Source: Ruminiclostridium sp.
GTDB lineage: Bacteria; Bacillota; Clostridia; Oscillospirales; Ruminococcaceae
Direction: 5' to 3'
Assembly: GCA_017942025.1 (NCBI GenBank)
Contig: JAGAVH010000060.1
Span: forward strand, 1 to 64,000
Length of the DNA stretch: 64,000 nt
The position numbers were made by a program, and so were the translations under genes. The notes below the pieces were generated by a model. It had not been told where the DNA came from. It did no database searches and saw nothing but the letters and a program-made list of their open reading frames with translations. How positions within the stretch are numbered: the stretch's first letter is position 1; every line of letters begins with the position of its first letter. Shown here piece by piece: positions 1 through 64,000 of this stretch.

Positions 1-221
1 TTTATTGCTGATTGCACAAATTTTACTTATATCCTTACAAGCTGAAAAAATCATTGTTTTTCGGCTTTGTTGTTATGCCATTTATTTTCCGAAAAAATAT
101 ATTTTTTTCAGGAAAAAGGCTTGACAAACAGTAACAGGTTTGTCGAACTGAATATAAAACTAACTCCAGAGAAGACGTTTTCTTCTCCGGAGTTTTGTTG
201 TGTTATAAACGAATTGTTATT
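1..221. other. AT-rich intergenic stretch at the left edge
   Basis: No coding region can be supported here. The stretch is AT-rich and contains the terminator described separately at 162-200. A TTGACA at 121-126 has no -10 box at the usual spacing, so I do not call a promoter. The gene to the left is outside the window. Confidence 0.5.
162..200 (-). terminator. Rho-independent terminator, probably bidirectional
   Basis: A 14-position stem with one mismatch (162-175 against 181-194, loop CGTTT) has T-rich flanks on both strands. It lies 28 bases beyond the stop codon of the minus-strand gene that ends at 222, so it most likely ends that transcript. Confidence 0.8.
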
Positions 222-647
222 TTACTGTTCGTTTTCGTAGTAATTCAAGGCTTCTTCGTATAATGCTCTGCATTGTTGTTCATCGTTGTAAGACAAGCAA
301 TCATCGGCGTAACTAAACGTAAAGAAAGGCTCTTTTTCGTTCATAGATGAGGGAAGCCTTTGCCATAATTCGTACATTTTTCTGCTGAATTCCTTAATAT
401 TGCTTTCCTGATAAACAGACTTCAGAATACCCATTAAGAGGGATCCGAATTTGTCTTGATCGATTGTAGAGGTCTGCATTAAAGAAAACAAATGAAGCAT
501 TGCATCCTTGCATTTCATTCCTTCTAAATTCAGGAGCTCTTCATTCGAAGGATCGTTGAGAAACAACTTATCCAGCACAAGCTGATACTCATCGTATCTG
601 CTATATCCTATTGAATATAATAAAGCATATACAAACAGTTCTTCCAT
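222..647 (-). CDS. Small hypothetical protein, 141 aa
   Basis: The product is acidic, with no signal peptide and no membrane segment. It is predicted to be mostly helical, with leucine-rich amphipathic stretches and a Tyr/Glu-rich C-terminus ending EEALNYYENEQ. I do not recognise the family. Small soluble acidic orphan proteins of this kind are often immunity or adaptor proteins, but nothing here proves it. It stands alone: a terminator follows it at 162-200, and the upstream side holds a hairpin array rather than an obvious promoter. Confidence 0.55.
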   Translation of the reverse strand: MEELFVYALLYSIGYSRYDEYQLVLDKLFLNDPSNEELLNLEGMKCKDAMLHLFSLMQTSTIDQDKFGSLLMGILKSVYQESNIKEFSRKMYELWQRLPSSMNEKEPFFTFSYADDCLSYNDEQQCRALYEEALNYYENEQ

Positions 648-680
648 AACGCTACCCTATAATTCCGTTTTTATCCATCT

Positions 681-826
681 ATTGACCTTGTCAATGGATA
701 CCACAGCTTCGTGCAAGGCACGAAACATCACTCGGCGAAGCCGTACTTCACTATTGCCGACGGCAATAACATCACTTCGTGCAAGGCACGAAACATCACT
801 CTGAAATTTGGCAAGCCAAATTTCAG
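681..826. repeat. Tandem array of short hairpins separated by ACATCACT
   Basis: Consecutive perfect inverted repeats occur at 681-695 (ATTGAC/GTCAAT), 708-724 (TTCGTGC/GCACGAA), 733-743 (CGGC/GCCG), 753-767 (ATTGCCG/CGGCAAT), 776-792 (TTCGTGC/GCACGAA again) and 801-826 (12-bp arms, 2-base loop). The later five are separated by ACATCACT or the near match TACTTCACT (725-732, 744-752, 769-776, 793-800). The stems differ in sequence while the spacer is kept. The last hairpin covers the stop codon of the minus-strand gene ending at 823, so at least that unit is transcribed and may help end the transcript. Confidence 0.85.
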
Positions 827-2079
827 TCCGCTTCCCAGCTGCCTAAATACTTTTCCTGCTTTTCTGTAAGAGTATCTATCTGTACGTTCCAGTAGCCTAG
901 AATTCTTCTTGCTACTTCCTTATCCACCTCGGCAGGAACGTTTACAGTCATTCTGTCACCATTCTTTATAGCCTTGTGATTTTCTGTCAGATATTTTGCG
1001 GAAAGCGCCTGAATAGCAAAGCTCATATCCATGATTTCTGCAGGGTGTCCGTCACCTGCCGCAAGGTTTACAAGTCTGCCTTGTGCTATTACGTTTATTT
1101 TCTTGCCGTTAGAGAGCTTGTAGTAGGTGATATTATTTCTTGCAACGCCGCTTTCAACTGCAATTTCTGCAAGTCTTGCCACGTTTACCTCTACGTCAAA
1201 GTGACCTGCATTTGATAAAATCGCACCGTCCTTCATATTCATAAAGGAATCCTCTCCTATAACGTCGCAGCAGCCTGTAACCGTTACGAAGAAATCGCCT
1301 ATCTTTGCCGCTTCGACCATAGGCATTACCTTAAAGCCGTCCATAACTGCTTCCATAGCTCTGATGGGATTTACTTCTGTTACGATAACGGATGCACCGA
1401 GTCCCTTTGCTCTCATTGCTACACCCTTACCGCACCAGCCGTAGCCTGCTACGACTACATTCTTACCTGCAACGATAAGGTTTGTCGTGCGGTTTATACC
1501 GTCCCATACCGACTGACCTGTGCCGTAGCGGTTATCGAATAAATGCTTGCAGTCTGCATCGTTTACAAGCATCATAGGGAATTTTAGTTCCTTCGCCTTA
1601 TCCATTGCGATAAGTCTTATAATACCCGTTGTAGTTTCCTCACAGCCGCCTATCACGTTATCTATAAGGTGGGGGTATTCGTTGTGGATAAGATTTACAA
1701 GGTCGCCGCCATCATCAATGATGATATTGGGAGCCGCCTCGATTACCGCACAGGTGTGTCTGTGATAGTCCTCAGCGGTAGCGTCATACCAGGCGAATAC
1801 GTTAAGACCGCCGTGAACCAGCGCCGCCGCCACGTCATCCTGGGTAGAAAGAGGGTTACTGCCTGTGATGTACATTTCTGCACCGCCAGCCGCAAGAACA
1901 CGGCAAAGATATGCAGTCTTTGCTTCGAGATGTACCGATAAGGCAATCTTTAAGCCTGCAAAGGGCTTTGTCTTTGAAAATTCCTCTTCAATTCCACGGA
2001 GCAAGGGCATATTTGCCTTTACCCAGCTTATTTTGGTTTCGCCGCTTTCCCAGAGTTCCGGATTTCTGATTTCGCTCAT
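823..2079 (-). CDS. ahcY: AhcY-family hydrolase, probably S-inosylhomocysteine-type
   Basis: NAD-dependent adenosylhomocysteinase family, 418 aa, which releases homocysteine from the SAM by-product. It has the short archaeal/Thermotoga-like architecture. Visible landmarks are the Lys/Asp segment DCKHLFDN, the Rossmann glycine motif GYGWCGKG, the catalytic-His segments GHFDVEV and GDGHPAEIMDMSF, and a C-terminus YLGSWEAD. The base-recognition motif reads H50-L-E52-A-K54 (HxExK) instead of the HxTxE of adenine-specific enzymes. That fits a 6-oxo purine (S-inosylhomocysteine) substrate, particularly as a SAH deaminase gene lies 16 bp upstream. I chose Met at 2079 because AGAAAGGA precedes it; the upstream ATG at 2103 overlaps the previous gene. 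Confidence 0.9.
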   Translation of the reverse strand: MSEIRNPELWESGETKISWVKANMPLLRGIEEEFSKTKPFAGLKIALSVHLEAKTAYLCRVLAAGGAEMYITGSNPLSTQDDVAAALVHGGLNVFAWYDATAEDYHRHTCAVIEAAPNIIIDDGGDLVNLIHNEYPHLIDNVIGGCEETTTGIIRLIAMDKAKELKFPMMLVNDADCKHLFDNRYGTGQSVWDGINRTTNLIVAGKNVVVAGYGWCGKGVAMRAKGLGASVIVTEVNPIRAMEAVMDGFKVMPMVEAAKIGDFFVTVTGCCDVIGEDSFMNMKDGAILSNAGHFDVEVNVARLAEIAVESGVARNNITYYKLSNGKKINVIAQGRLVNLAAGDGHPAEIMDMSFAIQALSAKYLTENHKAIKNGDRMTVNVPAEVDKEVARRILGYWNVQIDTLTEKQEKYLGSWEAD

Positions 2080-2095
2080 TTTTAAAATTCCTTTC

Positions 2096-3379
2096 TTAAC
2101 CATCTATTCTTTTCATTGTTTCGTTGCAGTGGAAGTAGATTTCCTCTGCGTCAAGATTCTTTATCTCGTAGTTTTCCATTAACAGCTCACCGTCTACCAT
2201 AAGGCTTTCAACCTCATATCCGCTGGCAGAATAGCACATTGCCGCTATGGGATTGTTAAGAGGCTGCATAGAAGGACAGCTCATATTCATTATCATAATA
2301 TCTGATTTTGCTCCTTCTCTTAAAACGCCTGTATCGGAAAGATCGAGTGCCTTTGCACCCGTTTCTGTAGCCATTTTAAGAGTCTGCTGGGCGGTAACCG
2401 CCTGGGCAGTTCTTGTATTGCCCTTATGCGCAAGGGAGATGAAGTTCATATCGCTGAACATATTGAGAGTGTTGTTGCTGGCGGCACTATCAGTACCTAT
2501 GCAGAGTCTTACTCCCTTTTCCAGCATATCGGGGATACGGGCAAAGCCGTTACCGAGCTTTGCATTGCTTATGGGGTTTGTAGCTACAAAAACTCCTCTT
2601 TCGGCAAGTATCTCAATGTCCTTATCGGAAAGCTGTACGCAATGTGCCGCTACCGTGTGGAAGTCGAACATTCCCATATTGTCAAGATACTCTACGGGAG
2701 AACAGCCGTGCTGTGCATAGCAGTCTTCAATCTCCTTAACCGATTCAGATAGATGAATATTGATTCCCATATTATATTCCTTCGCCTTTTCCATAACAAG
2801 CTCCAGATATTCTCTGTCGGTCGTATAGATGGCGTGAGGTCCCATCATGAATTTAAGTCGCTTATTGCCGCCGTACTTTTCCATATCGTAGAGGGTATCC
2901 TCAATTCTTCTGATACCGCCCTCGTCGTTTCTGCCGTTACCTACAAGACCTCTTGTGATAACTGCCTTCAGTCCGCTTTCGCTTACCGCTCTTGTTACGT
3001 CCTCACGACAGATGTTCATATCTAAAAATGCAGTAGTACCCGTTCTTATCATTTCAAGGCAGGCGAGCTTTGTACCCCAGTACAGATCGTCGGGGGTCAG
3101 CTTGTCCTCCATAGGCATAATTCTACCGAAGAGCCAATCGTGGAACATAAGATCGTCAGCACTGTTTCTGAATACTGACATATAGCTGTGGGTATGGGCG
3201 TTTACAAGACCTGCGGAGGCAAGTCTGCCCTTGCCGTCAATTATCTTGTCAGCGGCAAAATCCTCTGCCTTTCCGATTTTTGTGATAGTATCATCTGTAA
3301 TACAGATATCACATTTTTCCGTCTTAAAGCCGTCGCCGTCGGGTAAGATTGCAGTAATGTCTTTGATAAGTGTATTCAT
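2096..3379 (-). CDS. mtaD: 5-methylthioadenosine/S-adenosylhomocysteine deaminase
   Basis: Amidohydrolase-superfamily TIM barrel of 427 aa that deaminates SAH and/or 5-methylthioadenosine to the inosine derivatives. Metal ligands and active-site segments are visible in order: HTHSYMS near residue 62, GPHAIYT near 180, HLSES near 208, AHCV near 240 and GTDSAASNN near 300. The gene lies between a DUF2079 membrane protein (16-bp gap) and ahcY (16-bp gap), so all three are probably co-transcribed from the promoter at 5245-5273. Paired with an HxExK-type AhcY it suggests a deaminate-then-hydrolyse route. Guanine or cytosine deaminase is less likely given the neighbour. Confidence 0.88.
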   Translation of the reverse strand: MNTLIKDITAILPDGDGFKTEKCDICITDDTITKIGKAEDFAADKIIDGKGRLASAGLVNAHTHSYMSVFRNSADDLMFHDWLFGRIMPMEDKLTPDDLYWGTKLACLEMIRTGTTAFLDMNICREDVTRAVSESGLKAVITRGLVGNGRNDEGGIRRIEDTLYDMEKYGGNKRLKFMMGPHAIYTTDREYLELVMEKAKEYNMGINIHLSESVKEIEDCYAQHGCSPVEYLDNMGMFDFHTVAAHCVQLSDKDIEILAERGVFVATNPISNAKLGNGFARIPDMLEKGVRLCIGTDSAASNNTLNMFSDMNFISLAHKGNTRTAQAVTAQQTLKMATETGAKALDLSDTGVLREGAKSDIMIMNMSCPSMQPLNNPIAAMCYSASGYEVESLMVDGELLMENYEIKNLDAEEIYFHCNETMKRIDG

Positions 3380-3395
3380 AGCTTTTCCTTTCTTT

Positions 3396-5225
3396 TTACG
3401 TAGCTTTAACCAGCTTCGTTATTCTGAAGCTCACCTTTTCGTCGATATATGCTTCCTTGTAGCCTCTGTCTATGAAGAATTTGTAGTTTTCTTCGTAGCG
3501 TGCCAGAGATTTATCAAGAAGTATAATATCTGAAAGGGGAGTATTTTTATCAGTCGCTAGAGTGTGGGCAGGAGGAGCATATAATTCCTTCTGCTTATAT
3601 AAAGCAGGGATAAAGAAGGTGTCCGCCGTAATGCTTTCCTCTGTCACGGGCATAGCTTCAAGATAACTTATGACTGCATTATGTTTCGGATTGTCGATAT
3701 AGTTAAGATTTATCAGCATACCCGTCATAGTGGATATAGTCATCATTGCCGCTGCAACAACGGAAAAGGCGGTAACGCATTTTCTCTGCTCGTATTTAAG
3801 ATCCCTTAAATTCATTGCAAACAGCCACATCAGTATTGCACCCGTTCCGAAGGAATACTGGAAATATATCGAATACTGATAGGAATAATCAGGCATAAGG
3901 TTAACCAGTATAAAGGGTATCAGCAGAATGTATCTGTGAAATTTCTTTGTTATCAGAGGCATAAAGGCGAGGGGCGTCAGCATCTGTATAACGTACACCG
4001 CCTTATCTCCCGTAAGGAGATTTGAAAGGGCGTAGGCAGGGTTTAAAATGACCGACATGATAACGGTTATAAGTCCGCCGTTTTCGTTATACATATATTC
4101 CTTATACCGCCAGGTCATAATACCCAGTCCCTGACTTTCAAGATAAGCACAACAGATAGCAAAGTAAATTACCGATATAGCAAATACAAGTATACCTGTT
4201 TTTCTCATCTTACTGCTTCTGTCGGAGAATATCAGATACAGACCGATTATTGCCGCATATACCGCCGCATCCTCCTTTATCGAAAGGGTAAGGATAGTAA
4301 ATATAACGGTAAGCGGTATGCTTTCTCTTTCTATTGCATAGAAAAGCCACATCAGGAAGGGAACCAGCAGACAGTTTTCGTGCATATCGTAATTACAACC
4401 GCCGATAAAGGCAGGGTAAAGGGTAAAGGTCACGCATACAAGAGCAGTCTTGAATCTTGTAAGGCCATATCTTCCACATATCAGAAAAAGCGGAACAACT
4501 CCTGACAAAATAGCAAGTCCCTGCAATATCTGGAGCGTTATCGGATGGGGATATATCATATAGAAGGGGAGCAGTAGAAAGTATGCAGGAGAAACGTGTA
4601 CCGAAAAATGGGACAGAAGATAATTTCTTTCCACGGTTGTAACTGCGCCCATACCATCCTTCATATTTTCAAACATCTGTGTGAAGATACCAAAATCAAA
4701 ACAAGGTGCGCTGAGAGTATAATATCTCGCTATAGTTGACATTATGGTAAAAAGCAGCATAATCGTACAGCCGCATATTATAAGGACGGTAGCGGTGCTT
4801 GTCACCGCTTTACCTGCTTTCAGTCTGTGTCGTCCGATAGTCTGCCATATAACAAGAGCAAGAAAGGGAGCGAGAGCTATAAAAATCCCGATACCCCTTC
4901 CTTTTTCAAGAAAATATGCAAAGCTTAAATAACAGCAGGATATAGCGGTCATAATAAAGAGCATAAAGGCGTCGGTATTATATTCTTTTATAAGGGGAAT
5001 AAATTTTAAAATTGTAAGCACAAGATAGCCTACCGCAAAGGTTCCGATAAATACAGCTATATTTATTTCTATCGGGAAATCCTTGGTGAAGATTTGACCT
5101 TTGTTCATATACTGAAAAAGGCAGGCGAAAAGATACCCTGCAATTATCCTCATCAGATAAAGAGAGCCGTAGTTATCGTTTTTTATTTTGTTTTTAAAAT
5201 CAGCTAAAATAACTTTTAAATCCAT
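3396..5225 (-). CDS. DUF2079 multi-pass membrane protein
   Basis: Protein of 609 aa with about a dozen hydrophobic segments. The DUF2079 landmarks are the early loop CFDFGIFTQM and the following SHFSVHVSPAYFLLLPFY. Family members resemble GT-C polyprenol-dependent glycosyltransferases, but their substrate is unknown. I prefer Met at 5225 (MDLKVILADF) over the earlier in-frame start because AAGAGGT sits just upstream of it and the -10 box lies only 20 bp away. It is the first gene of the deaminase/AhcY operon; the functional link to SAM recycling is unclear and may be accidental. Confidence 0.8.
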   Translation of the reverse strand: MDLKVILADFKNKIKNDNYGSLYLMRIIAGYLFACLFQYMNKGQIFTKDFPIEINIAVFIGTFAVGYLVLTILKFIPLIKEYNTDAFMLFIMTAISCCYLSFAYFLEKGRGIGIFIALAPFLALVIWQTIGRHRLKAGKAVTSTATVLIICGCTIMLLFTIMSTIARYYTLSAPCFDFGIFTQMFENMKDGMGAVTTVERNYLLSHFSVHVSPAYFLLLPFYMIYPHPITLQILQGLAILSGVVPLFLICGRYGLTRFKTALVCVTFTLYPAFIGGCNYDMHENCLLVPFLMWLFYAIERESIPLTVIFTILTLSIKEDAAVYAAIIGLYLIFSDRSSKMRKTGILVFAISVIYFAICCAYLESQGLGIMTWRYKEYMYNENGGLITVIMSVILNPAYALSNLLTGDKAVYVIQMLTPLAFMPLITKKFHRYILLIPFILVNLMPDYSYQYSIYFQYSFGTGAILMWLFAMNLRDLKYEQRKCVTAFSVVAAAMMTISTMTGMLINLNYIDNPKHNAVISYLEAMPVTEESITADTFFIPALYKQKELYAPPAHTLATDKNTPLSDIILLDKSLARYEENYKFFIDRGYKEAYIDEKVSFRITKLVKAT

Positions 5226-5244
5226 AATAAAAACCTCTTTTACT

Positions 5245-5273
5245 ATTGTAGCATAACTATGAAAAAATTGCAA
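5245..5273 (-). promoter_or_regulatory. Sigma-A-type promoter for the DUF2079-mtaD-ahcY operon
   Basis: Reading the minus strand, TTGCAA (5273-5268) and TACAAT (5250-5245) are separated by 17 bases. They stand immediately downstream of the U-tract of the terminator hairpin at 5278-5308. Confidence 0.7.
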
Positions 5274-5277
5274 CAAA

Positions 5278-5676
5278 AAACGCTCTGTAATTACTGTACA
5301 GAGCGTCTCAGTGTGTAGACAAAGTCATTTGTCTACACACTGTCAGACGATGAAAAACGCACGTCAGCCATTGATTTTGACCTGTTCGGTCAAAATCGTC
5401 AACCGCCGCCGTCGGCATACGAACGGCAAGGATGCCGTAAAGCGAACACCAAAAGTGCATCACGACGATGCACAACAAAGTGTTCGCATAAGGTACGTTA
5501 GACGTCAGTTGACGAAGTAAGCAAAAATGCTTTAGGGGAGCCGTTTGCGGCTCCCCTAAAATTCTATGTTGCGATTTTTATTTATACACCTAAATTAATA
5601 TAAATTGCCTGCATTTTTGCGGTGCGTGAGTTTGTCTTCAGTCTGAAACGCTCTGTAGTTACTGTACAGAGCGTCT
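5278..5676. mobile_element. Structured MITE-like element, copy A, with 31-bp direct repeats
   Basis: Direct repeats of 31 bp (5278-5308 and 5646-5676, 30/31 identical) are two copies of a terminator hairpin with CGCTCTGTA stems. The 337-bp core (5309-5645) has imperfect 18-bp terminal inverted repeats, CAGTGTGTAGACAAAGTC against CAGACTGAAGACAAACTC on the other strand (14/18). Inside are a 15-bp stem hairpin at 5309-5342, several further hairpins, a terminator-like hairpin at 5531-5560, and the pair GCAAAAATGC (5521-5530)/GCATTTTTGC (5611-5620). TCAGAC (5343-5348) can pair with GTCTGA (5641-5646) to close the whole structure. No ORF of note is present. A shorter copy lies at 56377-56678. Confidence 0.85.
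5531..5560. terminator. Internal terminator-like hairpin of element A
   Basis: A stem TTTAGGGGAGCC/GGCTCCCCTAAA with a GTTTGC loop. The corresponding hairpin of copy B (56533-56562) has a compensated base-pair change (G-C to A-T) in the same stem. Confidence 0.6.
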
Positions 5677-8600
5677 TTTAACCATTGTTTTCTTTTTATG
5701 ATAAATATTATAAGGGTTACGATGCCCGCAACAAAGAGCAGAGAAAGTGCTACCGTAACTATTATCGTATTTGAAAGAGGGAAGGATTCCTTTTCTGCGG
5801 AGGAAGTATCCGTATTTACGCTTTCGCTGTCAGAGGAATTATCCGTTTTATTTCCGTTCTGACCTGATTCCGTATTGCCGCCGCTTTCCGAATTGTTGTT
5901 GCCGCCTTCAGGTACGGAGGAGGGTGTATCAGCTTCGCTCTGTGTCACATCCGCCGATTCGTTGCTGCTATCAGAAGAAGCGGAGCTGTTATCAGGTGCA
6001 GGTGTGCCGTCGGGCTTCGGTGTGTTGTTCTGATTGTCCTTTGTAGTGGTGGACGGCTTTTCCGAGGGCTTTGACGGAAGGGCAGGAGCTGGCACGGTTG
6101 TGATGGGTGGTATCACGGGATTATTGGGACTAAGGGGATTATCGTCTTCTATAGGATTATCATCTGTCGGCAATCTGTCGGTAGCCGGAGGATTTGTCTG
6201 AGCGGGGATGTTATCTCTGTATTCCTCATAATGACATCTTTCACAATGGCAGAGTACTTTGTTTCCCTGCTCGGTATAGCTGAAATCGTGTCCTAACGGT
6301 GATAGCTCGGTATAGGATATCTGCACCTTACATCTGCTGCAGATGTAGGAATCGTAACCGCCGTTAAGACAGTCAGGCTTTACTCTGATATATTCGCTGA
6401 AGGTGTGAGGACAGTATTCGTCGTCATCGCTTCCTGCGTCAAATCCGCTTTCTGAATTTCTGTCGAAATCCTTATCTATTCCATAGGATATGCTTTCTGT
6501 CCATACGTCTGTAAAATAGGTTATGCCGGGGAGAGTGTCTATATCCTTTATTGAGAAGGTGCCGAGTGATACCTTTCTTTCGCTGACCTTTCCTCCGTTT
6601 ACCTTGTAGGCGTCGCTGAAATCAAATATTGCGGTTATGTCTACGGTATCACTTCCGTAGTTGTAGGTGCATTCTGCCTTCATAGCGATAACGGGAGCGT
6701 TTACACCTGATTTATCGTAAGGCTCTATACTACAGATGTTTTTTGAAAGCTCAGTATCCGTGCCATCGGTATAAATATTGCCGTTTACGTTATTGCCGGG
6801 CTTGCCTGCGCCGAAGGAGGAAATATCCGTGCTTGTTGCTTTGGTCATTTTGCCCCACTCTATTGGCAATATACCACCGGTGTTTTTGTTTATGCCGTAT
6901 TGTTTGCCGTTAAGGGCCTTTTCCATTTTAAACGTGTAGGTACGAAGTGCATAATTGTTTTGCAGAGATACCTTTACTCCGTAATAATATCTGTCGTCTT
7001 CGCCGTAAATGATAACGGGAGTATCTCCTACGGGGTTGTTGCTTAAGGGGATGGTCATATCCGCCTCAAAATACATATATTTATTTTTATGAGAGGTGTC
7101 TGCAAAGGTAAAAATCGGTGGCAGAGTCTTTATACCCTTGTTTGCATTAGGCTCACTGTTCAGATAGCAGGACTCTGATAACAGTACCCTCACCTTATCG
7201 CTATCAGGATTCTTACCTGCTTCAATAAGAGATACCTGCGGTGCTTTTATACTTGTGTTAAAGGGAGAAACAAAGGGTGTTCTCTTCAGATAGGATGCTG
7301 TAATACCTCCTGATTCCTTTGTCTTGTTTCCGTTTTTATCCGTGATTACAAGACTGTCAGAAGCGGCAAAATCAAAATCGTATATCGTAAGACCTTTCCT
7401 GTCGCCTGACATATCGTCAAGCTCATATTTCAAATCGAATACAAGTCCGCCGGGATATACGGGAGTCAGAGTCTGGCTGTTATTGGATTCAGGATAATAG
7501 TAAAGGGAGGGTGTGCTTCCGCCCCAGAGCCATATAAGAGTACCGGGGATGATATTTTCGTGGCAGGTGTTGGGGTTATAGCTATACGTCTGATTTTCGG
7601 TAACCTGCCAGCCTCCCTTTGCCATAGAGGAAAGGTCAATCTGATTGTTCTTACAGTTTTCCTTTACAAGTGTATCCGAGCATAACACCTGCACCATTTC
7701 GGGAGTAGATTCCTTATGTCCTGAAAGATTGGCGGCTATTCTTGCATCGGAAATTGACGTTACCATCTTGCCACCCTTATTATAAAGAGTAGTTCTTCCG
7801 TCAAAGCAGAAATAGGTTGTGTATCTTGTTTCAGCGTCGCTGAATACGTTACCCACAATCTTCACGCCGTCGCTTATATGCATCTGGGTGATATTGCCTG
7901 CCTTTATTTCGGCAGACCATTTGTCCCTTTGAATATTGTCAGGGCCTGCAAGATGATTTGTTATACTTGTCGTTGCACAATGGGTAAGGTTGTTACCGAT
8001 AAATATATCGTTCCTTCCGAACTGGAAATTCCACACGTAGTCAAACACGTTGCCCGTGTATATGGAATTGCCGTCACCCTTCAGCTTAAAGCCGTTGGTC
8101 ATCTGCATAAATTCTATCCAGTTGCCTCTGAAGGAGGATTTCACAATATCGGTATCTGTAAGATAATAAGCATAGCTGTAGCCTACGCCGTAGTCGCAAA
8201 GACTGCCTGTGCCGTAGCTGTAACGCATTGCGGAACTATTTAATATACAACGCTTCATTATTCCGTAGGGGTTATACTGATTGTAGCCCTCTTCGATAAC
8301 TGAATTGTCAAAGGTACATTCTTCAAAAGCCGCTTCCATATATCCGAAGCGATAGTTTGATATATGCATTTTATCAAAGCGCACCTGATAGAAAACCGTT
8401 CCTGCCTTGTCGGTATCCTTTACGTATCCCACGTTATCGGGATATACTCGCATATTAAGGAAATAACCGCTTACCTTCCCTGTGTCTTTGCAATCCTGAA
8501 CAAAGCCGCCCGTCTTTTTAAGAGCGGAATTACCCACCGCAAGTGAGAAACCGCCGCCTACCAGCACTTCGTTCTGGGTATTCTTACCGCCGTTGCATAC

Positions 8601-10505
8601 TACTCTGTAGGTACTGCCGCCCCTTAACAGTATCGGAGTTGTTATAGTGAAGGTGCCTTCTACAACGAGGATATCTCCCGTTTTTGCAATCGTATCAAAG
8701 GCCTTCTGTATAGCGGGACTGTCACCGCCTTTATCATCGGCGGTAGCACCAAAATCGGTAAGATATACTACCTTTCTGCCGTTTTTTAAATCGTTATAAT
8801 ACTGTGTGGCTACGTTTTTGTCAAGATACAGCTCATCTGCGCCAACATTTCCGAGCTTTCCGTAGCCGAGAGTTTCATTTGAAGCGGGGTTATAAAAGCA
8901 GGACAGATCTATTTTTTTATTGGCATAGGGATCGTAATAAATGCAGGCATCCTTTGAGGATTTTTTCGAGAGATAGTATTTAGTATGCCATTGACTGCTC
9001 ATGCCGTTGTTTTTGGGGTTTATATTGTCGCTTATGATGTCATCCTTTTTATAGCTTGATATTTTATAGGAATTATCCATAATCTGAACGCCGGGAATGA
9101 TGGTGGATCTGGATTCGTTTTTGAAAAAGCCAAAGCGGAAAAGATCGGTATCGGTCATATCCGTTTCTTCGAATCGACAACCCGTGATGGTAGTGCCCTT
9201 GACGAGATTTATTATGCAGGAGCGTCCGTCTGCAGTCATTTTATTGTATTCGTTTTCTCTGTTATCATAGAGATTCGTATGTATTACGTAGGCGTCGGAG
9301 CCTTTGTAGGATTTGCTGTATTCCTTATATCCCAATGACTCGAACATATCGGCAATCGCCTTATAGGAGCAGTTTTTGAAAAGACATCCCGATACGGCGT
9401 TGACAGACGTGCCGGGAGAATAAAAATGGATGGAATACACGTTTTCGTAGGTGTTATTCGAGTAGGTAACGCCATAGGTGTCCGAAACGCCTTTACCGTA
9501 GAAAAAGCTCTTTACATAGTTATTGCTGAAGGTGGTAAGATTGGGACCTATACCCGTTGTGAAAAGAGGCAGATCCATATGTCCGTCTTTTTCGATAACA
9601 CCGCCGTAGAAATAGTTATCATGTATAAAGCAGTCGATAAAGTGCGTGCCGTCCAAAGCCACAAGACAAGGTCCGAAGGTGTTGTCCTGAACGTGTGTGC
9701 ACATATGTCCCTTTACCTGCTTTAACGGAGCGGCAAAGCCTGAAATGGTACAGTTTTTGAGTCTGAACCAGGATATATTCATACCCTCAAAGCAGTAATA
9801 ATTCTGAACAGGCTTTATATAAGGATTAAGGGTATTGGAATGTATGGTAGCGGCAGAGGACGATATATTGAAGGAGGAATGAGAAGCCTTTGCCACAAAG
9901 GTTATATCCGTAATGCTTCCGCCCTGATAGTAGGTCTGATTGGTGGCGGCTTTGAAAAGTGCGGTATCATTGCTTTCGCACACGAAAACAGTCTTTCCGT
10001 ATACGCCGTTAAGGTGGAACTCTCCCCATACCTTGATAGTGCCGCCGAAATAATATACGCCCTCTTCTATGCGTATTTCGTATCCATCCCTGCCCGAAGC
10101 TACGTTGTTAGCCTCCTCGTTTATGGCATAGGTCAGCATTTCGGTATAGTCGTAACCCTTCGCCGTACTTCCGGGGAATTTCAGCTGCCCTGAACTGTCC
10201 TTCAGCGTTTCGTAATAAGAGGGGAAAAGGTGATATTTTGTATTTCTGTAGCTGTCGTTGTTGGTATCGTTTTCCGCTTTTGCACCAACCTCGCCTATAA
10301 CACCGTAGTGAACGGCGTTATCGTTGGGATCGTAATTTATGGAATAAGTCCCTGTGTCGCTTACCGCAAGATCCTGAGAATTTACACCTGCCGTACCACC
10401 GGGATATACAATAGCGTTCTGCGGCAGCATAACGCTTCCCATAAGAACTGAAAGTAAAACTGATACAGAAAGCGCAAGAGAAAGAAATTTCGTTACTCTT
10501 TTCAC
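5595..10505 (-). CDS. Giant surface-anchored right-handed beta-helix protein
   Basis: Protein of 1636 aa. It has an N-terminal signal peptide (KRVTKFLSLALSVSVLLSVL), then two long parallel beta-helix regions. The second opens with a pectate-lyase-3-like segment YLTDFGATADDKGGDSPAIQ near residue 585. A beta-sandwich-like region follows, then a Cys-rich CxxC module (CSRCKV, CHCERCHYEE) near 1430-1480, a Pro/Ser/Thr/Asn-rich stalk, one transmembrane helix and KRKQW. The likely role is polysaccharide binding or cleavage at the cell surface; the substrate is not readable. The start is GTG at 10505 behind GGAGGT; the listed upstream TTG overlaps the promoter. The last ~26 codons are written by the direct repeat and end of element A. 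Confidence 0.8.
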   Translation of the reverse strand: MKRVTKFLSLALSVSVLLSVLMGSVMLPQNAIVYPGGTAGVNSQDLAVSDTGTYSINYDPNDNAVHYGVIGEVGAKAENDTNNDSYRNTKYHLFPSYYETLKDSSGQLKFPGSTAKGYDYTEMLTYAINEEANNVASGRDGYEIRIEEGVYYFGGTIKVWGEFHLNGVYGKTVFVCESNDTALFKAATNQTYYQGGSITDITFVAKASHSSFNISSSAATIHSNTLNPYIKPVQNYYCFEGMNISWFRLKNCTISGFAAPLKQVKGHMCTHVQDNTFGPCLVALDGTHFIDCFIHDNYFYGGVIEKDGHMDLPLFTTGIGPNLTTFSNNYVKSFFYGKGVSDTYGVTYSNNTYENVYSIHFYSPGTSVNAVSGCLFKNCSYKAIADMFESLGYKEYSKSYKGSDAYVIHTNLYDNRENEYNKMTADGRSCIINLVKGTTITGCRFEETDMTDTDLFRFGFFKNESRSTIIPGVQIMDNSYKISSYKKDDIISDNINPKNNGMSSQWHTKYYLSKKSSKDACIYYDPYANKKIDLSCFYNPASNETLGYGKLGNVGADELYLDKNVATQYYNDLKNGRKVVYLTDFGATADDKGGDSPAIQKAFDTIAKTGDILVVEGTFTITTPILLRGGSTYRVVCNGGKNTQNEVLVGGGFSLAVGNSALKKTGGFVQDCKDTGKVSGYFLNMRVYPDNVGYVKDTDKAGTVFYQVRFDKMHISNYRFGYMEAAFEECTFDNSVIEEGYNQYNPYGIMKRCILNSSAMRYSYGTGSLCDYGVGYSYAYYLTDTDIVKSSFRGNWIEFMQMTNGFKLKGDGNSIYTGNVFDYVWNFQFGRNDIFIGNNLTHCATTSITNHLAGPDNIQRDKWSAEIKAGNITQMHISDGVKIVGNVFSDAETRYTTYFCFDGRTTLYNKGGKMVTSISDARIAANLSGHKESTPEMVQVLCSDTLVKENCKNNQIDLSSMAKGGWQVTENQTYSYNPNTCHENIIPGTLIWLWGGSTPSLYYYPESNNSQTLTPVYPGGLVFDLKYELDDMSGDRKGLTIYDFDFAASDSLVITDKNGNKTKESGGITASYLKRTPFVSPFNTSIKAPQVSLIEAGKNPDSDKVRVLLSESCYLNSEPNANKGIKTLPPIFTFADTSHKNKYMYFEADMTIPLSNNPVGDTPVIIYGEDDRYYYGVKVSLQNNYALRTYTFKMEKALNGKQYGINKNTGGILPIEWGKMTKATSTDISSFGAGKPGNNVNGNIYTDGTDTELSKNICSIEPYDKSGVNAPVIAMKAECTYNYGSDTVDITAIFDFSDAYKVNGGKVSERKVSLGTFSIKDIDTLPGITYFTDVWTESISYGIDKDFDRNSESGFDAGSDDDEYCPHTFSEYIRVKPDCLNGGYDSYICSRCKVQISYTELSPLGHDFSYTEQGNKVLCHCERCHYEEYRDNIPAQTNPPATDRLPTDDNPIEDDNPLSPNNPVIPPITTVPAPALPSKPSEKPSTTTKDNQNNTPKPDGTPAPDNSSASSDSSNESADVTQSEADTPSSVPEGGNNNSESGGNTESGQNGNKTDNSSDSESVNTDTSSAEKESFPLSNTIIVTVALSLLFVAGIVTLIIFIIKRKQWLKDALYSNYRAFQTEDKLTHRKNAGNLY

Positions 10506-10532
10506 AAATAATACCTCCGACAATTTTTCTCT

Positions 10533-10561
10533 ATTATACAACAGCTATGTAATAATTTCAA
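10533..10561 (-). promoter_or_regulatory. Promoter of the beta-helix surface protein gene
   Basis: On the minus strand TTGAAA (10561-10556) is followed after 17 bases by a perfect TATAAT (10538-10533), about 28 bases before the GTG start at 10505. GGAGGT lies between. Confidence 0.8.
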
Positions 10562-10586
10562 TAGATTTTTGGTAAAAATTTCACTT

Positions 10587-10617
10587 AAAAAAAAGACTCC
10601 GTCAATAAGGCGGAGTC
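10587..10617 (-). terminator. Terminator after the lipoprotein/hypothetical gene pair
   Basis: The stem GACTCCG/CGGAGTC (10595-10601 and 10611-10617) is followed on the minus strand by eight T residues (10594-10587), 10 bases beyond the stop codon at 10628. Confidence 0.85.
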
Positions 10618-10627
10618 ATAGTTATTT

Positions 10628-11191
10628 CTATTCAATCGGACAAGGCGGAAGATATTTGGAAAACACCCTCACGTACCTTGAATTTACAGTTACGCTTGTA
10701 ATCTGTGAAAAGGGGATTATGGTATTGTCATAAAGCCAGTAGCCTTCGGCGTCAAATTCCCGAAGGAGCAGAAAATCTCCGTGAACTTCGGCAATTCTGC
10801 CTATAGCAAACTGACATTCTTCCGGATCGTCGGATTCCTTTTCGATAATTATATTTTCATTTGCGGCGTTAAGATTTCTGAAAACACTGTGCCAGTCGGA
10901 GATATCAATTTCAGGGATATCAAGCTCATCAAGGAGTCCCTCTGCGATATCTATTTCAAGGCACTTATCATCCTTTATCTTTACGCTTACCACATCTTCA
11001 ATTCTTCTTATCGTATAGCCGTCGATTGAAAAATCATCCTCGTTTGCACCAAGGAAAAGGTCCTTTCCGACCGCTATTGGAAAATAGTAAAAATAATTCG
11101 GATCATAGTCAAAATACACGCGGCATATCTTCGGGTCTTCTATTGCCGATGCAAGAACTATTCTGATTTCATCTGCGGTCAGGGTTATCAC
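10628..11191 (-). CDS. Hypothetical acidic protein, 187 aa
   Basis: No signal peptide or membrane segment. The protein seems to hold two similar beta-rich halves, each with an Ile/Val-rich strand pattern and an aromatic Tyr/Phe cluster (YFDYDPNYFYYF near residue 26; GYWLYDNTIIPF near 155). I do not recognise the family. The start is GTG with GAAAGAG immediately before it. The gene begins 5 bp after the stop codon of the lipoprotein gene upstream and is followed by a terminator, so the two form a unit. It could be a cytoplasmic partner of that lipoprotein, but this is only positional inference. Confidence 0.6.
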   Translation of the reverse strand: MITLTADEIRIVLASAIEDPKICRVYFDYDPNYFYYFPIAVGKDLFLGANEDDFSIDGYTIRRIEDVVSVKIKDDKCLEIDIAEGLLDELDIPEIDISDWHSVFRNLNAANENIIIEKESDDPEECQFAIGRIAEVHGDFLLLREFDAEGYWLYDNTIIPFSQITSVTVNSRYVRVFSKYLPPCPIE

Positions 11192-11196
11192 CTCTT

Positions 11197-11901
11197 TCAG
11201 CTTTCAAGTATAACCTCGGGTTTTTCTATCTCTGATACGTCGTTCATATTTTTTATTTCAAGAACGTAGTTTATATTCGTAACAATGCTCTGCGTATCAT
11301 CCTGGGAGGCTTTGCCTATCTGCTCCATCTTAGTAAGATAGCCTTCGCTGTCAAGAGTGTATATTACCTTGAAGGAAACGAGATTTCCCACAAGTCCCAG
11401 CTGATTTTTCATAGAGCTGTTAAGAGCATTATGATCGTAGGTAAATTCAATAACCTTGCCTTTATCGGTGTTCGTTACCTTTGAATCGGTTATGCTTTCA
11501 CCCTTCAAGAATATCATTCCCTCGTCAACCATTGACATTTTGGCTATCCTCGTATAGAAATGATAGTTCTCATCTCCCTCGACAAGTGTCTTCCATTCGG
11601 TCTTGTCAAAATATGAGTATTCATATCCGTTGTGATGCTCGTAAAGGGTTATTTCTCCATCTGTACCAAAGTAGCTGTAGGAAAGTCTGTCCTGAATATC
11701 GTATAAAAAGCTGAGCTTCTGTGTTACTTCGCCCTTTTCTGCATCGGTTATCGTAAGCTGTGCAGAGTTCAGCGAGGCATAGAGCTTTCTTGCATTTACG
11801 ACATCGTCATATCCCTCTATATGAGAATAGCTTTGCTGACAGGCTGTGCAGACAATGAGCACTATCAGTGCCAAAGCCGAAGCTAAAAGTTTTTTTATCA
11901 T
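11197..11901 (-). CDS. Lipoprotein of unknown function
   Basis: Length 234 aa with a type II signal peptide MIKKLLASALALIVLIVCTA and lipobox CTAC, so the mature protein starts at that cysteine and is tethered to the outer face of the membrane. The mature part is predicted beta-rich (FTYDHNALNSSMKNQL, FKVIYTLDSEGYLTKMEQ) and resembles the LolA/LppX-like lipoprotein folds common in Firmicutes, though I cannot assign a family. Met at 11901 was chosen because AAAGAAAGG precedes it; the longer reading frame would run into the terminator of ptsH. Probably co-transcribed with the 187-aa protein gene. Confidence 0.7.
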   Translation of the reverse strand: MIKKLLASALALIVLIVCTACQQSYSHIEGYDDVVNARKLYASLNSAQLTITDAEKGEVTQKLSFLYDIQDRLSYSYFGTDGEITLYEHHNGYEYSYFDKTEWKTLVEGDENYHFYTRIAKMSMVDEGMIFLKGESITDSKVTNTDKGKVIEFTYDHNALNSSMKNQLGLVGNLVSFKVIYTLDSEGYLTKMEQIGKASQDDTQSIVTNINYVLEIKNMNDVSEIEKPEVILES

Positions 11902-11940
11902 AATGAGCCTTTCTTTTGCTGTAAAATATGTTAAAAATAA

Positions 11941-11965
11941 AGCCACTGAATAAGAATCAGTGGCT
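11941..11965 (-). terminator. Terminator after ptsH
   Basis: A 9-bp stem AGCCACTGA/TCAGTGGCT (11941-11949 and 11957-11965), followed on the minus strand by TTTATTTTTAAC. Confidence 0.8.
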
Positions 11966-11994
11966 TATCGATGCATATCGCAAACAATCTGTTA

Positions 11995-12258
11995 TTATTC
12001 TGCAAAACCGCTTTCTACGAGCTTTACAAGTCCTTCAACAGCGAGCTGTTCGTCAGAACCGTCAGCGATGATTCTGATTGTTGTACCACCAACGATACCG
12101 AGAGAAAGGATACCTAAAAGGCTCTTTGCGTTTACTCTGCGCTCTTCCTTTTCAACCCAGATGGATGACTTGTATTCGTTAGCCTTCTGAATGAAGAATG
12201 TTGCAGGTCTTGCATGTAAGCCAACCTGATTCTTTACGCTTACTTCTTTAACGTACAT
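11995..12258 (-). CDS. ptsH: Phosphocarrier protein HPr
   Basis: Full-length HPr of 87 aa, the histidine phosphocarrier of the sugar phosphotransferase system. His15 lies in GLHARPA and accepts phosphate from enzyme I. Ser46 lies in NAKSLLGILSLG and is the HPr-kinase site used for carbon catabolite control in Firmicutes. Both residues are present, so this is HPr rather than the His-lacking Crh. The start has GGAGGT upstream. The gene is monocistronic: it has its own promoter at 12331-12359 and a terminator at 11941-11965. No ptsI lies nearby. Confidence 0.96.
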   Translation of the reverse strand: MYVKEVSVKNQVGLHARPATFFIQKANEYKSSIWVEKEERRVNAKSLLGILSLGIVGGTTIRIIADGSDEQLAVEGLVKLVESGFAE

Positions 12259-12330
12259 GATTAACTACCTCCGTCGATTAGTTTTTACTTTCCGATAGAC
12301 AAAGCCCCAAAGCTGTGTCCGTTAGTTATT

Positions 12331-12359
12331 AGTATAGCCTTATTTCTGTTTTTCGTCAA
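12331..12359 (-). promoter_or_regulatory. Promoter of ptsH
   Basis: TTGACG (12359-12354), 17 bases, TATACT (12336-12331) on the minus strand, about 70 bases upstream of the ATG. Confidence 0.75.
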
Positions 12360-12486
12360 CTGCCTTTTGGCATTTCGTCAATTTTTCTTCTATTATTTTT
12401 GTATTTTGCTCAATAGTCCTTTAGCAATTCGTAGTTTTTTATGGATATTGCACAAAATATTTTCAACATTGTATCAAAGATATACA

Positions 12487-13575
12487 TCAGTTTTCAACAT
12501 CCGACAGGGTTTTATCCTTTGTTTCAAAGCCTGCCATAATCTCGTTTTCCCACAGCATTTCACCTATATAATCGGCAAAAACCACTTCATAAGGGATTTC
12601 GTGTGCTATGACCATATCCAGAAGTGCCGAGTACATACGAAGGATATCCTGTGCCTTTTCCGTTTTGAAGTAAATCACCGCATTTTTAGGGCAATCTGCA
12701 CAAAAAGGATCAGGGAGATTTTCCCTAAACCATATTTCTGCCCTTTTCCATTGCTTTTGCTCTCTGTTTGTAAGTATCCTTTTTCTTGCCAGATACCCCA
12801 TCAGAGTAAGTAGCTCCGGCTTTCTGCCGTTTTTATCGGGTTTTCCGCCCTGAACTCTGACAAATCTTGCATAGGGCTTGTTACCGTCAAAGCTATCGAA
12901 CAGCAGCTCGGGGCGTTTTCTTTTAGTTACCTCGAAGGATGCTTCTTCCTGCCATTTTAAGATGTTTTCGTGGTGTCCCGTAAGAAGCACCTCGGGGACC
13001 CTTCTGCCTCTCCATTCTTCAGGCCTTGAATACTGGGGATGCTCCAGCATTCCGTTATAGTGGCTTTCTATAGAATAGGCGTCTGAATTGGGCAGTACGC
13101 CCTCCTGCATTCTGGCTATAGCGTCGACAAGAGTAAGAGCAGGTAATTCTCCTCCAGTCAGCACATAGTCACCGACGGAAATCTCCTCCACCTGAAGCTC
13201 GTCTAAAACTCTCTGGTCAACGCCCTCATAATGTCCGCAGAGTATAATGAGGTTATCGAGTGCGGAAAGCTCCTTAACCTTACTCTGGGTGAGCGTTTTA
13301 CCCTGAGGTGACATATATATAATTTTAGCATTTTCATCCGTTTTATTCCTTATATCGCAGATACAGTCATAAATAGGCTGTGCCTGCATAACCATACCCG
13401 TACCGCCGCCGTAGGGCTTATCGTCAACACGGTTATGCTTGTTATCGGTATATCTGCGGATATCGTGGCACTCTATTTCTATAAAGCCTGCCTCTCTGCC
13501 TCTGCCGACTATACTTGCAGATAATACCGATTCGCACATATCGGGGAAAAGGGTAGCTATATCGATTCTTATCAT
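12487..13575 (-). CDS. trmD: tRNA (guanine-N1-)-methyltransferase with C-terminal extension
   Basis: Methylates G37 of tRNAs using SAM. Residues 1-245 are a complete TrmD: DIATLFPDM at the start, PYGGGTGMVM near 56, the trefoil-knot SAM site CGHYEGVDQRVL and EISVGDYVLTGGELP, and RPEEWRGRRVPEVLLTGHH. Beyond this, about 115 extra residues continue through a Trp-rich helix (QKQWKRAEIWFRE), a Cys pair (CADCPK) and an acidic tail. Typical TrmD is about 240-250 aa, so this is an unusual fusion or extension that I do not recognise. The start codon overlaps the rimM stop by 4 bases, giving tight coupling. Confidence 0.95.
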   Translation of the reverse strand: MIRIDIATLFPDMCESVLSASIVGRGREAGFIEIECHDIRRYTDNKHNRVDDKPYGGGTGMVMQAQPIYDCICDIRNKTDENAKIIYMSPQGKTLTQSKVKELSALDNLIILCGHYEGVDQRVLDELQVEEISVGDYVLTGGELPALTLVDAIARMQEGVLPNSDAYSIESHYNGMLEHPQYSRPEEWRGRRVPEVLLTGHHENILKWQEEASFEVTKRKRPELLFDSFDGNKPYARFVRVQGGKPDKNGRKPELLTLMGYLARKRILTNREQKQWKRAEIWFRENLPDPFCADCPKNAVIYFKTEKAQDILRMYSALLDMVIAHEIPYEVVFADYIGEMLWENEIMAGFETKDKTLSDVEN

Positions 13576-14102
13576 TCGCCCTTTATCTCCTCTTCGTCCT
13601 CGAAAAGTCCGTCAAGAGGTCTTATTATCATTTCTCCGCCGTCAATATCCACCTCTAAAAGTACCTCGGGGATGGCAGGGAACATAAGCTGACCGCCCTT
13701 TTCAGTCTTGATGGAATATACGTCTGCCGCACCATTCTGATATACGTCGTCTATCTTTCCGTAGATTTTGCCTGAGTCCGCATCCTTTACGGTAAGACCG
13801 ATAAGGTCCTGAATAAAATATACATCCTCGGGTAATTCTGCGTCGTCGCGATTCATATAAAGCATCTTGCCGACAAGTGTCTTTGCCTGTTCAACGGTAT
13901 CAATACCCTTTAATTTAAGTATGGCGAGAGTCTTGTGAGGGCGAGCGTTGGTTACCTCGAATTCCTGCTTTTCCTTGCCTAAAAACAGTCTGTCAAAGCT
14001 GCATATAACCTCTGCGCTGTCGCAGTAATACTGCACCCTGAATTCTCCTTTTAAACCCTGGGTAGCTACTATTTTTCCTATCTCAAGATACTGTTTTCTC
14101 AT
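13572..14102 (-). CDS. rimM: 16S rRNA processing protein RimM
   Basis: Length 176 aa, the usual size. It is a 30S maturation factor that binds ribosomal protein S19. The N-terminal beta-barrel begins YLEIGKIVATQGLKGEFRV, and the C-terminal PRC-barrel begins near residue 95 (EDVYFIQDLIGLTV) and contains the terminal EVLLEVDIDGGEMIIRPLDGLF. The rimM-trmD pairing with a 4-base overlap is a conserved arrangement. Its upstream neighbour, 9 bp away, is a Gph-like phosphatase gene that carries the operon promoter. Confidence 0.95.
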   Translation of the reverse strand: MRKQYLEIGKIVATQGLKGEFRVQYYCDSAEVICSFDRLFLGKEKQEFEVTNARPHKTLAILKLKGIDTVEQAKTLVGKMLYMNRDDAELPEDVYFIQDLIGLTVKDADSGKIYGKIDDVYQNGAADVYSIKTEKGGQLMFPAIPEVLLEVDIDGGEMIIRPLDGLFEDEEEIKGE

Positions 14103-14111
14103 ATATACCTC

Positions 14112-14759
14112 TTATTCAATAAATTTTAATATATCAAGCGGCTTTTGTGCAATATACTTTGCACCGTTTTCTATAAGCTCGTCCTTTTTGCGAAAGCCCC
14201 ATAATACCCCAAGCGGAGTAAAGCCGGCATTTTTCGCCGTCTGCATATCAACGCCACTATCCCCGATGTAGAGTACGTCTGATGGCGTTACGCCAAGGCT
14301 TTCCATAACAGACAGGGCGCCCGAAGGATCGGGCTTTGCCTTTATACTGTCGTCAAGTCCTCTTATACGTCCGAAGATATCCCTGCCGAAATACTCTTCT
14401 ACCACCTTTACCGCTATACCGTGCGCCTTGTTTGTGATGACGCCAAGCTTCAGTCCTTTTCTGCAAAGTGTATTGAGAAGCTCCTTTATATCATCATAGG
14501 GTGCAGTCTTGTCCTTGCTGTGAAGTGCATAATATTCGCTGAACATTGAAAGAGCCTTGCTATGAAGCTCCTGTCTGTCAGCAGGCAGACATCTTTCTAT
14601 CAGCTTTGGTATGCCGTTGCCGACAAAGTATTTGTAGCTTTCATAATCGTGAGTAGGTAGTGACAGCTCCGATAATACGTGGTTTGCGCTGTCCGCAAGG
14701 TCTGAAAGCGTGTTTAAAAGTGTTCCGTCAAGGTCGAAAATAACTGCTTTGTATTTCAT
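14112..14759 (-). CDS. gph: HAD-family phosphatase, phosphoglycolate phosphatase-like
   Basis: HAD hydrolase of 215 aa with all four motifs: I at residues 9-14 (DLDGTL), II TNKA near residue 117, the Lys of KPDP near 143, and IV GDSGVDMQTAKNAG near 168. The cap is the helical C1 type, as in Gph/PgmB. The substrate is probably a small sugar phosphate such as 2-phosphoglycolate, but sequence alone cannot separate Gph from beta-phosphoglucomutase or pyrophosphatase relatives. First gene of the gph-rimM-trmD operon, with a consensus promoter at 14775-14803. Confidence 0.85.
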   Translation of the reverse strand: MKYKAVIFDLDGTLLNTLSDLADSANHVLSELSLPTHDYESYKYFVGNGIPKLIERCLPADRQELHSKALSMFSEYYALHSKDKTAPYDDIKELLNTLCRKGLKLGVITNKAHGIAVKVVEEYFGRDIFGRIRGLDDSIKAKPDPSGALSVMESLGVTPSDVLYIGDSGVDMQTAKNAGFTPLGVLWGFRKKDELIENGAKYIAQKPLDILKFIE

Positions 14760-14774
14760 AAAATCACCAATATT

Positions 14775-14803
14775 ATTATATAGTCAAATTTCTTTTCTGT
14801 CAA
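14775..14803 (-). promoter_or_regulatory. Consensus promoter of the gph-rimM-trmD operon
   Basis: Perfect TTGACA (14803-14798), 17 bases, perfect TATAAT (14780-14775) on the minus strand. The ATG follows after about 15 bases, so the leader is very short. Confidence 0.85.
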
Positions 14804-14852
14804 CATAAAGAAATAATCAGCAATTTATTTTGTTCAAATTTGCCAAAATCTA

Positions 14853-14880
14853 TTGATTTATTAAAAATTTATGGTAAAAT
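14853..14880 (+). promoter_or_regulatory. Candidate promoter of the arabinofuranosidase gene
   Basis: TTGATT (14853-14858), 16 bases, TAAAAT (14875-14880) on the plus strand, about 39 bases ahead of the ATG. The match is imperfect. Confidence 0.5.
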
Positions 14881-14918
14881 AATTAGTATAAAGTAAGCAC
14901 CGAAAGGAAACGTTTTTT

Positions 14919-16391
14919 ATGGCTACGTTACTTATAAATATCAATGACAAAAAGGGAAGAATAAATCCCGAGATATACGGACATTTTTCCGAGCATTTAG
15001 GAAGATGCATCTACAACGGAATTTACGTTGGCGAGGATAGCTCAATACCCAACACCAAGGGTATCAGAAACGATATCATTGAGGCATTTAAAAATATCAG
15101 AATGCCTGTACTCCGTTGGCCCGGCGGATGCTTTGCTGACGAATATCACTGGAAGGACGGTATCGGTCCCAAGGCAGACCGAAAGAAGATGATAAATACC
15201 CATTGGGGCGGCGTTACCGAGGATAACAGCTTTGGTACACACGAATTCTTCGATATGTGCGAGCTTATCGGCTGTGAGCCTTACCTTGCAGGGAATTTAG
15301 GCTCAGGTACAGTAGAGGAGCTTTCTCAGTGGATAGAATATATCACATCCGATGATATTTCTCCTATGGCTGACCTTCGCCGTAAGAACGGCAGAGAAAA
15401 GGCGTGGAAATTAAAATATCTCGGTATCGGCAACGAAAACTGGGGATGCGGCGGCAATATGGAGCCTTCCTATTATTCCGACCTTTACCGCAGATACCAG
15501 ACCTACTGCAGAAACTACAGCGGCAATGAGCTTTATAAAATCGCCTGCGGTCCCAATGCAGAGGACTACAACTGGACAAGAGTTCTTACCGATAAGGTAA
15601 AGCACTGGCATACAAGAGCGATAAGCCTGCACTATTATACAGTTCCGTCGGGCAACTGGGATGATAAGGGAAGTGCTACAGACTTTACCGACAGCGAATA
15701 TTATAAAACTCTTGAAAAGACGATGTATATGGAAACCCTCATCACAAAGCACCTTGAAGTTATGTCGATGAATGATCCCGAGCATAAGATAGGTCTTATC
15801 GTTGACGAGTGGGGTACCTGGTACAACGTAGAAGAGGGAACAAATCCCGGCTTCTTATATCAGCAGAATACAATGCGTGACGCGGTTTTAGCGGCAAAGA
15901 ACCTTGATATATTCAACAGTCATTGCGACAGAGTTGTTATGGCAAATCTTGCCCAGGCGGTAAATGTTCTTCAGGCGCTGATTCTTACTGAGGGTGAGCA
16001 GATGATTCTTACTCCCACCTATCACGTATTTGACCTTTATAAGCGCCATCAGGGAAGTGAGCTTTGCTACAGCCATATCGACAGCGGTAAGGTTGAAGGC
16101 TTCAATCTCGACGAGCTTTCAAAGAGCGTATCTCTTAACGAAAAGGGTGAAATGGTAATAACCATTTCCAACTGCTCACTTGACAAGGCGCAGGATATAG
16201 AAGCAATAATTCCTCAGTTCAGCTTTGACAAAATTTCTGCAAGAATTTTAAAGCAGGATGTAAGAGCATATAATACCTTTGACAATCCCGAAAATGTAAA
16301 GATAGAGGAATATAACGGCGTTACAAAAACTGCTGACGGAATCAGCTTCAACATTCCTCCCTGCAGTATTATGGAAATCGTACTTTCATGA
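14919..16391 (+). CDS. abfA: Alpha-L-arabinofuranosidase, GH51
   Basis: Retaining glycoside hydrolase of 490 aa that removes terminal arabinose from arabinoxylan or arabino-oligosaccharides. The acid/base is Glu173 in [11 protein letters not shown] and the nucleophile is Glu297 in IVDEWGTWY. The substrate-binding stretch [13 protein letters not shown] (near residue 65) is typical of GH51. A C-terminal beta-sandwich finishes with [11 protein letters not shown]. There is no signal peptide, so it is an intracellular enzyme working on imported oligosaccharides. AAAGGAAA precedes the ATG. The downstream DUF6171-like gene overlaps its stop by 4 bases. Confidence 0.95.
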
Positions 16392-16636
16392 ATGCAATCT
16401 GTAAAAGATGTCTTTTAAAGGAAATGAGCGAAGCGTCATACCAGAATATAGCCGAGCTTATTTCACTTATTCCTACCGATAAAAAAGCAGAGGACGGTCT
16501 TTATAAAAACAGACTTGATATCTGTAAAGGCTGTGACTGCCTTACAAACGGTATGTGCAGTAAATGTGGTTGCTTTGTGGAGCTGAGGGCGGCATACAGT
16601 CACACCCGATGCCCACATGAAAATAAATTATGGTAA
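16388..16636 (+). CDS. Small Cys-rich zinc-binding protein (DUF6171-like)
   Basis: 82 aa with two cysteine groups: CKRC near the N-terminus, then CKGCDCL, CSKCGCF and a final RCPHE. This should bind one or two zinc ions or an iron-sulfur cluster. It resembles the DUF6171 family of small Clostridial proteins, whose function is not known. The start overlaps the abfA stop codon in ATGA, which implies translational coupling, though a link to arabinose metabolism is not otherwise supported. Confidence 0.7.
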
Positions 16637-16667
16637 ATTATTAAATTTAAGAAAGGTCTGAAAAGCT

Positions 16668-17102
16668 ATGGCAAATATGAATAAACTCCGCCGTGATTAC
16701 GGCGATAATATCCTCTGGACAGGTAAAAAGTGTTTTATGGGACTTCCTCTTTCATTTACACGTTATGTCATTACAGATGAAGTGCTTTACACAAGAATCG
16801 GCTTCTTCAATATCAAGGAAGATGAAGTAGAGCTTTACAAGATAGTTGACAAGACTATGAAGTTTACTCTGGGTCAAAGAATATTCGGTTGCGGCACAAT
16901 CTCCGTTACCGCAAGAGATTGCGATACACCGGACAAGCATCTTATTTCCATCAAGAAGCCAAGAGAGGTAAAGAAGATACTTGACGAGGCGGTAAGGCTC
17001 CAGCGTGACAAGTATATGGTAAGAGGCAGAGATATGATGGGCGCAGGTATTCACGATCATAGTGAAGCAGATGCGGCTCTTGACGATATGCTGGAATACT
17101 GA
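16668..17102 (+). CDS. PH-like domain protein
   Basis: Soluble protein of 144 aa built around one bacterial PH-like (bPH2) domain: LPLSFTRYVITDEVLYTRIGF, then DEVELYKIVDKTMKFTLGQRI, then GTISVTARD and HLISIKKPREV. The usual companion membrane helices of bPH2 proteins are missing here, so the domain stands alone with a short C-terminal helix. Possible role: binding a membrane protein or lipid at the inner face. The start follows GAAAGG. Probably in the same transcript as GtrA downstream (9-bp gap). Confidence 0.75.
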   Translation: MANMNKLRRDYGDNILWTGKKCFMGLPLSFTRYVITDEVLYTRIGFFNIKEDEVELYKIVDKTMKFTLGQRIFGCGTISVTARDCDTPDKHLISIKKPREVKKILDEAVRLQRDKYMVRGRDMMGAGIHDHSEADAALDDMLEY

Positions 17103-17111
17103 TGGTGAACT

Positions 17112-17642
17112 GTGGAACAGATTAAGGAGATAATAAAACTCGGCATAAATCCGAAAAACTGGGGCATGCTTTTCAGAAAATACCGTGAGATAATTATGTA
17201 TATTATCTTTGGTGCACTTACAACTCTTGTGTCTATTGTGACCTACTTTGTTGTGAGAAATGTATTCCCTGATGAGCAGAGTGTGCCCGAATTTCTCAAA
17301 TGGACCTACAGACTCAGCTTTGGAGAAGGCGACTCTTCTACGGTATTACCAAACATCATTTCCTGGATAGTATCGGTAACCTTTGCTTTTATCACAAACA
17401 GGATATGGGTATTCAAGAGCAAGGTGAAGGGAGTAGGAAAAATACTTCTTCAGGCAGGTAGCTTTTATGCCGCAAGACTGTTCACATTATTCGTGGATTT
17501 AGCAATAATGTATCTGCTTGTAAACCTGCCGAATATACAGAATGGCTTCTACGAATTCTGTATCAAGGTGTTGTCTAACATCATTGTACTCGTGCTGAAC
17601 TATATTTTCAGCAAGCTGTTTATATTTAAGAAAAAACAATAA
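17112..17642 (+). CDS. GtrA-family membrane protein
   Basis: Length 176 aa with four predicted membrane helices, the GtrA/DPMS architecture: EIIMYIIFGALTTLVSIVTYF, NIISWIVSVTFAFITNRIWVF, the third near residue 120 and NIIVLVLNYIFSKLFIFKKK at the end. The NRIWVF motif and terminal KLFIFKK are diagnostic. Family members move or hold undecaprenyl-linked sugars for cell-wall glycosylation. There is no dedicated glycosyltransferase beside it. The start is GTG with only a weak upstream ribosome-binding site. A terminator follows at 17648-17680. Confidence 0.88.
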   Translation: MEQIKEIIKLGINPKNWGMLFRKYREIIMYIIFGALTTLVSIVTYFVVRNVFPDEQSVPEFLKWTYRLSFGEGDSSTVLPNIISWIVSVTFAFITNRIWVFKSKVKGVGKILLQAGSFYAARLFTLFVDLAIMYLLVNLPNIQNGFYEFCIKVLSNIIVLVLNYIFSKLFIFKKKQ

Positions 17643-17647
17643 TAACC

Positions 17648-17682
17648 GCCCAAGTGTACTTCAGAACGCTTGGGCAGTTTTG
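17648..17682 (+). terminator. Terminator after the GtrA gene
   Basis: Stem GCCCAAG/CTTGGGC (17648-17654 and 17669-17675) followed by AGTTTTGTTG, shortly after the stop codon. Confidence 0.75.
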
Positions 17683-17687
17683 TTGCT

Positions 17688-17738
17688 AAAAAAATACTAC
17701 CCGAAAAAGAGTTTTACTTCTTTCTTTTTCGGGTAGTT
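17688..17738 (-). terminator. Terminator after the TIM-barrel/acyl-CoA synthetase gene
   Basis: Long stem CTACCCGAAAAAGA/TCTTTTTCGGGTAG (around 17697-17736). On the minus strand a T-rich run follows it. It lies immediately beyond the stop codon at 17743. Confidence 0.85.
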
Positions 17739-17742
17739 CTGT

Positions 17743-20271
17743 TTATGCAGTTACAATGCTGTCAGCTTTGTGTAATTTCAGCTTTTCTACAGCCTGTTCT
17801 CTCATCTTGTACTTTAATATCTTACCTGCCGCATTCATGGGGAAGCCGTCAACAAAGTCAACGTATCTGGGTACCTTGTGCTTTGCCATATGGGAGCGTA
17901 CAAAATCCTTGATTTCTTCCTCTGTAGCGGTTTCGCCCTCCTTCAGTACGATGCACGCCATGATTTCTTCGCCGTAGCTTTCATCGGGAACGCCGATTAC
18001 CTGAACATCCTTTATCTTGGGATTTGTATATAAGAATTCTTCAATTTCCTTGGGGTAGATGTTTTCACCGCCACGGATGATCATATCCTTGATACGGCCC
18101 GTAATCTTGAAGTAGCCGTCCTTTGTGCGTCTTGCCAGGTCGCCTGAATGTAACCAGCCGTCAGCGTCGATTGCCGCCGCAGTAGCCTCGGGCATCTTGT
18201 AGTAGCCCTTCATAATGTTGTAGCCTCTTGCACAGAATTCGCCGTCTGTTTCATCGGGTAATTCTTCGCCTGTTTCAGGATCGACAATCTTACACTCAAC
18301 GCCGAAGATAGGACCGCCTACCGTATTTACTCTCGCTTCGATTGAATCGGAGGTCTTGCTCATTGTGGTTGCAGGGCTTGCCTCTGTCTGACCGTAGGTG
18401 ATGCAGATTTCAGGCATATGCATCTTTTCGATAACCTCTTCCATAACCTTGATAGGACAGGGAGAACCTGCCATAATACCTGTTCTCATATGTGAGAAAT
18501 CAGTCTTGTCGAAGTTTTCATTTTCCAGCATTGCAATGAACATTGTAGGAACGCCGTGGAAGGCTGTAATCTTCTCCTGGTTGATACAATGCAGACCCTT
18601 TCTGGGAGAGAAGGCTGTGATAGGACTCATAGTAACGCCGTGGGTTACTGATGCTGTCATAGCCAGTACCATACCGAAGCAATGGAACATAGGCACCTGA
18701 ATCATCATTCTGTCTGCTGTGGATAAGTCCATGCAGTCGCCGATAGCCTTACCGTTGTTTACTACGTTGTAGTGTGTCAGCATAACGCCCTTGGGGAAGC
18801 CTGTTGTACCTGAAGTGTACTGCATATTGCATACATCGTGCTTGTCAATGGCACGGCGCATATTTTCAACCTCGCTTAAGGGTACTGTTTCGGATAATGC
18901 CATAGCCTCATCCCAGGTGAAGCAACCGGGCTGCTTTGAATCTGTTGTGATAATGCTCTTCAGTCTGGGGAGCTTTGCGCTGTTTAACTTGCCGGGTTCG
19001 CAGTCCTTCAGCTCGGGGCACAGCTCGTTCATAATAGCTACATAGTCGCTGTCCTTGTAGCCGTCAACCATTACAAGTATATCCGTATCGGACTGGCGGA
19101 GCAGATATTCTGCCTCGTGTACCTTATATGCCGTGTTTACTGTTACCAGCACCGCACCAATCTTTGTAGCCGCCCAGAAGGTGATGTACCAGGCAGGTAC
19201 GTTTGTTGCCCAGATAGCAACGTGACTGCCCTTCTTTGCACCCATTGCGATAAGTGCACGGGCAAAGGTGTCAACATCATTTCTGAATTCGGGATAGGTT
19301 CTTGTATAGTCAAGCTCAGTATATCTGAACGCATACTGATCGGGGAATTCTTCGCATACTCTGTCCAGTACGTCAGGGAAGGTGTAGTCGATGATTCTTT
19401 CCTTGGGCCAGATGTACTTGCCTGTGCCTCTGTTGTCAGTCTGTAAGGGGTGCTTATGCTTTTTCTTTCTGTAGGACGCCATAAAGTTCATATACTGAGG
19501 GAATACGATACCTGCGTCGCACAGATTATTTGACCAGCGCTTTACCCACTCCAGAGATACATAACCCTCATAGCCTGTAGCCTTCAGAGAATCCAGCATA
19601 TCCTGAAGAGGCATATCGCCTTCGCCCATCAGCTTGTACTGTAACTGACCGTCAGCCATTACGCTGTCCTTTACATGGCAGTATCTTATATATGTGCCAA
19701 GATTTGCAATGGTATCTGCGGCGCTTTCACCACAGTAACGGTAGGGGTGATGCATATCCCATAATGCCGCAACCTCGCTTCTGCCCACCTTGTCGAGTAA
19801 TGCACGCAGACGCTTTGTATCTGCATATACGCCGTTTGTTTCAACCAGCAGAGTAACATTGCACTTTTCCTTTGCAATATCAGCAAGCTTTGTCAGAACA
19901 GAAGCTACGTAATCATCGTCAACCTCGTCAACGGGCATAGGCTCCTTGTCACCGAGTATTCTGATATAGGGAGTGCCGAGCTTGTCTGCAAGCTCTATGT
20001 AGCTTGTGATTTCGCTTATGGTTTCTGCTTCCTTTTCCTTGTCCTTTAAGGCACAGCCTGAGGACAGGCAGGGTATTTCGATATCGATGGATTTGAGCTT
20101 GTTGATTGTGCTTGGCAGATGCTTTTCTGTAAAGGGCTTTGCCTTAACTGCGAAAATATCCTGACCAAGACCGCGGATTTCAATGCCGTCATATCCTAAG
20201 TCCTTTGCCATTGAGTAGATGTCTGTCCAGTCATAATCGGGACAAGCGAGTGTTGAAAAACTGATTTTCAT
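17743..20271 (-). CDS. Sugar-isomerase-like TIM barrel fused to acyl-CoA synthetase
   Basis: 842 aa in two domains. Residues 1-270 are a xylose-isomerase-like (AP_endonuc_2) TIM barrel: MKISFSTLACPDYDW, DGIEIRG, LVETNGVY, WDMHHPYR, YCHVKDSV and GYVSLEWVKRW carry the metal-site Glu/Asp/His residues. Residues 280-842 are a complete AMP-forming acyl-CoA synthetase: P-loop YTSGTTGFPKG near 484-494, YGQTEASP, GYNIMKGYY, the hinge region HSGDLARRTKDGYFKITGR, and the catalytic Lys in NAAGKILKYKMRE. Substrates are not readable; FadD-like medium-chain acids fit best. AAAGGAAG precedes the ATG. The gene is alone, behind the T-box leader at 20345-20637. Confidence 0.88.
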   Translation of the reverse strand: MKISFSTLACPDYDWTDIYSMAKDLGYDGIEIRGLGQDIFAVKAKPFTEKHLPSTINKLKSIDIEIPCLSSGCALKDKEKEAETISEITSYIELADKLGTPYIRILGDKEPMPVDEVDDDYVASVLTKLADIAKEKCNVTLLVETNGVYADTKRLRALLDKVGRSEVAALWDMHHPYRYCGESAADTIANLGTYIRYCHVKDSVMADGQLQYKLMGEGDMPLQDMLDSLKATGYEGYVSLEWVKRWSNNLCDAGIVFPQYMNFMASYRKKKHKHPLQTDNRGTGKYIWPKERIIDYTFPDVLDRVCEEFPDQYAFRYTELDYTRTYPEFRNDVDTFARALIAMGAKKGSHVAIWATNVPAWYITFWAATKIGAVLVTVNTAYKVHEAEYLLRQSDTDILVMVDGYKDSDYVAIMNELCPELKDCEPGKLNSAKLPRLKSIITTDSKQPGCFTWDEAMALSETVPLSEVENMRRAIDKHDVCNMQYTSGTTGFPKGVMLTHYNVVNNGKAIGDCMDLSTADRMMIQVPMFHCFGMVLAMTASVTHGVTMSPITAFSPRKGLHCINQEKITAFHGVPTMFIAMLENENFDKTDFSHMRTGIMAGSPCPIKVMEEVIEKMHMPEICITYGQTEASPATTMSKTSDSIEARVNTVGGPIFGVECKIVDPETGEELPDETDGEFCARGYNIMKGYYKMPEATAAAIDADGWLHSGDLARRTKDGYFKITGRIKDMIIRGGENIYPKEIEEFLYTNPKIKDVQVIGVPDESYGEEIMACIVLKEGETATEEEIKDFVRSHMAKHKVPRYVDFVDGFPMNAAGKILKYKMREQAVEKLKLHKADSIVTA

Positions 20272-20344
20272 TTTTCTTTCTTCCTTTCTTTAGTAGGGGA
20301 GTCAGATTTTCTGATATAGAGATAAGGTGGTTAAGGGCAAATAA

Positions 20345-20637
20345 AAAACCCGTCTCAAAGATAATTCTTTGAGACGGGTGAATATACTTGTTACCCGCGG
20401 TACCACTCAAATTGCATTCTCATGCCACTCAGACTCCATTAAGTCTTATGCAGTTACGTTGCAGTTACGGAAAACACTACTCACTTTTTACTGCTTATGT
20501 AAACAGTAACCCGTTTTTGCATTTTCAGCTCAGAAGGGAGAGGCTATTCAGCTACCGATACTGACTCACACCAACCGTCAGCTCTCTGAAATCTTTTCAC
20601 TGTTGCCGTCTTCGTCACAGCCATTGAATGTATAATA
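20345..20637 (-). promoter_or_regulatory. T-box riboswitch leader
   Basis: On the minus strand the conserved T-box core GAGTGGTACCGCGG lies at 20408-20395. A strong terminator follows (stem CCCGTCTCAAAGA/TCTTTGAGACGGG across 20378-20349, then six T residues). Stem I features are upstream: AGAGAG, the apical GGTTGGTG loop closed by CTGAC/GTCAG, and a GAA...GAG specifier-loop region near 20545-20525. The specifier codon is not certain; UCU or AGC (Ser) and CUC (Leu) are the visible options. The leader ends 74 bases before the start of the TIM-barrel/acyl-CoA-synthetase gene. Confidence 0.92.
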
Positions 20638-20660
20638 TCACAATTTTTTTTCGTTGTCAA
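20632..20660 (-). promoter_or_regulatory. Promoter of the T-box leader
   Basis: TTGACA (20660-20655), 17 bases, TATTAT (20637-20632) on the minus strand, just ahead of the T-box leader. Confidence 0.8.
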
Positions 20661-20713
20661 TAACTTTTTGAAAATTTTTATTAAAATATTCCGTGAATTG
20701 ATGTTTTGTGACG

Positions 20714-22669
20714 TTAAGGTCTTGTGATATAGGTCATAAGCTTTATCTTGATATAGTCGCAGTCAGAGCGCTTTGAAAGCTCGTTTGCCGGCTTTAAAAG
20801 GTTGTTGTAGAGCGCCGGTACAAATTTATGTACAGAAGATACGCCAAGCTTCTTGTTGTATTCCTCGTAGACCTTATAATCCTCTTCAGAAGGACAACTG
20901 AAGCCCGAATAAAGGGTGAAGTAGCGCCAGCGTTCGTGAAGCAGATCGACAAGGGCGGATAGCTCGTCCTTATTTTCATTGCGGAAATAATAATCATCGT
21001 CGGCAGATGTGAAAATGCAGGAGGGGTTTTCAATATATCTCAGCATCGCTTCTTTATCGGGGTGCTTTGAGCCGTGTATCAGGTATCTTAAACAGATAGC
21101 TTCTTCATTGGTGCTGTCTATATCATACTTGCTGGCGTATTTTTCTGCGTGCTCGCTGAACTTTATTGTAAGCTCGGTAAAGCTCTTTTCGTGGTCGCTG
21201 CTGTCAGAATGGCAGTTTATCGCATACAGCTTTCTTGAAATCAGGTCGATATCGTTTGTGCTTAAATTGCTGTGATTATATACAGTTTCTATACTGCCGA
21301 AGGGAATTAGTCTTTCATCATCGCTGTCAGAGAAGATGAAATCTGATTTCTTTCCGTCTCTGATTTTTACAATAATCGGAGGAATCAGTCTGAAAAGCTC
21401 CTCGTTGCTGTCAGGCATAGCGTTATTATGTATTATTTTTCTCAGTAAATAGCGCTTTAAGAATTTTGCAGTTCTTATATTTGTTTCGTCGTTATTTGTA
21501 GCTACTACGCAGTAGTCGAAATGCTTTCTGTCAAGGATTTCTGAAATTCCGTGGTTTTCGGCGTCGCAGGATATTATTTCGAGCAAGCCCTCATTTTCGA
21601 GAGTTCTGATAAAATCAGGACTTTCCATAAGATATCTGTCACGGATAGCTTTTCCGTTACTGTCGATTGCGGTAACGCAGAGCTTTACCGCCTTGCCGTA
21701 TTTATTAAGGAAGTGACAGCTTCCGAATATGTTGCCTATAAACTGATATCCGAATTTACCCATACCGATAACGGCAATATTGACCGTTTCAGCGGTATCG
21801 CTCACAAAGTTATAGATAGGGTAATTCTTCAGAATGGACTGAACAGAACTCTTGTAGGTGTCATAGATGAAGATGTTCACATCATCGCTTTTGGAATATT
21901 TGTATATCAGCGACTTATATCTCTTTTCAGATACAGAGTCGGTATCAAATATGTTAAGAGTAATCTTAGGAGTGTAGTTTCCACTCGTGTATTTTTCTGC
22001 AAAGCTTATTATTTCTCCTGTTCTTATAACGCCGTCAAAGCAGAAATCCCATATTTCTATATGCTTTACAATTCTGTCGCTGAATCTTATATCAGCCAGC
22101 TTATCGGTAGTCAGAAGTGTGGGAATTGTGACACCCTTCAGCAAATCTGCATTTCCGTTCAAAAACACGAAAAACAACGCATTTCTTTCTCTGCCGCTGG
22201 GAGTGCTGTTATACTTTGTGGTTGCCGTTATAAGCGTTTCAGGAGTAAGCTCGGTGAAGATAAAGATATGCTCCTTCTTTATCTTCTTCTTTGTGAACAG
22301 GCTGTTGATTTTGTTGAGAGTGGATATCAGCACACCGCCTGCGGATATAGGTGCGATAAACCACATAATGTACAGCCACTCGCAGTATATGAAGTCAAGC
22401 AGACTTGTTTTGCTGAAATTATCCACAAACTCAGTGTTTGCTTCTCCGCTCATCGCCTTTATTGAAGAACCGATAGCGTGCAATATATCCGAAGCATTAT
22501 GCTTATCTGTATCTGCAAGGCCTATGGTAAGTAAAAGCATCTGTAAAAAGCAGGACAAAGCTACCATAAATACAATGGTATCCAGTTTTCCCTTTCTTTT
22601 AATCAGGTTTGTTACAGCGGATATTGTCGTGATAAGTACAGCAACCGCTAAAATAAAACATATTATCAT
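20714..22669 (-). CDS. Membrane protein with RCK/TrkA-like Rossmann domain
   Basis: 651 aa. Three N-terminal membrane segments lie within residues 1-120 (MIICFILAVAVLITTISAV; VFMVALSCFLQMLLLTIGL; LYIMWFIAPISAGGVLIST). The rest is cytoplasmic. Near residue 298 is a dinucleotide-binding motif NIAVIGMGKFGYQF, followed by FDYCVVATNNDETNIRTA, as in TrkA-N/RCK domains of potassium channels. The C-terminal part has LHERWRYFTLYSGF and HKFVPALYNNL. These loosely recall the EHxRW and HxxLVPyxeL segments of prokaryotic RyR-like modules; this is tentative. Last gene of the TIR cassette. Likely role: ligand-gated channel or effector; not proven. Confidence 0.65.
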   Translation of the reverse strand: MIICFILAVAVLITTISAVTNLIKRKGKLDTIVFMVALSCFLQMLLLTIGLADTDKHNASDILHAIGSSIKAMSGEANTEFVDNFSKTSLLDFIYCEWLYIMWFIAPISAGGVLISTLNKINSLFTKKKIKKEHIFIFTELTPETLITATTKYNSTPSGRERNALFFVFLNGNADLLKGVTIPTLLTTDKLADIRFSDRIVKHIEIWDFCFDGVIRTGEIISFAEKYTSGNYTPKITLNIFDTDSVSEKRYKSLIYKYSKSDDVNIFIYDTYKSSVQSILKNYPIYNFVSDTAETVNIAVIGMGKFGYQFIGNIFGSCHFLNKYGKAVKLCVTAIDSNGKAIRDRYLMESPDFIRTLENEGLLEIISCDAENHGISEILDRKHFDYCVVATNNDETNIRTAKFLKRYLLRKIIHNNAMPDSNEELFRLIPPIIVKIRDGKKSDFIFSDSDDERLIPFGSIETVYNHSNLSTNDIDLISRKLYAINCHSDSSDHEKSFTELTIKFSEHAEKYASKYDIDSTNEEAICLRYLIHGSKHPDKEAMLRYIENPSCIFTSADDDYYFRNENKDELSALVDLLHERWRYFTLYSGFSCPSEEDYKVYEEYNKKLGVSSVHKFVPALYNNLLKPANELSKRSDCDYIKIKLMTYITRP

Positions 22670-22709
22670 TTTTTACTCCAAAATTTTTATGCTGTTAATT
22701 CAATAATAC

Positions 22710-23297
22710 TTAAAGGCATTCACAATCCTGAGGCTTTACGATGTCGTAAAATATTTTCTGTACCTCGGCGGAAAATTTACTGTAGCCCTCAGGGTAAGAA
22801 TTGTAGCCGCTCATTTCGATTGCCGTGCCGTCAGACAGCTTCATAAAAAACGTATAGCTATCGCCGCCATCGAGCATTCCCTTTGGTGTAGGAACATGGA
22901 ATTCGCCGTTAAAGCCCAGCGCTCCGTATTTTTCTGCAAGTTCCTTTATCTGCTTTGTCGCAGAGTCGTCACAGAGTTTTACTGACTTTGCAATTTCGCA
23001 ATCCTTTACGATGTCAGCGTATTCGGAATATCTTTCCTCCGTAGTCTGCCTGCCCTCTCTGTCCATTGTCATTTCGTAGCTGTCGGGGCTATTTGACGAT
23101 ATCTTCATAAAGGTGCCTTTATCAGTTTTTTTCAGTATGTAATGACTACCCATAGCCATACCGCAGTAATGCATATACAGAATTTCTATCTCTGCATTTT
23201 CGGGGAAGGGGACGGGCGTTATTTCAGGCTTTTGCACAGATACAGATGGGGGATTTGATGTTTTTTTCTTTCTTTTGAAAAAATTAAAAATAGACAT
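22710..23297 (-). CDS. Hypothetical protein of the TIR cassette
   Basis: 195 aa, with a basic N-terminus (MSIFNFFKRKKK) that could contact the membrane, a Pro-rich linker and a globular part with several aromatic beta-strands (EILYMHYCGMAMGSHYIL, SYTFFMKLSDGTAIEMSG). The family is unknown to me. It lies between the TIR protein gene (54-bp gap) and the RCK-like membrane protein gene (40-bp gap), all in one direction, so it should share their transcript. GAAAGGAT precedes the ATG. Confidence 0.6.
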   Translation of the reverse strand: MSIFNFFKRKKKTSNPPSVSVQKPEITPVPFPENAEIEILYMHYCGMAMGSHYILKKTDKGTFMKISSNSPDSYEMTMDREGRQTTEERYSEYADIVKDCEIAKSVKLCDDSATKQIKELAEKYGALGFNGEFHVPTPKGMLDGGDSYTFFMKLSDGTAIEMSGYNSYPEGYSKFSAEVQKIFYDIVKPQDCECL

Positions 23298-23351
23298 ATT
23301 CTATCCTTTCCGTTACGATTGAAATCAGACCTTGTTTAAAGCTTCGGGCAG

Positions 23352-24773
23352 TCAGCTGATGTTCTGCTTTACAATGTCGGATGAAAGCTTTACTCTTATA
23401 GCAGGACGGATTCCGAAGCCTTCAACTCCTACAATATAGTTGATTACCTTGTTTTCTCCATAGCTGTTGCAGACCAGATAGCCTTCGTATCCTGCCGCAC
23501 CACCGTTATCTCTGAGCCACCAGTAATGGTCCTCTACGCCCATATCCAGAGAGTAGGCCTTGTAGATGGGGGATTTATTCTGTTCTACCGCCTTTCCCGT
23601 AGGCTTTGCCGCTATGCTGACATCAGCCTTGTCAAGAAGCTCCAGCTCATCCTTTGAAAGCAGGAACACCATATCCTCTGTGGTTACGTTCATATCCACA
23701 TTGTTCGTTAAAATAGGAGTAGGCAGGATAGCCTCCTTTTCCTCCTTGGTGAAGCTGTTGAGAAAGCCCGGCTCATTGTCGTAGCCGTTTTTAAGATCAG
23801 ACATTGCCGCATTTGTGGGAGGCTGATCGTCATATTTTACATTTTCTCTGTCAGAGTTGAGCCAGGTGCGTATATTCGACAGATGCCACTGGTTACTGCC
23901 TCTCAGCTTCTGCTGAGTCATAACGGGCAGCTCGCTGATATCCTCGTTCCAGTAATCGTCATTTCCTATAAAGTTGTATTTGCCGCTTTCTGCCGCGTCA
24001 TAGGCCTTCATAGTAAGAATATCGTCTGAAATCAGCAGGGCGTTTCCGTCCTTTATTTCTATTATACGCCACTTTATCGGAAGTCCGTTATAGGTGCCGA
24101 GAGTCACGGTATCTCCAAGCTCGGCAGAAGCGGGAAGCGATACTGCTGAGGAGGTTGTTCCATCTCCGGGCTTTTGCGTTTCTGAGGAGCTGTCTGTGAC
24201 GGAAGAACTGCTGTTTTGTGCTGTAGATGAATTGCCTGCACCACCGCTTGTTGCAAATATTATCAGTAGTGCTACAAGAACTATAGCGCCTACAAGTACA
24301 GCGATATATCCTGCGACAGGCAGAGGATTTTTCTTGCCCTTTACCGTGGAAGTTCCTGCATCTGCTGCTTTTGCAAGCTTTGCTTCTCTGGCGTCGATCC
24401 CGTTTACGGCAGTCAGCAACTCGCTGATGTCGGTATCTGTATCGTTATTAAGCCATTGATGCGACATCAGAAAGTATTCCATCGATTTTGTGAGGGTTAC
24501 TTCTTCTGTCTTATATACGATTATAGGCAGGTCAAGACTTACCGCTCTTTCTATTTCTCTGAGAACGTGGGGGGATTCGTTGGATTTTTCCGACAGCACC
24601 AAAATTACTGCATTACTGCTGTCTATCCCGTTCATTATCTCCTCGGCATAGGGAAAGCCTGAACGGATATCACGGGGCGCGAAAAAACAGCTGTGCCCGT
24701 TCTTTTCCAAATATCTGCATATTTTTTCCGATATTTCCACATTTGCTGAGGAATGGGAAATGAATACCTTCAT
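23352..24773 (-). CDS. Transmembrane TIR-domain protein with C-terminal DUF6273-like domain
   Basis: 473 aa. Residues 1-135 are a TIR domain (MKVFISHSSANVEISEKICR, FFAPRDIRSGFPYAEEI, SEKSNESPHVLREIERA); Glu73 is at the place of the NADase catalytic glutamate. One membrane helix follows near 160-180 (AVLVGAIVLVALLIIFATSG), then a Ser/Thr linker and a DUF6273-type domain (residues 215-470: GDTVTLGTYNGLPIKWRII ... GIRPAIRVKLS). The predicted layout is cytoplasmic TIR and extracellular sensor. It leads a three-gene operon with its own promoter. A role in immunity or stress signalling is inference. Confidence 0.82.
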   Translation of the reverse strand: MKVFISHSSANVEISEKICRYLEKNGHSCFFAPRDIRSGFPYAEEIMNGIDSSNAVILVLSEKSNESPHVLREIERAVSLDLPIIVYKTEEVTLTKSMEYFLMSHQWLNNDTDTDISELLTAVNGIDAREAKLAKAADAGTSTVKGKKNPLPVAGYIAVLVGAIVLVALLIIFATSGGAGNSSTAQNSSSSVTDSSSETQKPGDGTTSSAVSLPASAELGDTVTLGTYNGLPIKWRIIEIKDGNALLISDDILTMKAYDAAESGKYNFIGNDDYWNEDISELPVMTQQKLRGSNQWHLSNIRTWLNSDRENVKYDDQPPTNAAMSDLKNGYDNEPGFLNSFTKEEKEAILPTPILTNNVDMNVTTEDMVFLLSKDELELLDKADVSIAAKPTGKAVEQNKSPIYKAYSLDMGVEDHYWWLRDNGGAAGYEGYLVCNSYGENKVINYIVGVEGFGIRPAIRVKLSSDIVKQNIS

Positions 24774-24809
24774 ATCAAACTCTCCTTACCAAAAATTGCT
24801 TATACGCTG

Positions 24810-24838
24810 ATTGTAGCACAAAAACAGGCAATTTTCAA
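24810..24838 (-). promoter_or_regulatory. Promoter of the TIR cassette
   Basis: TTGAAA (24838-24833), 17 bases, TACAAT (24815-24810) on the minus strand, about 37 bases before the ATG; GGAGAG lies between. Confidence 0.75.
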
Positions 24839-24886
24839 GGGATAGACGGTATTTTTCAGCTTTTGTCGTTTCTTAGGCGTTTTCGA

Positions 24887-24915
24887 TTGACATAAACCGC
24901 AAAATATAGTATAAT
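24887..24915 (+). promoter_or_regulatory. Consensus promoter of the MBOAT-DHHW operon
   Basis: Perfect TTGACA (24887-24892), 17 bases, perfect TATAAT (24910-24915), diverging from the TIR promoter. The ATG is 84 bases downstream. Confidence 0.85.
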
Positions 24916-24998
24916 TTAATAAATATGTGCTTACGATCAAATGACAATAAATTTGACCTTAAATATACAGATTTGCAGAAAAGAAAGGAAAATAAAAA

Positions 24999-26402
24999 AT
25001 GATTTTTGCGGATTTATTCTTTCTGTATGTTTTTATGGCGGCGTGTTTTATCGCCTACTTTGCGAGCAGAAAGACGGTTTACAGAAACTGGGTGATTATA
25101 GCGTTTTCGCTTATCTTTTACGCATGGGGAGAGCCGGTATGGGTATTCCTTTTGCTGGGTAGCGTCGGAATAAACTTCGGTGCAGGACTGCTTATTGATA
25201 AATGGCGTGATACAAAAAAATCCACCATTGCAATGGCGGCGGCAGTAATCTTTGACATATGCGTTTTACTGGTTTTCAAATACACAGGCTTCTTTGTGGA
25301 AAACTTCAATGCAATAAGTCCTGTCGATCTACCTGTACCAAATATTGTGATGCCTATCGGTATCAGCTTTTTCACCTTCCAGATTCTTTCCTATGTCATC
25401 GATTGTTACTGGGGCACTATAAAGGTGCAGAGAAACTACTCAAAGCTTCTTATGTACATTTCAATGTTCCCACAGCTGGTTGCAGGTCCTATTGTAAGAT
25501 ACAGCGTTATTGAAAAGGAAATAGATGACAGACAAATTTCTATGTCAGATATCAGCGACGGTATCACACGAATCTGCGTTGGTCTTGGCAAGAAGGTTAT
25601 TCTTGCAAATAACCTGAGCGTTATTGTTGACAGCTTCTTCAAAAATGGAAATCTCGGTGAGCTATCCGTACTTGGCACATGGTACACCGTTATAGTATAT
25701 GCTATGCAGGTATATTTCGACTTTTCGGGCTACTCCGATATTGCAATCGGTATCGGCAGAATATTCGGCTTCCACTTTGATGAAAACTTCAACTATCCCT
25801 TTATCAGCAAGAATATAACAGAATTCTGGCAGAGATGGCATATTTCACTCGGCACCTTCTTCCGCGACTATGTGCTGTATCTTCCTATCTTCGGCAAGAG
25901 AAGAAAGTATTTCAATCTCTTTTTAGTATGGTTCTGCACAGGCTTCTGGCACGGAGCAAGCTGGAACTACATTATATGGGGACTTTACTTCGGTGTGTTC
26001 ATTCTGATAGAAAGAATGATAGGCGCAAAGAAGCTCAAAAAGATTCCTCTTGTTGTAACACATATCTACAGCAAGCTTGTAATAATTGTCGGCTTTGGTA
26101 TATTCTACTTTACTGATTTCGGTAAGCTTATGACCTTCCTGGGAAATCTTGTCGGTGCCAATGGCAATTCCTTTACGGATAAGATTTCTCTTCAGAGTAT
26201 GACAGCAAATCTGTGGCTGTTTATCGCCTGCATAATCTTCTGCCTGCCTGTTATTTCCTTTGTTAAAAAGAAGATGGAAGAAGCGAAGCTTGCGATACTT
26301 TTCGGTGCAGGTCAGACAGTATTCAATGTGGCGGCGTTCCTGCTCAGCAGTATCCTGCTTGTAAACGCTACCAATAATCCCTTTATCTACTGGCAGTTCT
26401 GA
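24999..26402 (+). CDS. MBOAT-family O-acyltransferase (AlgI/DltB-like)
   Basis: 467 aa, multi-pass membrane enzyme of the MBOAT family that passes acyl groups across the membrane for O-acetylation of a surface polysaccharide. Landmarks: FDFSGYSDIAIGIGRIFGF, NITEFWQRWHISLGTFFRDYVLY, and the catalytic His318 in FWHGASWNYIIWG. The length fits AlgI. It is followed 17 bp later by a DHHW-type acetyltransferase partner, the standard pairing. The target polymer cannot be read, although a polysaccharide export cluster lies 4 kb downstream. Confidence 0.92.
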   Translation: MIFADLFFLYVFMAACFIAYFASRKTVYRNWVIIAFSLIFYAWGEPVWVFLLLGSVGINFGAGLLIDKWRDTKKSTIAMAAAVIFDICVLLVFKYTGFFVENFNAISPVDLPVPNIVMPIGISFFTFQILSYVIDCYWGTIKVQRNYSKLLMYISMFPQLVAGPIVRYSVIEKEIDDRQISMSDISDGITRICVGLGKKVILANNLSVIVDSFFKNGNLGELSVLGTWYTVIVYAMQVYFDFSGYSDIAIGIGRIFGFHFDENFNYPFISKNITEFWQRWHISLGTFFRDYVLYLPIFGKRRKYFNLFLVWFCTGFWHGASWNYIIWGLYFGVFILIERMIGAKKLKKIPLVVTHIYSKLVIIVGFGIFYFTDFGKLMTFLGNLVGANGNSFTDKISLQSMTANLWLFIACIIFCLPVISFVKKKMEEAKLAILFGAGQTVFNVAAFLLSSILLVNATNNPFIYWQF

Positions 26403-26419
26403 GAGAAAGGAGAGTTATA

Positions 26420-28051
26420 ATGGCTGAAAATAAAAAGGACAAAAGCACAGAGCTTGAAGAAATAGAAAAGATATACAGAGAAAAGCAAAAGGAAAACCAT
26501 TCGGAGAAAAAGAATAATGTTTTTTCGGTAGGCACATCCGAGGCTGATGAAGTAGTTCCTGCAGGGCGGAGAAATAAAAAGGACGACGGAAAAAAGAAGG
26601 TAAAGCCCTCTAACCGTAATCCTCAGCCCGACAAGGATTCTCCTGAACAGAAGCTTATACAGAAAATAAATATCGGCGTCTGCGGCGGTATATTCGCCGT
26701 GCTTGTGGTATGCCTGCTTGTATTGCCAAGACCTACTGTTTCCGAATCGGAAAAAAGACCGTTGGCAAAATTTCCTCAGTTCAGCTGGGGCGATTACTGG
26801 AGCGGCAAATATACAGAGGATATCAGCAACTTCTTCAATGATACCGTACCTATGAGAGATGATTTAAAGCAGTTCGGCGCAAGCTTCCGCAGCCTGTTCG
26901 GATTCTCTCTCGATGGCGTTACATTAAGCGGTGACATAAACAAGCTCGAAAGCAACACAAATCAGACCGAGGTTACCACCCAGTCAACAAAGCCTATCGT
27001 TATAGTTACACCGCCCCCTGCAACCAGCGACGAAAGTGCGCCGGCACCTGAAAGCTCTGTCAATACCGACAACAGCTCATCATCCGAAACATCTTCTCCC
27101 ACACCCGAAGAAACAAAGCCTGTAGGAAGCTTTATGACTCCCACAGACCCTGACGCTCAGGTGCTTTATAACGAGGGTAATCAGATAGTATATAACAGTC
27201 TTGGTACGCTGTACGCAGGCGTTTTATACAACGGCAACAGGGATAACGCCAAGGATTATGCGGCGGCAGTAAATTCTCTTGCGACACAGCTGCCTCACAT
27301 GAACATCTACAGCATGACCGCTCTTACACAGAATACCTTTTTCACTCCCGTAGAGCTGAACACCGGCACCTACTCAGAGCAGGCAGATGCAACCTTCCTG
27401 AAAAATCTGCTCGACAGCAACATAAAGGTAGTAGATACACTCAGCGTTCTTGCTCCGCATATTGAAGAAGATATTTTCTTCCTGCGTGACTGCCATTGGC
27501 AACAGCTCGGCGCATATTATGTGGCAGAGGAGCTGGCTAAGCTTGCAGGTGTTCCCTTTGCTCCGCTTGACAGCTACAGAAAGGAAGAAAGGGACTGCCT
27601 TGGTTCGGTTTATACCAACACAAGCTATGAAGGTCTTATGTACGAGGGCGAAACCTTTACCTACTATGTACCGTCAAATGAGTATTATGTAGATTATTAC
27701 AATGCGGATATGGAGCATCAGTTCGAATATCCTCTTATGCCCGAAACGGATTACAGAGAAAGTGCCTTCTACAGCCTTTTCATGGTTGCGGACAGCTATG
27801 TCAAGCACATTGAAACAGATGTGGATAATGATAGGGTTCTTGTGGTAATAAAGGACGATTATCCCAGCGCAATGATTCCTTGCCTTACCTCCTCCTTTGA
27901 AGAGATTTATGTGGTGGATGTAAGATACTGCAATTTCAACATAGTTAATTTCTGCATAGAAAAGGGTGCAACGGATGTATTTGTGGGTATGACCACAGAA
28001 AGCGCACTGTCTGATGTAGGAACGTATTTACCCTATATTATGAGTATATAA
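26420..28051 (+). CDS. DHHW/AlgX-like acetyltransferase partner, membrane-anchored
   Basis: 543 aa. It opens with about 85 charged Lys/Glu-rich cytoplasmic residues, then one membrane helix (IGVCGGIFAVLVVCLLVLP), then an extracellular SGNH-like domain. Recognisable parts are ENRPL-like SEKRPLAKFPQFSW, DYWSGKYTEDISNFFNDTVPMRD and the catalytic DCHW (Asp357-His359), a variant of the family's DHHW motif. A 60-residue Ser/Thr/Pro/Glu-rich insert lies near residues 185-235. It should receive acetyl groups from the MBOAT protein encoded 17 bp upstream and transfer them to a surface glycan. Confidence 0.85.
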   Translation: MAENKKDKSTELEEIEKIYREKQKENHSEKKNNVFSVGTSEADEVVPAGRRNKKDDGKKKVKPSNRNPQPDKDSPEQKLIQKINIGVCGGIFAVLVVCLLVLPRPTVSESEKRPLAKFPQFSWGDYWSGKYTEDISNFFNDTVPMRDDLKQFGASFRSLFGFSLDGVTLSGDINKLESNTNQTEVTTQSTKPIVIVTPPPATSDESAPAPESSVNTDNSSSSETSSPTPEETKPVGSFMTPTDPDAQVLYNEGNQIVYNSLGTLYAGVLYNGNRDNAKDYAAAVNSLATQLPHMNIYSMTALTQNTFFTPVELNTGTYSEQADATFLKNLLDSNIKVVDTLSVLAPHIEEDIFFLRDCHWQQLGAYYVAEELAKLAGVPFAPLDSYRKEERDCLGSVYTNTSYEGLMYEGETFTYYVPSNEYYVDYYNADMEHQFEYPLMPETDYRESAFYSLFMVADSYVKHIETDVDNDRVLVVIKDDYPSAMIPCLTSSFEEIYVVDVRYCNFNIVNFCIEKGATDVFVGMTTESALSDVGTYLPYIMSI

Positions 28052-28056
28052 TATGG

Positions 28057-28103
28057 AGCACCCGATTCAAAAATGGAGCACCTGAAAAATCGGGTGCTTT
28101 TTC
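28057..28103 (+). terminator. Terminator after the MBOAT-DHHW operon
   Basis: Stem AGCACCCGATT/AATCGGGTGCT (28057-28067 and 28088-28098) followed by TTTTT. Confidence 0.8.
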
Positions 28104-28348
28104 TGAGATTATGTAACCTTACACATAATCTTCTGAAAAGTTGAAGCTTGCTTGTAAAACAGAGAATTATGCTTTGGAGATTACGTCAGCGTCGACTCTG
28201 ACTTTCAGGGAGTGACAAAACCTGATGGTATGTAAAATTTAATACAAAACGATAACCCTTCCTGTTTTGTGACAAAGTCACGGAAGCTTTCAAAAAAAAA
28301 GTATATACTAATGTTGTAAAATAAAGCAAAGGAGAAACAAATTACCAC

Positions 28349-28377
28349 TTTACAGATTTCCTTATAAATGATATAAT
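28349..28377 (+). promoter_or_regulatory. Promoter of the flavodiiron protein gene
   Basis: TTTACA (28349-28354), 17 bases, TATAAT (28372-28377), about 33 bases before the ATG at 28411. Confidence 0.75.
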
Positions 28378-28410
28378 ATAACCATATAATTGATTCAGGA
28401 GGACACGCAG

Positions 28411-30201
28411 ATGAATGTGACAAAGGATATAATCTATGTAGGTGTAAACGACCATAATATCGACCTTTTTGAAGGTCAGTACATTGTACCTAACGGTATG
28501 GCTTATAACTCCTACGTTATAATGGATGAAAAGATAGCAGTAATGGATACGGTTGATGCAAACTTTACCCATCAGTGGCTTGATAACATCAGAAACGCAC
28601 TTTCAGGCAGACAGCCTGATTACCTGGTGGTACAGCATATGGAACCCGACCACTCTGCAAATATCATGAATTTTATAAAAACCTACCCCACAGCAAAGAT
28701 AGTATCCTCTGTCAAGGCGTTCGCTATGATGAAGCAGTTCTTCGGTACGGATTTTGCTGATGACAGAATTGTGGTCGGAGAGGGAGATACCCTTGTGCTC
28801 GGCGAGCATACTCTTACCTTTGTAACCGCTCCTATGGTGCACTGGCCTGAGGTTATTGTGACATATGACAGCAAGGACAAGGTGCTGTTCTCCGCAGACG
28901 GCTTTGGTAAGTTCGGAGCGCTGGATGTAGAAGAGGACTGGGCTTGCGAGGCAAGACGCTATTACATCGGCATTGTAGGCAAATACGGCGCACAGGTGCA
29001 GGCTCTTCTCAAAAAGGCGGCAGGTCTGGATATTGAGGTTATCTGCCCTCTGCACGGACCCGTACTCAAGGAAAATCTCGGATACTATATAAATCTTTAT
29101 AACACATGGTCAAGCTACGGTGTGGAAACAGAAGGTATTGTAATTGCCTATACATCCGTTTACGGCAATACAAAAAAGGCAGTAATGCAGCTTGCCGAAA
29201 AGCTGAAAGCCAAGGGTTGTCCCAAGGTGGTAGTAAATGACCTTGCAAGATGCGATATGGCAGAGGCTGTAGAAGACGCCTTCCGTTATGGAAAGCTGGT
29301 ACTTGCCACAACCACCTACAATGCAGAAATATTCCCCTTTATGCATCAGTTTATCACTCATCTGACCGAGCGTAATTTCCAGAACAGAATGGTAGGCTTT
29401 ATCGAAAACGGAAGCTGGGCGCCCCTTGCCGCCAAGGTTATGAAGGGAATGCTGGAAAAGAGCAAGAACATTAAATACTGCGATACCACAGTAAGAATAC
29501 TTTCCGCTCTTAATGACGAAAGCTCTGCACAGCTTGAAAGCCTTGCAAACGAGCTTTGTATGGATTATCTGGCACAGAGAAGCGATACTGCGGACAAGAA
29601 CGATCTTTCTGCTCTTACAAATATCGGCTACGGACTTTACGTAGTAACCTGCAACGATGGTGAAAAGGACAACGGACTTATTGTAAATACTGTAACCCAG
29701 CTTACAGATTCACCCAACAGAGTAGCAGTAACGATAAACAAGCTTAACTATTCTCACCACGTTATAAGCGGAACAAAGAAGATGAACGTAAACTGCCTTT
29801 CTACCAGCGCACCCTTTGCGGTATTTGAGAAGTTCGGCTTTACCAGCGGCAGAAATACAGATAAGTTTGCGGGCTGTGAGCCTTTGCGTTCTGACAACGG
29901 ACTTGTGTTCCTGCCAAGATATATAAATTCCTTTATGTCGCTTTCGGTAGTGCAGTACGTTGATCTTGATACCCACGGTATGTTCATCTGCGAGGTGACC
30001 GAGGCAAGAGTTATAAATTCAGACCCTTCTATGACCTATGCATATTATCACGAAAATGTAAAGCCCAAGCCCCAGACCGAGGGTAAAAAGGGTTATGTGT
30101 GCAAGATATGTGGATACGTTCACGAGGGTGACGAATTACCCGATGACTTTATCTGTCCTTTATGCAAGCACGGTGTAGCGGATTTTGAGCCGATACAGTA
30201 A
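28411..30201 (+). CDS. Flavodiiron protein fused to flavin reductase and rubredoxin
   Basis: 596 aa, an oxygen- and/or NO-reducing detoxification enzyme. The metallo-beta-lactamase diiron core comes first: ligands His76-x-Glu78-x-Asp80-His81, MVHWPE, SADGFG and CPLHGP. A flavodoxin domain follows (SVYGNTKKA near residue 247), then a flavin-reductase-like domain (residues 405-550: GLYVVTCNDGEKDNGLIVNT). A C-terminal short-spaced rubredoxin has Cys564, Cys567, Cys582 and Cys585. This lets electrons pass from NAD(P)H to the diiron site within one chain. The start at 28411 follows AGGAGG; it is monocistronic. Confidence 0.93.
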   Translation: MNVTKDIIYVGVNDHNIDLFEGQYIVPNGMAYNSYVIMDEKIAVMDTVDANFTHQWLDNIRNALSGRQPDYLVVQHMEPDHSANIMNFIKTYPTAKIVSSVKAFAMMKQFFGTDFADDRIVVGEGDTLVLGEHTLTFVTAPMVHWPEVIVTYDSKDKVLFSADGFGKFGALDVEEDWACEARRYYIGIVGKYGAQVQALLKKAAGLDIEVICPLHGPVLKENLGYYINLYNTWSSYGVETEGIVIAYTSVYGNTKKAVMQLAEKLKAKGCPKVVVNDLARCDMAEAVEDAFRYGKLVLATTTYNAEIFPFMHQFITHLTERNFQNRMVGFIENGSWAPLAAKVMKGMLEKSKNIKYCDTTVRILSALNDESSAQLESLANELCMDYLAQRSDTADKNDLSALTNIGYGLYVVTCNDGEKDNGLIVNTVTQLTDSPNRVAVTINKLNYSHHVISGTKKMNVNCLSTSAPFAVFEKFGFTSGRNTDKFAGCEPLRSDNGLVFLPRYINSFMSLSVVQYVDLDTHGMFICEVTEARVINSDPSMTYAYYHENVKPKPQTEGKKGYVCKICGYVHEGDELPDDFICPLCKHGVADFEPIQ

Positions 30202-30214
30202 GCTGATATAAAAT

Positions 30215-30252
30215 TCCCCTGACTGCAGGATATCTGCAATCAGGGGATAACT
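30215..30252. terminator. Bidirectional terminator between convergent genes
   Basis: Stem TCCCCTGA/TCAGGGGA with an inner TGCAG/CTGCA extension (30215-30247). T-rich stretches lie on the plus side and A-rich ones on the other, between the ends of the flavodiiron and ABC ATPase genes. Confidence 0.75.
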
Positions 30253-30258
30253 TTTTAT

Positions 30259-31014
30259 TTACTTCTTTTTGTTCATATTCGCAACGGTTTCGAGATATCT
30301 TTCGTATTTGTCGCAGATGGTGTTTGCGTCGCCGAAGGCTATCTGTTTACCCTTATCAAGCCATAAAACCTTGTTGCACAGTCGCCTTATCTGGGGAACA
30401 GAGTGAGAAACGAAAAGAGTACAGCAACCCTTGTTCATAATCTCCATCATAGTTTTTTCACTCTTTACTCTGAAGGCGCCGTCACCTACCGATAATACCT
30501 CGTCGAGTATCAGTATATCAGGCTCTACAAGGCAGGCGATAGCAAAGGCAAGACGTGATTTCATACCGCTGGATAACTGCTTGAAGGGTCTGTCTTCAAA
30601 ATCTTCAAGCTCAGAATATTCGAGTATGTCAGGGTATTTTTCATCTATAAAGGCTCTTGTATATCCGAGTATTGCGCCTCTTAAATAGATGTTTTCCTTT
30701 ATTGTAAGGTCGGGATCGAAGCCTGAGCCAAGCTCCAGAAGAGCCGCTATCTTTCCGTTTACGCTGATTCTTCCCTTAACGGGCTGCATAATACCTGAAA
30801 TGACTTTCAAAAGAGTAGATTTACCTGCGCCGTTGGTTCCTATTATTCCTAAAAGATCGCCGTCTTCAAGGGTAAAGGATATATTGTCAAGGGCGACAAA
30901 CTGTGTCGTTTTCATTGTGCCCTTTATTTTTCTTACCAGATATTCCTTCAGACCTATTTGCTTGAAGTCGCCTGTCTTATATACAACTGTTACATTTTTT
31001 ACATCTATAACCAT
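30259..31014 (-). CDS. Polysaccharide/teichoic acid export ABC transporter, ATPase
   Basis: 251 aa nucleotide-binding subunit of the TagH/Wzt class. Walker A is GTNGAGKSTLLK, the signature LSSGMKSRLAFA, Walker B ILILDEVLSVGD, and the switch His lies in LFVSHSVPQIRR. The short form lacks the Wzt C-terminal O-antigen-binding domain. Met at 31014 follows GCGAGGG; the earlier TTG is part of that ribosome-binding site. The permease gene ends 20 bp upstream. Together they export an undecaprenyl-linked glycan, presumably made by the glycosyltransferases encoded just upstream. Confidence 0.93.
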   Translation of the reverse strand: MVIDVKNVTVVYKTGDFKQIGLKEYLVRKIKGTMKTTQFVALDNISFTLEDGDLLGIIGTNGAGKSTLLKVISGIMQPVKGRISVNGKIAALLELGSGFDPDLTIKENIYLRGAILGYTRAFIDEKYPDILEYSELEDFEDRPFKQLSSGMKSRLAFAIACLVEPDILILDEVLSVGDGAFRVKSEKTMMEIMNKGCCTLFVSHSVPQIRRLCNKVLWLDKGKQIAFGDANTICDKYERYLETVANMNKKK

Positions 31015-31034
31015 TGTTTTCCCTCGCAATTAAA

Positions 31035-32378
31035 TCAATAGTAATATACAAAATTCTTTTCTGTCTTTTTGTGGAATATATAGCCTATAGAAAGTGCTCC
31101 TACGGCAAAGCCAAGACAGATAAGGTGCGATGTCAGATCGGGGATTACAGAATCTATAACCAGCTGTCGCATATATGCAATATATCTGTAGACAGGATTT
31201 ATAGCGAAAACAATCTGCATATTCGCAGGTAATGCGTCGGCATAGTAGAAGATTGCCGATATATACATAAGAAGGTTTGTTGCAATAGAATAAAGGTACT
31301 GGATATCTCTGAAGAATACAAACAGTGCCGAAAGGATGTAGCTTATTCCGATATTGAACAGTATCATACATACTATGGGATATATCATAAGAATAAGGTG
31401 AGGTCCGAAGTTTACCCCTGTGAATATCATAAACACGAAATATACAAGCAGGGTAAGCAGGAAGTTGAAGATACCTGCAACGTTGGAGGACAGCAGGAAT
31501 ATAGATTTTGATACATTTATCTTTGACAGCACTCCTGCGTTCGAATAAAGCGAGAACATACCGGTTGTGGTAGTATCACTGAAGAAGTGGAACATAAGGT
31601 TACCTGTCAGCAGGTAAATTATAAAGTTCGAGTCGCCGCGTCTGAAAAGAAAGCCGAAAATAATCAGCTGTACAAGGAATGTCAGGAAGGGAGAGATAAC
31701 GCTCCACATCATACCAAGGACAGTTCTCTTATACTTTTTCTTGAAATCTCTTTTTACCAGCTCTTCAAATAAAAAGCGGTTCTGCTTTATTGTATCTGCA
31801 AAGGAGGCAAAGGGATTTGTGTTTATATTTACCTGAACTTCTTCTCTTGCAGGTTTTTTCTTTACGTCTTCTATATCACCGAAAATCGTAGCCGGCTTGG
31901 GCTTTGTCTGCTGAGGTGTCTTTTCTTTTTTCAAAACAGCTTCTTTGGGCTTCTCGGTTTGCTTTTCCTTGACAACGGTAGGAGCAGGCTTTTCTTCCTT
32001 GACAAAGGCAGGAGCAGGCTTCTCTTCCTTGATAACAGCAGGAGCGGGCTTTTCCTGAGTTTCTTTTTTTGCAGGCTGTTCTGCCTTTTCGTTGTTGCTG
32101 AGATTCTTGAAGCTTTCCTTACGCTGAGCCTCTATCTTTCTCAGCTGTTCTATAGAGAAAAGCGGTTCGGTAGGTTTATATTCGTCGTAATCATCATCGT
32201 TTGCGGCTGTGCTTGTCACAGTCTTTTTCTGAGATTCGCTGATAGACTTTATTATATCTGTAGCACCGATATTTTTAGATGTGGTTTTAGGTGCGGGTGC
32301 ATTGTCGGAGGTGGGCACTTTTTTTCTTGCGCCATCTCTGAATTCTGCTAAAATATCATCTACGTTAAATTCGCTCAT
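31035..32378 (-). CDS. Polysaccharide export ABC transporter permease with long N-terminal tail
   Basis: 447 aa. The last 265 residues are an ABC-2 (TagG/Wzm) permease with six membrane helices, starting FEELVKRDFKKKYKRTVLG. The first ~180 residues are a charged, disordered cytoplasmic tail rich in Lys, Glu, Pro and Ala. It includes three tandem 12-residue repeats of the type PAPxxxKEEK (around 31965-32055) and a leading motif MSEFNVDDILAEFRDG. Ordinary TagG proteins are about 260-280 aa, so the tail is a clear addition. It has its own promoter at 32449-32477 and is followed by the ATPase gene. Confidence 0.9.
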   Translation of the reverse strand: MSEFNVDDILAEFRDGARKKVPTSDNAPAPKTTSKNIGATDIIKSISESQKKTVTSTAANDDDYDEYKPTEPLFSIEQLRKIEAQRKESFKNLSNNEKAEQPAKKETQEKPAPAVIKEEKPAPAFVKEEKPAPTVVKEKQTEKPKEAVLKKEKTPQQTKPKPATIFGDIEDVKKKPAREEVQVNINTNPFASFADTIKQNRFLFEELVKRDFKKKYKRTVLGMMWSVISPFLTFLVQLIIFGFLFRRGDSNFIIYLLTGNLMFHFFSDTTTTGMFSLYSNAGVLSKINVSKSIFLLSSNVAGIFNFLLTLLVYFVFMIFTGVNFGPHLILMIYPIVCMILFNIGISYILSALFVFFRDIQYLYSIATNLLMYISAIFYYADALPANMQIVFAINPVYRYIAYMRQLVIDSVIPDLTSHLICLGFAVGALSIGYIFHKKTEKNFVYYY

Positions 32379-32448
32379 TTTTTCTCCTTTCCTGCAAATA
32401 TCTATATAAACTTAATCTGACTGATTTTGCTGAAAAATACCACATAAT

Positions 32449-32477
32449 ATTATACCATAAGAAAATAGCCTTTTCAA
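32449..32477 (-). promoter_or_regulatory. Promoter of the polysaccharide export operon
   Basis: TTGAAA (32477-32472), 17 bases, TATAAT (32454-32449) on the minus strand, about 70 bases before the ATG, which has GGAAAGGAG upstream. Confidence 0.8.
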
Positions 32478-32562
32478 TGATACTTATTCACAAAAAAAAT
32501 GCCTTTTTAAGCGGAATTATATACTTTTTTGAAATTCCTGTCTTAATTTTAAAGATACTTAA

Positions 32563-33357
32563 TTATAAGCCGCCGTGTCTTGCCTTCAGCTTTATAAAAA
32601 TACTGTGGGGAATAAGCCCCAATACAAGCGGCTTTAATGCATAGAAGAAGCCCTTTGGCATAAGTCCGAGCTTTTTAAAGCCCTCCATTCTTACCCTGAA
32701 TTCGTCCCTTCGCATGTTAAAACCTATTTTTCTTGCTGAAGGCTCAAAGTAAAAGCTGTACAGCTTTTCATTCATATTGGCGGATTTATAGCCCTTTGCG
32801 GTAAGAGTCATAAACAGGTCGTAGTCTTCGTATTTTTTCATCTTTCCTAAGGTGCGGTAACGATTGTCGGAAAAAACCTCTTTTCTGAACATCATACTGC
32901 CGTGTATAAAAGGGGAATTGTATAAAAAGCTGTTTTTGTCGATTTTCTGAGGCATTATTCTTTCGCCGTATATCTTGCCGGTAGCGTCGAAAAGATTACA
33001 GTCGGTACCGATAAAATCCACATCGGGGTTGTTTTCAAGATACTTTATCTGCTTTTCAAATCTGGTGCTGTCGCTGTAATCGTCGTCGTCCTGTCTTGCA
33101 ATAAATTCGCCGTCGGCGGCATCAAGGCAGGCGTTAAGAGCCTCGGCAAGTCCTTTGTTTTGGGGCAGAGTAAGAATCTTTATTCTGTTGTCGGTAGCGG
33201 AAATATTTTGTAGCAATTTTTTTGTTTTTTCATCCGAGCCGTCATCGCAGATGATAAGCTCAAAATCCTTTTCCGTCTGGGAAATAACCGACTCGACTGC
33301 TTTTTTAAGCATTTCTTCATTACTGTTATAGACGCCCATTATAACTGATATCAGTGG
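32563..33357 (-). CDS. Family 2 glycosyltransferase
   Basis: 264 aa GT-A fold enzyme. PLISVIMGVYNSNEEML opens the Rossmann-like nucleotide-sugar domain, ICDDGSDE carries the first conserved Asp, and RQDDDD is the DxD metal motif. No membrane helix is seen, so it acts at the inner face on a lipid-linked acceptor. Donor and acceptor are unknown. Met at 33357 follows AAAAGAGGA. The gene overlaps the preceding COG5610-like gene by 7 bases and ends a three-gene glycan operon. Confidence 0.9.
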   Translation of the reverse strand, partial: PLISVIMGVYNSNEEMLKKAVESVISQTEKDFELIICDDGSDEKTKKLLQNISATDNRIKILTLPQNKGLAEALNACLDAADGEFIARQDDDDYSDSTRFEKQIKYLENNPDVDFIGTDCNLFDATGKIYGERIMPQKIDKNSFLYNSPFIHGSMMFRKEVFSDNRYRTLGKMKKYEDYDLFMTLTAKGYKSANMNEKLYSFYFEPSARKIGFNMRRDEFRVRMEGFKKLGLMPKGFFYALKPLVLGLIPHSIFIKLKARHGGL

Positions 33358-34691
33358 CATATGTTCCTCTTTTCCTTTACAAGCCTCAGCTTTTCCCACA
33401 GTCTTACACTTAATCTGTAAAACACCTTAGGTCTGACGTCCGATAACGCAATGGTTCCGTAAAGCCAGTAGACTCCCTTGTCGGGGTATATGTTTTTACC
33501 CTTGATTTTATTCAGCATTCTTATAGGGAATAATAATCTTTTTAAGCTCTTCTTATCGCATTTTTCCGCCAGGGGAGTGACGTAAAGCTCTGTGGCGTCA
33601 TCACAGAAGGGGAACGCCCCGATAATTTCCGCCTCGTCCTTCTGAGGCTTATACATAAGAGCAATAAGAAGCTCTCTGATAATTTTTTTGAGGCTATCGT
33701 CGTTTTCATTCATATCCACGTCTGCGTTTTCGGCAAAGGCGGTTATTATTTCAATCTGCTTTTCAGCAAGCTTTTTCATAGCTATATTCTGTTCTTTAAA
33801 GACAGGCTCATAGCCGTTATCTGTTTTGGTGTATGCAACAGTCATACCGTGAGGAGCGGCACAGAAGCATTCGAAAAGATTGTTGCAAAACTGCGGTACA
33901 GTCTTATGGGCGTTTTCAGCCGAAAAGAGATAGGGGATGAAGCGGTCTTCGTCAAGACCTCTGAACAGACCGAAATAAAAGCCTCTTATCTTATTCTTTA
34001 CTTTGTCACCGCATATATCCGCAAGCGCTGACTGAATAGAGCCAAGCCAGCCGGTATCTGCAAGAGCAAAGGGAACATCGTCGAAAAGTCCCTGCTCGTC
34101 AAAATAGGCTGTGATGTTGTCATAAGCCGTTTTACTGTTGTTTTTCAGTGTAGAAAGAAGAAGCTCACTTTTTTTAAGCGCATCGCAGAAAAGAGCAAAT
34201 TCTCCGTTATCCATAACCCTGTTTTCGTCACCGTGAAAGCCGATATTGTTGTAAATGCTCTGTCTTTCTTCCTCAGAAAGACCCGCTCTGCAAAGAGTGT
34301 TTGCAGGACTCTGACCTGCACATCTGCCGAAAAAGCCTGCTCTTTCAAAATCCTCTGCCGTATCACAAAGATAGTAAAGTGCATTTTTCAGCACGTATCT
34401 TGAGCAATAAAGATAGCGGCAATCTATATCCATGTTCTGATTTTCACAGATAATTTCTGCAATTTTTTTCATTATATATCCGTCACGGGCAAGAAAGTAA
34501 ATTCTTTTTATATTCTTTTCATTTGCCGTTTTCAGTATCTGCCTTACGTAGCAGTACAGAACGGGCGCTGTGACATATGCCGTAACAGATGAAAAAACAT
34601 CCGTATCCTCAAAAAGACCGCACGTTTTATCGGCGGTCTTTAAAAGCTGTTCGGATTTGCTTAGTATCTTACGATATTTTTTTATTTTCAA
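33351..34691 (-). CDS. HAD-like protein of glycan clusters (COG5610-like)
   Basis: 446 aa. The motif RIYFLARDGYIMKKI near residue 62 matches the SRDGxxL motif of HAD-superfamily proteins found among polysaccharide glycosyltransferases. LADTGWLGSIQSAL near 210 is another family landmark, and CSRYVLKNA lies near 95. Whether it is a phosphatase or a structural partner is not known. No membrane segment. The gene is coupled to both neighbours by overlaps of 4 and 7 bases, so the three glycan genes form one unit. Confidence 0.7.
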   Translation of the reverse strand: MKIKKYRKILSKSEQLLKTADKTCGLFEDTDVFSSVTAYVTAPVLYCYVRQILKTANEKNIKRIYFLARDGYIMKKIAEIICENQNMDIDCRYLYCSRYVLKNALYYLCDTAEDFERAGFFGRCAGQSPANTLCRAGLSEEERQSIYNNIGFHGDENRVMDNGEFALFCDALKKSELLLSTLKNNSKTAYDNITAYFDEQGLFDDVPFALADTGWLGSIQSALADICGDKVKNKIRGFYFGLFRGLDEDRFIPYLFSAENAHKTVPQFCNNLFECFCAAPHGMTVAYTKTDNGYEPVFKEQNIAMKKLAEKQIEIITAFAENADVDMNENDDSLKKIIRELLIALMYKPQKDEAEIIGAFPFCDDATELYVTPLAEKCDKKSLKRLLFPIRMLNKIKGKNIYPDKGVYWLYGTIALSDVRPKVFYRLSVRLWEKLRLVKEKRNICH

Positions 34692-35872
34692 TTTACTGCC
34701 TCCGCAGGGACAGATGCCGCGTCAGAGTCTGTTTCTTCTGCTTTCTCTGTCATAAATTCGGTATATATTTCAGCCATTTCGGCTACTGCATTTGAAAGCT
34801 CATATTTTGCGGATACTTCCTTGCCGTTACTGCCGAGTCTTTCGCACATAGCCTTATCTTTTGATAAAAGCTCTATTGCCTTTGTGAAGCCTTCTAAATC
34901 ATCTGCCTTGCAGATAAGAGCATTCTCTCCCTGCACAGCATACTCTCTGGTACCTCTGTTGTCTGATACTATAAGAGGGAGTCCTGCCGCCATAGCTTCT
35001 ATCGCCGCCATGCCAAGACCTTCTCTGTGACTGGGGAAGATAAAGGCGTCGGCACAATTTAAAAGCTCCTTGGCGTCAAAGCGGTAGCCTGCAAATTTTA
35101 TTCTGTCCTGTGCAGAAAGCTCCTTTGCAAGCTCCTTGCATTCCTCCAGCAGCTTACCGCTGCCGCATACCAGCATATATACATCCTTGTTGGCGGCTAC
35201 AGCCTTTATGGATGTGGTTATATTTTTATTTTCGTTTATCTCGGAGTTTGACATTACGAGGAAAGCGTCATCAGGAATACCGAATTCAGCTCTCATCTGC
35301 TCTTTTGTGCGTTTTACATTTTTTATAAGGCTGAAATCCGCACCAATGCCGTGTATCTTGTACACCTTGCATTTTTTTCTTCTGCTGAATTTTTCTGCCG
35401 CCTTATAATCCTCTTCGTTTATTGTTATAAGACCGTCTGTATGCCTTACCATCATTTTTTCTACAAGATAATAAAGCTTGCTCATCGCCGGCGCACCCTT
35501 GTAAAAATGGAAGCCATGGGCTGTATAAAGCATAGAGGTGCCTTTTTTACGCTCTTTTCTAAGTGACATTCGCGCAATGACTGCCGCAATCGGAGTGTGG
35601 CAATGCACGATATCGTAGCGGTGCACTTCTACAAGCTTTTTCAGTTCTTTGTATGAAGTGAAGTTGCCGGTAGCAAAGGGAGAACGATAGAAGGGAGTCT
35701 GAAAATATTTATCGCAGTAGGGTATTTCTACCTTGTCGCCCTTTTCAAAATCGTTACCTGCACATACGTGAACGGTATAGCCTCGTTCCTTGAACCATCT
35801 GAGATAAGGAATATGGAATTGTAAAATATGTTTTTTCGCAACACAAGCGATAAATAAAACTTTTTTTGACAA
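34688..35872 (-). CDS. Family 4 glycosyltransferase (EpsF/CapM-like)
   Basis: 394 aa GT-B enzyme. The N-terminal acceptor half contains VHCHTPIAAVIARM and LYTAHGFHFYKG. The C-terminal donor half contains the EX7E-type stretch SHREGLGMAAIEAMAAGLPLIVSD. It is expected to add a sugar to an undecaprenyl-linked oligosaccharide. The start is TTG at 35872, behind AAGGGGTG. The C-terminal tail is acidic. First gene of the three-gene glycan operon, with a consensus promoter at 35934-35962. Confidence 0.92.
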   Translation of the reverse strand: MSKKVLFIACVAKKHILQFHIPYLRWFKERGYTVHVCAGNDFEKGDKVEIPYCDKYFQTPFYRSPFATGNFTSYKELKKLVEVHRYDIVHCHTPIAAVIARMSLRKERKKGTSMLYTAHGFHFYKGAPAMSKLYYLVEKMMVRHTDGLITINEEDYKAAEKFSRRKKCKVYKIHGIGADFSLIKNVKRTKEQMRAEFGIPDDAFLVMSNSEINENKNITTSIKAVAANKDVYMLVCGSGKLLEECKELAKELSAQDRIKFAGYRFDAKELLNCADAFIFPSHREGLGMAAIEAMAAGLPLIVSDNRGTREYAVQGENALICKADDLEGFTKAIELLSKDKAMCERLGSNGKEVSAKYELSNAVAEMAEIYTEFMTEKAEETDSDAASVPAEAVN

Positions 35873-35914
35873 ATTCTCACACCCCTTCTGATAGTTTTCT
35901 GAAAAATGGCATAC

Positions 35915-35926
35915 GTATAATTATAC
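35915..35926. promoter_or_regulatory. 12-bp palindrome in the glycan operon leader
   Basis: GTATAATTATAC is a perfect palindrome starting 8 bases downstream of the -10 box. This is a position where a repressor could act, but no regulator is identified. Confidence 0.35.
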
Positions 35927-35933
35927 ACTATAT

Positions 35934-35962
35934 ATTATACAATAAGTGTTATTGATTGTCAA
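35934..35962 (-). promoter_or_regulatory. Consensus promoter of the glycan operon
   Basis: Perfect TTGACA (35962-35957), 17 bases, perfect TATAAT (35939-35934) on the minus strand. Confidence 0.85.
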
Positions 35963-35975
35963 CTGTAAAAAGAAC

Positions 35976-36016
35976 GAAAAAAAGGAGGAATAATCCCCGA
36001 AAGGCTTATTCCTCCT
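35976..36016 (-). terminator. Terminator after the ABC-DUF1854-ABC genes
   Basis: Stem AGGAGGAATAA/TTATTCCTCCT (35983-35993 and 36006-36016), followed on the minus strand by seven T residues. Confidence 0.88.
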
Positions 36017-36025
36017 CAGCTTTAT

Positions 36026-38191
36026 TTATTTTTTCAACTTTGCCGTTTGTCTTTGTGCCATAACAAGATTGTAATATACACCCTTGTTTTTGAGTAGCTC
36101 GTTGTGAGAGCCGATTTCGGCAACCTTTCCCTTGTCCAGAACGATAAGTCTGTCCGCATTGGCAAGGGTTGATAATCTGTGGGCAATCGCTATTGTTGTT
36201 CTGCCAACGATAAGACGGTCGAGCGCATCCTGAATCTGCTTTTCCGTTTCGGTGTCAAGAGAAGCGGTAGCCTCGTCAAGTATCAATATTTTAGGATCGT
36301 GCAGTATCGCTCTTGCGATGGCAATTCTTTGTCTTTCACCGCCCGAAATACTGTAGCCTCTTTCTCCGACTATCGTGTTATAACCGTCGGGCATACGGGT
36401 TATGAAATTGTGGCAGTTTGCAATCTTTGCGGCGGTTATTATTTCTTCAAAGGTAGCGTCGGGCTTTGCATAGCGGATGTTTTCAAGAACTGTACCGCTG
36501 AATAAGAAGGTTTCCTGAAGAACTACGCCCACCTGACTGCGAAGAGAATTCTGGGAGATATCCTTTATATCCATACCGTCAATTTTAATAACGCCGGCTG
36601 TGGGATCGTAAAGTCTCATAATGAGATTTATCAGAGTGGATTTACCAACACCTGAGTGACCTACAATACCTATCATTTCACCCTTCTTTATATCAAAGCT
36701 GATATCCTTTAATACAGGGTTATATGCCTTGTAGCCGAAAAAGACGTTCCTGAATTCGATATCGCCCTTTATTTCGATATCCTTTGCCTTTTCGTTATCC
36801 TTGATGTCATTCTGCTCTTCAAGAATTTCAAAGACCTTACCTGCGCTTACTTTAGCCTGAGCCAGAACTCTCGGCAGGGAGGTCAGCCATTGTATCGGTC
36901 CGTAAAGCATATATACATAGGTGGTAAACTGGATAAGCTCGCCCAGCTGCATCTGTCCGCCCAGTATCATACTGCCGCCGAAGAACAAGGCGCAGAATTC
37001 GCCTATCGTGAATAAATATCTTATAGGCGGCTGTACCATATACCAGAGTATATCTGCCCTTTTTACTGCGTCCGCCCATTTGCCGGACGCCTTTCTGTAG
37101 GCTTCTATCTCTCTTTCTTCGCCGCCGTAGTTCTTAACTACTCTTACTCCGTGCAGTACATCGTGAAGAAGCTCGCTTGCTCTGCACTGGCATCTCCATA
37201 CTCTGCTGTAGCGGATGCTTATTGCGTTGAAGGATTTTATCGACAGATATGCCGCAAAGGGCAGGGGGATAACGACAATGAGCGCCAGCTTCCAGTTGGT
37301 TATAAACATAATTATCACAAGAGCTACAAGGGCAACCGTCTGGAATATCATATCCTTGCCCTGTCTTGTCATAAAGTCCTGCAGGGTAGCGGCGTCGCCG
37401 GAAACTCTGTTAATAAGCTCACCTGCGGTGCGCTTTGCCACATTGCTCATAGATAAATCCTGAGTCTTGTTGAAAATATCCCGTCTTAAATCTCTGCCGT
37501 AGGCGGTGGAGATTTTAAAGTTACTTGTATCCTGGAGCAGTCTGAAGCCGACTGATGACAGGTTCATCACAAGTATGCAGGCGGCAACCTTGAAGAACAG
37601 CGACCAGTCCGCATTGTTAGGCACGATAAGGTCATCAACCAGAATACGTTGGAATATCGGGTTTATTACATCGAAGGTATAAAGCATAAAGGTTGAAAAC
37701 AGCGAAAATATGAACTGCTTTTTATAGGGCGCAAGTCTTTTTATCAGCTTTACAAATACGCCCTTGTCGCCCTCGCAGTAAACACATTTTTTCGAGCCGT
37801 TAAGACTTATTCCGCATTTCGGACAAGCAGGCTCGTCTGCGTCGGTGGTTTCTGTGAATACTCCTGTTTTAAGATAATGGTCTATGATTTTTGCAAGCTC
37901 GGCAAATCTCATAAAGTGCTTTTGTGAAAAGGCACAGACAAATTTCTGCTTGCCCATTGCATCCTTTACACAAAGCATCGAACAACCGATAAGCTGTTCT
38001 ACTTCTATTTCCATAAGGTCTTCCAGCAGGAATTGTTCGCATAGCTCACCGTTATAATATACTGACAGCTTTTCCTTTGTAGCTGTCAGATGACCGTCGG
38101 TTTTTTTAGCCTTACGGTCAATGTCAAAGGGAAGAGAAAAGACCACACTCTGCTCATCTACGCCCTTTGGCAACGATAGCTTTAAATTCAT
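36026..38191 (-). CDS. ABC exporter half-transporter with N-terminal PH-like/zinc-ribbon region
   Basis: 721 aa. Residues 1-110 are a soluble beta-rich region, and a zinc ribbon (CPKCGISLNGSKKCVYC) follows near 118-134. Then come six membrane helices (about 155-440) and an ATPase domain with Walker A GHSGVGKSTL, signature SISGGERQRIAIARA and Walker B ILILDEATASLD. The type is a heterodimeric ABCB-like exporter, the partner being the 757-aa protein encoded 0.6 kb upstream. The substrate is unknown. DUF1854-linked transporters of this plan are elsewhere annotated next to cyanophycin genes, but no such gene lies here. Confidence 0.9.
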   Translation of the reverse strand: MNLKLSLPKGVDEQSVVFSLPFDIDRKAKKTDGHLTATKEKLSVYYNGELCEQFLLEDLMEIEVEQLIGCSMLCVKDAMGKQKFVCAFSQKHFMRFAELAKIIDHYLKTGVFTETTDADEPACPKCGISLNGSKKCVYCEGDKGVFVKLIKRLAPYKKQFIFSLFSTFMLYTFDVINPIFQRILVDDLIVPNNADWSLFFKVAACILVMNLSSVGFRLLQDTSNFKISTAYGRDLRRDIFNKTQDLSMSNVAKRTAGELINRVSGDAATLQDFMTRQGKDMIFQTVALVALVIIMFITNWKLALIVVIPLPFAAYLSIKSFNAISIRYSRVWRCQCRASELLHDVLHGVRVVKNYGGEEREIEAYRKASGKWADAVKRADILWYMVQPPIRYLFTIGEFCALFFGGSMILGGQMQLGELIQFTTYVYMLYGPIQWLTSLPRVLAQAKVSAGKVFEILEEQNDIKDNEKAKDIEIKGDIEFRNVFFGYKAYNPVLKDISFDIKKGEMIGIVGHSGVGKSTLINLIMRLYDPTAGVIKIDGMDIKDISQNSLRSQVGVVLQETFLFSGTVLENIRYAKPDATFEEIITAAKIANCHNFITRMPDGYNTIVGERGYSISGGERQRIAIARAILHDPKILILDEATASLDTETEKQIQDALDRLIVGRTTIAIAHRLSTLANADRLIVLDKGKVAEIGSHNELLKNKGVYYNLVMAQRQTAKLKK

Positions 38192-38218
38192 ACTATATAG
38201 TCATTCCTTCCTGTAGGG

Positions 38219-38752
38219 TTAAATGAATAACTGAAGCTTTTTAACACTAGCCTTATCGAGTCTTTCGATTTCGGGTACGCAGTAGCGGTTGCCGTCTGCA
38301 TCGGTAACGGAAAGCATCTTATTCTGTATCATACGGAAATTATGCCACCAGTCGTTTACTGCAATCTTTTTCGGACCTGCGGTAGTTTCAGCCTCTAAAA
38401 ACAGATAACCCATGCGGTTGTCAGTAATCTTGTTTATCTTTGTAATTACGGGGATGTAGTATTTAAAGGAAAGATATTCTCTCACGATAGTCTGTTTTTC
38501 GTCTGAGAGCTTTCTTATATCCTCTATTACTCCTATCTCCTTCCATTCGTTGTCCTCGGTTTTATAGGTAACGCTTATATATTTTTCCTCGTCAATAAAA
38601 GGGATAAGCCTTGTAAGACTAACTCTTTCATAGGTTTCTCCGAAGGCGGTGGCGTTTAAAAAGCCACTTTCCGCTTTTTCGAGAGCTATATCGTTATCTG
38701 AAAGTATTTTAAGCGTATCCACTTCAAAAACCGATTCGGTATTTTTTATCAT
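38219..38752 (-). CDS. DUF1854 protein of the ABC exporter
   Basis: 177 aa, soluble. The family pattern is visible: FLNATAFGETYERVSLTRLIPF near residue 32, IGVIEDIRKLSDEKQTIVREYLSFKYY near 75, and NDWWHNFRMI near 133. DUF1854 proteins occur with paired ABC exporters that carry an N-terminal region like this domain, so it is probably an accessory or substrate-interacting subunit. It lies between the two half-transporter genes with 27-bp and 14-bp gaps. No catalytic motif is visible. Confidence 0.85.
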   Translation of the reverse strand: MIKNTESVFEVDTLKILSDNDIALEKAESGFLNATAFGETYERVSLTRLIPFIDEEKYISVTYKTEDNEWKEIGVIEDIRKLSDEKQTIVREYLSFKYYIPVITKINKITDNRMGYLFLEAETTAGPKKIAVNDWWHNFRMIQNKMLSVTDADGNRYCVPEIERLDKASVKKLQLFI

Positions 38753-38766
38753 ATAAAATTCCTTTC

Positions 38767-41040
38767 TCAGTCGATTCCGATAGATTTGAGGGACATACTC
38801 TGAAGTTTGTAAAGATCAAAGTATTTTCCGCCGCTACGGATAAGCTCATCGTGAGTGCCACTTTCCTTAAGCTCGCCGTTTTCTATTACGCAAAGTGCGT
38901 CGGCGTCACGGAGTGTTGATAATCTGTGAGCAATGGCAATTATCGTTCTGCCCTCTTTAAGATTATCAATAGCACTCTGTATCTTTCTTTCTGTAGCGGT
39001 ATCCATTGCCGCTGTAGCCTCGTCCAGTATCAGAATATTAGGCTTTTGTATAAGTGCTCTTGCGATTGATATTCTCTGCTTTTCTCCGCCTGAAAGACTT
39101 ACGCCGCCGCTACCGGTAACTGTATCATAGCCCTCGGGGAGCTTCATTATAAAGTCGTGGGCGTTGGCGTTTTTAGCCGCCTCTATAACTTCTTCCATAG
39201 TAGCTTCGGGGCGGGCATAACGGATATTGTCAGCGATAGTTCCCATAAATAGATAGGTTTCCTGGGATACTACACCGATATTTTTTCTCAGCACCTCGAA
39301 GGGTATCTTCTTTACAGGTATGCCGTCTATGGTGATTTCGCCCGATGTGACATCGTACATTCTTGATATCAGATTTATGATAGTGGTTTTGCCTGCACCC
39401 GTCTTACCTACGATACCTGTAAATTCTCCCGCCTTTGTACTGAGCGAAATGTTTTTGAGTATCGGTCTGCCCGCTTCGTACTCAAAGGTTACGTCCTTAA
39501 AGCAGATATCTCCCTTTAGTATTCCGTCGGGAATTTCGGCAGGATTTTTAGGAGGCTTTACCGAAGGCTCGCTGTCCAGTATCTCGAACATTCTGCCTGC
39601 GGCGTCGGTACATCTTGCCCAGTCGTTTCCCATATACATAAAGAAGAATACGGGGTCCCATACGATACCGAAATAGCTTATAAGTAACGTAAGACCGCCA
39701 AGCTCCAGCTTGCCGAGTAATACAAGAGCAACGCCAAGACAGTATATAAGTCCGTTGCAGACTGCATAAAGTCCCGTCTGGAAGGGGAAGAACTGTGCGT
39801 TTCTCTTGTCTCTGTTATATTCCGCCGTGTAAAGGCCGTCGTTCTTCACACCAAAACGACTTATTTCCTGCTCCTCTCTTGCAAATGCCTTTACTACTCT
39901 GTGACCGTTGAGAGCGTCAGTCAGTACCGCGTTTACACCTCGTCTTGCGATATCTCTGTTTCTCCAGTGCCTGCGCTGACCACGAAGCCAGATCACTTCA
40001 AACAGCAGTACCAGGAATACCACCACAAACATACAAAGTGCAATGATGGGATTCACCATAAGCATAAGCACCACAAGACCTAAAATCTTTATCATATTTG
40101 CAATGAACTGCGGTACTATGTCAACAAAGAAGCAGTACACGTCAAAGCTGTCACGGTCAACTCTGCCCATAAGGGAGCCTGTCTGCTTGGTCGTAAAGAA
40201 GGATAAGGACAGCTTCTGCATTGACGCAAATATACTTGTTCTGAGCTTATGTATTACCTGTGGGGTTACTATACTGATTATTATTCCGTAGACGATTGAA
40301 AAGAGGGTAGATACCAGCGAAAATGCCGCCATACCCAGTATTACGAATAATATCTGCCCGTAGTATTCTCCGCCCTCGGTCAGCACCTCGTCATATAAAA
40401 GCTTTGTCCCGAAGTAGGGAGATATAAGTCCAAGAGCTACCGAAATACCGATAAGCGCAAGGATTATAAAAATCTGCAGCTTATAGTCTTTGAACATGCC
40501 AAGTAGCCTCTTGAAAACCCAGGTACGCTTGGTACAATGGGGACAAAAGGCTCTGTTAGGGTCGGGGTACTTGCGCTCACACTTGGGACAGTAAAGATTT
40601 TTATCATCCAGAGCGGAATCGTCAGGAGTTTCCCCTTTTTTAATTGTCGAATAGCGACGACAGAACTGCTCGAACTTTTCCGAAAAGCCTCCCGAAAAAA
40701 GTGCAAGCTGTTTACTGTCACCGTCTTTCATTTTTGCCATAAGACGAGCCGTAAACTGATAACGGTCAACATAAAGCTCGTCAATATCCGAATTGTCAAA
40801 TTCGCAATAATCCTTGAAGTCAAACTGCGAATCAAAGGTCTTTTTGTTCTTGACAAGTCTGTCATAGCCTGACATCATATAAAGCCTTTGCTCGTCAAAG
40901 GTTATATATACGTCATAATAACAGCCCTCGCTGTCCATATCGGCCTTTACACAGTAGAGCAGTTTTTCCGTGTCTACCGCTCTTTTGATAAAGGCGTCTT
41001 CTACGGCAGGAGTCAGCTTGTCAAAGTATTTCATTTTCAT
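38767..41040 (-). CDS. ABC exporter half-transporter with zinc ribbon
   Basis: 757 aa. A soluble N-terminal region of about 140 residues comes first, then a zinc ribbon (CPKCERKYPDPNRAFCPHC) near 151-169, six membrane helices and an ATPase domain with Walker A GKTGAGKTTIINL, signature SLSGGEKQRISIARA and Walker B NILILDEATAAMD. The domain order mirrors the 721-aa partner encoded downstream, so the two should form a heterodimer. It begins 46 bp after trpS with only a weak hairpin between, so read-through from trpS is likely. Confidence 0.9.
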   Translation of the reverse strand: MKMKYFDKLTPAVEDAFIKRAVDTEKLLYCVKADMDSEGCYYDVYITFDEQRLYMMSGYDRLVKNKKTFDSQFDFKDYCEFDNSDIDELYVDRYQFTARLMAKMKDGDSKQLALFSGGFSEKFEQFCRRYSTIKKGETPDDSALDDKNLYCPKCERKYPDPNRAFCPHCTKRTWVFKRLLGMFKDYKLQIFIILALIGISVALGLISPYFGTKLLYDEVLTEGGEYYGQILFVILGMAAFSLVSTLFSIVYGIIISIVTPQVIHKLRTSIFASMQKLSLSFFTTKQTGSLMGRVDRDSFDVYCFFVDIVPQFIANMIKILGLVVLMLMVNPIIALCMFVVVFLVLLFEVIWLRGQRRHWRNRDIARRGVNAVLTDALNGHRVVKAFAREEQEISRFGVKNDGLYTAEYNRDKRNAQFFPFQTGLYAVCNGLIYCLGVALVLLGKLELGGLTLLISYFGIVWDPVFFFMYMGNDWARCTDAAGRMFEILDSEPSVKPPKNPAEIPDGILKGDICFKDVTFEYEAGRPILKNISLSTKAGEFTGIVGKTGAGKTTIINLISRMYDVTSGEITIDGIPVKKIPFEVLRKNIGVVSQETYLFMGTIADNIRYARPEATMEEVIEAAKNANAHDFIMKLPEGYDTVTGSGGVSLSGGEKQRISIARALIQKPNILILDEATAAMDTATERKIQSAIDNLKEGRTIIAIAHRLSTLRDADALCVIENGELKESGTHDELIRSGGKYFDLYKLQSMSLKSIGID

Positions 41041-41086
41041 TTATGACTGTTCCTTTCTCTTCTGGGAAAGGAAAAGAGTCACAGGC

Positions 41087-42085
41087 TTAAAGAACTATAA
41101 AGCCAACCTTCTTATATACCTTCTGGAGTGTCTTTCTTGTTGTCTTGAATGCCTTTTCAGCACCCTTTCTCATGCACTCGTCAATATACTTCTTGTCAGC
41201 GATTATCTTTGCAAATTCAGTCTGAACGGGAGCTAAATGGTCTGCAACCACTTCGCCTACCGCAAGCTTGAATTCGCCGTAGCCCTTTCCTGCAAATTCC
41301 TTTTCTATTTCCTCAAAGGACTTATCGGTAACAGCGCTGTAGATGGACATAAGATTGTTTATGCCGTCCTTGCCCTCACGATAAGCGATAAGCGCTTCGC
41401 TGTCTGTTACCGCACGCTTGAATTTTCTTATAATGGTATCTCTGTCGTCAAGTACGGAAATGCTTCCGTTGGGGTTTTCATCTGATTTTGACATCTTCTT
41501 TTCAGGACTCTGCAGGGACATTACCTTAGCGCCTGTCTTTGCAATATAAGGCTCGGGCACGATAAAGGTATCGCCGTGCACCTGATTGAAGCGCTGTGCA
41601 ATGTTTCTTGCAAGCTCTAAATGCTGCTTCTGGTCAATACCTACGGGTACTAAATCCGCCTGATAAGCAAGGATATCAGCCGCCATAAGTACGGGGTAGG
41701 TGAAAAGACCTGCGTTTACATTTTCGGGATGCTTTGCAGACTTGTCCTTGAACTGTGTCATTCTTGAAAGCTCACCGAACTGCGTGTAGCAGGAAAGCAC
41801 CCATGAAAGCTCTGCGTGCTGGCAGTTGTGACTCTGCACAAAGGCTGTTGACTTGTCGGGGTCAACGCCCATAGCAAGGAGCAGGGCATAGCTTTCGTTT
41901 ATCTGCTTCTTTAATTTCTGAGGGTCCTGTCTTACTGTTATAGAGTGAAGATCTACTATACTGTAGGTGCAGTCGTACTCATCCTGTAATTTTATCCAGT
42001 TAACCAGCGCCCCGAGATAATTTCCGAGGTGCGGTGTGTTTGTGGGCTGTATGCCGCTGAATATGCGCTTTTTTGTTTCTTCCAT
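41087..42085 (-). CDS. trpS: Tryptophanyl-tRNA synthetase
   Basis: Class I synthetase of 332 aa that charges tRNA-Trp. The HIGH-like motif is TPHLGNYLG near residue 16, the Trp-site region YPVLMAADILAYQADLVPVG near 128, and KMSKS lies near 196 within KKMSKSDENPNG. Met at 42085 is chosen because AAGGACGG precedes it; the longer frame would overlap the aminotransferase gene. It is the second gene after the aminotransferase (19-bp gap). No T-box leader is visible for this transcript, unlike many Firmicute trpS genes. Confidence 0.96.
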   Translation of the reverse strand: MEETKKRIFSGIQPTNTPHLGNYLGALVNWIKLQDEYDCTYSIVDLHSITVRQDPQKLKKQINESYALLLAMGVDPDKSTAFVQSHNCQHAELSWVLSCYTQFGELSRMTQFKDKSAKHPENVNAGLFTYPVLMAADILAYQADLVPVGIDQKQHLELARNIAQRFNQVHGDTFIVPEPYIAKTGAKVMSLQSPEKKMSKSDENPNGSISVLDDRDTIIRKFKRAVTDSEALIAYREGKDGINNLMSIYSAVTDKSFEEIEKEFAGKGYGEFKLAVGEVVADHLAPVQTEFAKIIADKKYIDECMRKGAEKAFKTTRKTLQKVYKKVGFIVL

Positions 42086-42104
42086 TGTTATATCCGTCCT
42101 TAAA

Positions 42105-43289
42105 TTATTTGTACATTGTCTTTGCAACTTCGGCAAGAATCTTTACGCCCTCGACAATCTGCTCGTCTGTGGGAGTGGAGTAGTTGAGTCTGAATGACAG
42201 ACAGGGCTCGCTTTCGTCTGTTAAGAAAGCATTGCCGGGAACTACCGCTACCTTGTTCTTTACTGCCTTCTTGCAGAAGTAGCTCATATCGCCGTCGGGG
42301 AGAGTACCCCAGATGAATAAACCGCCCTCAGGCTCTGTAAATTTAATGGATTTAGGCATAAGCATCTTGAGATTTGTCAGCATAAGGTCTGACTTCTTTC
42401 TGTATATCTCGCGAAGCATTTCAAGATGAGCCTCAAAGTCGTTTTCTGTAACGAACTTGTGGCATATCATCTGAGGCAGTATGGATGTATGTACTGTAGA
42501 TACCTGCATACAAACCACAGCCTTTGATATAACGTTCTGAGGAGCACATAAATATCCTACACGAAGACCTGGAGCAAGCACCTTTGAGAAGCTGCCTGCA
42601 TAAAGAACCTTGCCCGTCTTGTCAAGGGACTTTATGGAGGGAACATCCTCACCTATGTATCTTAAATCTCCGTAGGGGTTATCCTCTAAAATGTAAACAT
42701 TGTACTTTTCGGCAAGAGCTAAAACCTGCTTGCGTTTTTCAAGGCTCATAGTCTTACCTGTGGGGTTCTGGAAGTTGGGGATGAGATAGATGAAGGCTGT
42801 TCTCTGATATTTTTTCAGAGCCTCCTCCAGCTTTTCGATATTGATACCATCGTCTTCCATTTCAATGCCTACAAGCTTTGCATTGTATGAACGGAAGGCG
42901 TTTAATGAGCCGATAAAGGTAGGTGCTTCGCATATAATTACGTCACCCTCGTTGCATATCTCCTTGGTAACTACCTCTATTGCCTGCTGTGCGCCCGAGG
43001 TGATAACGACTTCATCCTCGTTCTTGTCAAACATATTTTTCTTTGCAAGGTCCTCTTTTATCCAGTTGCGAAGAGGTGTATAGCCCTCTGTGATGGAATA
43101 TTGCAGAGCGTCGATAGGCTGTGTAGCCAGTATCTCATTTGTAATTCTCTTTACTTCCTCCACGGGAAACGCCTCAGGTGCGGGGTTTCCTGCCGCAAAG
43201 CTGATTACTGTAGGATCTGCTGTAAACTTTAAAATTTCACGTATTGCTGATGGCTGCAATGACTGAACTCTGTAAGAAAATGCGTTCAT
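42105..43289 (-). CDS. PLP-dependent aminotransferase, class I/II (2-aminoadipate/aromatic type)
   Basis: 394 aa, fold type I aminotransferase. FAAGNPAPEAFPVEEV at the N-terminus is typical of the LysN/ARO8-like group. The Asn of NFQNPTGKTMS lies near residue 175 and the PLP lysine in AGSFSKVLAPGLRVGY near 235, with the C-terminal arginine in CLSFRLNYS. It could act on aromatic, branched-chain or 2-aminoadipate substrates; location before trpS favours an aromatic role only weakly. The start codon sits unusually far (about 40 bases) from the strong AAGGAGG, with a hairpin between. Confidence 0.88.
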   Translation of the reverse strand: MNAFSYRVQSLQPSAIREILKFTADPTVISFAAGNPAPEAFPVEEVKRITNEILATQPIDALQYSITEGYTPLRNWIKEDLAKKNMFDKNEDEVVITSGAQQAIEVVTKEICNEGDVIICEAPTFIGSLNAFRSYNAKLVGIEMEDDGINIEKLEEALKKYQRTAFIYLIPNFQNPTGKTMSLEKRKQVLALAEKYNVYILEDNPYGDLRYIGEDVPSIKSLDKTGKVLYAGSFSKVLAPGLRVGYLCAPQNVISKAVVCMQVSTVHTSILPQMICHKFVTENDFEAHLEMLREIYRKKSDLMLTNLKMLMPKSIKFTEPEGGLFIWGTLPDGDMSYFCKKAVKNKVAVVPGNAFLTDESEPCLSFRLNYSTPTDEQIVEGVKILAEVAKTMYK

Positions 43290-43302
43290 AATTTATATAG
43301 GT

Positions 43303-43330
43303 CATACCGTCGCATAAATCGGTACGACTT
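43303..43330 (-). promoter_or_regulatory. Hairpin between Shine-Dalgarno and start codon of the aminotransferase gene
   Basis: On the minus strand AAGGAGG is followed by a 9-bp stem GTCGTACCG/CGGTATGAC (one G-T pair) and only then by the ATG at 43289. Folding would shorten the effective spacing from about 43 to about 15 bases. A nine-codon leader frame (ATG CGA CGG TAT ...) also ends in TGA overlapping the start codon. Confidence 0.5.
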
Positions 43331-43406
43331 TTCCTCCTTATTTTGATATTTTGTAAATCGGGTGAACGGTTCCATTGGGTAAAAAACCGTGATTACAATC
43401 GAAATA

Positions 43407-43435
43407 ATTTTATCACAAAACTATAGAAATTGCAA
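43407..43435 (-). promoter_or_regulatory. Promoter of the aminotransferase-trpS operon
   Basis: TTGCAA (43435-43430), 17 bases, TAAAAT (43412-43407) on the minus strand; the leader is about 115 bases long. Confidence 0.65.
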
Positions 43436-43528
43436 TAGTTTTTTCCTATATTTAATATAAAGGCTGTAATTTTCTGCTTATATAAGAAAAGTTGCAATCG
43501 TTTTCACAAAATTTAATTGGGAATTCTG

Positions 43529-43557
43529 TTGACAAAGCCGATTTATTGATTTATAAT
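43529..43557 (+). promoter_or_regulatory. Consensus promoter of the DUF4870 gene
   Basis: Perfect TTGACA (43529-43534), 17 bases, perfect TATAAT (43552-43557). The leader then holds a small hairpin CCGAC/GTCGG and AGGAGGT. Confidence 0.88.
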
Positions 43558-43613
43558 TTTAATTACGGAAAGGTCCGACAAAAGTCGGTAAAAATTCAGG
43601 AGGTAAAATAAAA

Positions 43614-44024
43614 ATGGCAGAAAACAATTTTGAAGAAATGGCTAAGGATGTTTTAAACACAGCCGACACAACAAGCAGCTTCGATCAGAATGATATCGAG
43701 AGCAACAAGATTATGGCAGTTCTCGCTTATATCGGTATTCTCTTCCTCATCCCCCTGCTCGTAGCAAAGGATTCCAAGTTTGCAAAGTTCCACACAAATC
43801 AGGGTATCGTACTCTTCATCGCTGACATCGCAATCGGCGTTGTTATCACTATCGTAGCCATCATTCTTGCATTCATCCCCGTTGTTGGTCCTATCATCGC
43901 AGCTATCGTAAGCGGCGTACTCGGTCTTGCAATCTTCGCACTCATGATCCTCGGTATCATCAATGCAGCTACAGGTAAGGCTAAGGAGCTTCCCCTTATC
44001 GGCAAGATCAAGATTTTAAAGTAA
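43614..44024 (+). CDS. DUF4870-like small membrane protein
   Basis: 136 aa. A cytoplasmic N-terminus of about 30 acidic residues precedes NKIMAVLAYIGILFLIPLLV, the signature KFAKFHTNQGIVLF, and two further membrane spans (IAIGVVITIVAIILAFIPVV; AAIVSGVLGLAIFALMILGI). This matches DUF4870/TMEM-like proteins of unknown function. Promoter, strong ribosome-binding site and regular codon use suggest high expression. It stands alone, ending in a bidirectional terminator at 44041-44070. Confidence 0.85.
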   Translation: MAENNFEEMAKDVLNTADTTSSFDQNDIESNKIMAVLAYIGILFLIPLLVAKDSKFAKFHTNQGIVLFIADIAIGVVITIVAIILAFIPVVGPIIAAIVSGVLGLAIFALMILGIINAATGKAKELPLIGKIKILK

Positions 44025-44040
44025 TCCTTTCTGAAAATAA

Positions 44041-44070
44041 AAATCACCGTAGCGATACGGTGATTTTTTG
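44041..44070. terminator. Bidirectional terminator between DUF4870 gene and queT
   Basis: 11-bp stem AAATCACCGTA/TACGGTGATTT with GCGA loop, T-run on the plus side and A-rich flank giving a T-run on the minus side. It serves both convergent genes. Confidence 0.88.
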
Positions 44071-44072
44071 TT

Positions 44073-44567
44073 TCAATTCTTAAAAATATTTCTTATATGT
44101 GGATTATTCAGCGAATGATACAGAAGCATTCCTAAAATTCCGCAGGAGATGAATTCTCCTATAAACACAGTTGCCGCCGAAAACCATATCGCTTCGGGTA
44201 CTCCGTAGGCGTAGGTCAGGATAATCGGGATTATTACTGTGTTTGAAAGAATCGCAGGCAGGGGTAACAGCCATTTTGATTTTCTTCTTAACAGGTAGGT
44301 ACCGACTGCACCTATAAGAGTTGCAAGACTGCCGAAAATGACATCCCAGATAACTGCTCCGCAAAGCAGATTTGAAATAAGACAGCCTATAAACAGTCCC
44401 GGCACGGCGGCAGGCATAAAGGCAGGGAGCACACATAAAGCCTCCGACAGCCTTATCTGTATAACACCGCTTGCAAGTCCCGTCATATTCACAATGTAGG
44501 TCAGCACAACGTAAATAGCCGCAACCATAGAAGCCTGTGTTATATACAGCGCTTTTTTGTTTTTCAT
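44073..44567 (-). CDS. queT: QueT-family queuosine precursor transporter
   Basis: 164 aa, with five or six membrane helices, the S-component of an ECF-type importer for preQ1/preQ0-like queuosine precursors. Family landmarks: ASMVAAIYVVLTYIV, the conserved VIQIRLSEALCVLPAF, ISNLLCGAVIWDVIFGSLATLIGA, and FIGEFISCGILGMLLYH. Met at 44567 is favoured because AAAGGA precedes it; the longer frame would translate the riboswitch. The ECF energising subunits are not nearby and are probably shared. Control by a preQ1 element at 44578-44638 supports the assignment. Confidence 0.9.
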   Translation of the reverse strand: MKNKKALYITQASMVAAIYVVLTYIVNMTGLASGVIQIRLSEALCVLPAFMPAAVPGLFIGCLISNLLCGAVIWDVIFGSLATLIGAVGTYLLRRKSKWLLPLPAILSNTVIIPIILTYAYGVPEAIWFSAATVFIGEFISCGILGMLLYHSLNNPHIRNIFKN

Positions 44568-44577
44568 TATTCTGTTT

Positions 44578-44638
44578 TCCTTTCGTAGTTTTGTTTTATC
44601 CTGCAAAAGCAGGAAGGTGAGGATTTTGCGAACTCACA
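44578..44638 (-). promoter_or_regulatory. Probable preQ1 riboswitch (class I-like, with an extra hairpin)
   Basis: On the minus strand: P1 GTGAG/CTCAC (44637-44633, 44621-44617) with an 11-base loop TTCGCAAAATC. Then comes an added hairpin CCTGC-TTTT-GCAGG (44613-44600), an A-rich tail ATAAAACAAAACTA, and CGAAAGGA. Loop TTCG is complementary to CGAA beside the Shine-Dalgarno, so a pseudoknot could hide the ribosome-binding site. Loop and tail resemble class I preQ1 aptamers (UCGCA..UAAC; AACAAAAC). The position ahead of queT supports it. Confidence 0.65.
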
Positions 44639-44645
44639 AGGAAAA

Positions 44646-44674
44646 AGTATAACACTGATTTTCGGAAAATTCAA
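44646..44674 (-). promoter_or_regulatory. Promoter of queT
   Basis: TTGAAT (44674-44669), 17 bases, TATACT (44651-44646) on the minus strand, immediately upstream of the probable preQ1 aptamer. Confidence 0.72.
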
Positions 44675-44754
44675 GACCTTTATGTCAAAAAATCCGTAAA
44701 TTGGAGAAAAAACAGACGAAATAAAAAAATTTCTTAAAATTTATGTGAAAACTC

Positions 44755-44783
44755 TTAACATTTTTGCTTTTTTGTGATATACT
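44755..44783 (+). promoter_or_regulatory. Promoter of the PBP1a gene
   Basis: TTAACA (44755-44760), 17 bases, TATACT (44778-44783), 105 bases ahead of the ATG. Confidence 0.7.
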
Positions 44784-44888
44784 TTATAAGTAAGCTGAAA
44801 AACTATACTCAAAAACAGACACTTGTAAAAAATATAGTTACATAAAATCAACCGTTATAACGGTTTACCTTTAAGAGGATGATATAAT

Positions 44889-47378
44889 ATGAGCGATAAC
44901 AAAAAGATACAGTATCTTGATCTCGACGACGAGCTTCAGGAAACAAAACCCAAAAAGAAAAAATCTAAAAATCAGAAGAATAACACTCTCGAAACTATTA
45001 AAAAGGTTATGGGTGTTATAGGCACCACTTTTTTAAGCCTTATTCTGATAGTTATAATCACCATCTGTATTGTAGCTACAGCGCTTGTAGTTTATGTAAT
45101 GCAGTTTGCGGATACTGCCTTTGACGTTGACTTAAAGAACGTTGAGCTCAGCTACACAAGCTTTATTTACGCCAACGACAAAAACGGCAATGTGGTGGAA
45201 ATCAAGCGACTTTCAGGTGACGAAAACAGAATCTGGGCAGATATGGAGATAATTCCCCAGCATCTCCAGGACGCTTACACCTCCACCGAGGACCAGCGCT
45301 TCTACGAGCATGAGGGTGTAGACTGGAGAAGAACCGTAAGCGTTACCATATCCACACTCTTTAACGGCTATGGTCAGGGTGGTTCTACCATCACACAGCA
45401 GCTTGTAAAGAATATCACAGGTGACGACAGAGTAACCCCCGAAAGAAAGATACGTGAGATATTCCGTGCGCTGACTCTTGAAACAAGATATACAAAGATA
45501 GATATACTGGAGGCATACCTCAACCGGGTACCTCTGGGCGGTACCGTTTATGGTGTAGGTTCTGCCGCATATCACTATTTCGGCAAAACGGTTGACCAGC
45601 TTACTATTGCAGAAAGTGCAATACTTGCAGGTATAACTCCCTCTCCCAGTGTACTGAATCCCTATGCGGATTTAGCAGAATCCAAGAGAAAACAGCTGTA
45701 TGTTCTTCAGAATATGTACAATCAGGGACTTATCACAACTGATGAGTATGAAGAAGCAAAGAAGGAGCAGGTTAAATTCCGTCTTATCGTAGCAGGCGAC
45801 GCCTACGGCTATACCGATCCCAGATACGAGGAATACTACGGCACAAACGAGGATAACGAAAGCACAAGCGAAAGCGAAAACGAAAACCTCACCGATAACG
45901 AAAACGAGAATGAAGCCGAGGGTGAAGGCACCGATACAGAGAGCGATGTACTCTATGACGATGTGGACACCTACGAGGCATATCGTTGGGATGAATACGA
46001 AATCTCCCAGAACTGGTATGTAGACGCAGCTATCGAGCAGGTTATCGAGGACCTTGCCAAGGCAAAGGGACTTACCTATGCCGAAGCAAAGGAAGACCTC
46101 TATAAGGGCGGCTACAAGATATATCTCAATATGGATATGGAGATACAGGAAAAGCTGGAGGAATTCTACCGCGATCCTGATAACTTCTTCTACAGCTACG
46201 ACAAGCAGGCGATAGAAGAAAACCTTATCCAGAGCGCCTTTGTACTCACCGACTACAGAGGAACCGTTGTAGCTCTTGCAGGCGGCATCGGTGATAAGCC
46301 CGGTGACAGCTGCTTCAACAGAGCAACTCAGGCTATACTGCCTATCGGTTCTACCATGAAGCCTATCTCGGTTTATGGTCAGGCTATCGACCAGAATCTT
46401 GTAACCTATTCTTCAATGATATATGACAAGGCTATAAAGCTCCCTGACGGAAGCACATGGCCCATGAACTTTGAATATGACTACGGTGTACAGATTGACG
46501 GTAAAAACATCTACCTTCCTGTATGGGACGCGGTTGCCCAGTCAAAGAATACCATCGCGGTAAGACTCTGCGAGGCGCTGGGTATTGACACCTGCTTCAA
46601 CTTCCTTACAGAGAAGCTTGGTGTTACTTCTCTCGACTACACCTATGACAGACAGTATTCTCCTATAGCTCTCGGTCAGCTTACCTATGGTATGACTCTT
46701 TTAGAGCTTGCAGGAACATATCAGATGTTCGGCAGCGGCGGCGTGTACTATGAACAGAAATTATACAGTGTTATCACAGACTACAATGACAATGTGGTAC
46801 TTGAACAGGAACCGCTCGGCGAAAGAGTAATGGGTGCCGACAGCGCATATATTACAAACAGAGCTATGATGCAGGTTATCAACAACCCCAACAGTTCAGG
46901 TAGCTATGCGGCAATAAAGGGAATAGAGGTAGTAGGTAAGACAGGTACCTCAAACGACGAACGTATCGTAGCCTTTGCGGGACTTACTCCCGAATATCTG
47001 GGCGTTGTACGTCTTGGTTATGACGATAACAAGAAAATAACAGGACAGAACTATATTCCTTTAGGTAAGGTATGGCACAACTTTATGGTACAGCTTGTGG
47101 ATGAAAACTCCATCAAGACTTTCCACAGAGATAGCAACGTAGTAGAAAAGAAATACTGTACAGAAACAGGTCTGCTTGCAACATCCAAGTGCACCAAGAC
47201 GGCTGTAGGCTACTATAAGAAGGACGCCCTGCCGAAGACCTGCGATTCTACGCATAAAACTATGAAGGACAGCAAATACCCCGAATACTGGAATAAGCAC
47301 GGCGGCGAAACTCTTCTTGTAAAGGATGAGCTGGGAGCGGCCGATGAGGACGAGGACAAGACCTCTCAGAGCAGATAA
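44889..47378 (+). CDS. pbp1A: Bifunctional penicillin-binding protein 1A
   Basis: 829 aa class A PBP that polymerises and cross-links peptidoglycan. A charged cytoplasmic tail and one membrane helix (LSLILIVIITICIVATALVV) come first. The GT51 transglycosylase domain starts near residue 130 (EDQRFYEHEGVDWRR, GGSTITQQLVKN, AYLNRVPLGG). The transpeptidase has Ser488-x-x-Lys491 (STMK), SKN in AQSKNTIAV, and KTGT at 684. A strongly acidic Asn/Glu/Ser-rich insert (about residues 318-355) separates the domains. The start follows AAGAGGA; a terminator follows the gene. Confidence 0.95.
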   Translation: MSDNKKIQYLDLDDELQETKPKKKKSKNQKNNTLETIKKVMGVIGTTFLSLILIVIITICIVATALVVYVMQFADTAFDVDLKNVELSYTSFIYANDKNGNVVEIKRLSGDENRIWADMEIIPQHLQDAYTSTEDQRFYEHEGVDWRRTVSVTISTLFNGYGQGGSTITQQLVKNITGDDRVTPERKIREIFRALTLETRYTKIDILEAYLNRVPLGGTVYGVGSAAYHYFGKTVDQLTIAESAILAGITPSPSVLNPYADLAESKRKQLYVLQNMYNQGLITTDEYEEAKKEQVKFRLIVAGDAYGYTDPRYEEYYGTNEDNESTSESENENLTDNENENEAEGEGTDTESDVLYDDVDTYEAYRWDEYEISQNWYVDAAIEQVIEDLAKAKGLTYAEAKEDLYKGGYKIYLNMDMEIQEKLEEFYRDPDNFFYSYDKQAIEENLIQSAFVLTDYRGTVVALAGGIGDKPGDSCFNRATQAILPIGSTMKPISVYGQAIDQNLVTYSSMIYDKAIKLPDGSTWPMNFEYDYGVQIDGKNIYLPVWDAVAQSKNTIAVRLCEALGIDTCFNFLTEKLGVTSLDYTYDRQYSPIALGQLTYGMTLLELAGTYQMFGSGGVYYEQKLYSVITDYNDNVVLEQEPLGERVMGADSAYITNRAMMQVINNPNSSGSYAAIKGIEVVGKTGTSNDERIVAFAGLTPEYLGVVRLGYDDNKKITGQNYIPLGKVWHNFMVQLVDENSIKTFHRDSNVVEKKYCTETGLLATSKCTKTAVGYYKKDALPKTCDSTHKTMKDSKYPEYWNKHGGETLLVKDELGAADEDEDKTSQSR

Positions 47379-47383
47379 ATACA

Positions 47384-47420
47384 GCCTGTGTAATTGCCAA
47401 GCGATTACACAGGCATTTTT
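47384..47420 (+). terminator. Terminator after PBP1a
   Basis: 11-bp stem GCCTGTGTAAT/ATTACACAGGC (47384-47394 and 47404-47414) followed by ATTTTT. Confidence 0.85.
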
Positions 47421-47442
47421 AAGGAAAACAAGGAGAAGATAT

Positions 47443-48567
47443 ATGACATTCAGAATGACTGCACCCTGCCATTTCGGACTGGAAAAAACCCTTTCCTTTG
47501 AGGTGAAGAAAATAGGCGGCGAGGATATACAGGTAAGCGATGGACGAGTAGATTTCTCGGGCGATGAAAGAGTGCTTGTAAGAGCCAATATGTGTCTTTC
47601 CATAGCGGAAAGAGTTGCGATTGTCCTGGCACAGTTTAAAGCAAGGACCTTCGAGGAGCTTTTTCAGGGAGTAAAAAATGTTGCTATTGAGCAGTATGTG
47701 GGCAAGTTTGATAAATTCCCGATAAAGGGTTTTTCTCTTAATTCAAAGCTTTCCAGCGTTCCTGCCTGTCAGAAGATTATCAAAAAGGCTATGGTAGAAA
47801 GAATGAAGAGCGTATATAAGATAGGCTTTTTCCAGGAAACCGACAACCTTTATCAGTTCCGCTTTTCCATTATGAAGGATAATGTTATATTTACCCTTGA
47901 TACAACGGGCGAGGGACTGCATAAAAGAGGCTACCGCCGTTTTTCCAATGCCGCACCGATTAAGGAAACCTTAGCGGCAGGTATTGTGGATTTAGCAAGG
48001 ATACGTGACAGAGATGTTATCTGCGATCCCTTTTGCGGAAGCGGAACATTGCTTATAGAATCGGCTATAAAGGCACTCGGCATTCCGCCCTGCCTTAATC
48101 GTGAATTTACCGCTATGAGTTGGGAAATAATCCCGAAGGAGATATGGGACGAGGAAAGAGAAAAGCTCCGTGAGGGGATAAAGAAGGATGTCAGCTTCAG
48201 AGCCTATGGCTTTGATATCGATCCTGAAGCGGTAAAGCTTACCAGAGACAACGCCGAAAAGGCGGGCGTTGCAGAATATATCACCGTAGAATGTCGTGAT
48301 ATCAAGGATTTCAGCTATCCCGATGACGTAAACTGTGTTCTGTGCAATCCCCCCTATGGCGAGAGAATGCTGGAGCAGGAGCAGGCAAGAGAAATTTATA
48401 AAGTAATGGGCAAAAGGATGCTCCCTCTTGATGACAGAAGAATGTTCGTGATAACTCCCGATGAAGAGTTTCAGAATCTCTTCGGAGAAAAGGCGGACAA
48501 GAACAGAAAGCTTTATAATGGTATGCTGCTTTGCAGATTATATAGCTATCTCCCTTCTAAAAAGTAG
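47443..48567 (+). CDS. THUMP-domain rRNA guanine-N2 methyltransferase (RlmL/YpsC-like)
   Basis: 374 aa. An N-terminal ferredoxin-like/THUMP RNA-binding half (FRMTAPCHFGLEKTLSFEV; RANMCLSIAERV) precedes a class I SAM methyltransferase with motif I DPFCGSGTLLIESA near residue 197 and catalytic NPPYGER near 303. This is the bacterial RlmL-N/YpsC group that methylates 23S rRNA. The start at 47443 follows AAGGAGAAG; the longer frame from 47326 overlaps PBP1a out of frame and lacks a ribosome-binding site. There is no fused RlmK domain. An element remnant and a terminator follow it. Confidence 0.9.
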   Translation: MTFRMTAPCHFGLEKTLSFEVKKIGGEDIQVSDGRVDFSGDERVLVRANMCLSIAERVAIVLAQFKARTFEELFQGVKNVAIEQYVGKFDKFPIKGFSLNSKLSSVPACQKIIKKAMVERMKSVYKIGFFQETDNLYQFRFSIMKDNVIFTLDTTGEGLHKRGYRRFSNAAPIKETLAAGIVDLARIRDRDVICDPFCGSGTLLIESAIKALGIPPCLNREFTAMSWEIIPKEIWDEEREKLREGIKKDVSFRAYGFDIDPEAVKLTRDNAEKAGVAEYITVECRDIKDFSYPDDVNCVLCNPPYGERMLEQEQAREIYKVMGKRMLPLDDRRMFVITPDEEFQNLFGEKADKNRKLYNGMLLCRLYSYLPSKK

Positions 48568-48582
48568 TATAAAACAAGGGAA

Positions 48583-48628
48583 TTTGTCTACACGCTGAAC
48601 CGATGAAGTTATGCTTCATCGGTTTATT
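48583..48628. mobile_element. Remnant end of the structured MITE-like element
   Basis: TTTGTCTACACGCTG (48583-48597) is the exact reverse complement of the left terminal repeat of copy B. It abuts a terminator hairpin AACCGATGAAG/CTTCATCGGTT (48598-48608 and 48614-48624), just as the ends of copies A and B abut theirs. The rest of the element and the second direct repeat are missing. Confidence 0.65.
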
Positions 48629-48633
48629 TTTTT
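48598..48633 (+). terminator. Terminator after the rRNA methyltransferase gene
   Basis: 11-bp stem AACCGATGAAG/CTTCATCGGTT with a TTATG loop, followed by TATTTTTTT. Confidence 0.88.
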
Positions 48634-48663
48634 AAAAAATATATAAAATTTTTTAAAAACCTC

Positions 48664-48692
48664 TTGACAAATCGACATAAAGTGATTATACT
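48664..48692 (+). promoter_or_regulatory. Promoter of the YtrA-type operon
   Basis: Perfect TTGACA (48664-48669), 17 bases, TATACT (48687-48692). Confidence 0.82.
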
Positions 48693-48732
48693 GTATATAT
48701 AACACATAAACAGTTACGAACACCGTATATAC
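48693..48732. promoter_or_regulatory. Candidate GntR (YtrA-type) operator
   Basis: Two related sites, GTATATAT at 48693-48700 and the palindrome GTATATAC at 48725-48732, are 32 bases apart (about three helical turns) and lie immediately downstream of the -10 box. The encoded GntR regulator is the natural candidate to bind them and repress its own operon; binding is inferred. Confidence 0.45.
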
Positions 48733-48758
48733 ACTTTAATGAAAAAGGAGTTTTTATT

Positions 48759-48917
48759 ATGAGAAAAATAATACTTATCGTAGCCCTTGCCTGGTCGGCA
48801 ATCAATCTCACAATCGGTCTTATAAACGGAGTTGATTTAAACACACCCTCTATAATAATACCGATATTATTAGCATTAGTTATGGGACTTAAAAAGGTTA
48901 CAAGAAAAGCAGGATAA
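48759..48917 (+). CDS. Small membrane protein, 52 aa
   Basis: Reading from ATG at 48759 behind AAAAAGGAG gives 52 residues: MRKIILIVALAWSAINLTIG begins the first hydrophobic segment, PSIIIPILLALVMG is the second, and the end is basic (KKVTRKAG). Two short membrane helices are likely. It is the first gene of the YtrA-type operon and ends 17 bp before the GntR gene. I do not know a family. Such mini-proteins in this position may be accessory subunits of the ABC transporter, which is inference from position. Confidence 0.7.
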   Translation: MRKIILIVALAWSAINLTIGLINGVDLNTPSIIIPILLALVMGLKKVTRKAG

Positions 48918-48934
48918 TACGAAAGGAGTAAGGT

Positions 48935-49303
48935 ATGAAGATTCTACAGAATTCAGACATCCCTATCTACAAGCAGATAGCGACACAATTCAAGGAGCAG
49001 ATTATGAATGCAGAAATCAAGGAGGGCGAATATCTCCCCTCGATAAGAGGACTTGCAAAGGATCTTAAAATAAGCGTCATCACTACTATGAAGGCTTATG
49101 AGGAGCTGGAAGGCGAAGGTCTTATCAAGGCAGTTCAGGGCAAGGGATATATAGTAAACGCTCAGGATACTGAGATGATAAAGGAACAGCATATGCGACT
49201 TTTGGAACAGCATCTGCAGAACGCCATAGACAGCTCAAAGCTGGCAGGCGCATCACTTGACGAAATGATTTCAATGCTCAAGGTCTTATATACAATGGAA
49301 TAA
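48935..49303 (+). CDS. GntR-family transcriptional regulator, YtrA subfamily
   Basis: 122 aa. The winged helix-turn-helix (IPIYKQIATQFKEQIMNAEIKEGEYLPSIRGLAKDLKIS) occupies residues 8-75. A short C-terminal helical tail replaces the usual large effector domain, as in YtrA. Regulators of this subfamily repress adjacent ABC transporter operons and respond to cell-wall-active antibiotics in some species. GAAAGGAG precedes the ATG. It should regulate the promoter at 48664-48692 through the GTATA-containing sites. Confidence 0.93.
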   Translation: MKILQNSDIPIYKQIATQFKEQIMNAEIKEGEYLPSIRGLAKDLKISVITTMKAYEELEGEGLIKAVQGKGYIVNAQDTEMIKEQHMRLLEQHLQNAIDSSKLAGASLDEMISMLKVLYTME

Positions 49304-49316
49304 GGAGACAGAAAAA

Positions 49317-50195
49317 ATGACTAACGTTATAGAAACAAAGGGACTTACAAAAACCTACGGTAAGGATTTTAAGATGGGCGGTCTTGATTTAGGCTTTCCC
49401 AAGGGCTTTGCAACAGCACTTATCGGTGCCAACGGTGCAGGTAAGACAACCCTTATGGATATACTCTGCGGTATCACCGCAAAGACAGAGGGCGAGGTAA
49501 AATACTTCGGCAAGGCAACAGACGTTGACGATGAAAACGTAAAGGACAGAATCGGCTACTGCTCCTCTCAGGGTTTATTCCCTCCCAACTGGACAATAAA
49601 GGATATAATCTCCTCTATGAGCTGTGCTTTTGATGACTTTGACAAGGACAGATTCATAAAGCTTCTTGAAGAGATGAACGTAGAGCTTGGCAAGAAGAAT
49701 AAAAAGGCGTTATACAAATTATCCGACGGCAACAAGATGAGAGTATATTTAGCCTCCGTTTTTGCAAGAAGAACGAATCTGCTTGTGCTTGACGAGCCCG
49801 GCTCTTCTCTCGATCCTCTGATGCGTGACAGGCTCTGCGACCGCTTCCGTGATTATCTTGACGCAGGCGACGGAGAAAACAGCATCATCTTCTCAACTCA
49901 CAACATTGCCGATATGGAATATGCCGCTGACTACGCCATCTTTATGGATAAGGGACAGGTAATCGAGCAGGGCTTTATCGAACAGTTAAAGGAAAAATAT
50001 ATAATCGTCAGCGCAGACGCAGAGGACAAGGGTAAGATCGCAGGTCTTATGCTGACAGTACATAGCTCACGCAGTACAGTAACAGGTCTTGCACTTGCGG
50101 AAAATCGTGAAAAGCTTACTGCCGCAGGTGCGGTATGCGAAAACCCCACACTCCAGCAGTTAAGCGTTGAGCTGCTCAAGATGGCGGAAGAATAA
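49317..50195 (+). CDS. ABC transporter ATP-binding protein (YtrB-like)
   Basis: 292 aa. Walker A GANGAGKTTLMD near residue 38, a divergent signature LSDGNKMRVYLA near 138, Walker B LLVLDEPGSSLDP and the switch His in STHNIAD. The C-terminal domain (180-292) is typical of YtrB/BcrA-type ATPases. It should energise the two membrane proteins encoded next. The Asp-Gly-Asn replacement in the LSGGQ motif is common in this group. The gap to the GntR gene is 13 bp and to the next gene 6 bp. Confidence 0.93.
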   Translation: MTNVIETKGLTKTYGKDFKMGGLDLGFPKGFATALIGANGAGKTTLMDILCGITAKTEGEVKYFGKATDVDDENVKDRIGYCSSQGLFPPNWTIKDIISSMSCAFDDFDKDRFIKLLEEMNVELGKKNKKALYKLSDGNKMRVYLASVFARRTNLLVLDEPGSSLDPLMRDRLCDRFRDYLDAGDGENSIIFSTHNIADMEYAADYAIFMDKGQVIEQGFIEQLKEKYIIVSADAEDKGKIAGLMLTVHSSRSTVTGLALAENREKLTAAGAVCENPTLQQLSVELLKMAEE

Positions 50196-50201
50196 TGGCA
50201 G

Positions 50202-50912
50202 GTGAAATATATGAAAAGCTTTAAAATATTTTCAGGCAGATACATACTGCGTATGCTGATTATTCTGCCTTTGGTATGGTTATTATGCTACGGTACGGGC
50301 TTTGCTATCGGTACGATAGCTGGCAATATGGAGTCTGATAACGAGTCCTCGGTGACAGAAGAGATCGAGCCCGAAGAAGAGGACGAAGGTTTTATAGAAG
50401 GCTTTATGAGTAGTGCCTTTGCGATGATGGGTGGAATCACGGTAATCTCTACCACGGGTATTATTGCAAACTATATGTTCAGAACTGACGGTAGTAAGTA
50501 CGTAAGAACGATAAGAAACAGTCACAAGCATTATACAAAGGCTTACGGCATTACCGCAGTAGCTTCAATATTCAGCGCAGTTATCGGTTGTTTTGCACTG
50601 TGCCTTATCTCTAACGTTATACTGGAGCTTCCTATAATCACAGATCAGCTTATAAGCACGGTATTATGCACGGTTATTTCATCCGCTCTTGCCAATATTA
50701 TCATTTCCTTTATGTTCTTTGTAAAGAGCAGTACGGTAAGAGGTATTCTTTTAGTCGCAACTATGATATCGACGATGATAATAAGCCTTATTATATCGGA
50801 AAACGTAGCTCTGAACTTTATTGTAGTAATTGTCGCCGTATCACTGGTGCTTTTTATAGCGGCACTTATTGTAGCAACAAAAAGAATCCAGCGCAGATGG
50901 TTATTTGACTAA
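50202..50912 (+). CDS. Membrane subunit of the YtrA-type ABC transporter (first)
   Basis: 236 aa with six predicted membrane helices and an acidic loop (SVTEEIEPEEEDEGF) near residue 50-65. There is no sequence motif beyond hydrophobicity; the position directly after the ATPase gene and the helix number make it a permease. The first ATG (50202) has GGCAGGTG upstream; a second Met three codons later is possible. Part of the operon starting at 48664. Confidence 0.75.
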   Translation: MKYMKSFKIFSGRYILRMLIILPLVWLLCYGTGFAIGTIAGNMESDNESSVTEEIEPEEEDEGFIEGFMSSAFAMMGGITVISTTGIIANYMFRTDGSKYVRTIRNSHKHYTKAYGITAVASIFSAVIGCFALCLISNVILELPIITDQLISTVLCTVISSALANIIISFMFFVKSSTVRGILLVATMISTMIISLIISENVALNFIVVIVAVSLVLFIAALIVATKRIQRRWLFD

Positions 50913-50921
50913 GGAGGACGT

Positions 50922-51626
50922 ATGACTAAAAAAGAAAGAACCAAAAAGGCAATAAGCTTCTGCCTTAAAAAGACCTTTAAAATATGCCTTGCCTTTTTCC
51001 TGTGGGCTGTGATATACCTTTTCTTTGTGCTCTTATCAGGTCTTATCCGTGAACCGATAGGACACGAGGATTATTTAATAAGCTCAATATTTACAACAAT
51101 GGGAGCAGGTATCCCGATTATGGCTGCAAGCCTTATGATGACAGACGTACATATCACAAGATACGTCCGTGTAAGCCCTTGCTACAAGGAGATATACACT
51201 ATAGGAAAGCCTTTTGCTATGGCACTTTCCGGCATTCTTGCAATGGCGGGCGTTGTGATAGTAAATCTTATCTCTCTTGCAATAGGCAATATAGATATGG
51301 CGTCCTTTAACGATATTCTGATATTCGGTGCGGCAGGCGTTGCGGTATCACTTATATTTGCAGGTATACATTACAGCGGAGCATGTATGTTGTTCCTCGG
51401 TTTCTCACTTGCGATGTTCGTATCAATATTCAATCCCGACTTTTTAAGATACGGCTTCGGCTTTGATACGGCAATAAGTTGTCTTATAGCAATAGGATTA
51501 CTGGCAGTATCGATCATATGCTGCTTTGTTATGGCGAAGATCTCCTACGGCAGGAGAGATTCAAGGCCTATAAATTCTATGGCAAAGACAATGCAGGTAT
51601 ATAATACAAGCTGGAGTGCAAAGTAA
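50922..51626 (+). CDS. Membrane subunit of the YtrA-type ABC transporter (second)
   Basis: 234 aa, six predicted membrane helices after a basic N-terminus (MTKKERTKKAISFCLKK). It is weakly similar in layout to the preceding protein, so the pair probably makes a heterodimeric permease. AAGGAGG precedes the ATG; the gap to the previous gene is 9 bp. A terminator at 51650-51686 ends the operon. Substrate unknown; lipid II-binding peptides or antimicrobial stress are typical for such transporters. Confidence 0.75.
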   Translation: MTKKERTKKAISFCLKKTFKICLAFFLWAVIYLFFVLLSGLIREPIGHEDYLISSIFTTMGAGIPIMAASLMMTDVHITRYVRVSPCYKEIYTIGKPFAMALSGILAMAGVVIVNLISLAIGNIDMASFNDILIFGAAGVAVSLIFAGIHYSGACMLFLGFSLAMFVSIFNPDFLRYGFGFDTAISCLIAIGLLAVSIICCFVMAKISYGRRDSRPINSMAKTMQVYNTSWSAK

Positions 51627-51649
51627 ATAAAACCTCTGAACAGATAAAG

Positions 51650-51682
51650 AGCTGACTTTGATTTTCAAGGTCAGCTTTTTTA
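51650..51682 (+). terminator. Terminator of the YtrA-type operon
   Basis: Stem AGCTGAC/GTCAGCT (51650-51656 and 51670-51676), extendable inward by AT pairs, followed by six T residues including the end of the stem. Confidence 0.85.
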
Positions 51683-51694
51683 ATAAAATTTTAC

Positions 51695-51723
51695 TTGCAT
51701 TTTTCTTGTAATTATGCGATAAT
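51695..51723 (+). promoter_or_regulatory. Candidate promoter of the P-type ATPase-like gene
   Basis: TTGCAT (51695-51700), 17 bases, GATAAT (51718-51723). Confidence 0.6.
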
Positions 51724-51733
51724 TAGATATATA

Positions 51734-51747
51734 TGTGATATATCACA
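51734..51747. promoter_or_regulatory. 14-bp palindrome, CRP/FNR-like operator
   Basis: TGTGATATATCACA is a perfect palindrome 10 bases downstream of the -10 box. The half-sites TGTGA/TCACA match those of CRP, although the spacer is 4 rather than 6 bases. Downstream location suggests repression. No CRP-family gene is in the window. Confidence 0.5.
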
Positions 51748-51785
51748 AGAAACCTTGTTATAAATAGAAAGATAAGAGGGCTAAA

Positions 51786-54263
51786 ATGGCGGAATTTCTG
51801 AATTTCAAAGGGGATTACAGCGGTCTTACAGAAGAAAAGGCGGCGCAGAATCTCGAAATGTACGGTGAAAACAGCTATGCCGAAAACGAGGATAAAAGCT
51901 TTAAATCGCACCATATACTGCTTAATATAGTTGTACTTCTGATATTCGTATCGGGAGTTATTGAAATTGTTTTTTTAGGTCAGGCAGCAATGGGTATAGC
52001 CTGCATTGCCATAGCTGTGGCAGGCGCTGTACTGCTTGCGGTGCATTGCAATGGCTGTAACGAAAAGACCGAGGCGCTTATCTCAGCGGCAAAGACAAAA
52101 TACAGAGTTATCCGAGAAGAAAAAATATTGCTCGTTCCTGCCGCTATGCTTGTGCCTGATGATATAATCATTCTCCAGGGCGGCGAAATGGTTCCTGCCG
52201 ATGCACATATTCTTGAATGCAGTGATTTTATCTGTGACGAAAGTAGATTTACAGGGGATAAGACTCCTGTTACAAAGAATGCAGGCGTTGATAATACTCC
52301 TGATACAAAGCTGAAAACCAGCTGTGTATATTCGGGTACCAGGGTACTTTCAGGCTGTGCCGTGGCAAGGGTTGTCGGTACGGGTGAGGACGCCTACAGA
52401 ATGAGAGTATCAAGGGACAGAAAAAAACAGCCTGATCCGAACTTTTCTGAATACGAAAAGGCTGTAAACAAGCTTCGTCTGCCGCTTATACTTATAGCTC
52501 TCGGTATAAGTCTTTTATTCTTTGTTCTTGATGTACTGCAGGCGGCTGACGGGACTGACATTATTCCGAACCTTGCAGAAAAGACAGCCTTTCTGATTTG
52601 CCTTATACCTCCCTATGCGGAGCTTTTTATAAGAATATATACCTCACGTACTGCGTGCATTTGTCAGGATAAAGGGGTGGCAATAAAAAATCTCAGCGTA
52701 CTGAGAAAGCTTACGGGACTCACAACTCTTATGATTGACAAATCCGCTGTGGTAACTCCGAATATGCTGGAGGTTGCAAATATATACAGCAAGAGCGACA
52801 GCCTTATGACTACCATTACAATACTTGCAGGCGACAATGCAAATCCGACTCTTACAGAGCAGGCATTTCTGCTGAATGCGGCGCTTTCGGGTGCGGATAT
52901 AGATTCGATAAAGAAGAATCAGCTGATAGCAAGCTTTCCTTATAACGAAAACGATCGTATGGGCGGCAACGTGTATAAGATAGGCGACAAATATCTGCTT
53001 GCGGTCAAGGGTTCGGTTGAAAAGATAATATGCCTTTGTGATATTGACACGGAAAAGCTGGTAGAAATAAGACAGAAGGCAGTATCAATCTCAAAAAGAG
53101 GACTTGAGGTATGGGCAAGCGCCTATATCATATTTGACAGCGAGCAGGAAATACCAAGCAGCCTTTACAGTGTAAAATACACCTATATGGGTATGGTTTC
53201 CTTCATAACCGCCACAAGGGATATGATACCTCTTGCGGTGCAGAGCTGTAAAAAGGCAGGCATAAAGCTTGTGCTCACCAGCTCTGACAGCGCAGAAACA
53301 GCCGCGTCTATGGGTAAAAAGATAGGACTTGCCTGCGATGGTATGATAACCGGCGAAGCTCTCAGAGAAGCCGAAAAGGGTAATATGAACCTTGATTACA
53401 CTCATGCGGAGATATTCAGCAACATAACCTCTGCACAGAGAATACAGATAGCAGAAATACTTCGGAAAAACGGCGAGATAGTAGCGGCGGTAGGATATAC
53501 CGATGACGATTATGAGCTTGTTACAAGCTGTGACCTTGGTATAACGACCTTGCAGAAAACCACCGGAAGCATATACGAGGCAAGCGGTCTTGTAACCAGC
53601 GAGGACAGTATCCTGCAGATTGTGGATATAGCGAAGGAAGCAAGACAGCTCCACAGAAATATAAAGAAGTGCATAAGCTTCTGCTTCAGTGCATTTTTAT
53701 CCCTTGCACTTGTTGTTATTATTGCAGGCTTTGGCGGAATGTTTACAATCACTCCTGCCTTTGCAGGCATTATAGCGGTTGCGATAGTACCCGTGTGTGC
53801 AATGTGCTATTCGGGATGTACTGCCGAGCTTAAAAGCGATATGTCGCCCTCAGGCTTTATAGGAAGAGGCAGACTGAATAAGCGCTTTATTGTAGATTCT
53901 GCAATAAGCGGCGGACTCATCGGAGCGGTTGCATTTATTCTTGTAGTTATTTGCTCGGGACTTATGACCGCTTCGCAGACATTATCATCACTTTTTGTTA
54001 TGATAGCATTCAGCTTTGCTTCCCTTGCACTTGCTAATGTATCAGCAAAGCACAGCATAATCACCATGCTTAATCACGGCGCCGTAAGCATAAAGGCTGT
54101 TACTGCGGTACTGATAACAGCGATAAGCTCAGCGGTGATTACATATATCCCGTTTATAAATACAGCTCTCGGTTTTGATATGCCTCATCCCGTTGCACTT
54201 ATTTGTGCGGTAATAGCAGGACTTATTCCGGGAATAGTAAAAGAGATAATGAAAAAAGTATAA
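51786..54263 (+). CDS. Degenerate P-type ATPase (probable pseudo-ATPase)
   Basis: 825 aa with the complete P2-type layout: actuator, two helix pairs, P and N domains and C-terminal helices. Every signature is altered. The actuator TGES is TGDK (156-159). The phosphorylation motif DKTGTLT is DKSAVVT (Asp318 kept). The TGD of the P domain is SSD. The hinge GDGxNDxP is GYTDDD (570-575). KGSVEKI keeps the N-domain KGA. Length and reading frame are intact, so the protein is maintained but unlikely to pump in the usual way. AGAGGG precedes the ATG. It leads an operon with the DUF368 gene. Confidence 0.85.
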   Translation: MAEFLNFKGDYSGLTEEKAAQNLEMYGENSYAENEDKSFKSHHILLNIVVLLIFVSGVIEIVFLGQAAMGIACIAIAVAGAVLLAVHCNGCNEKTEALISAAKTKYRVIREEKILLVPAAMLVPDDIIILQGGEMVPADAHILECSDFICDESRFTGDKTPVTKNAGVDNTPDTKLKTSCVYSGTRVLSGCAVARVVGTGEDAYRMRVSRDRKKQPDPNFSEYEKAVNKLRLPLILIALGISLLFFVLDVLQAADGTDIIPNLAEKTAFLICLIPPYAELFIRIYTSRTACICQDKGVAIKNLSVLRKLTGLTTLMIDKSAVVTPNMLEVANIYSKSDSLMTTITILAGDNANPTLTEQAFLLNAALSGADIDSIKKNQLIASFPYNENDRMGGNVYKIGDKYLLAVKGSVEKIICLCDIDTEKLVEIRQKAVSISKRGLEVWASAYIIFDSEQEIPSSLYSVKYTYMGMVSFITATRDMIPLAVQSCKKAGIKLVLTSSDSAETAASMGKKIGLACDGMITGEALREAEKGNMNLDYTHAEIFSNITSAQRIQIAEILRKNGEIVAAVGYTDDDYELVTSCDLGITTLQKTTGSIYEASGLVTSEDSILQIVDIAKEARQLHRNIKKCISFCFSAFLSLALVVIIAGFGGMFTITPAFAGIIAVAIVPVCAMCYSGCTAELKSDMSPSGFIGRGRLNKRFIVDSAISGGLIGAVAFILVVICSGLMTASQTLSSLFVMIAFSFASLALANVSAKHSIITMLNHGAVSIKAVTAVLITAISSAVITYIPFINTALGFDMPHPVALICAVIAGLIPGIVKEIMKKV

Positions 54264-54279
54264 AAGAAAGGCATTTTCT

Positions 54280-55422
54280 ATGTTACAGTATTTATTAGCC
54301 GTGGTTTACGGTATAGTTTTCGGTGTGGCAAATATTATACCCGGCGTCAGCGGTGGCACGATGCTGGTTGTTTTCGGTTGCTATGATAAGGTGTGCGGTG
54401 CGCTCACCCTTAATTTAAAGGAAATAAAGAAGAACATCAAATTTCTCATTTTCTTTGGCATAGGTGCAGTTATCGGTATAGTAGGCTTCGCCTTTATTAT
54501 AACTTTCCTGTTCACTAATTTCCCCGTACAGACGAATATGTTCTTTATGGGACTTATTATCGGAAGCGTTCCCCTTATCATCCGCAATGCAACGGTAAAG
54601 GATAAATTCAGGCCCATCTGCATTTTGCCCTTTGTTATAGGTCTTGCGGCGGTTGTGGGACTTGCTCTTCTTGAAAACAGCAGTACAAATCCCTACCGCT
54701 TTGATATGACGGATAACGGCACTTCTACAACTATAACAATCTACAACGACAGTGACAGAACGGTAAGCGGCTGGACTCTCGGATTTGATGACGAGGTTAT
54801 CATATATGACCAGAATATAGAAGGCGATGTATCTTGTTTTTACGATTATTCCACTACTGAAATAATAAAAGGTTTTTTCGGAAGGCTTCCCGCATATGCT
54901 CCTGACACCTTCAAAAATCGTGACGGTGCTGTAATTGAACCGGGCAAGAGCATCAGCTTTACCTATAACGGTGAAATAAATGCCGATACGTCAAAAATGG
55001 AGCTTAATGTAAGCTATGCTATGGACGTACCCTTCTTCCTTACTATGATGGTATCACTTTTTGTAGCGGCAATAGCAATGATAATCCCCGGTGTTTCAGG
55101 CTCCTTTGTTATGATGACGCTCGGCGTATATTCTACGGTCATAGCCGCAGTAAAGGGCTTTGACTTTGCAATTATAATCCCCTGTGCAATCGGTGCTATA
55201 GCAGGTCTTGTGCTGGGTGCAAGACTTATCACCTTCCTTATGAAGAAGTGGAGTCTTATGGTCTACAGCGTAATTTTGGGGCTTGTAGCAGGCTCGGTTT
55301 ACGTAATATTCCCCGCGGGCTTTGGTCTTAATATTGCAACCCTGACAGGCTTTATAGCGCTTATCATAGGTGGAATCATAGCCGTTATCGTAGGTAAGAA
55401 TACTAAGGTAGAGGCAGAATAA
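54280..55422 (+). CDS. DUF368 (PopT-like) polyprenyl-phosphate translocase with inserted domain
   Basis: 380 aa. The two halves of the DUF368 repeat are clear: GVANIIPGVSGGTMLVVFG near residue 14 and MIIPGVSGSFVMMTLGVYST near 268. DUF368 proteins have been reported as undecaprenyl-phosphate translocases, which recycle the lipid carrier of cell-wall synthesis. About 115 extra residues (roughly 130-245) are inserted between the halves and read as an extracellular beta-sandwich (TITIYNDSDRTVSGWTLGF ... GKSISFTYNGEINAD). The gap to the ATPase-like gene is 16 bp. Confidence 0.88.
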   Translation: MLQYLLAVVYGIVFGVANIIPGVSGGTMLVVFGCYDKVCGALTLNLKEIKKNIKFLIFFGIGAVIGIVGFAFIITFLFTNFPVQTNMFFMGLIIGSVPLIIRNATVKDKFRPICILPFVIGLAAVVGLALLENSSTNPYRFDMTDNGTSTTITIYNDSDRTVSGWTLGFDDEVIIYDQNIEGDVSCFYDYSTTEIIKGFFGRLPAYAPDTFKNRDGAVIEPGKSISFTYNGEINADTSKMELNVSYAMDVPFFLTMMVSLFVAAIAMIIPGVSGSFVMMTLGVYSTVIAAVKGFDFAIIIPCAIGAIAGLVLGARLITFLMKKWSLMVYSVILGLVAGSVYVIFPAGFGLNIATLTGFIALIIGGIIAVIVGKNTKVEAE

Positions 55423-55462
55423 AAATATCAGGAGGCATAGCCTCTTGAATGGAGGTTTTGAA

Positions 55463-56371
55463 ATGGCATTACCCGATTTTAAGAAAACATCTCAGGATAA
55501 AACAGCCGTTCCTGAATGGGCGAAATATCTTTCAGACGGCGAATTTATAAGCTATGAAAATTCTTACAAAACAAGGCTGTATCTTGACCTTTTCGATAAA
55601 TATATCTACCCTTGCGAAGAAACAGGAGATATAAGATATTACGTTTATGATCCCGTAAAGCACGGTGCAGATAAGAACAAAAAATATCCCGTTATGATGT
55701 GGCTTCACGGTGCCAGCAACTCTCTTATGGAGGAAGGCTGTATAATGTGCTGTGGAGCAGAGCAGTACGCCTCACCGAAATATCAGCAGGAGATGGGCGG
55801 CGCATATATCATAGTTCCTCTTGCCAATGAGGAAAGAACAGAGGAGGGCTGGATAAAGGGCACCTGGGATAAAATTCACAGCAAGCCGATAAAGGCAATT
55901 TTCGATAAGGTCTGCGAGGAAAACAAGGACAACGTAAGTAAGAAATTCGTTATGGGTGCATCCTCAGGCGGATATTTTACCTGGCAGTTACTTGAAGATT
56001 ACGTAGGCTTTTTTGATGGTGCTATCCCGATAGCATCAGGCTACCTTCCTTCTATTGATAAGATAAAGGAAATAATAAAGGGCGGTACAAGGCTCATAAT
56101 CGCTCACGGCAGACATGACGAAATGGCTGACTTTGATGAATGCATAGCACCCTTTGAAAAGGAGCTGAATGCTCTTCCCGATACTATCTGCTTCTTCCCG
56201 AAATGGGTATATAACGGCGACGGCGGCGTGTCTTCCGTTTTCTATGGCTTTGAAATGGGTCAGCATTGTATGATAAACTGGATACAGCATAATCTTATGT
56301 TCGATGATGGCAGACCTGCGGATGAACGACTTAAAAACGGCATCACGGGATGGGTAAAAAATATAGTTTAA
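55463..56371 (+). CDS. Alpha/beta-hydrolase, esterase-like
   Basis: 302 aa. The nucleophile elbow GASSGGYF near residue 180 gives the catalytic Ser. The oxyanion region is MWLHGASN near 80. An Asp/His pair follows late (HGRHDEMADF; GQHCMINW). No signal peptide is visible. It resembles PHB-depolymerase/feruloyl-esterase-like carbohydrate esterases, but the substrate is unknown. Met at 55463 is preferred because GGAGG lies 6 bases upstream. It may be co-transcribed with the DUF368 gene (40-bp gap). Copy B of the structured element follows. Confidence 0.8.
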   Translation: MALPDFKKTSQDKTAVPEWAKYLSDGEFISYENSYKTRLYLDLFDKYIYPCEETGDIRYYVYDPVKHGADKNKKYPVMMWLHGASNSLMEEGCIMCCGAEQYASPKYQQEMGGAYIIVPLANEERTEEGWIKGTWDKIHSKPIKAIFDKVCEENKDNVSKKFVMGASSGGYFTWQLLEDYVGFFDGAIPIASGYLPSIDKIKEIIKGGTRLIIAHGRHDEMADFDECIAPFEKELNALPDTICFFPKWVYNGDGGVSSVFYGFEMGQHCMINWIQHNLMFDDGRPADERLKNGITGWVKNIV

Positions 56372-56376
56372 ACAAA

Positions 56377-56678
56377 AGTGCAGTAGGGTTTGTCCCTACT
56401 GCACTTTCAGCGTGTAGACAAAGTCTTGTCTACACGCTGTCAGACGATGAAAAACGCACGCAGACGAGGAAACTGACGTTGTCAGCGTACGATGGTACGG
56501 TAAGCGTCAGTTGACGAAGTAAGCAAAAATGCTTTAGGGAAGCCCTTTTCGGCTTCCCTAAACTTTTTGTATCACATATTTATATGCTCGCAAGACAAGT
56601 ACAAAATTTTACGCATTTTTGCGGTGCGTGAGTTTGTCTTCAGTCTGAGTGCAGTAGGGTTTGTCCCTACTGCACTTT
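56377..56678. mobile_element. Structured MITE-like element, copy B, with 31-bp direct repeats
   Basis: Direct repeats of 31 bp (56377-56407 and 56648-56678, identical) are copies of a terminator hairpin with AGTGCAGTAGGG stems. The 240-bp core (56408-56647) starts CAGCGTGTAGACAAAG and ends TTCAGTCTG, as in copy A, and shares the conserved blocks TCAGACGATGAAAAACGCAC, GTTGACGAAGTAAGC and GCGGTGCGTGAGTTTGTC. Compared with A it lacks about 97 bp of internal hairpins. Paired changes in the first hairpin (T-A to C-G) and the terminator-like hairpin (G-C to A-T) keep base pairing. Confidence 0.87.
56533..56562. terminator. Internal terminator-like hairpin of element B
   Basis: Stem TTTAGGGAAGCC/GGCTTCCCTAAA, equivalent to 5531-5560 in copy A, followed by CTTTTTGT on the plus strand. 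Confidence 0.6.
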
Positions 56679-56681
56679 ATC

Positions 56682-58583
56682 TTATCTTCCGATTTTGCGC
56701 TTTGCCTTATCCTGATACATATTTTCATCAGCCTGTCTGAACAGCTCCTGATAATCCGTGTTATCACCTACAAGGCAGTAGCCCAGCGAGAATCTCATCG
56801 GTACAGTCAGTCCCTTTTCAAGAGTTGCCATACTGTTATCCTGGATATACTGCAGAGTGTTGATGGCTCTAATAAGCTCATCATCGCTGTCATAACCATA
56901 AAGGAACAGTACAAATTCATCTCCGCCCTGTCTTGCGGCAATGCTGTTCTTTATACCGTAATTATTGATAACGTTTGCTATCTTTTTAAGATATACGTCA
57001 CCCTTTTCGTGTCCATAGGTGTCGTTTATTGTTTTGAGTCCGTCGGCGTCTATCATAATAACAGCGCTGTGCCCCAGCTCCTCACGGTCTGCAAAGACTT
57101 CGGAAAGCTTATTGTCAAGACCACGTCTGTTATATAATCCTGTGAGAACATCTATATCTCTTTCATGCTCGATCTCACGGCGTTTTTTCACGCCCTCGGT
57201 AACGTCAAGAGCCACACCGAATACGTTTCCGTCTTCCTCGGTTTCTTCAAGTCTTACGTAACGGCTGCCCAGCTTAAAGGTACTGTTTTCGTCGGCTACC
57301 GCATCCCTGCACACTTCATTTAAAAATTCTCTGAAGCGGTCTGAATCTTCAGCTAGCTTATTCATATTTTCCGCATCCGTACCCAGAATCTCGGGTAAAA
57401 GCTCGGTATAATGTACGTTCTTGCTTTTCAGACCATACTCAAATATACCGATATGAAGCTCTGTCTTGCTCAGCACGTAGGACATCTGCTTGTTGTTTTT
57501 CAGCAGACTCTTCTTCATCGCATTTATATAGTCGCAAAGTTCCGAAAGCTCAAGACTGGTTCTGACATCGGCTGACACGTCAAAGTTGCCCTGTGATATT
57601 CCCTGAAGACTGTTATTGATGTTACGTATGCCCTTTACAATGTATTTATTCATGTAATAGACTACCGTCTTTGCCAGTAGGAAAGCAATGACAAACATGC
57701 TGATCAGAATCCAGAAGGCTGTAGTTGGAACTCGCTGATAAATAATATCAACCGGGACTATTCTGCCGATATAGTTATTATCGGTTTTCATGAATATGCA
57801 GAAGGAATATCTTCCGTCTATAGTTGCATGAAAGCCGTCGGGATCCTTTTCAATCTTTTCCGTATCAAACCCGATATCCGCCGCATTCTGTCCTAACGTT
57901 TCGGTTTTTGTGGAGCCTACTACCTTTTTTGTATCGCAGTCTATCGCATAATAGTTTGCGTCGGGACTTACCCTGAACAAGGAAAAAATATAGGAAAGCT
58001 CGTTCTTTTCTGTTACCTTCAGAACATTGACAGGCTCCATACCTATCTGGACTATATATTCTCCGTTCTTGCTCCATACGGCAGAATACTGCATCGGCTT
58101 TTCTTCTGCGGTGTTGGGGGTGATGTCCTGGACAAGTTTAAGACTTTTATCCTGAAGCATCGGCTTGAAAAAGGACACCTGCTCACCCGAATCAAAGGTC
58201 AGACCGTAATACTGCGGATGAGTGCCTGCATATATCTTTCCCGATTTGTCGAAGATGTGTATTTCGTCTATCTCAATCATCTTTGCAATTTCTTTGAGCT
58301 TGTCGGTATTTGTAATATAGTCGGGATTTCCGTCAAGTATCTCGGACACCGCATCGGAATTATAAATACAGCTCTGACGGTATTCCGTTTCGATTTCCTC
58401 AAGCTCTTCACGGTTTTCCTGCAATACTTGTTCTATCTGCTTCAAGGTAAGGTGCGAGCTGTCAACCGCTCGTCTTTGCTCGGTAAAAAGCTGAATAGCC
58501 GTTAATACTATAACTATCACCGCCACCAGAATAAAGGTGGTGAGATACATATATCTGCCGATATTTTTCTTAAGTGGTTTCAT
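56682..58583 (-). CDS. Membrane-bound diguanylate cyclase
   Basis: 633 aa. Two membrane helices (LTTFILVAVIVIVLTAIQLF near 15; FWILISMFVIAFLLAKTVVYY near 290) flank an extracellular sensor domain. A HAMP linker (ISQGNFDVSADVRTS), a PAS-like region and a GGDEF domain follow. The active site reads RQGGDEF near 551-557 and DADGLKTINDTYGHEKGD precedes it, so cyclic-di-GMP synthesis is expected. No EAL domain. It ends 4 bp before the direct repeat of element B, which supplies its terminator hairpin. The promoter is at 58631-58659. Confidence 0.92.
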   Translation of the reverse strand: MKPLKKNIGRYMYLTTFILVAVIVIVLTAIQLFTEQRRAVDSSHLTLKQIEQVLQENREELEEIETEYRQSCIYNSDAVSEILDGNPDYITNTDKLKEIAKMIEIDEIHIFDKSGKIYAGTHPQYYGLTFDSGEQVSFFKPMLQDKSLKLVQDITPNTAEEKPMQYSAVWSKNGEYIVQIGMEPVNVLKVTEKNELSYIFSLFRVSPDANYYAIDCDTKKVVGSTKTETLGQNAADIGFDTEKIEKDPDGFHATIDGRYSFCIFMKTDNNYIGRIVPVDIIYQRVPTTAFWILISMFVIAFLLAKTVVYYMNKYIVKGIRNINNSLQGISQGNFDVSADVRTSLELSELCDYINAMKKSLLKNNKQMSYVLSKTELHIGIFEYGLKSKNVHYTELLPEILGTDAENMNKLAEDSDRFREFLNEVCRDAVADENSTFKLGSRYVRLEETEEDGNVFGVALDVTEGVKKRREIEHERDIDVLTGLYNRRGLDNKLSEVFADREELGHSAVIMIDADGLKTINDTYGHEKGDVYLKKIANVINNYGIKNSIAARQGGDEFVLFLYGYDSDDELIRAINTLQYIQDNSMATLEKGLTVPMRFSLGYCLVGDNTDYQELFRQADENMYQDKAKRKIGR

Positions 58584-58630
58584 TTAATGCCCCCGAAAAA
58601 AGTATCTGTAATTACATTTGTATATATCTA

Positions 58631-58659
58631 ATTTTAGCACATTTTGTCGTACAATGCAA
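58631..58659 (-). promoter_or_regulatory. Promoter of the diguanylate cyclase gene
   Basis: TTGCAT (58659-58654), 17 bases, TAAAAT (58636-58631) on the minus strand. Confidence 0.65.
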
Positions 58660-58715
58660 TATATATCGGGTAAAATTGTTAAATATTAAACGAATTACTT
58701 ATTAAGACGAAAATA

Positions 58716-58748
58716 AAAAGCTATCAGACTCTATGTCTGATAGCTTTT
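58716..58748 (-). terminator. Terminator after yajC
   Basis: 14-bp stem AAAAGCTATCAGAC/GTCTGATAGCTTTT (58716-58729 and 58735-58748), with T-rich continuation on the minus strand. Confidence 0.88.
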
Positions 58749-58765
58749 ATTGAATGTATTTCCGA

Positions 58766-59110
58766 TTAGCCCTCTGTTGTATCGTGGATTGTTCTGTTTT
58801 CAGCGATAGAACCCTTTAAAACACGGATTTTTGTTCTGTCGCTGCCTGTTTCGATAAGAACAGTATCTTCCTTAACGCTTACAACTCTGCCTATGATACC
58901 GCCTGTGGTAACTACTTCGTCAGCTACCTCAAGGTTGTTAAGCATTTCCTTCATCTTCTTGGAACGCTTCTTTTCGGGTCTGATGATGAGGAAGTAGAAT
59001 ATAATGATCATTGCCACAAGGGGAATAAGCATTGTGAGCATTGAAGCAGGGCTTGCGGCATCGGGTGTGCCGGTTGCTGTCTGTGCGAGGAGTGTTATAA
59101 ATTCTGTCAT
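58766..59110 (-). CDS. yajC: Preprotein translocase subunit YajC
   Basis: 114 aa. One membrane helix (MLIPLVAMIIIFYFLIIRPEKKR) is followed by a basic stretch and a small beta-domain (NNLEVADEVVTTGGIIGRVVSVKEDTVLIETG). This is the standard YajC layout, an accessory of the SecDF-YajC complex. GAAAGGAAA precedes the ATG, and it has a promoter and terminator of its own. SecD and SecF are not in the window. Confidence 0.95.
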   Translation of the reverse strand: MTEFITLLAQTATGTPDAASPASMLTMLIPLVAMIIIFYFLIIRPEKKRSKKMKEMLNNLEVADEVVTTGGIIGRVVSVKEDTVLIETGSDRTKIRVLKGSIAENRTIHDTTEG

Positions 59111-59193
59111 TTGATTTTTCCTTTCTTTTGTACAGATAAATTGTCGCCTGCAAAGCAGGTTTTATTATACAGGTATAATAAACATCGTATTTA

Positions 59194-59222
59194 ATTATAC
59201 CCTATTATCAATATAATTGCAA
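59194..59222 (-). promoter_or_regulatory. Promoter of yajC
   Basis: TTGCAA (59222-59217), 17 bases, TATAAT (59199-59194) on the minus strand. The leader holds a CCTGC/GCAGG hairpin at about 59147-59159. Confidence 0.75.
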
Positions 59223-59233
59223 GACTTTTTTAC

Positions 59234-60466
59234 TTACATCAGCACGATATTTTCGTAGCCGAGCTTTTTAAAGGCGTCCTGAACGTTCTTTTTCTGTGCG
59301 GCGGTAAGCTTTACTGAGCCGTTTACTCCGACGGTTATTTCAGTATTGCCTGCAAGCTTCTTGATCTTTGTAAATACTGCGGTTACAGCCTTTGAAATAT
59401 CCTTATCCACCTTCAGATTTTCGCTGTCGGATATTGCAAGTGTGGTACCGAGAGTATTGACATCAAGGGTTATTACTATACCTGCCGACGAAAGCTTATC
59501 CTTGTTTTTCCATAGTTCTGCTGTGCCCTTATAATATGCCTTGTTCAGAGTAAGAAGCTGTGCGGCGTCTATATTGATTGCCGTATGGGACTTTCCTGCC
59601 GAAGCAGAACACTTGTTGACAAGCGCAACCAGCTTTTCTGTTCTGCCGCTTTCCTTCAGTTCTTTAGGAAGAAGCGAATAATCATAATTTCCGAAGTTGG
59701 GGAATTTCACCCCGTCAAGGATAATGCCCTCAAAGCCTGCTGAGGATAATTCCTTTGTTATATCCGAAAGGTATGTGACAGTAACGGTAGAATATGGAGT
59801 AGCCCAGGGTCTGCCGCCCTTGTCGGGAGAAGCGTCAAGCCATTCCCAGTCGTCTGCGGTACGGAAGCCCGCTTCGCTTACAACGGTTGAAATGAGGTGG
59901 TCTTCAAGTGTATCAATAACAGCTACAGGAGTTATCTCCACCTTTTTGCAAAGACTTACTATCTGTGCCGCTGTGAGCTTGCCTGTTACTATTGTGCTGT
60001 TGTTCTTTACGGTATTAACCGCAGATTTGTACAGCAGACGGCCTGTGTCGTCCTTCAGATGGAACATAACCGTTTTATAGCCTGATTTCTTTGCTGACTC
60101 AAGATAAGTGCTGAGCGCCGATGTGCTTGCAAGCGCAGTATCAGGTGCGGTCACGGTGGTGCCGTTTAAAAGCTGTGGCTTTTCTTCGGGCTTTTCAGTA
60201 GTGGCGGGCGGCGTGGTGGTTGTCACGCTCTCCGTCTGTGATGTTGTGGTTTCGGGTGGAGTCCATGCAGGCTCGCTTGTCGATGAATTTCCGTTATCGC
60301 CCGAAAAGAATTTTATCAGGGGAGGAGCAACCGAGTAGCCGACAAATACAAGAGCTGCTATCACAATTATAATAAGAACAGCCTCCAGAATCTTACGTCC
60401 TGTGCTTTTTCTTTTTCTATAGAAGCTTTTACGGCGGCGCTTAATCTTTATACCTTTATTTTTCAT
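59234..60466 (-). CDS. Membrane-anchored putative glycoside hydrolase (DUF4015-like)
   Basis: 410 aa. A very basic N-terminus (IKRRRKSFYRKRKSTGRK) precedes one membrane helix, a Ser/Thr/Pro linker and an extracellular TIM-barrel-like domain (about 105-410). It has YKTVMFHLKDDTGRLLY, ITPVAVIDTLEDHL, the fully GH-like WEWLDASP and FEGIILDGVKFP, where Asp may be catalytic. It resembles DUF4015 putative glycosyl hydrolases, but activity is unproven. It follows the rnfA-like gene with a 31-bp gap on the same strand, so it is likely part of that operon. Confidence 0.7.
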   Translation of the reverse strand: MKNKGIKIKRRRKSFYRKRKSTGRKILEAVLIIIVIAALVFVGYSVAPPLIKFFSGDNGNSSTSEPAWTPPETTTSQTESVTTTTPPATTEKPEEKPQLLNGTTVTAPDTALASTSALSTYLESAKKSGYKTVMFHLKDDTGRLLYKSAVNTVKNNSTIVTGKLTAAQIVSLCKKVEITPVAVIDTLEDHLISTVVSEAGFRTADDWEWLDASPDKGGRPWATPYSTVTVTYLSDITKELSSAGFEGIILDGVKFPNFGNYDYSLLPKELKESGRTEKLVALVNKCSASAGKSHTAINIDAAQLLTLNKAYYKGTAELWKNKDKLSSAGIVITLDVNTLGTTLAISDSENLKVDKDISKAVTAVFTKIKKLAGNTEITVGVNGSVKLTAAQKKNVQDAFKKLGYENIVLM

Positions 60467-60497
60467 TTTTTATTTTCCCTTTTTATATATAAATATT

Positions 60498-61097
60498 TTA
60501 TGCTATTGCTCCGGTGTTATAGCCTGTGAGTGCGTAAAATGCCAGTGACATTATTCCGACAAAAACCATCATTATGGGCATACCTCTGAAGGCTTCGGGA
60601 ATAAGGGGAGAGTTCAGTCTGTCGTTTGCAATATGCAGGAAGAATACTGCTATGAAGAAGCCTGCGGAGATACCTACGCCAAAGGCGATATACTGTAAAA
60701 GGTCGGCGTGATATACTGTGTTTAAGAACAATGCGCCGAGTACAGCCGCATTGAATACCGACAGATGAACATATTTCTTTATGCTTCTGAAGAGCTTAGG
60801 GAGAAATCTCCATATAACAAGCAGACTTGCCGTATAGATGACCGACACGATAAGGGTGTAGATCAGAGGCATTATTACATAATAATATTCGTAATCGTGA
60901 AGCCATGCGTCAAACCAGAAGGTTACAAAGCTTGACATTACTGTTACATAAGTTATGCCGAGTCCGAGCCCGATTATGCTTTCTTTTTTCCTTGATGCAT
61001 AAAAGGCGACGCTTGTGCCGAGTGCTCTGCTAAAAATCGCATTTTCAACGAACATGGCAAGCATAACTGTATTTATAAATAGTAAAAGCTTATCCAT
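60498..61097 (-). CDS. RnfA-like membrane protein lacking cluster cysteines
   Basis: 199 aa with six membrane helices, clearly of the RnfA/NqrE family: FVENAIFSRALGTSVAFYAS at the N-terminus, FNAAVLGALFLN near 115 and the C-terminal FRGMPIMMVFVGIMSLAFYAL. In functional RnfA/NqrE a cysteine stands in LGxC and in NCAxxG. Here these positions are Ser29 and Ala117, and the protein has no cysteine at all. It cannot hold the intramembrane [2Fe-2S] cluster. The gene is co-directional with the rnfE-like gene (19-bp gap). Confidence 0.85.
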   Translation of the reverse strand: MDKLLLFINTVMLAMFVENAIFSRALGTSVAFYASRKKESIIGLGLGITYVTVMSSFVTFWFDAWLHDYEYYYVIMPLIYTLIVSVIYTASLLVIWRFLPKLFRSIKKYVHLSVFNAAVLGALFLNTVYHADLLQYIAFGVGISAGFFIAVFFLHIANDRLNSPLIPEAFRGMPIMMVFVGIMSLAFYALTGYNTGAIA

Positions 61098-61116
61098 TGT
61101 TTTTTCCTTTTTCGTT

Positions 61117-61860
61117 TTAAGGCAGTTGTTTTAACTGATTGGTTTTTTCTTTTATCAGCTGTTCTTCTTTTTGTTTTCTGAGAGCCTCTGCCCTTTCAAG
61201 CTCCTTGTTCTGCTTTATTCTTCTGTTTCTGAGATAATTATACAGCGCTCTGAACATACCTGCCATTATACCAACAAGTATAAAGCCGCCGAATGGCGCT
61301 TCGAAGGCAGGAATGCTGATATCAAGAAGCTTTATGCCTGCAAGAGTACCAAAGCAGATCATCTCTCTGAAGGCGCCTGTAAGTACGCATATAACGGAAA
61401 ATCCCGCAACGAACATAATTACATCTATTATCATTTTCGATTTTGATTCGAGGTAAAAGCGGCTTTCTGTCTTTGAGAATATAAGCGCGTTTGTTATTAT
61501 AAGCGGCATATATATACCTATCAGCTCAACTGTGAGCGGGAATATTTTTTCGAGAAGTAATACTGTCGGGATATAATAAACCGAGCCTACCAGTGCATAT
61601 ATAATTACACGGAGAGTATATACAATCTTTTTGGGTACAAAGGAGCAGGTGAGTATTGTAAGAAAGGATATGATGGCAAAGGCAAGAGCTATTACCACAC
61701 CTTTTTTAAAGGATGTAGCGGCAATGATTACGGGAGCGGTTACAATACCCGTCATAAGCACTACATTCTGCTTTGCAAGACCGTCAAGAAGGTCTCTTGT
61801 AAACCTGAAATCAGTCTTCTGTTTTATTTTCTTCGGCTTTATCTGTTTTGCTGTCGCCAT
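61117..61860 (-). CDS. RnfE-like membrane protein lacking cluster cysteines
   Basis: 247 aa. Six helices of the RnfE/NqrD family lie between a basic N-terminal tail and a charged C-terminal helix (LERAEALRKQKEEQLIKEK). The segments GIVTAPVIIAATS (38-50) and MPLIITNALIFSKTESRF (118-135) are where functional RnfE/NqrD reads GLCPxLAV and TNCxxxGRAEAF. Both cysteines are replaced, the second by Ala125. FREMICFGTL keeps the family FREL region. GGAGGT precedes the ATG. The gene overlaps the end of the rnfD-like gene by 50 bases. Confidence 0.85.
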   Translation of the reverse strand: MATAKQIKPKKIKQKTDFRFTRDLLDGLAKQNVVLMTGIVTAPVIIAATSFKKGVVIALAFAIISFLTILTCSFVPKKIVYTLRVIIYALVGSVYYIPTVLLLEKIFPLTVELIGIYMPLIITNALIFSKTESRFYLESKSKMIIDVIMFVAGFSVICVLTGAFREMICFGTLAGIKLLDISIPAFEAPFGGFILVGIMAGMFRALYNYLRNRRIKQNKELERAEALRKQKEEQLIKEKTNQLKQLP

Positions 61861-63103
61861 GACTGACCTCCGTTTTCTGTGAGTTATCCTTGTTTTTTCT
61901 GAAAAGATCTGCGATGCCCTCCTTCATTTCGGCAAAACCTATCTTTTTTTTGCGTTTTACCTTAGTAACCTTATTGTCAATAGGGGGCATATTATAATTA
62001 ACGGGCTGTATTATGATTTCCTGAGTGTCTGACAATGCAGGGGTCTTGCCCTGCTTTGCGTCCATGGACATACGCTCAAAGGAGCCCAGATTGTTTTTAA
62101 GATAGGAAAATGCCTGCTTTGTAACTGTTTTTATATTGAACCACAGCCTGTCCATATAAAGCGACAGGGCGTTTGTTATAAGCAGAGCAAATACGAATAC
62201 GCCTTCGATGCTGGCGCTGTTTCTGAAAATAGTTGCAATAACGCCGAGAGAGATACCGTATAAGAGCCTTCCGCCGCCTGTTACGGGCAGAGTCTGGGGG
62301 TCGCTGGCAAGGAATATAAATCCGAATAAAACAAAACCGCTGATAAAACGGAATACAACTATATCGGCAGAGCCTGTAAGCAAAAAGCTGATGAGAGCCA
62401 TACTTCCGATACCGCCGAAGGTTGCCGCAAGGGAGATACTCTTTCTGAACAATAAGCATACAGCGCAGACTAAAAGCACCAGTATGTGTGTGGTTCCCAT
62501 AGGACCTGAGAAGTTACCCACGAATATATCAAGAGCTGACAGATTGGGAAGAGCGCCGTTTTTGATAAAGCTGCTTTCGATACTGCTTACGTGGGGTATA
62601 TCTATAGCCCCGAATATCGGAAGCTCCGTACCCAGTTCGGGATACATCAGCACCTGCTGAGGATAGCATATTATAAGAAAGGCGATGGCTACAGCGGCAG
62701 GATTGAAGATGTAATTGTCCTTACCGCCGAAGATGTGCTTTACAGTTATGGCAAGTACCGCACCGATAATCACAATGTAATATTCTACACAAGCAGGGAG
62801 CATAAGCGCTACCGCCATACCGTAGGCTACGTTTGAAAGGTCCTTGAAGCTGTATTCCTTCTTGCACAGAAAACAGCCTATCATATCGGTTATTGCACAG
62901 CAAAGAACCGAGCAGATGCATACCGCAAGAGAACGCAGACCGTATATATAGATTGCAAGCACCATAACTGCAAGCATCAGCAGTATCTGGTCCGCATATA
63001 CACCGCGCGGCTTACGCAGTTTTTTTCTTGCCGCGTCCATTGTCATAAGGAGCGGTGCGTCGTCGATCTTCCTAAGAAGCTCTTCTTTTGTTGGACTACT
63101 CAT
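61811..63103 (-). CDS. RnfD-like membrane protein lacking the flavin-attachment motif
   Basis: 430 aa. About nine helices match RnfD/NqrB: DLSNVAYGMAVALMLP, KHIFGGKDNYIFNPAAVAIAFL, DIFVGNFSGPMG and FIFLASDPQTLPVTGGGRLLYG. The SGAT motif whose Thr carries covalent FMN should precede the DLFLGN-like segment. Here that region is NGALPNLSALDIFVGN, so no SGAT is present. A soluble C-terminal tail of about 95 residues ends Lys/Glu/Ser-rich. First gene of a D-E-A set; rnfC, rnfG and rnfB are not present on either side in the window. Confidence 0.85.
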   Translation of the reverse strand: MSSPTKEELLRKIDDAPLLMTMDAARKKLRKPRGVYADQILLMLAVMVLAIYIYGLRSLAVCICSVLCCAITDMIGCFLCKKEYSFKDLSNVAYGMAVALMLPACVEYYIVIIGAVLAITVKHIFGGKDNYIFNPAAVAIAFLIICYPQQVLMYPELGTELPIFGAIDIPHVSSIESSFIKNGALPNLSALDIFVGNFSGPMGTTHILVLLVCAVCLLFRKSISLAATFGGIGSMALISFLLTGSADIVVFRFISGFVLFGFIFLASDPQTLPVTGGGRLLYGISLGVIATIFRNSASIEGVFVFALLITNALSLYMDRLWFNIKTVTKQAFSYLKNNLGSFERMSMDAKQGKTPALSDTQEIIIQPVNYNMPPIDNKVTKVKRKKKIGFAEMKEGIADLFRKNKDNSQKTEVSHGDSKTDKAEENKTED

Positions 63104-63166
63104 ATACAGATAAAATATCCTTTCAGATAACTTAGTGGTTATTATTATATTAAAGAGGTAACAGAT

Positions 63167-63730
63167 ATGCAGATTGATACACTAGCGGGAGGTACCGTCA
63201 GGATAACTCTTGCGTCATCCGATATGTACAGCTACAATGTACGCTATGAGGATATCATGGGACATTCAAAGCAGACAAGACTGGCTCTTTCAAGACTTAT
63301 AGCCTCAATAAAGGAAAGAGAGGGAATACGTCTTGTGGGTGACAGACTGCTGGTTGAGGCTTTTCCCACAAAGGAGGGCGGATGCCTGCTATATCTGTCC
63401 TGCCTCGGTCGTGCCGATGACAGAAATACCGTAAAGGGCGAATACCATAAGGGCAGATATATCATAGCAGAAACCGACTGCCTTGATGACATTGTAGCAC
63501 TGTGTCATATACTGAAAATAAACTGCGGCAGCGTATGTTCGGTGCTGTACTATATGAGCGGTATTTACCGCCTTATAATACCAGCCTTTTTAAAGGCGGA
63601 TTTTATAGAAACCGTATCAAGGGAGTATGCCGATGTATCCATATGCGGCAGTCATATAAAAAGTGAAACCGCTGAGCATTACAGGCTGATATGCTATAGT
63701 GCTGTGGATAAGCTGTCGGCGCTTTACTGA
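63167..63730 (+). CDS. MecA-like adaptor protein
   Basis: 187 aa. The N-terminus MQIDTLAGGTVRITLASSDMYSYNVRYEDI matches the MecA fold opening, with LLVEAFPTKEGGCLLYLSCLG near residue 60-80. The C-terminal half (112-187) has the MecA repeat ALCHILKINCGSVCSVLYYMSGIYRLII. MecA proteins deliver substrates such as competence regulators to ClpC. Divergent sequence and possible lack of targets here leave the client unknown. AGAGGT precedes the ATG. Diverges from the Rnf-like operon with only 63 bp between. Confidence 0.75.
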   Translation: MQIDTLAGGTVRITLASSDMYSYNVRYEDIMGHSKQTRLALSRLIASIKEREGIRLVGDRLLVEAFPTKEGGCLLYLSCLGRADDRNTVKGEYHKGRYIIAETDCLDDIVALCHILKINCGSVCSVLYYMSGIYRLIIPAFLKADFIETVSREYADVSICGSHIKSETAEHYRLICYSAVDKLSALY

Positions 63731-63736
63731 TACATC

Positions 63737-64000
63737 TTATCTTATAAGCTCTGCGGCTTTTTTCATATCCTCAGCTTTAAAAAGGTATGTGCCCGCTACA
63801 AGAACATTTGCTCCTGCCTGCTTTACGATATCTGCGGTATCAGCATTTATTCCGCCGTCTACCTGGATATCCATTTCTATATTTTTTTCATTGCAGTAAT
63901 CACGGAGCTGTTTTACCTTATCGGCACAGTAGGGAATAAAGCCCTGACCGCCGTAACCGGGTTCTACAGTCATAACAAGTACCATATCGCAAAGAGAAAG
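63737..64000 (-). CDS. rpe: Ribulose-phosphate 3-epimerase, C-terminal part
   Basis: The gene runs off the right edge; 87 residues are visible. They carry the catalytic and phosphate-binding segments MTVEPGYGGQGFI, DIQVDGGINADTA and GANVLVAGTYLF, as in the pentose phosphate pathway epimerase. The reading frame is open to base 64000 (LSLCDMVLVMTVEPG), confirming truncation by the window, not by mutation. Ends 6 bp before the convergent MecA-like gene. Confidence 0.95.
   Translation of the reverse strand, partial: LSLCDMVLVMTVEPGYGGQGFIPYCADKVKQLRDYCNEKNIEMDIQVDGGINADTADIVKQAGANVLVAGTYLFKAEDMKKAAELIR

Follow-up and report, generated by a model that had tools for sequence, protein, structure and literature searches.

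Two copies of a short element between doubled terminator hairpins

The window analysed here, a stretch of 64,000 nucleotides from Ruminiclostridium sp. (assembly GCA_017942025.1, contig JAGAVH010000060.1, positions 1 to 64,000), contains two copies of a short element, each lying between two copies of a terminator hairpin, with the following features.

5278..5308, no strand: left duplicate of the terminator hairpin of copy A, with an A-tract on the outer side; single-copy allele in the relative G057
5309..5645, + strand: element of copy A, 337 bp, long form; full-length match to covariance model R1 (locus L001)
5309..5342, + strand: left-end hairpin of copy A, formed by the terminal repeat CAGTGTGTAGACAAA together with an inverted copy of it; this is helix 1 in the covarying structure
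5622..5645, + strand: right end of copy A, GTGCGTGAGTTTGTCTTCAGTCTG, containing the right terminal repeat
5646..5676, no strand: right duplicate of the terminator hairpin of copy A, with a T-tract on the outer side
56377..56407, no strand: left duplicate of copy B's own terminator hairpin, unrelated in sequence to that of copy A
56408..56647, + strand: element of copy B, short form of 240 bp; row 1 in alignment A1
56648..56678, no strand: right duplicate of the terminator hairpin of copy B

In copy A, two 31-bp hairpins that are identical at 30 of 31 bases enclose positions 5309-5645, and the element ends in an imperfect terminal inverted repeat (CAGTGTGTAGACAAA / CAGACTGAAGACAAA), an arrangement already described in a first-pass annotation of this DNA. 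The two conserved blocks singled out there occur twice each in the window, once in copy A and once in copy B (56440-56459 and 56621-56638), and copy B is bounded on both sides by its own 31-bp hairpin. The doubling of two unrelated hairpins around the same element indicates a target duplication. No frame of at least 80 aa appears inside either copy in the open-frame list.

A 1,648-aa frame next to copy A (window 5595-10541, - strand) passes through the terminator hairpin and ends within the element. Near 5683-5688, G057 reads TAG where the window's genome reads TGG, and the gene of this frame therefore seems to have lost its stop codon.

The element adjoins terminator hairpins throughout the genome

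Extending the search to the window's genome (G000; 2.53 Mb, 80 contigs, 83% complete), we identified 49 right ends, copy A among them, by sequence with at most 3 mismatches, so that diverged copies are missed in this count. Of the 49, 46 adjoin a hairpin, its foot no more than 5 bases away, compared with 0.9% of 1,960 control positions taken further downstream at the same loci, and a T-rich stretch follows 40 of these 46 hairpins. Left ends were paired automatically with 35 right ends; a hairpin was present in 34 of 35 left flanks scored, with an A-rich outer side in 32 of the 34. One pairing, with ends 1,791 bp apart (L077), was removed as spurious, leaving 34 two-ended copies.

In 27 of these 34 copies the entire hairpin is present as a direct duplicate of 21-35 bp whose sequence is specific to the site. 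The 31 bp seen at copies A and B is the length of the palindrome there, and across the 27 copies there is no fixed duplication length. Three further copies have the same stem on both sides with a different loop (L004, L005, L044), and in four the left and right hairpins are unrelated (L003, L007, L073, and L078 at 3100). Such unrelated pairs also occur at L251 and L258, and recombination, deletion to a neighbouring terminator or another outcome of insertion could each have produced them.

Most copies fall into size classes of about 240, 310 and 335 bp, with one copy of 269 bp. Among the 34 copies, 23 lie between convergent frames, 6 between leftward and 3 between rightward frames, 2 have one side undetermined, and none lies between divergent frames. 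The outer sides of both hairpins keep what an intrinsic terminator requires, while the inner sides are left without a tract, as the first-pass annotation had anticipated from copy A. Being short, multi-copy, free of a transposase gene and bounded by terminal inverted repeats and direct repeats, the element has the properties of a MITE.

For 14 right ends no left end was found by the pairing rule. Five loci whose right ends first stood without a left end (L039, L072, L076, L077, L078) hold truncated or degenerate copies, together with, at L078, a whole copy whose left end the rule had initially missed; no transposase frames were seen by eye in the open-frame lists of L072, L076, L077 and L078. 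Nine of the ten further such right ends lie no more than about 300 bases from where a contig stops. Many contigs of G000 and of the genome G055 start or stop inside a copy, implying that the element breaks these assemblies. At L072, tandem repeats (~1480-1980) directly precede one right end.

Two sites show a further kind of variation in the hairpins themselves. The hairpins on either side of L071 (element 1767-2007 on the reverse strand) are mutually reverse-complementary, and the loop at the L006 site reads TTTT in G000 and G055 and AAAA in G057. Both patterns look like an inverted loop of the kind that template switching within a hairpin would give.

Relatives carry empty sites with a single hairpin

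The flanks of 17 sites were joined around one copy of the hairpin and searched in three close relatives. At 9 of the 17 sites, copy A included, a relative carries an uninterrupted allele with a single hairpin, which is the empty site expected under the proposal of insertion at terminators with doubling of their hairpin. The empty site of copy A in G057 aligns at 91% identity over 247 columns, and its one hairpin is identical over 31 of 31 bases to the hairpin on the right of copy A. The L045 site is 97% identical in G057, where the same hairpin stands once; at the site of copy B, G057 has a single hairpin that differs in sequence.

These single-hairpin alleles show that the element is mobile, by comparison of sequences rather than by any observed transposition event. 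Read from the occupied and empty alleles, the event is an insertion with duplication of the entire terminator hairpin, and the stem-loop is thus retained and doubled, not replaced as in IS1272-type insertion. Either of two findings would, according to the first-pass annotation, have spoken against insertion at terminators, and neither was made: the hairpins and core do not always occur together, and the genome holds many more copies than the one first described.

A conserved regulatory terminator module, residing immobile at fixed loci as a 3’-UTR element, would also be found at gene ends, in line with the convergent setting of 23 of 34 copies and the lack of divergent ones, and could account for the one site that is occupied in both G000 (L002, 335-bp form) and G057 (L134, 241-bp form). 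However, the empty alleles seen at 9 of the 17 sites refute this explanation, and it is further opposed by flanking sequences that differ from site to site and by the presence of the element in only 13 of 71 genomes of the genus, leaving it a negligible probability.

Distribution within the genus and the order

The 13 genus genomes that carry the right end have between 1 and about 50 matches each (15 in G052, 40 in G055 and 7 in G057). In genus genomes other than that of the window, a strict whole-hairpin duplicate was present in 21 of the 28 two-ended copies read. Across the order, the covariance model has matches in 38 of 295 genomes and 20 of 148 genera, and matches with E < 1e-17 span ten families. 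We read 16 of the order-wide loci; both flanks were present in 15, and 12 of these 15 have a duplicated hairpin at the ends of the element. No match to the element was found in plasmids.

A full-length copy (L340, 4484-4756) also resides in MT835999.1, a 14-kb record labelled Bacteriophage sp., whose other open frames look chromosomal by eye. This copy sits in a doubled, A+T-rich 17-bp palindrome that is not terminator-like. The description of insertion as occurring “exactly at terminators” is therefore slightly too narrow, and the non-terminator palindrome suggests that the feature recognised by the element is probably the inverted repeat.

Two loci carry unusual left ends. In G057 (L316, C14 4895-4927) a 33-bp left-end hairpin stands alone between two different hairpins, without core or right end, and in G073 (L116, C8, element ending at 1524) an insert estimated very roughly at 140 bp splits the left-end hairpin at its loop.

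A covarying fold in the core of the element

To describe the fold of the core, we used an alignment (A1) of 32 of 48 extracted short-form copies from 10 genomes. The RNAalifold prediction on this alignment was edited by hand, taking out four isolated pairs and one local hairpin and adding one long-range helix, to give a structure of 65 pairs. It consists of the left-end hairpin, a closing helix between the ends, a variable two-part stem, and the long-range helix (GCAAAAATGC/GCATTTTTGC, 10 bp), which covaries and has a hairpin inside it.

Pairing is kept in 98.5% of cells over the 65 pairs, compared with 88.9% in shuffled alignments. Twenty-seven pairs have changed at both positions, with 185 cells showing two-sided changes of this kind, compared with 44 in shuffles; none of 500 shuffles reached the observed pairing, number of two-sided pairs or cell count. 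Shifting the partners by 1-3 columns lowers pairing to 34-48%. The covariance analysis suggested in the first-pass annotation, together with the matches in 38 of 295 order genomes, thus shows from aligned copies that the core fold is conserved and covarying. That annotation had also put forward a structured RNA as an alternative to mobility; as a property of the core this idea is supported by the covariation and the substitution pattern described below, though not as a rival to mobility.

The fold could instead be kept at the level of DNA, through strand annealing or transposase binding, or by template switching inside inverted repeats, with no working RNA. Correlated change is not confined to the core, since the terminator hairpins at L071 and at the L006 site also change in this manner, as template switching would produce, and between tandem genes six elements lie antisense and three sense to transcription, an orientation that is uninformative on RNA sense. 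Against this explanation, more cells on the + strand of A1 hold G-U pairs (25) than A-C mismatches (7; one conserved G-U column excluded), with 21 compared with 6 distinct pair types, and the 16 order-wide copies, in an alignment fitted to the model, have 44 G-U compared with 8 A-C; these cells are not independent, and both the relatedness of the copies and the model-fitted alignment weaken the counts. An excess of G-U over A-C is expected if the + strand RNA works, but not from a DNA palindrome alone, and so favours RNA. Moreover, a motif around an internal loop, CGUCGGCGUAC...GUACGG, is present in 12 of the 16 order-wide copies (allowing one- or two-base variants), and the 10-bp long-range helix varies jointly. 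A purely DNA-level origin of the fold is quite possible, although we lean against it.

A known RNA family was rejected as an identification, as none of the 4227 covariance models of Rfam matched the window at its gathering score, with sub-threshold matches only for copies A and B; the 16 order-wide loci yielded only a neighbouring cobalamin riboswitch. The element combines a covarying fold for which these searches gave no Rfam family, strong matches that span ten families within one order, and a tie to hairpin-duplicating insertion.

Termini and target duplication suggest a link to IS1182

In the window's genome the left terminal repeat reads CAGYGTGTAGACAAA and the right one CAGACTGAAGACAAA, and the left repeat in other genomes is CAGCTTGTCGAAAAA or CAGCGTGTCAAAAAA. 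Similar ends abut hairpins in IS1182-family fragments from the same genus, namely CAGCCTGTAGACAAAG in G005, CAGCTTGTAGAAAAA in G082 and CAGTCTGTCGAAAAC in G063. The end of the fragment in G005 (CAGCCTGTAGACAAAGTC) agrees with the left end of the element (CAGCGTGTAGACAAAGTC) at 17 of 18 bases, and that in G082 at 14 of 18, both fragments scoring below the IS1182 family cut-off because they are partial. Sister copies carry CAGCTTGTCGAAAAAG, as does the IS1182 copy L190, such that terminal repeats are common to the element and IS1182.

The G082 fragment, from an uncultured Ruminiclostridium sp. contig, was used to scan named genomes, and 40 of the 59 loci that this gave in related Clostridia were examined for ends. 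Two ends were found in 12, of which 10 have a perfect whole-hairpin duplicate and 2 have none, by an end-finder that seeks inverted repeats and so favours copies with palindromic flanks. The ten are 1.51-1.60 kb long with hairpin duplicates of 21-38 bp, and left ends of the form CAGNYTGTC(G/A)AAAAA were found at L190, L191, L193-L195, L198, L207, L209, L213 and L219. Of their genes two were scanned, those of L194 and L193, and both are IS1182 transposases, with NF033551 scores of 401 and 405 bits at a cut-off of 270. The element and these IS1182 copies thus have the same target and the same target duplication (27/34 and 10/12 two-ended copies, respectively). This bears on the earlier view that a 31-bp duplication does not suit DDE transposons, which is not supported, since the Clostridial IS1182 copies make such duplications; hairpin and terminator seeking is also described for IS1272 and TnSha1 (PMC5678879, PMC4923244). 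At L165 (G063, C81, 1970-2080) an IS1182 copy and a second CAGTCTGTCAAAAAA end, which lies further out, share the single hairpin between them, a back-to-back arrangement of two elements.

The presence of IS1182 does not track that of the element. IS1182 was found in 3 of the 13 element-bearing genomes of the genus and in 21 of the 58 others, and, of 20 element-bearing genomes tested across the order, 7 had it. The idea of an autonomous partner within the genome of the window was rejected, since neither PF13751 nor NF033551 found an IS1182 gene there (83% complete), and none was found in G052, G055 and G057 (98, 90 and 97% complete). A partner in the same genome would support membership in the family without defining it, and given that no matching autonomous IS1182 accompanies the element, membership is likely rather than proven. 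IS1182 loci were also ruled out as carriers of the fold, with only 5 short weak matches in 74 loci.

The same observations could be explained by an identical element and target choice served by a different transposase, now lost or unseen by the IS1182 models, with the likeness of the ends due to shared ancestry or convergence. The missing co-occurrence with IS1182 and the lack of an IS1182 gene in G000, G052, G055 and G057 speak for this explanation. However, the termini resemble those of same-genus IS1182 fragments (17/18 in G005, 14/18 in G082), and full-length IS1182 copies show the same unusual duplication of a whole hairpin. Less weightily, a terminal-repeat search in four genomes gave no other transposase candidate in the three places opened among the matches listed, which were a site inside a coding region (L338), the lone left-end hairpin of L316 and an ordinary copy truncated where its contig stops (L339). 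We consider a different transposase unlikely.

These comparisons suggest that the element is a non-autonomous transposable element, a MITE by its size and termini, that is moved in trans by a DDE transposase of the IS1182 family (probability about 0.8). By its ends it is most likely a non-autonomous member of that family, and the ends and hairpin duplication of the IS1182 copies are its strongest link to a known machine. We read the patchy co-occurrence as pointing to mobilisation by passing IS1182 elements.

A model for insertion and for the role of the core

The element sits at the foot of a hairpin, in most cases a hairpin that is flanked by an A-tract and a T-tract and separates convergent genes. 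In the model that we propose, the IS1182-family transposase would place it there, and cuts at the two feet of the extruded hairpin would leave a whole hairpin on each side. Duplicates whose length follows the palindrome, and whose sequence is each site's own, fit such cuts, and we infer that the target is folded at the time of insertion. After insertion, each strand would still be read through the element into an intact terminator, and the structured RNA would be made as part of host transcript ends. Insertion of this form leaves the host terminators of both strands intact, and would account for the accumulation of tens of copies at gene ends.

We further infer that the core works as a structured RNA within these transcript ends, and our first guess at its role is a cis effect that favours persistence or mobilisation of the element. 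A broader reading, which we hold tentatively and at somewhat less than even odds, is that these are order-wide mobile structured RNAs, lodged by hairpin-seeking transposition between a gene and its duplicated terminator, whose RNA ends the mRNA and acts to keep or spread the element, with either transcript ends as its target in cis or the transposase as its target in trans. If so, the host would make a folded RNA as the last segment of its mRNAs without loss of termination.

With tens of sites, empty alleles and similar IS1182 elements, these genomes provide natural, replicated evidence for a transposon that duplicates an entire hairpin. A search of open-licence PubMed Central literature found no earlier report of this element family, and what appears new is a non-autonomous family with whole-hairpin duplication at scale and an order-wide conserved fold.

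Comparison with known systems

Group IIC introns insert beside terminator hairpins and carry a folded RNA, and are in these two respects like the window element, but they are not known to make a target duplication or to have inverted termini. The sub-threshold Rfam matches listed for copies A and B are not introns.

Bacterial MITEs, as characterised in a review (PMC10969869), are like the element in being shorter than 500 bp, multi-copy and intergenic, with terminal inverted repeats, direct repeats and a folded transcript; the window element differs in a duplication of 21-35 bp whose length follows that of the palindrome and in a covarying fold that is conserved across an order. Compared by their description in the same review, RUP, BOX and SPRITE of Streptococcus pneumoniae are likewise short repeats that include terminator-like or folded forms, but SPRITE is itself terminator-like, whereas the terminator at the window element belongs to the host site (PMC10969869).

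The IS1182 relatives IS1272 and TnSha1 are hairpin seekers that reportedly delete a stem-loop wholly or in part, without duplication (PMC5678879, PMC4923244). TnSha1, which carries IS1272, enters hairpins of which several are confirmed terminators, with partial deletion (PMC4923244). Like these elements, the window element targets a stem-loop, partly at confirmed terminators in their case, with no rule of primary sequence; unlike them, it doubles the entire stem-loop that they delete and has no transposase gene. In the model proposed for IS1272, the transposase acts on a cruciform, and joining at the 3’ feet removes the stem-loop, while joining at the 5’ feet (pathway b), drawn in 2017 but not observed there, would duplicate the whole stem-loop (PMC5678879). 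It is this second outcome that the window element and the Clostridial IS1182 copies display.

The closest counterparts are the Clostridial IS1182 copies (L190, L193, L194, L198 and others), which have the same CAG-type terminal repeats, abut hairpins and carry duplicates of 21-38 bp in 10 of 12 cases, but which are 1.5-1.6 kb long and have a transposase gene and no folded core like that of the window element.
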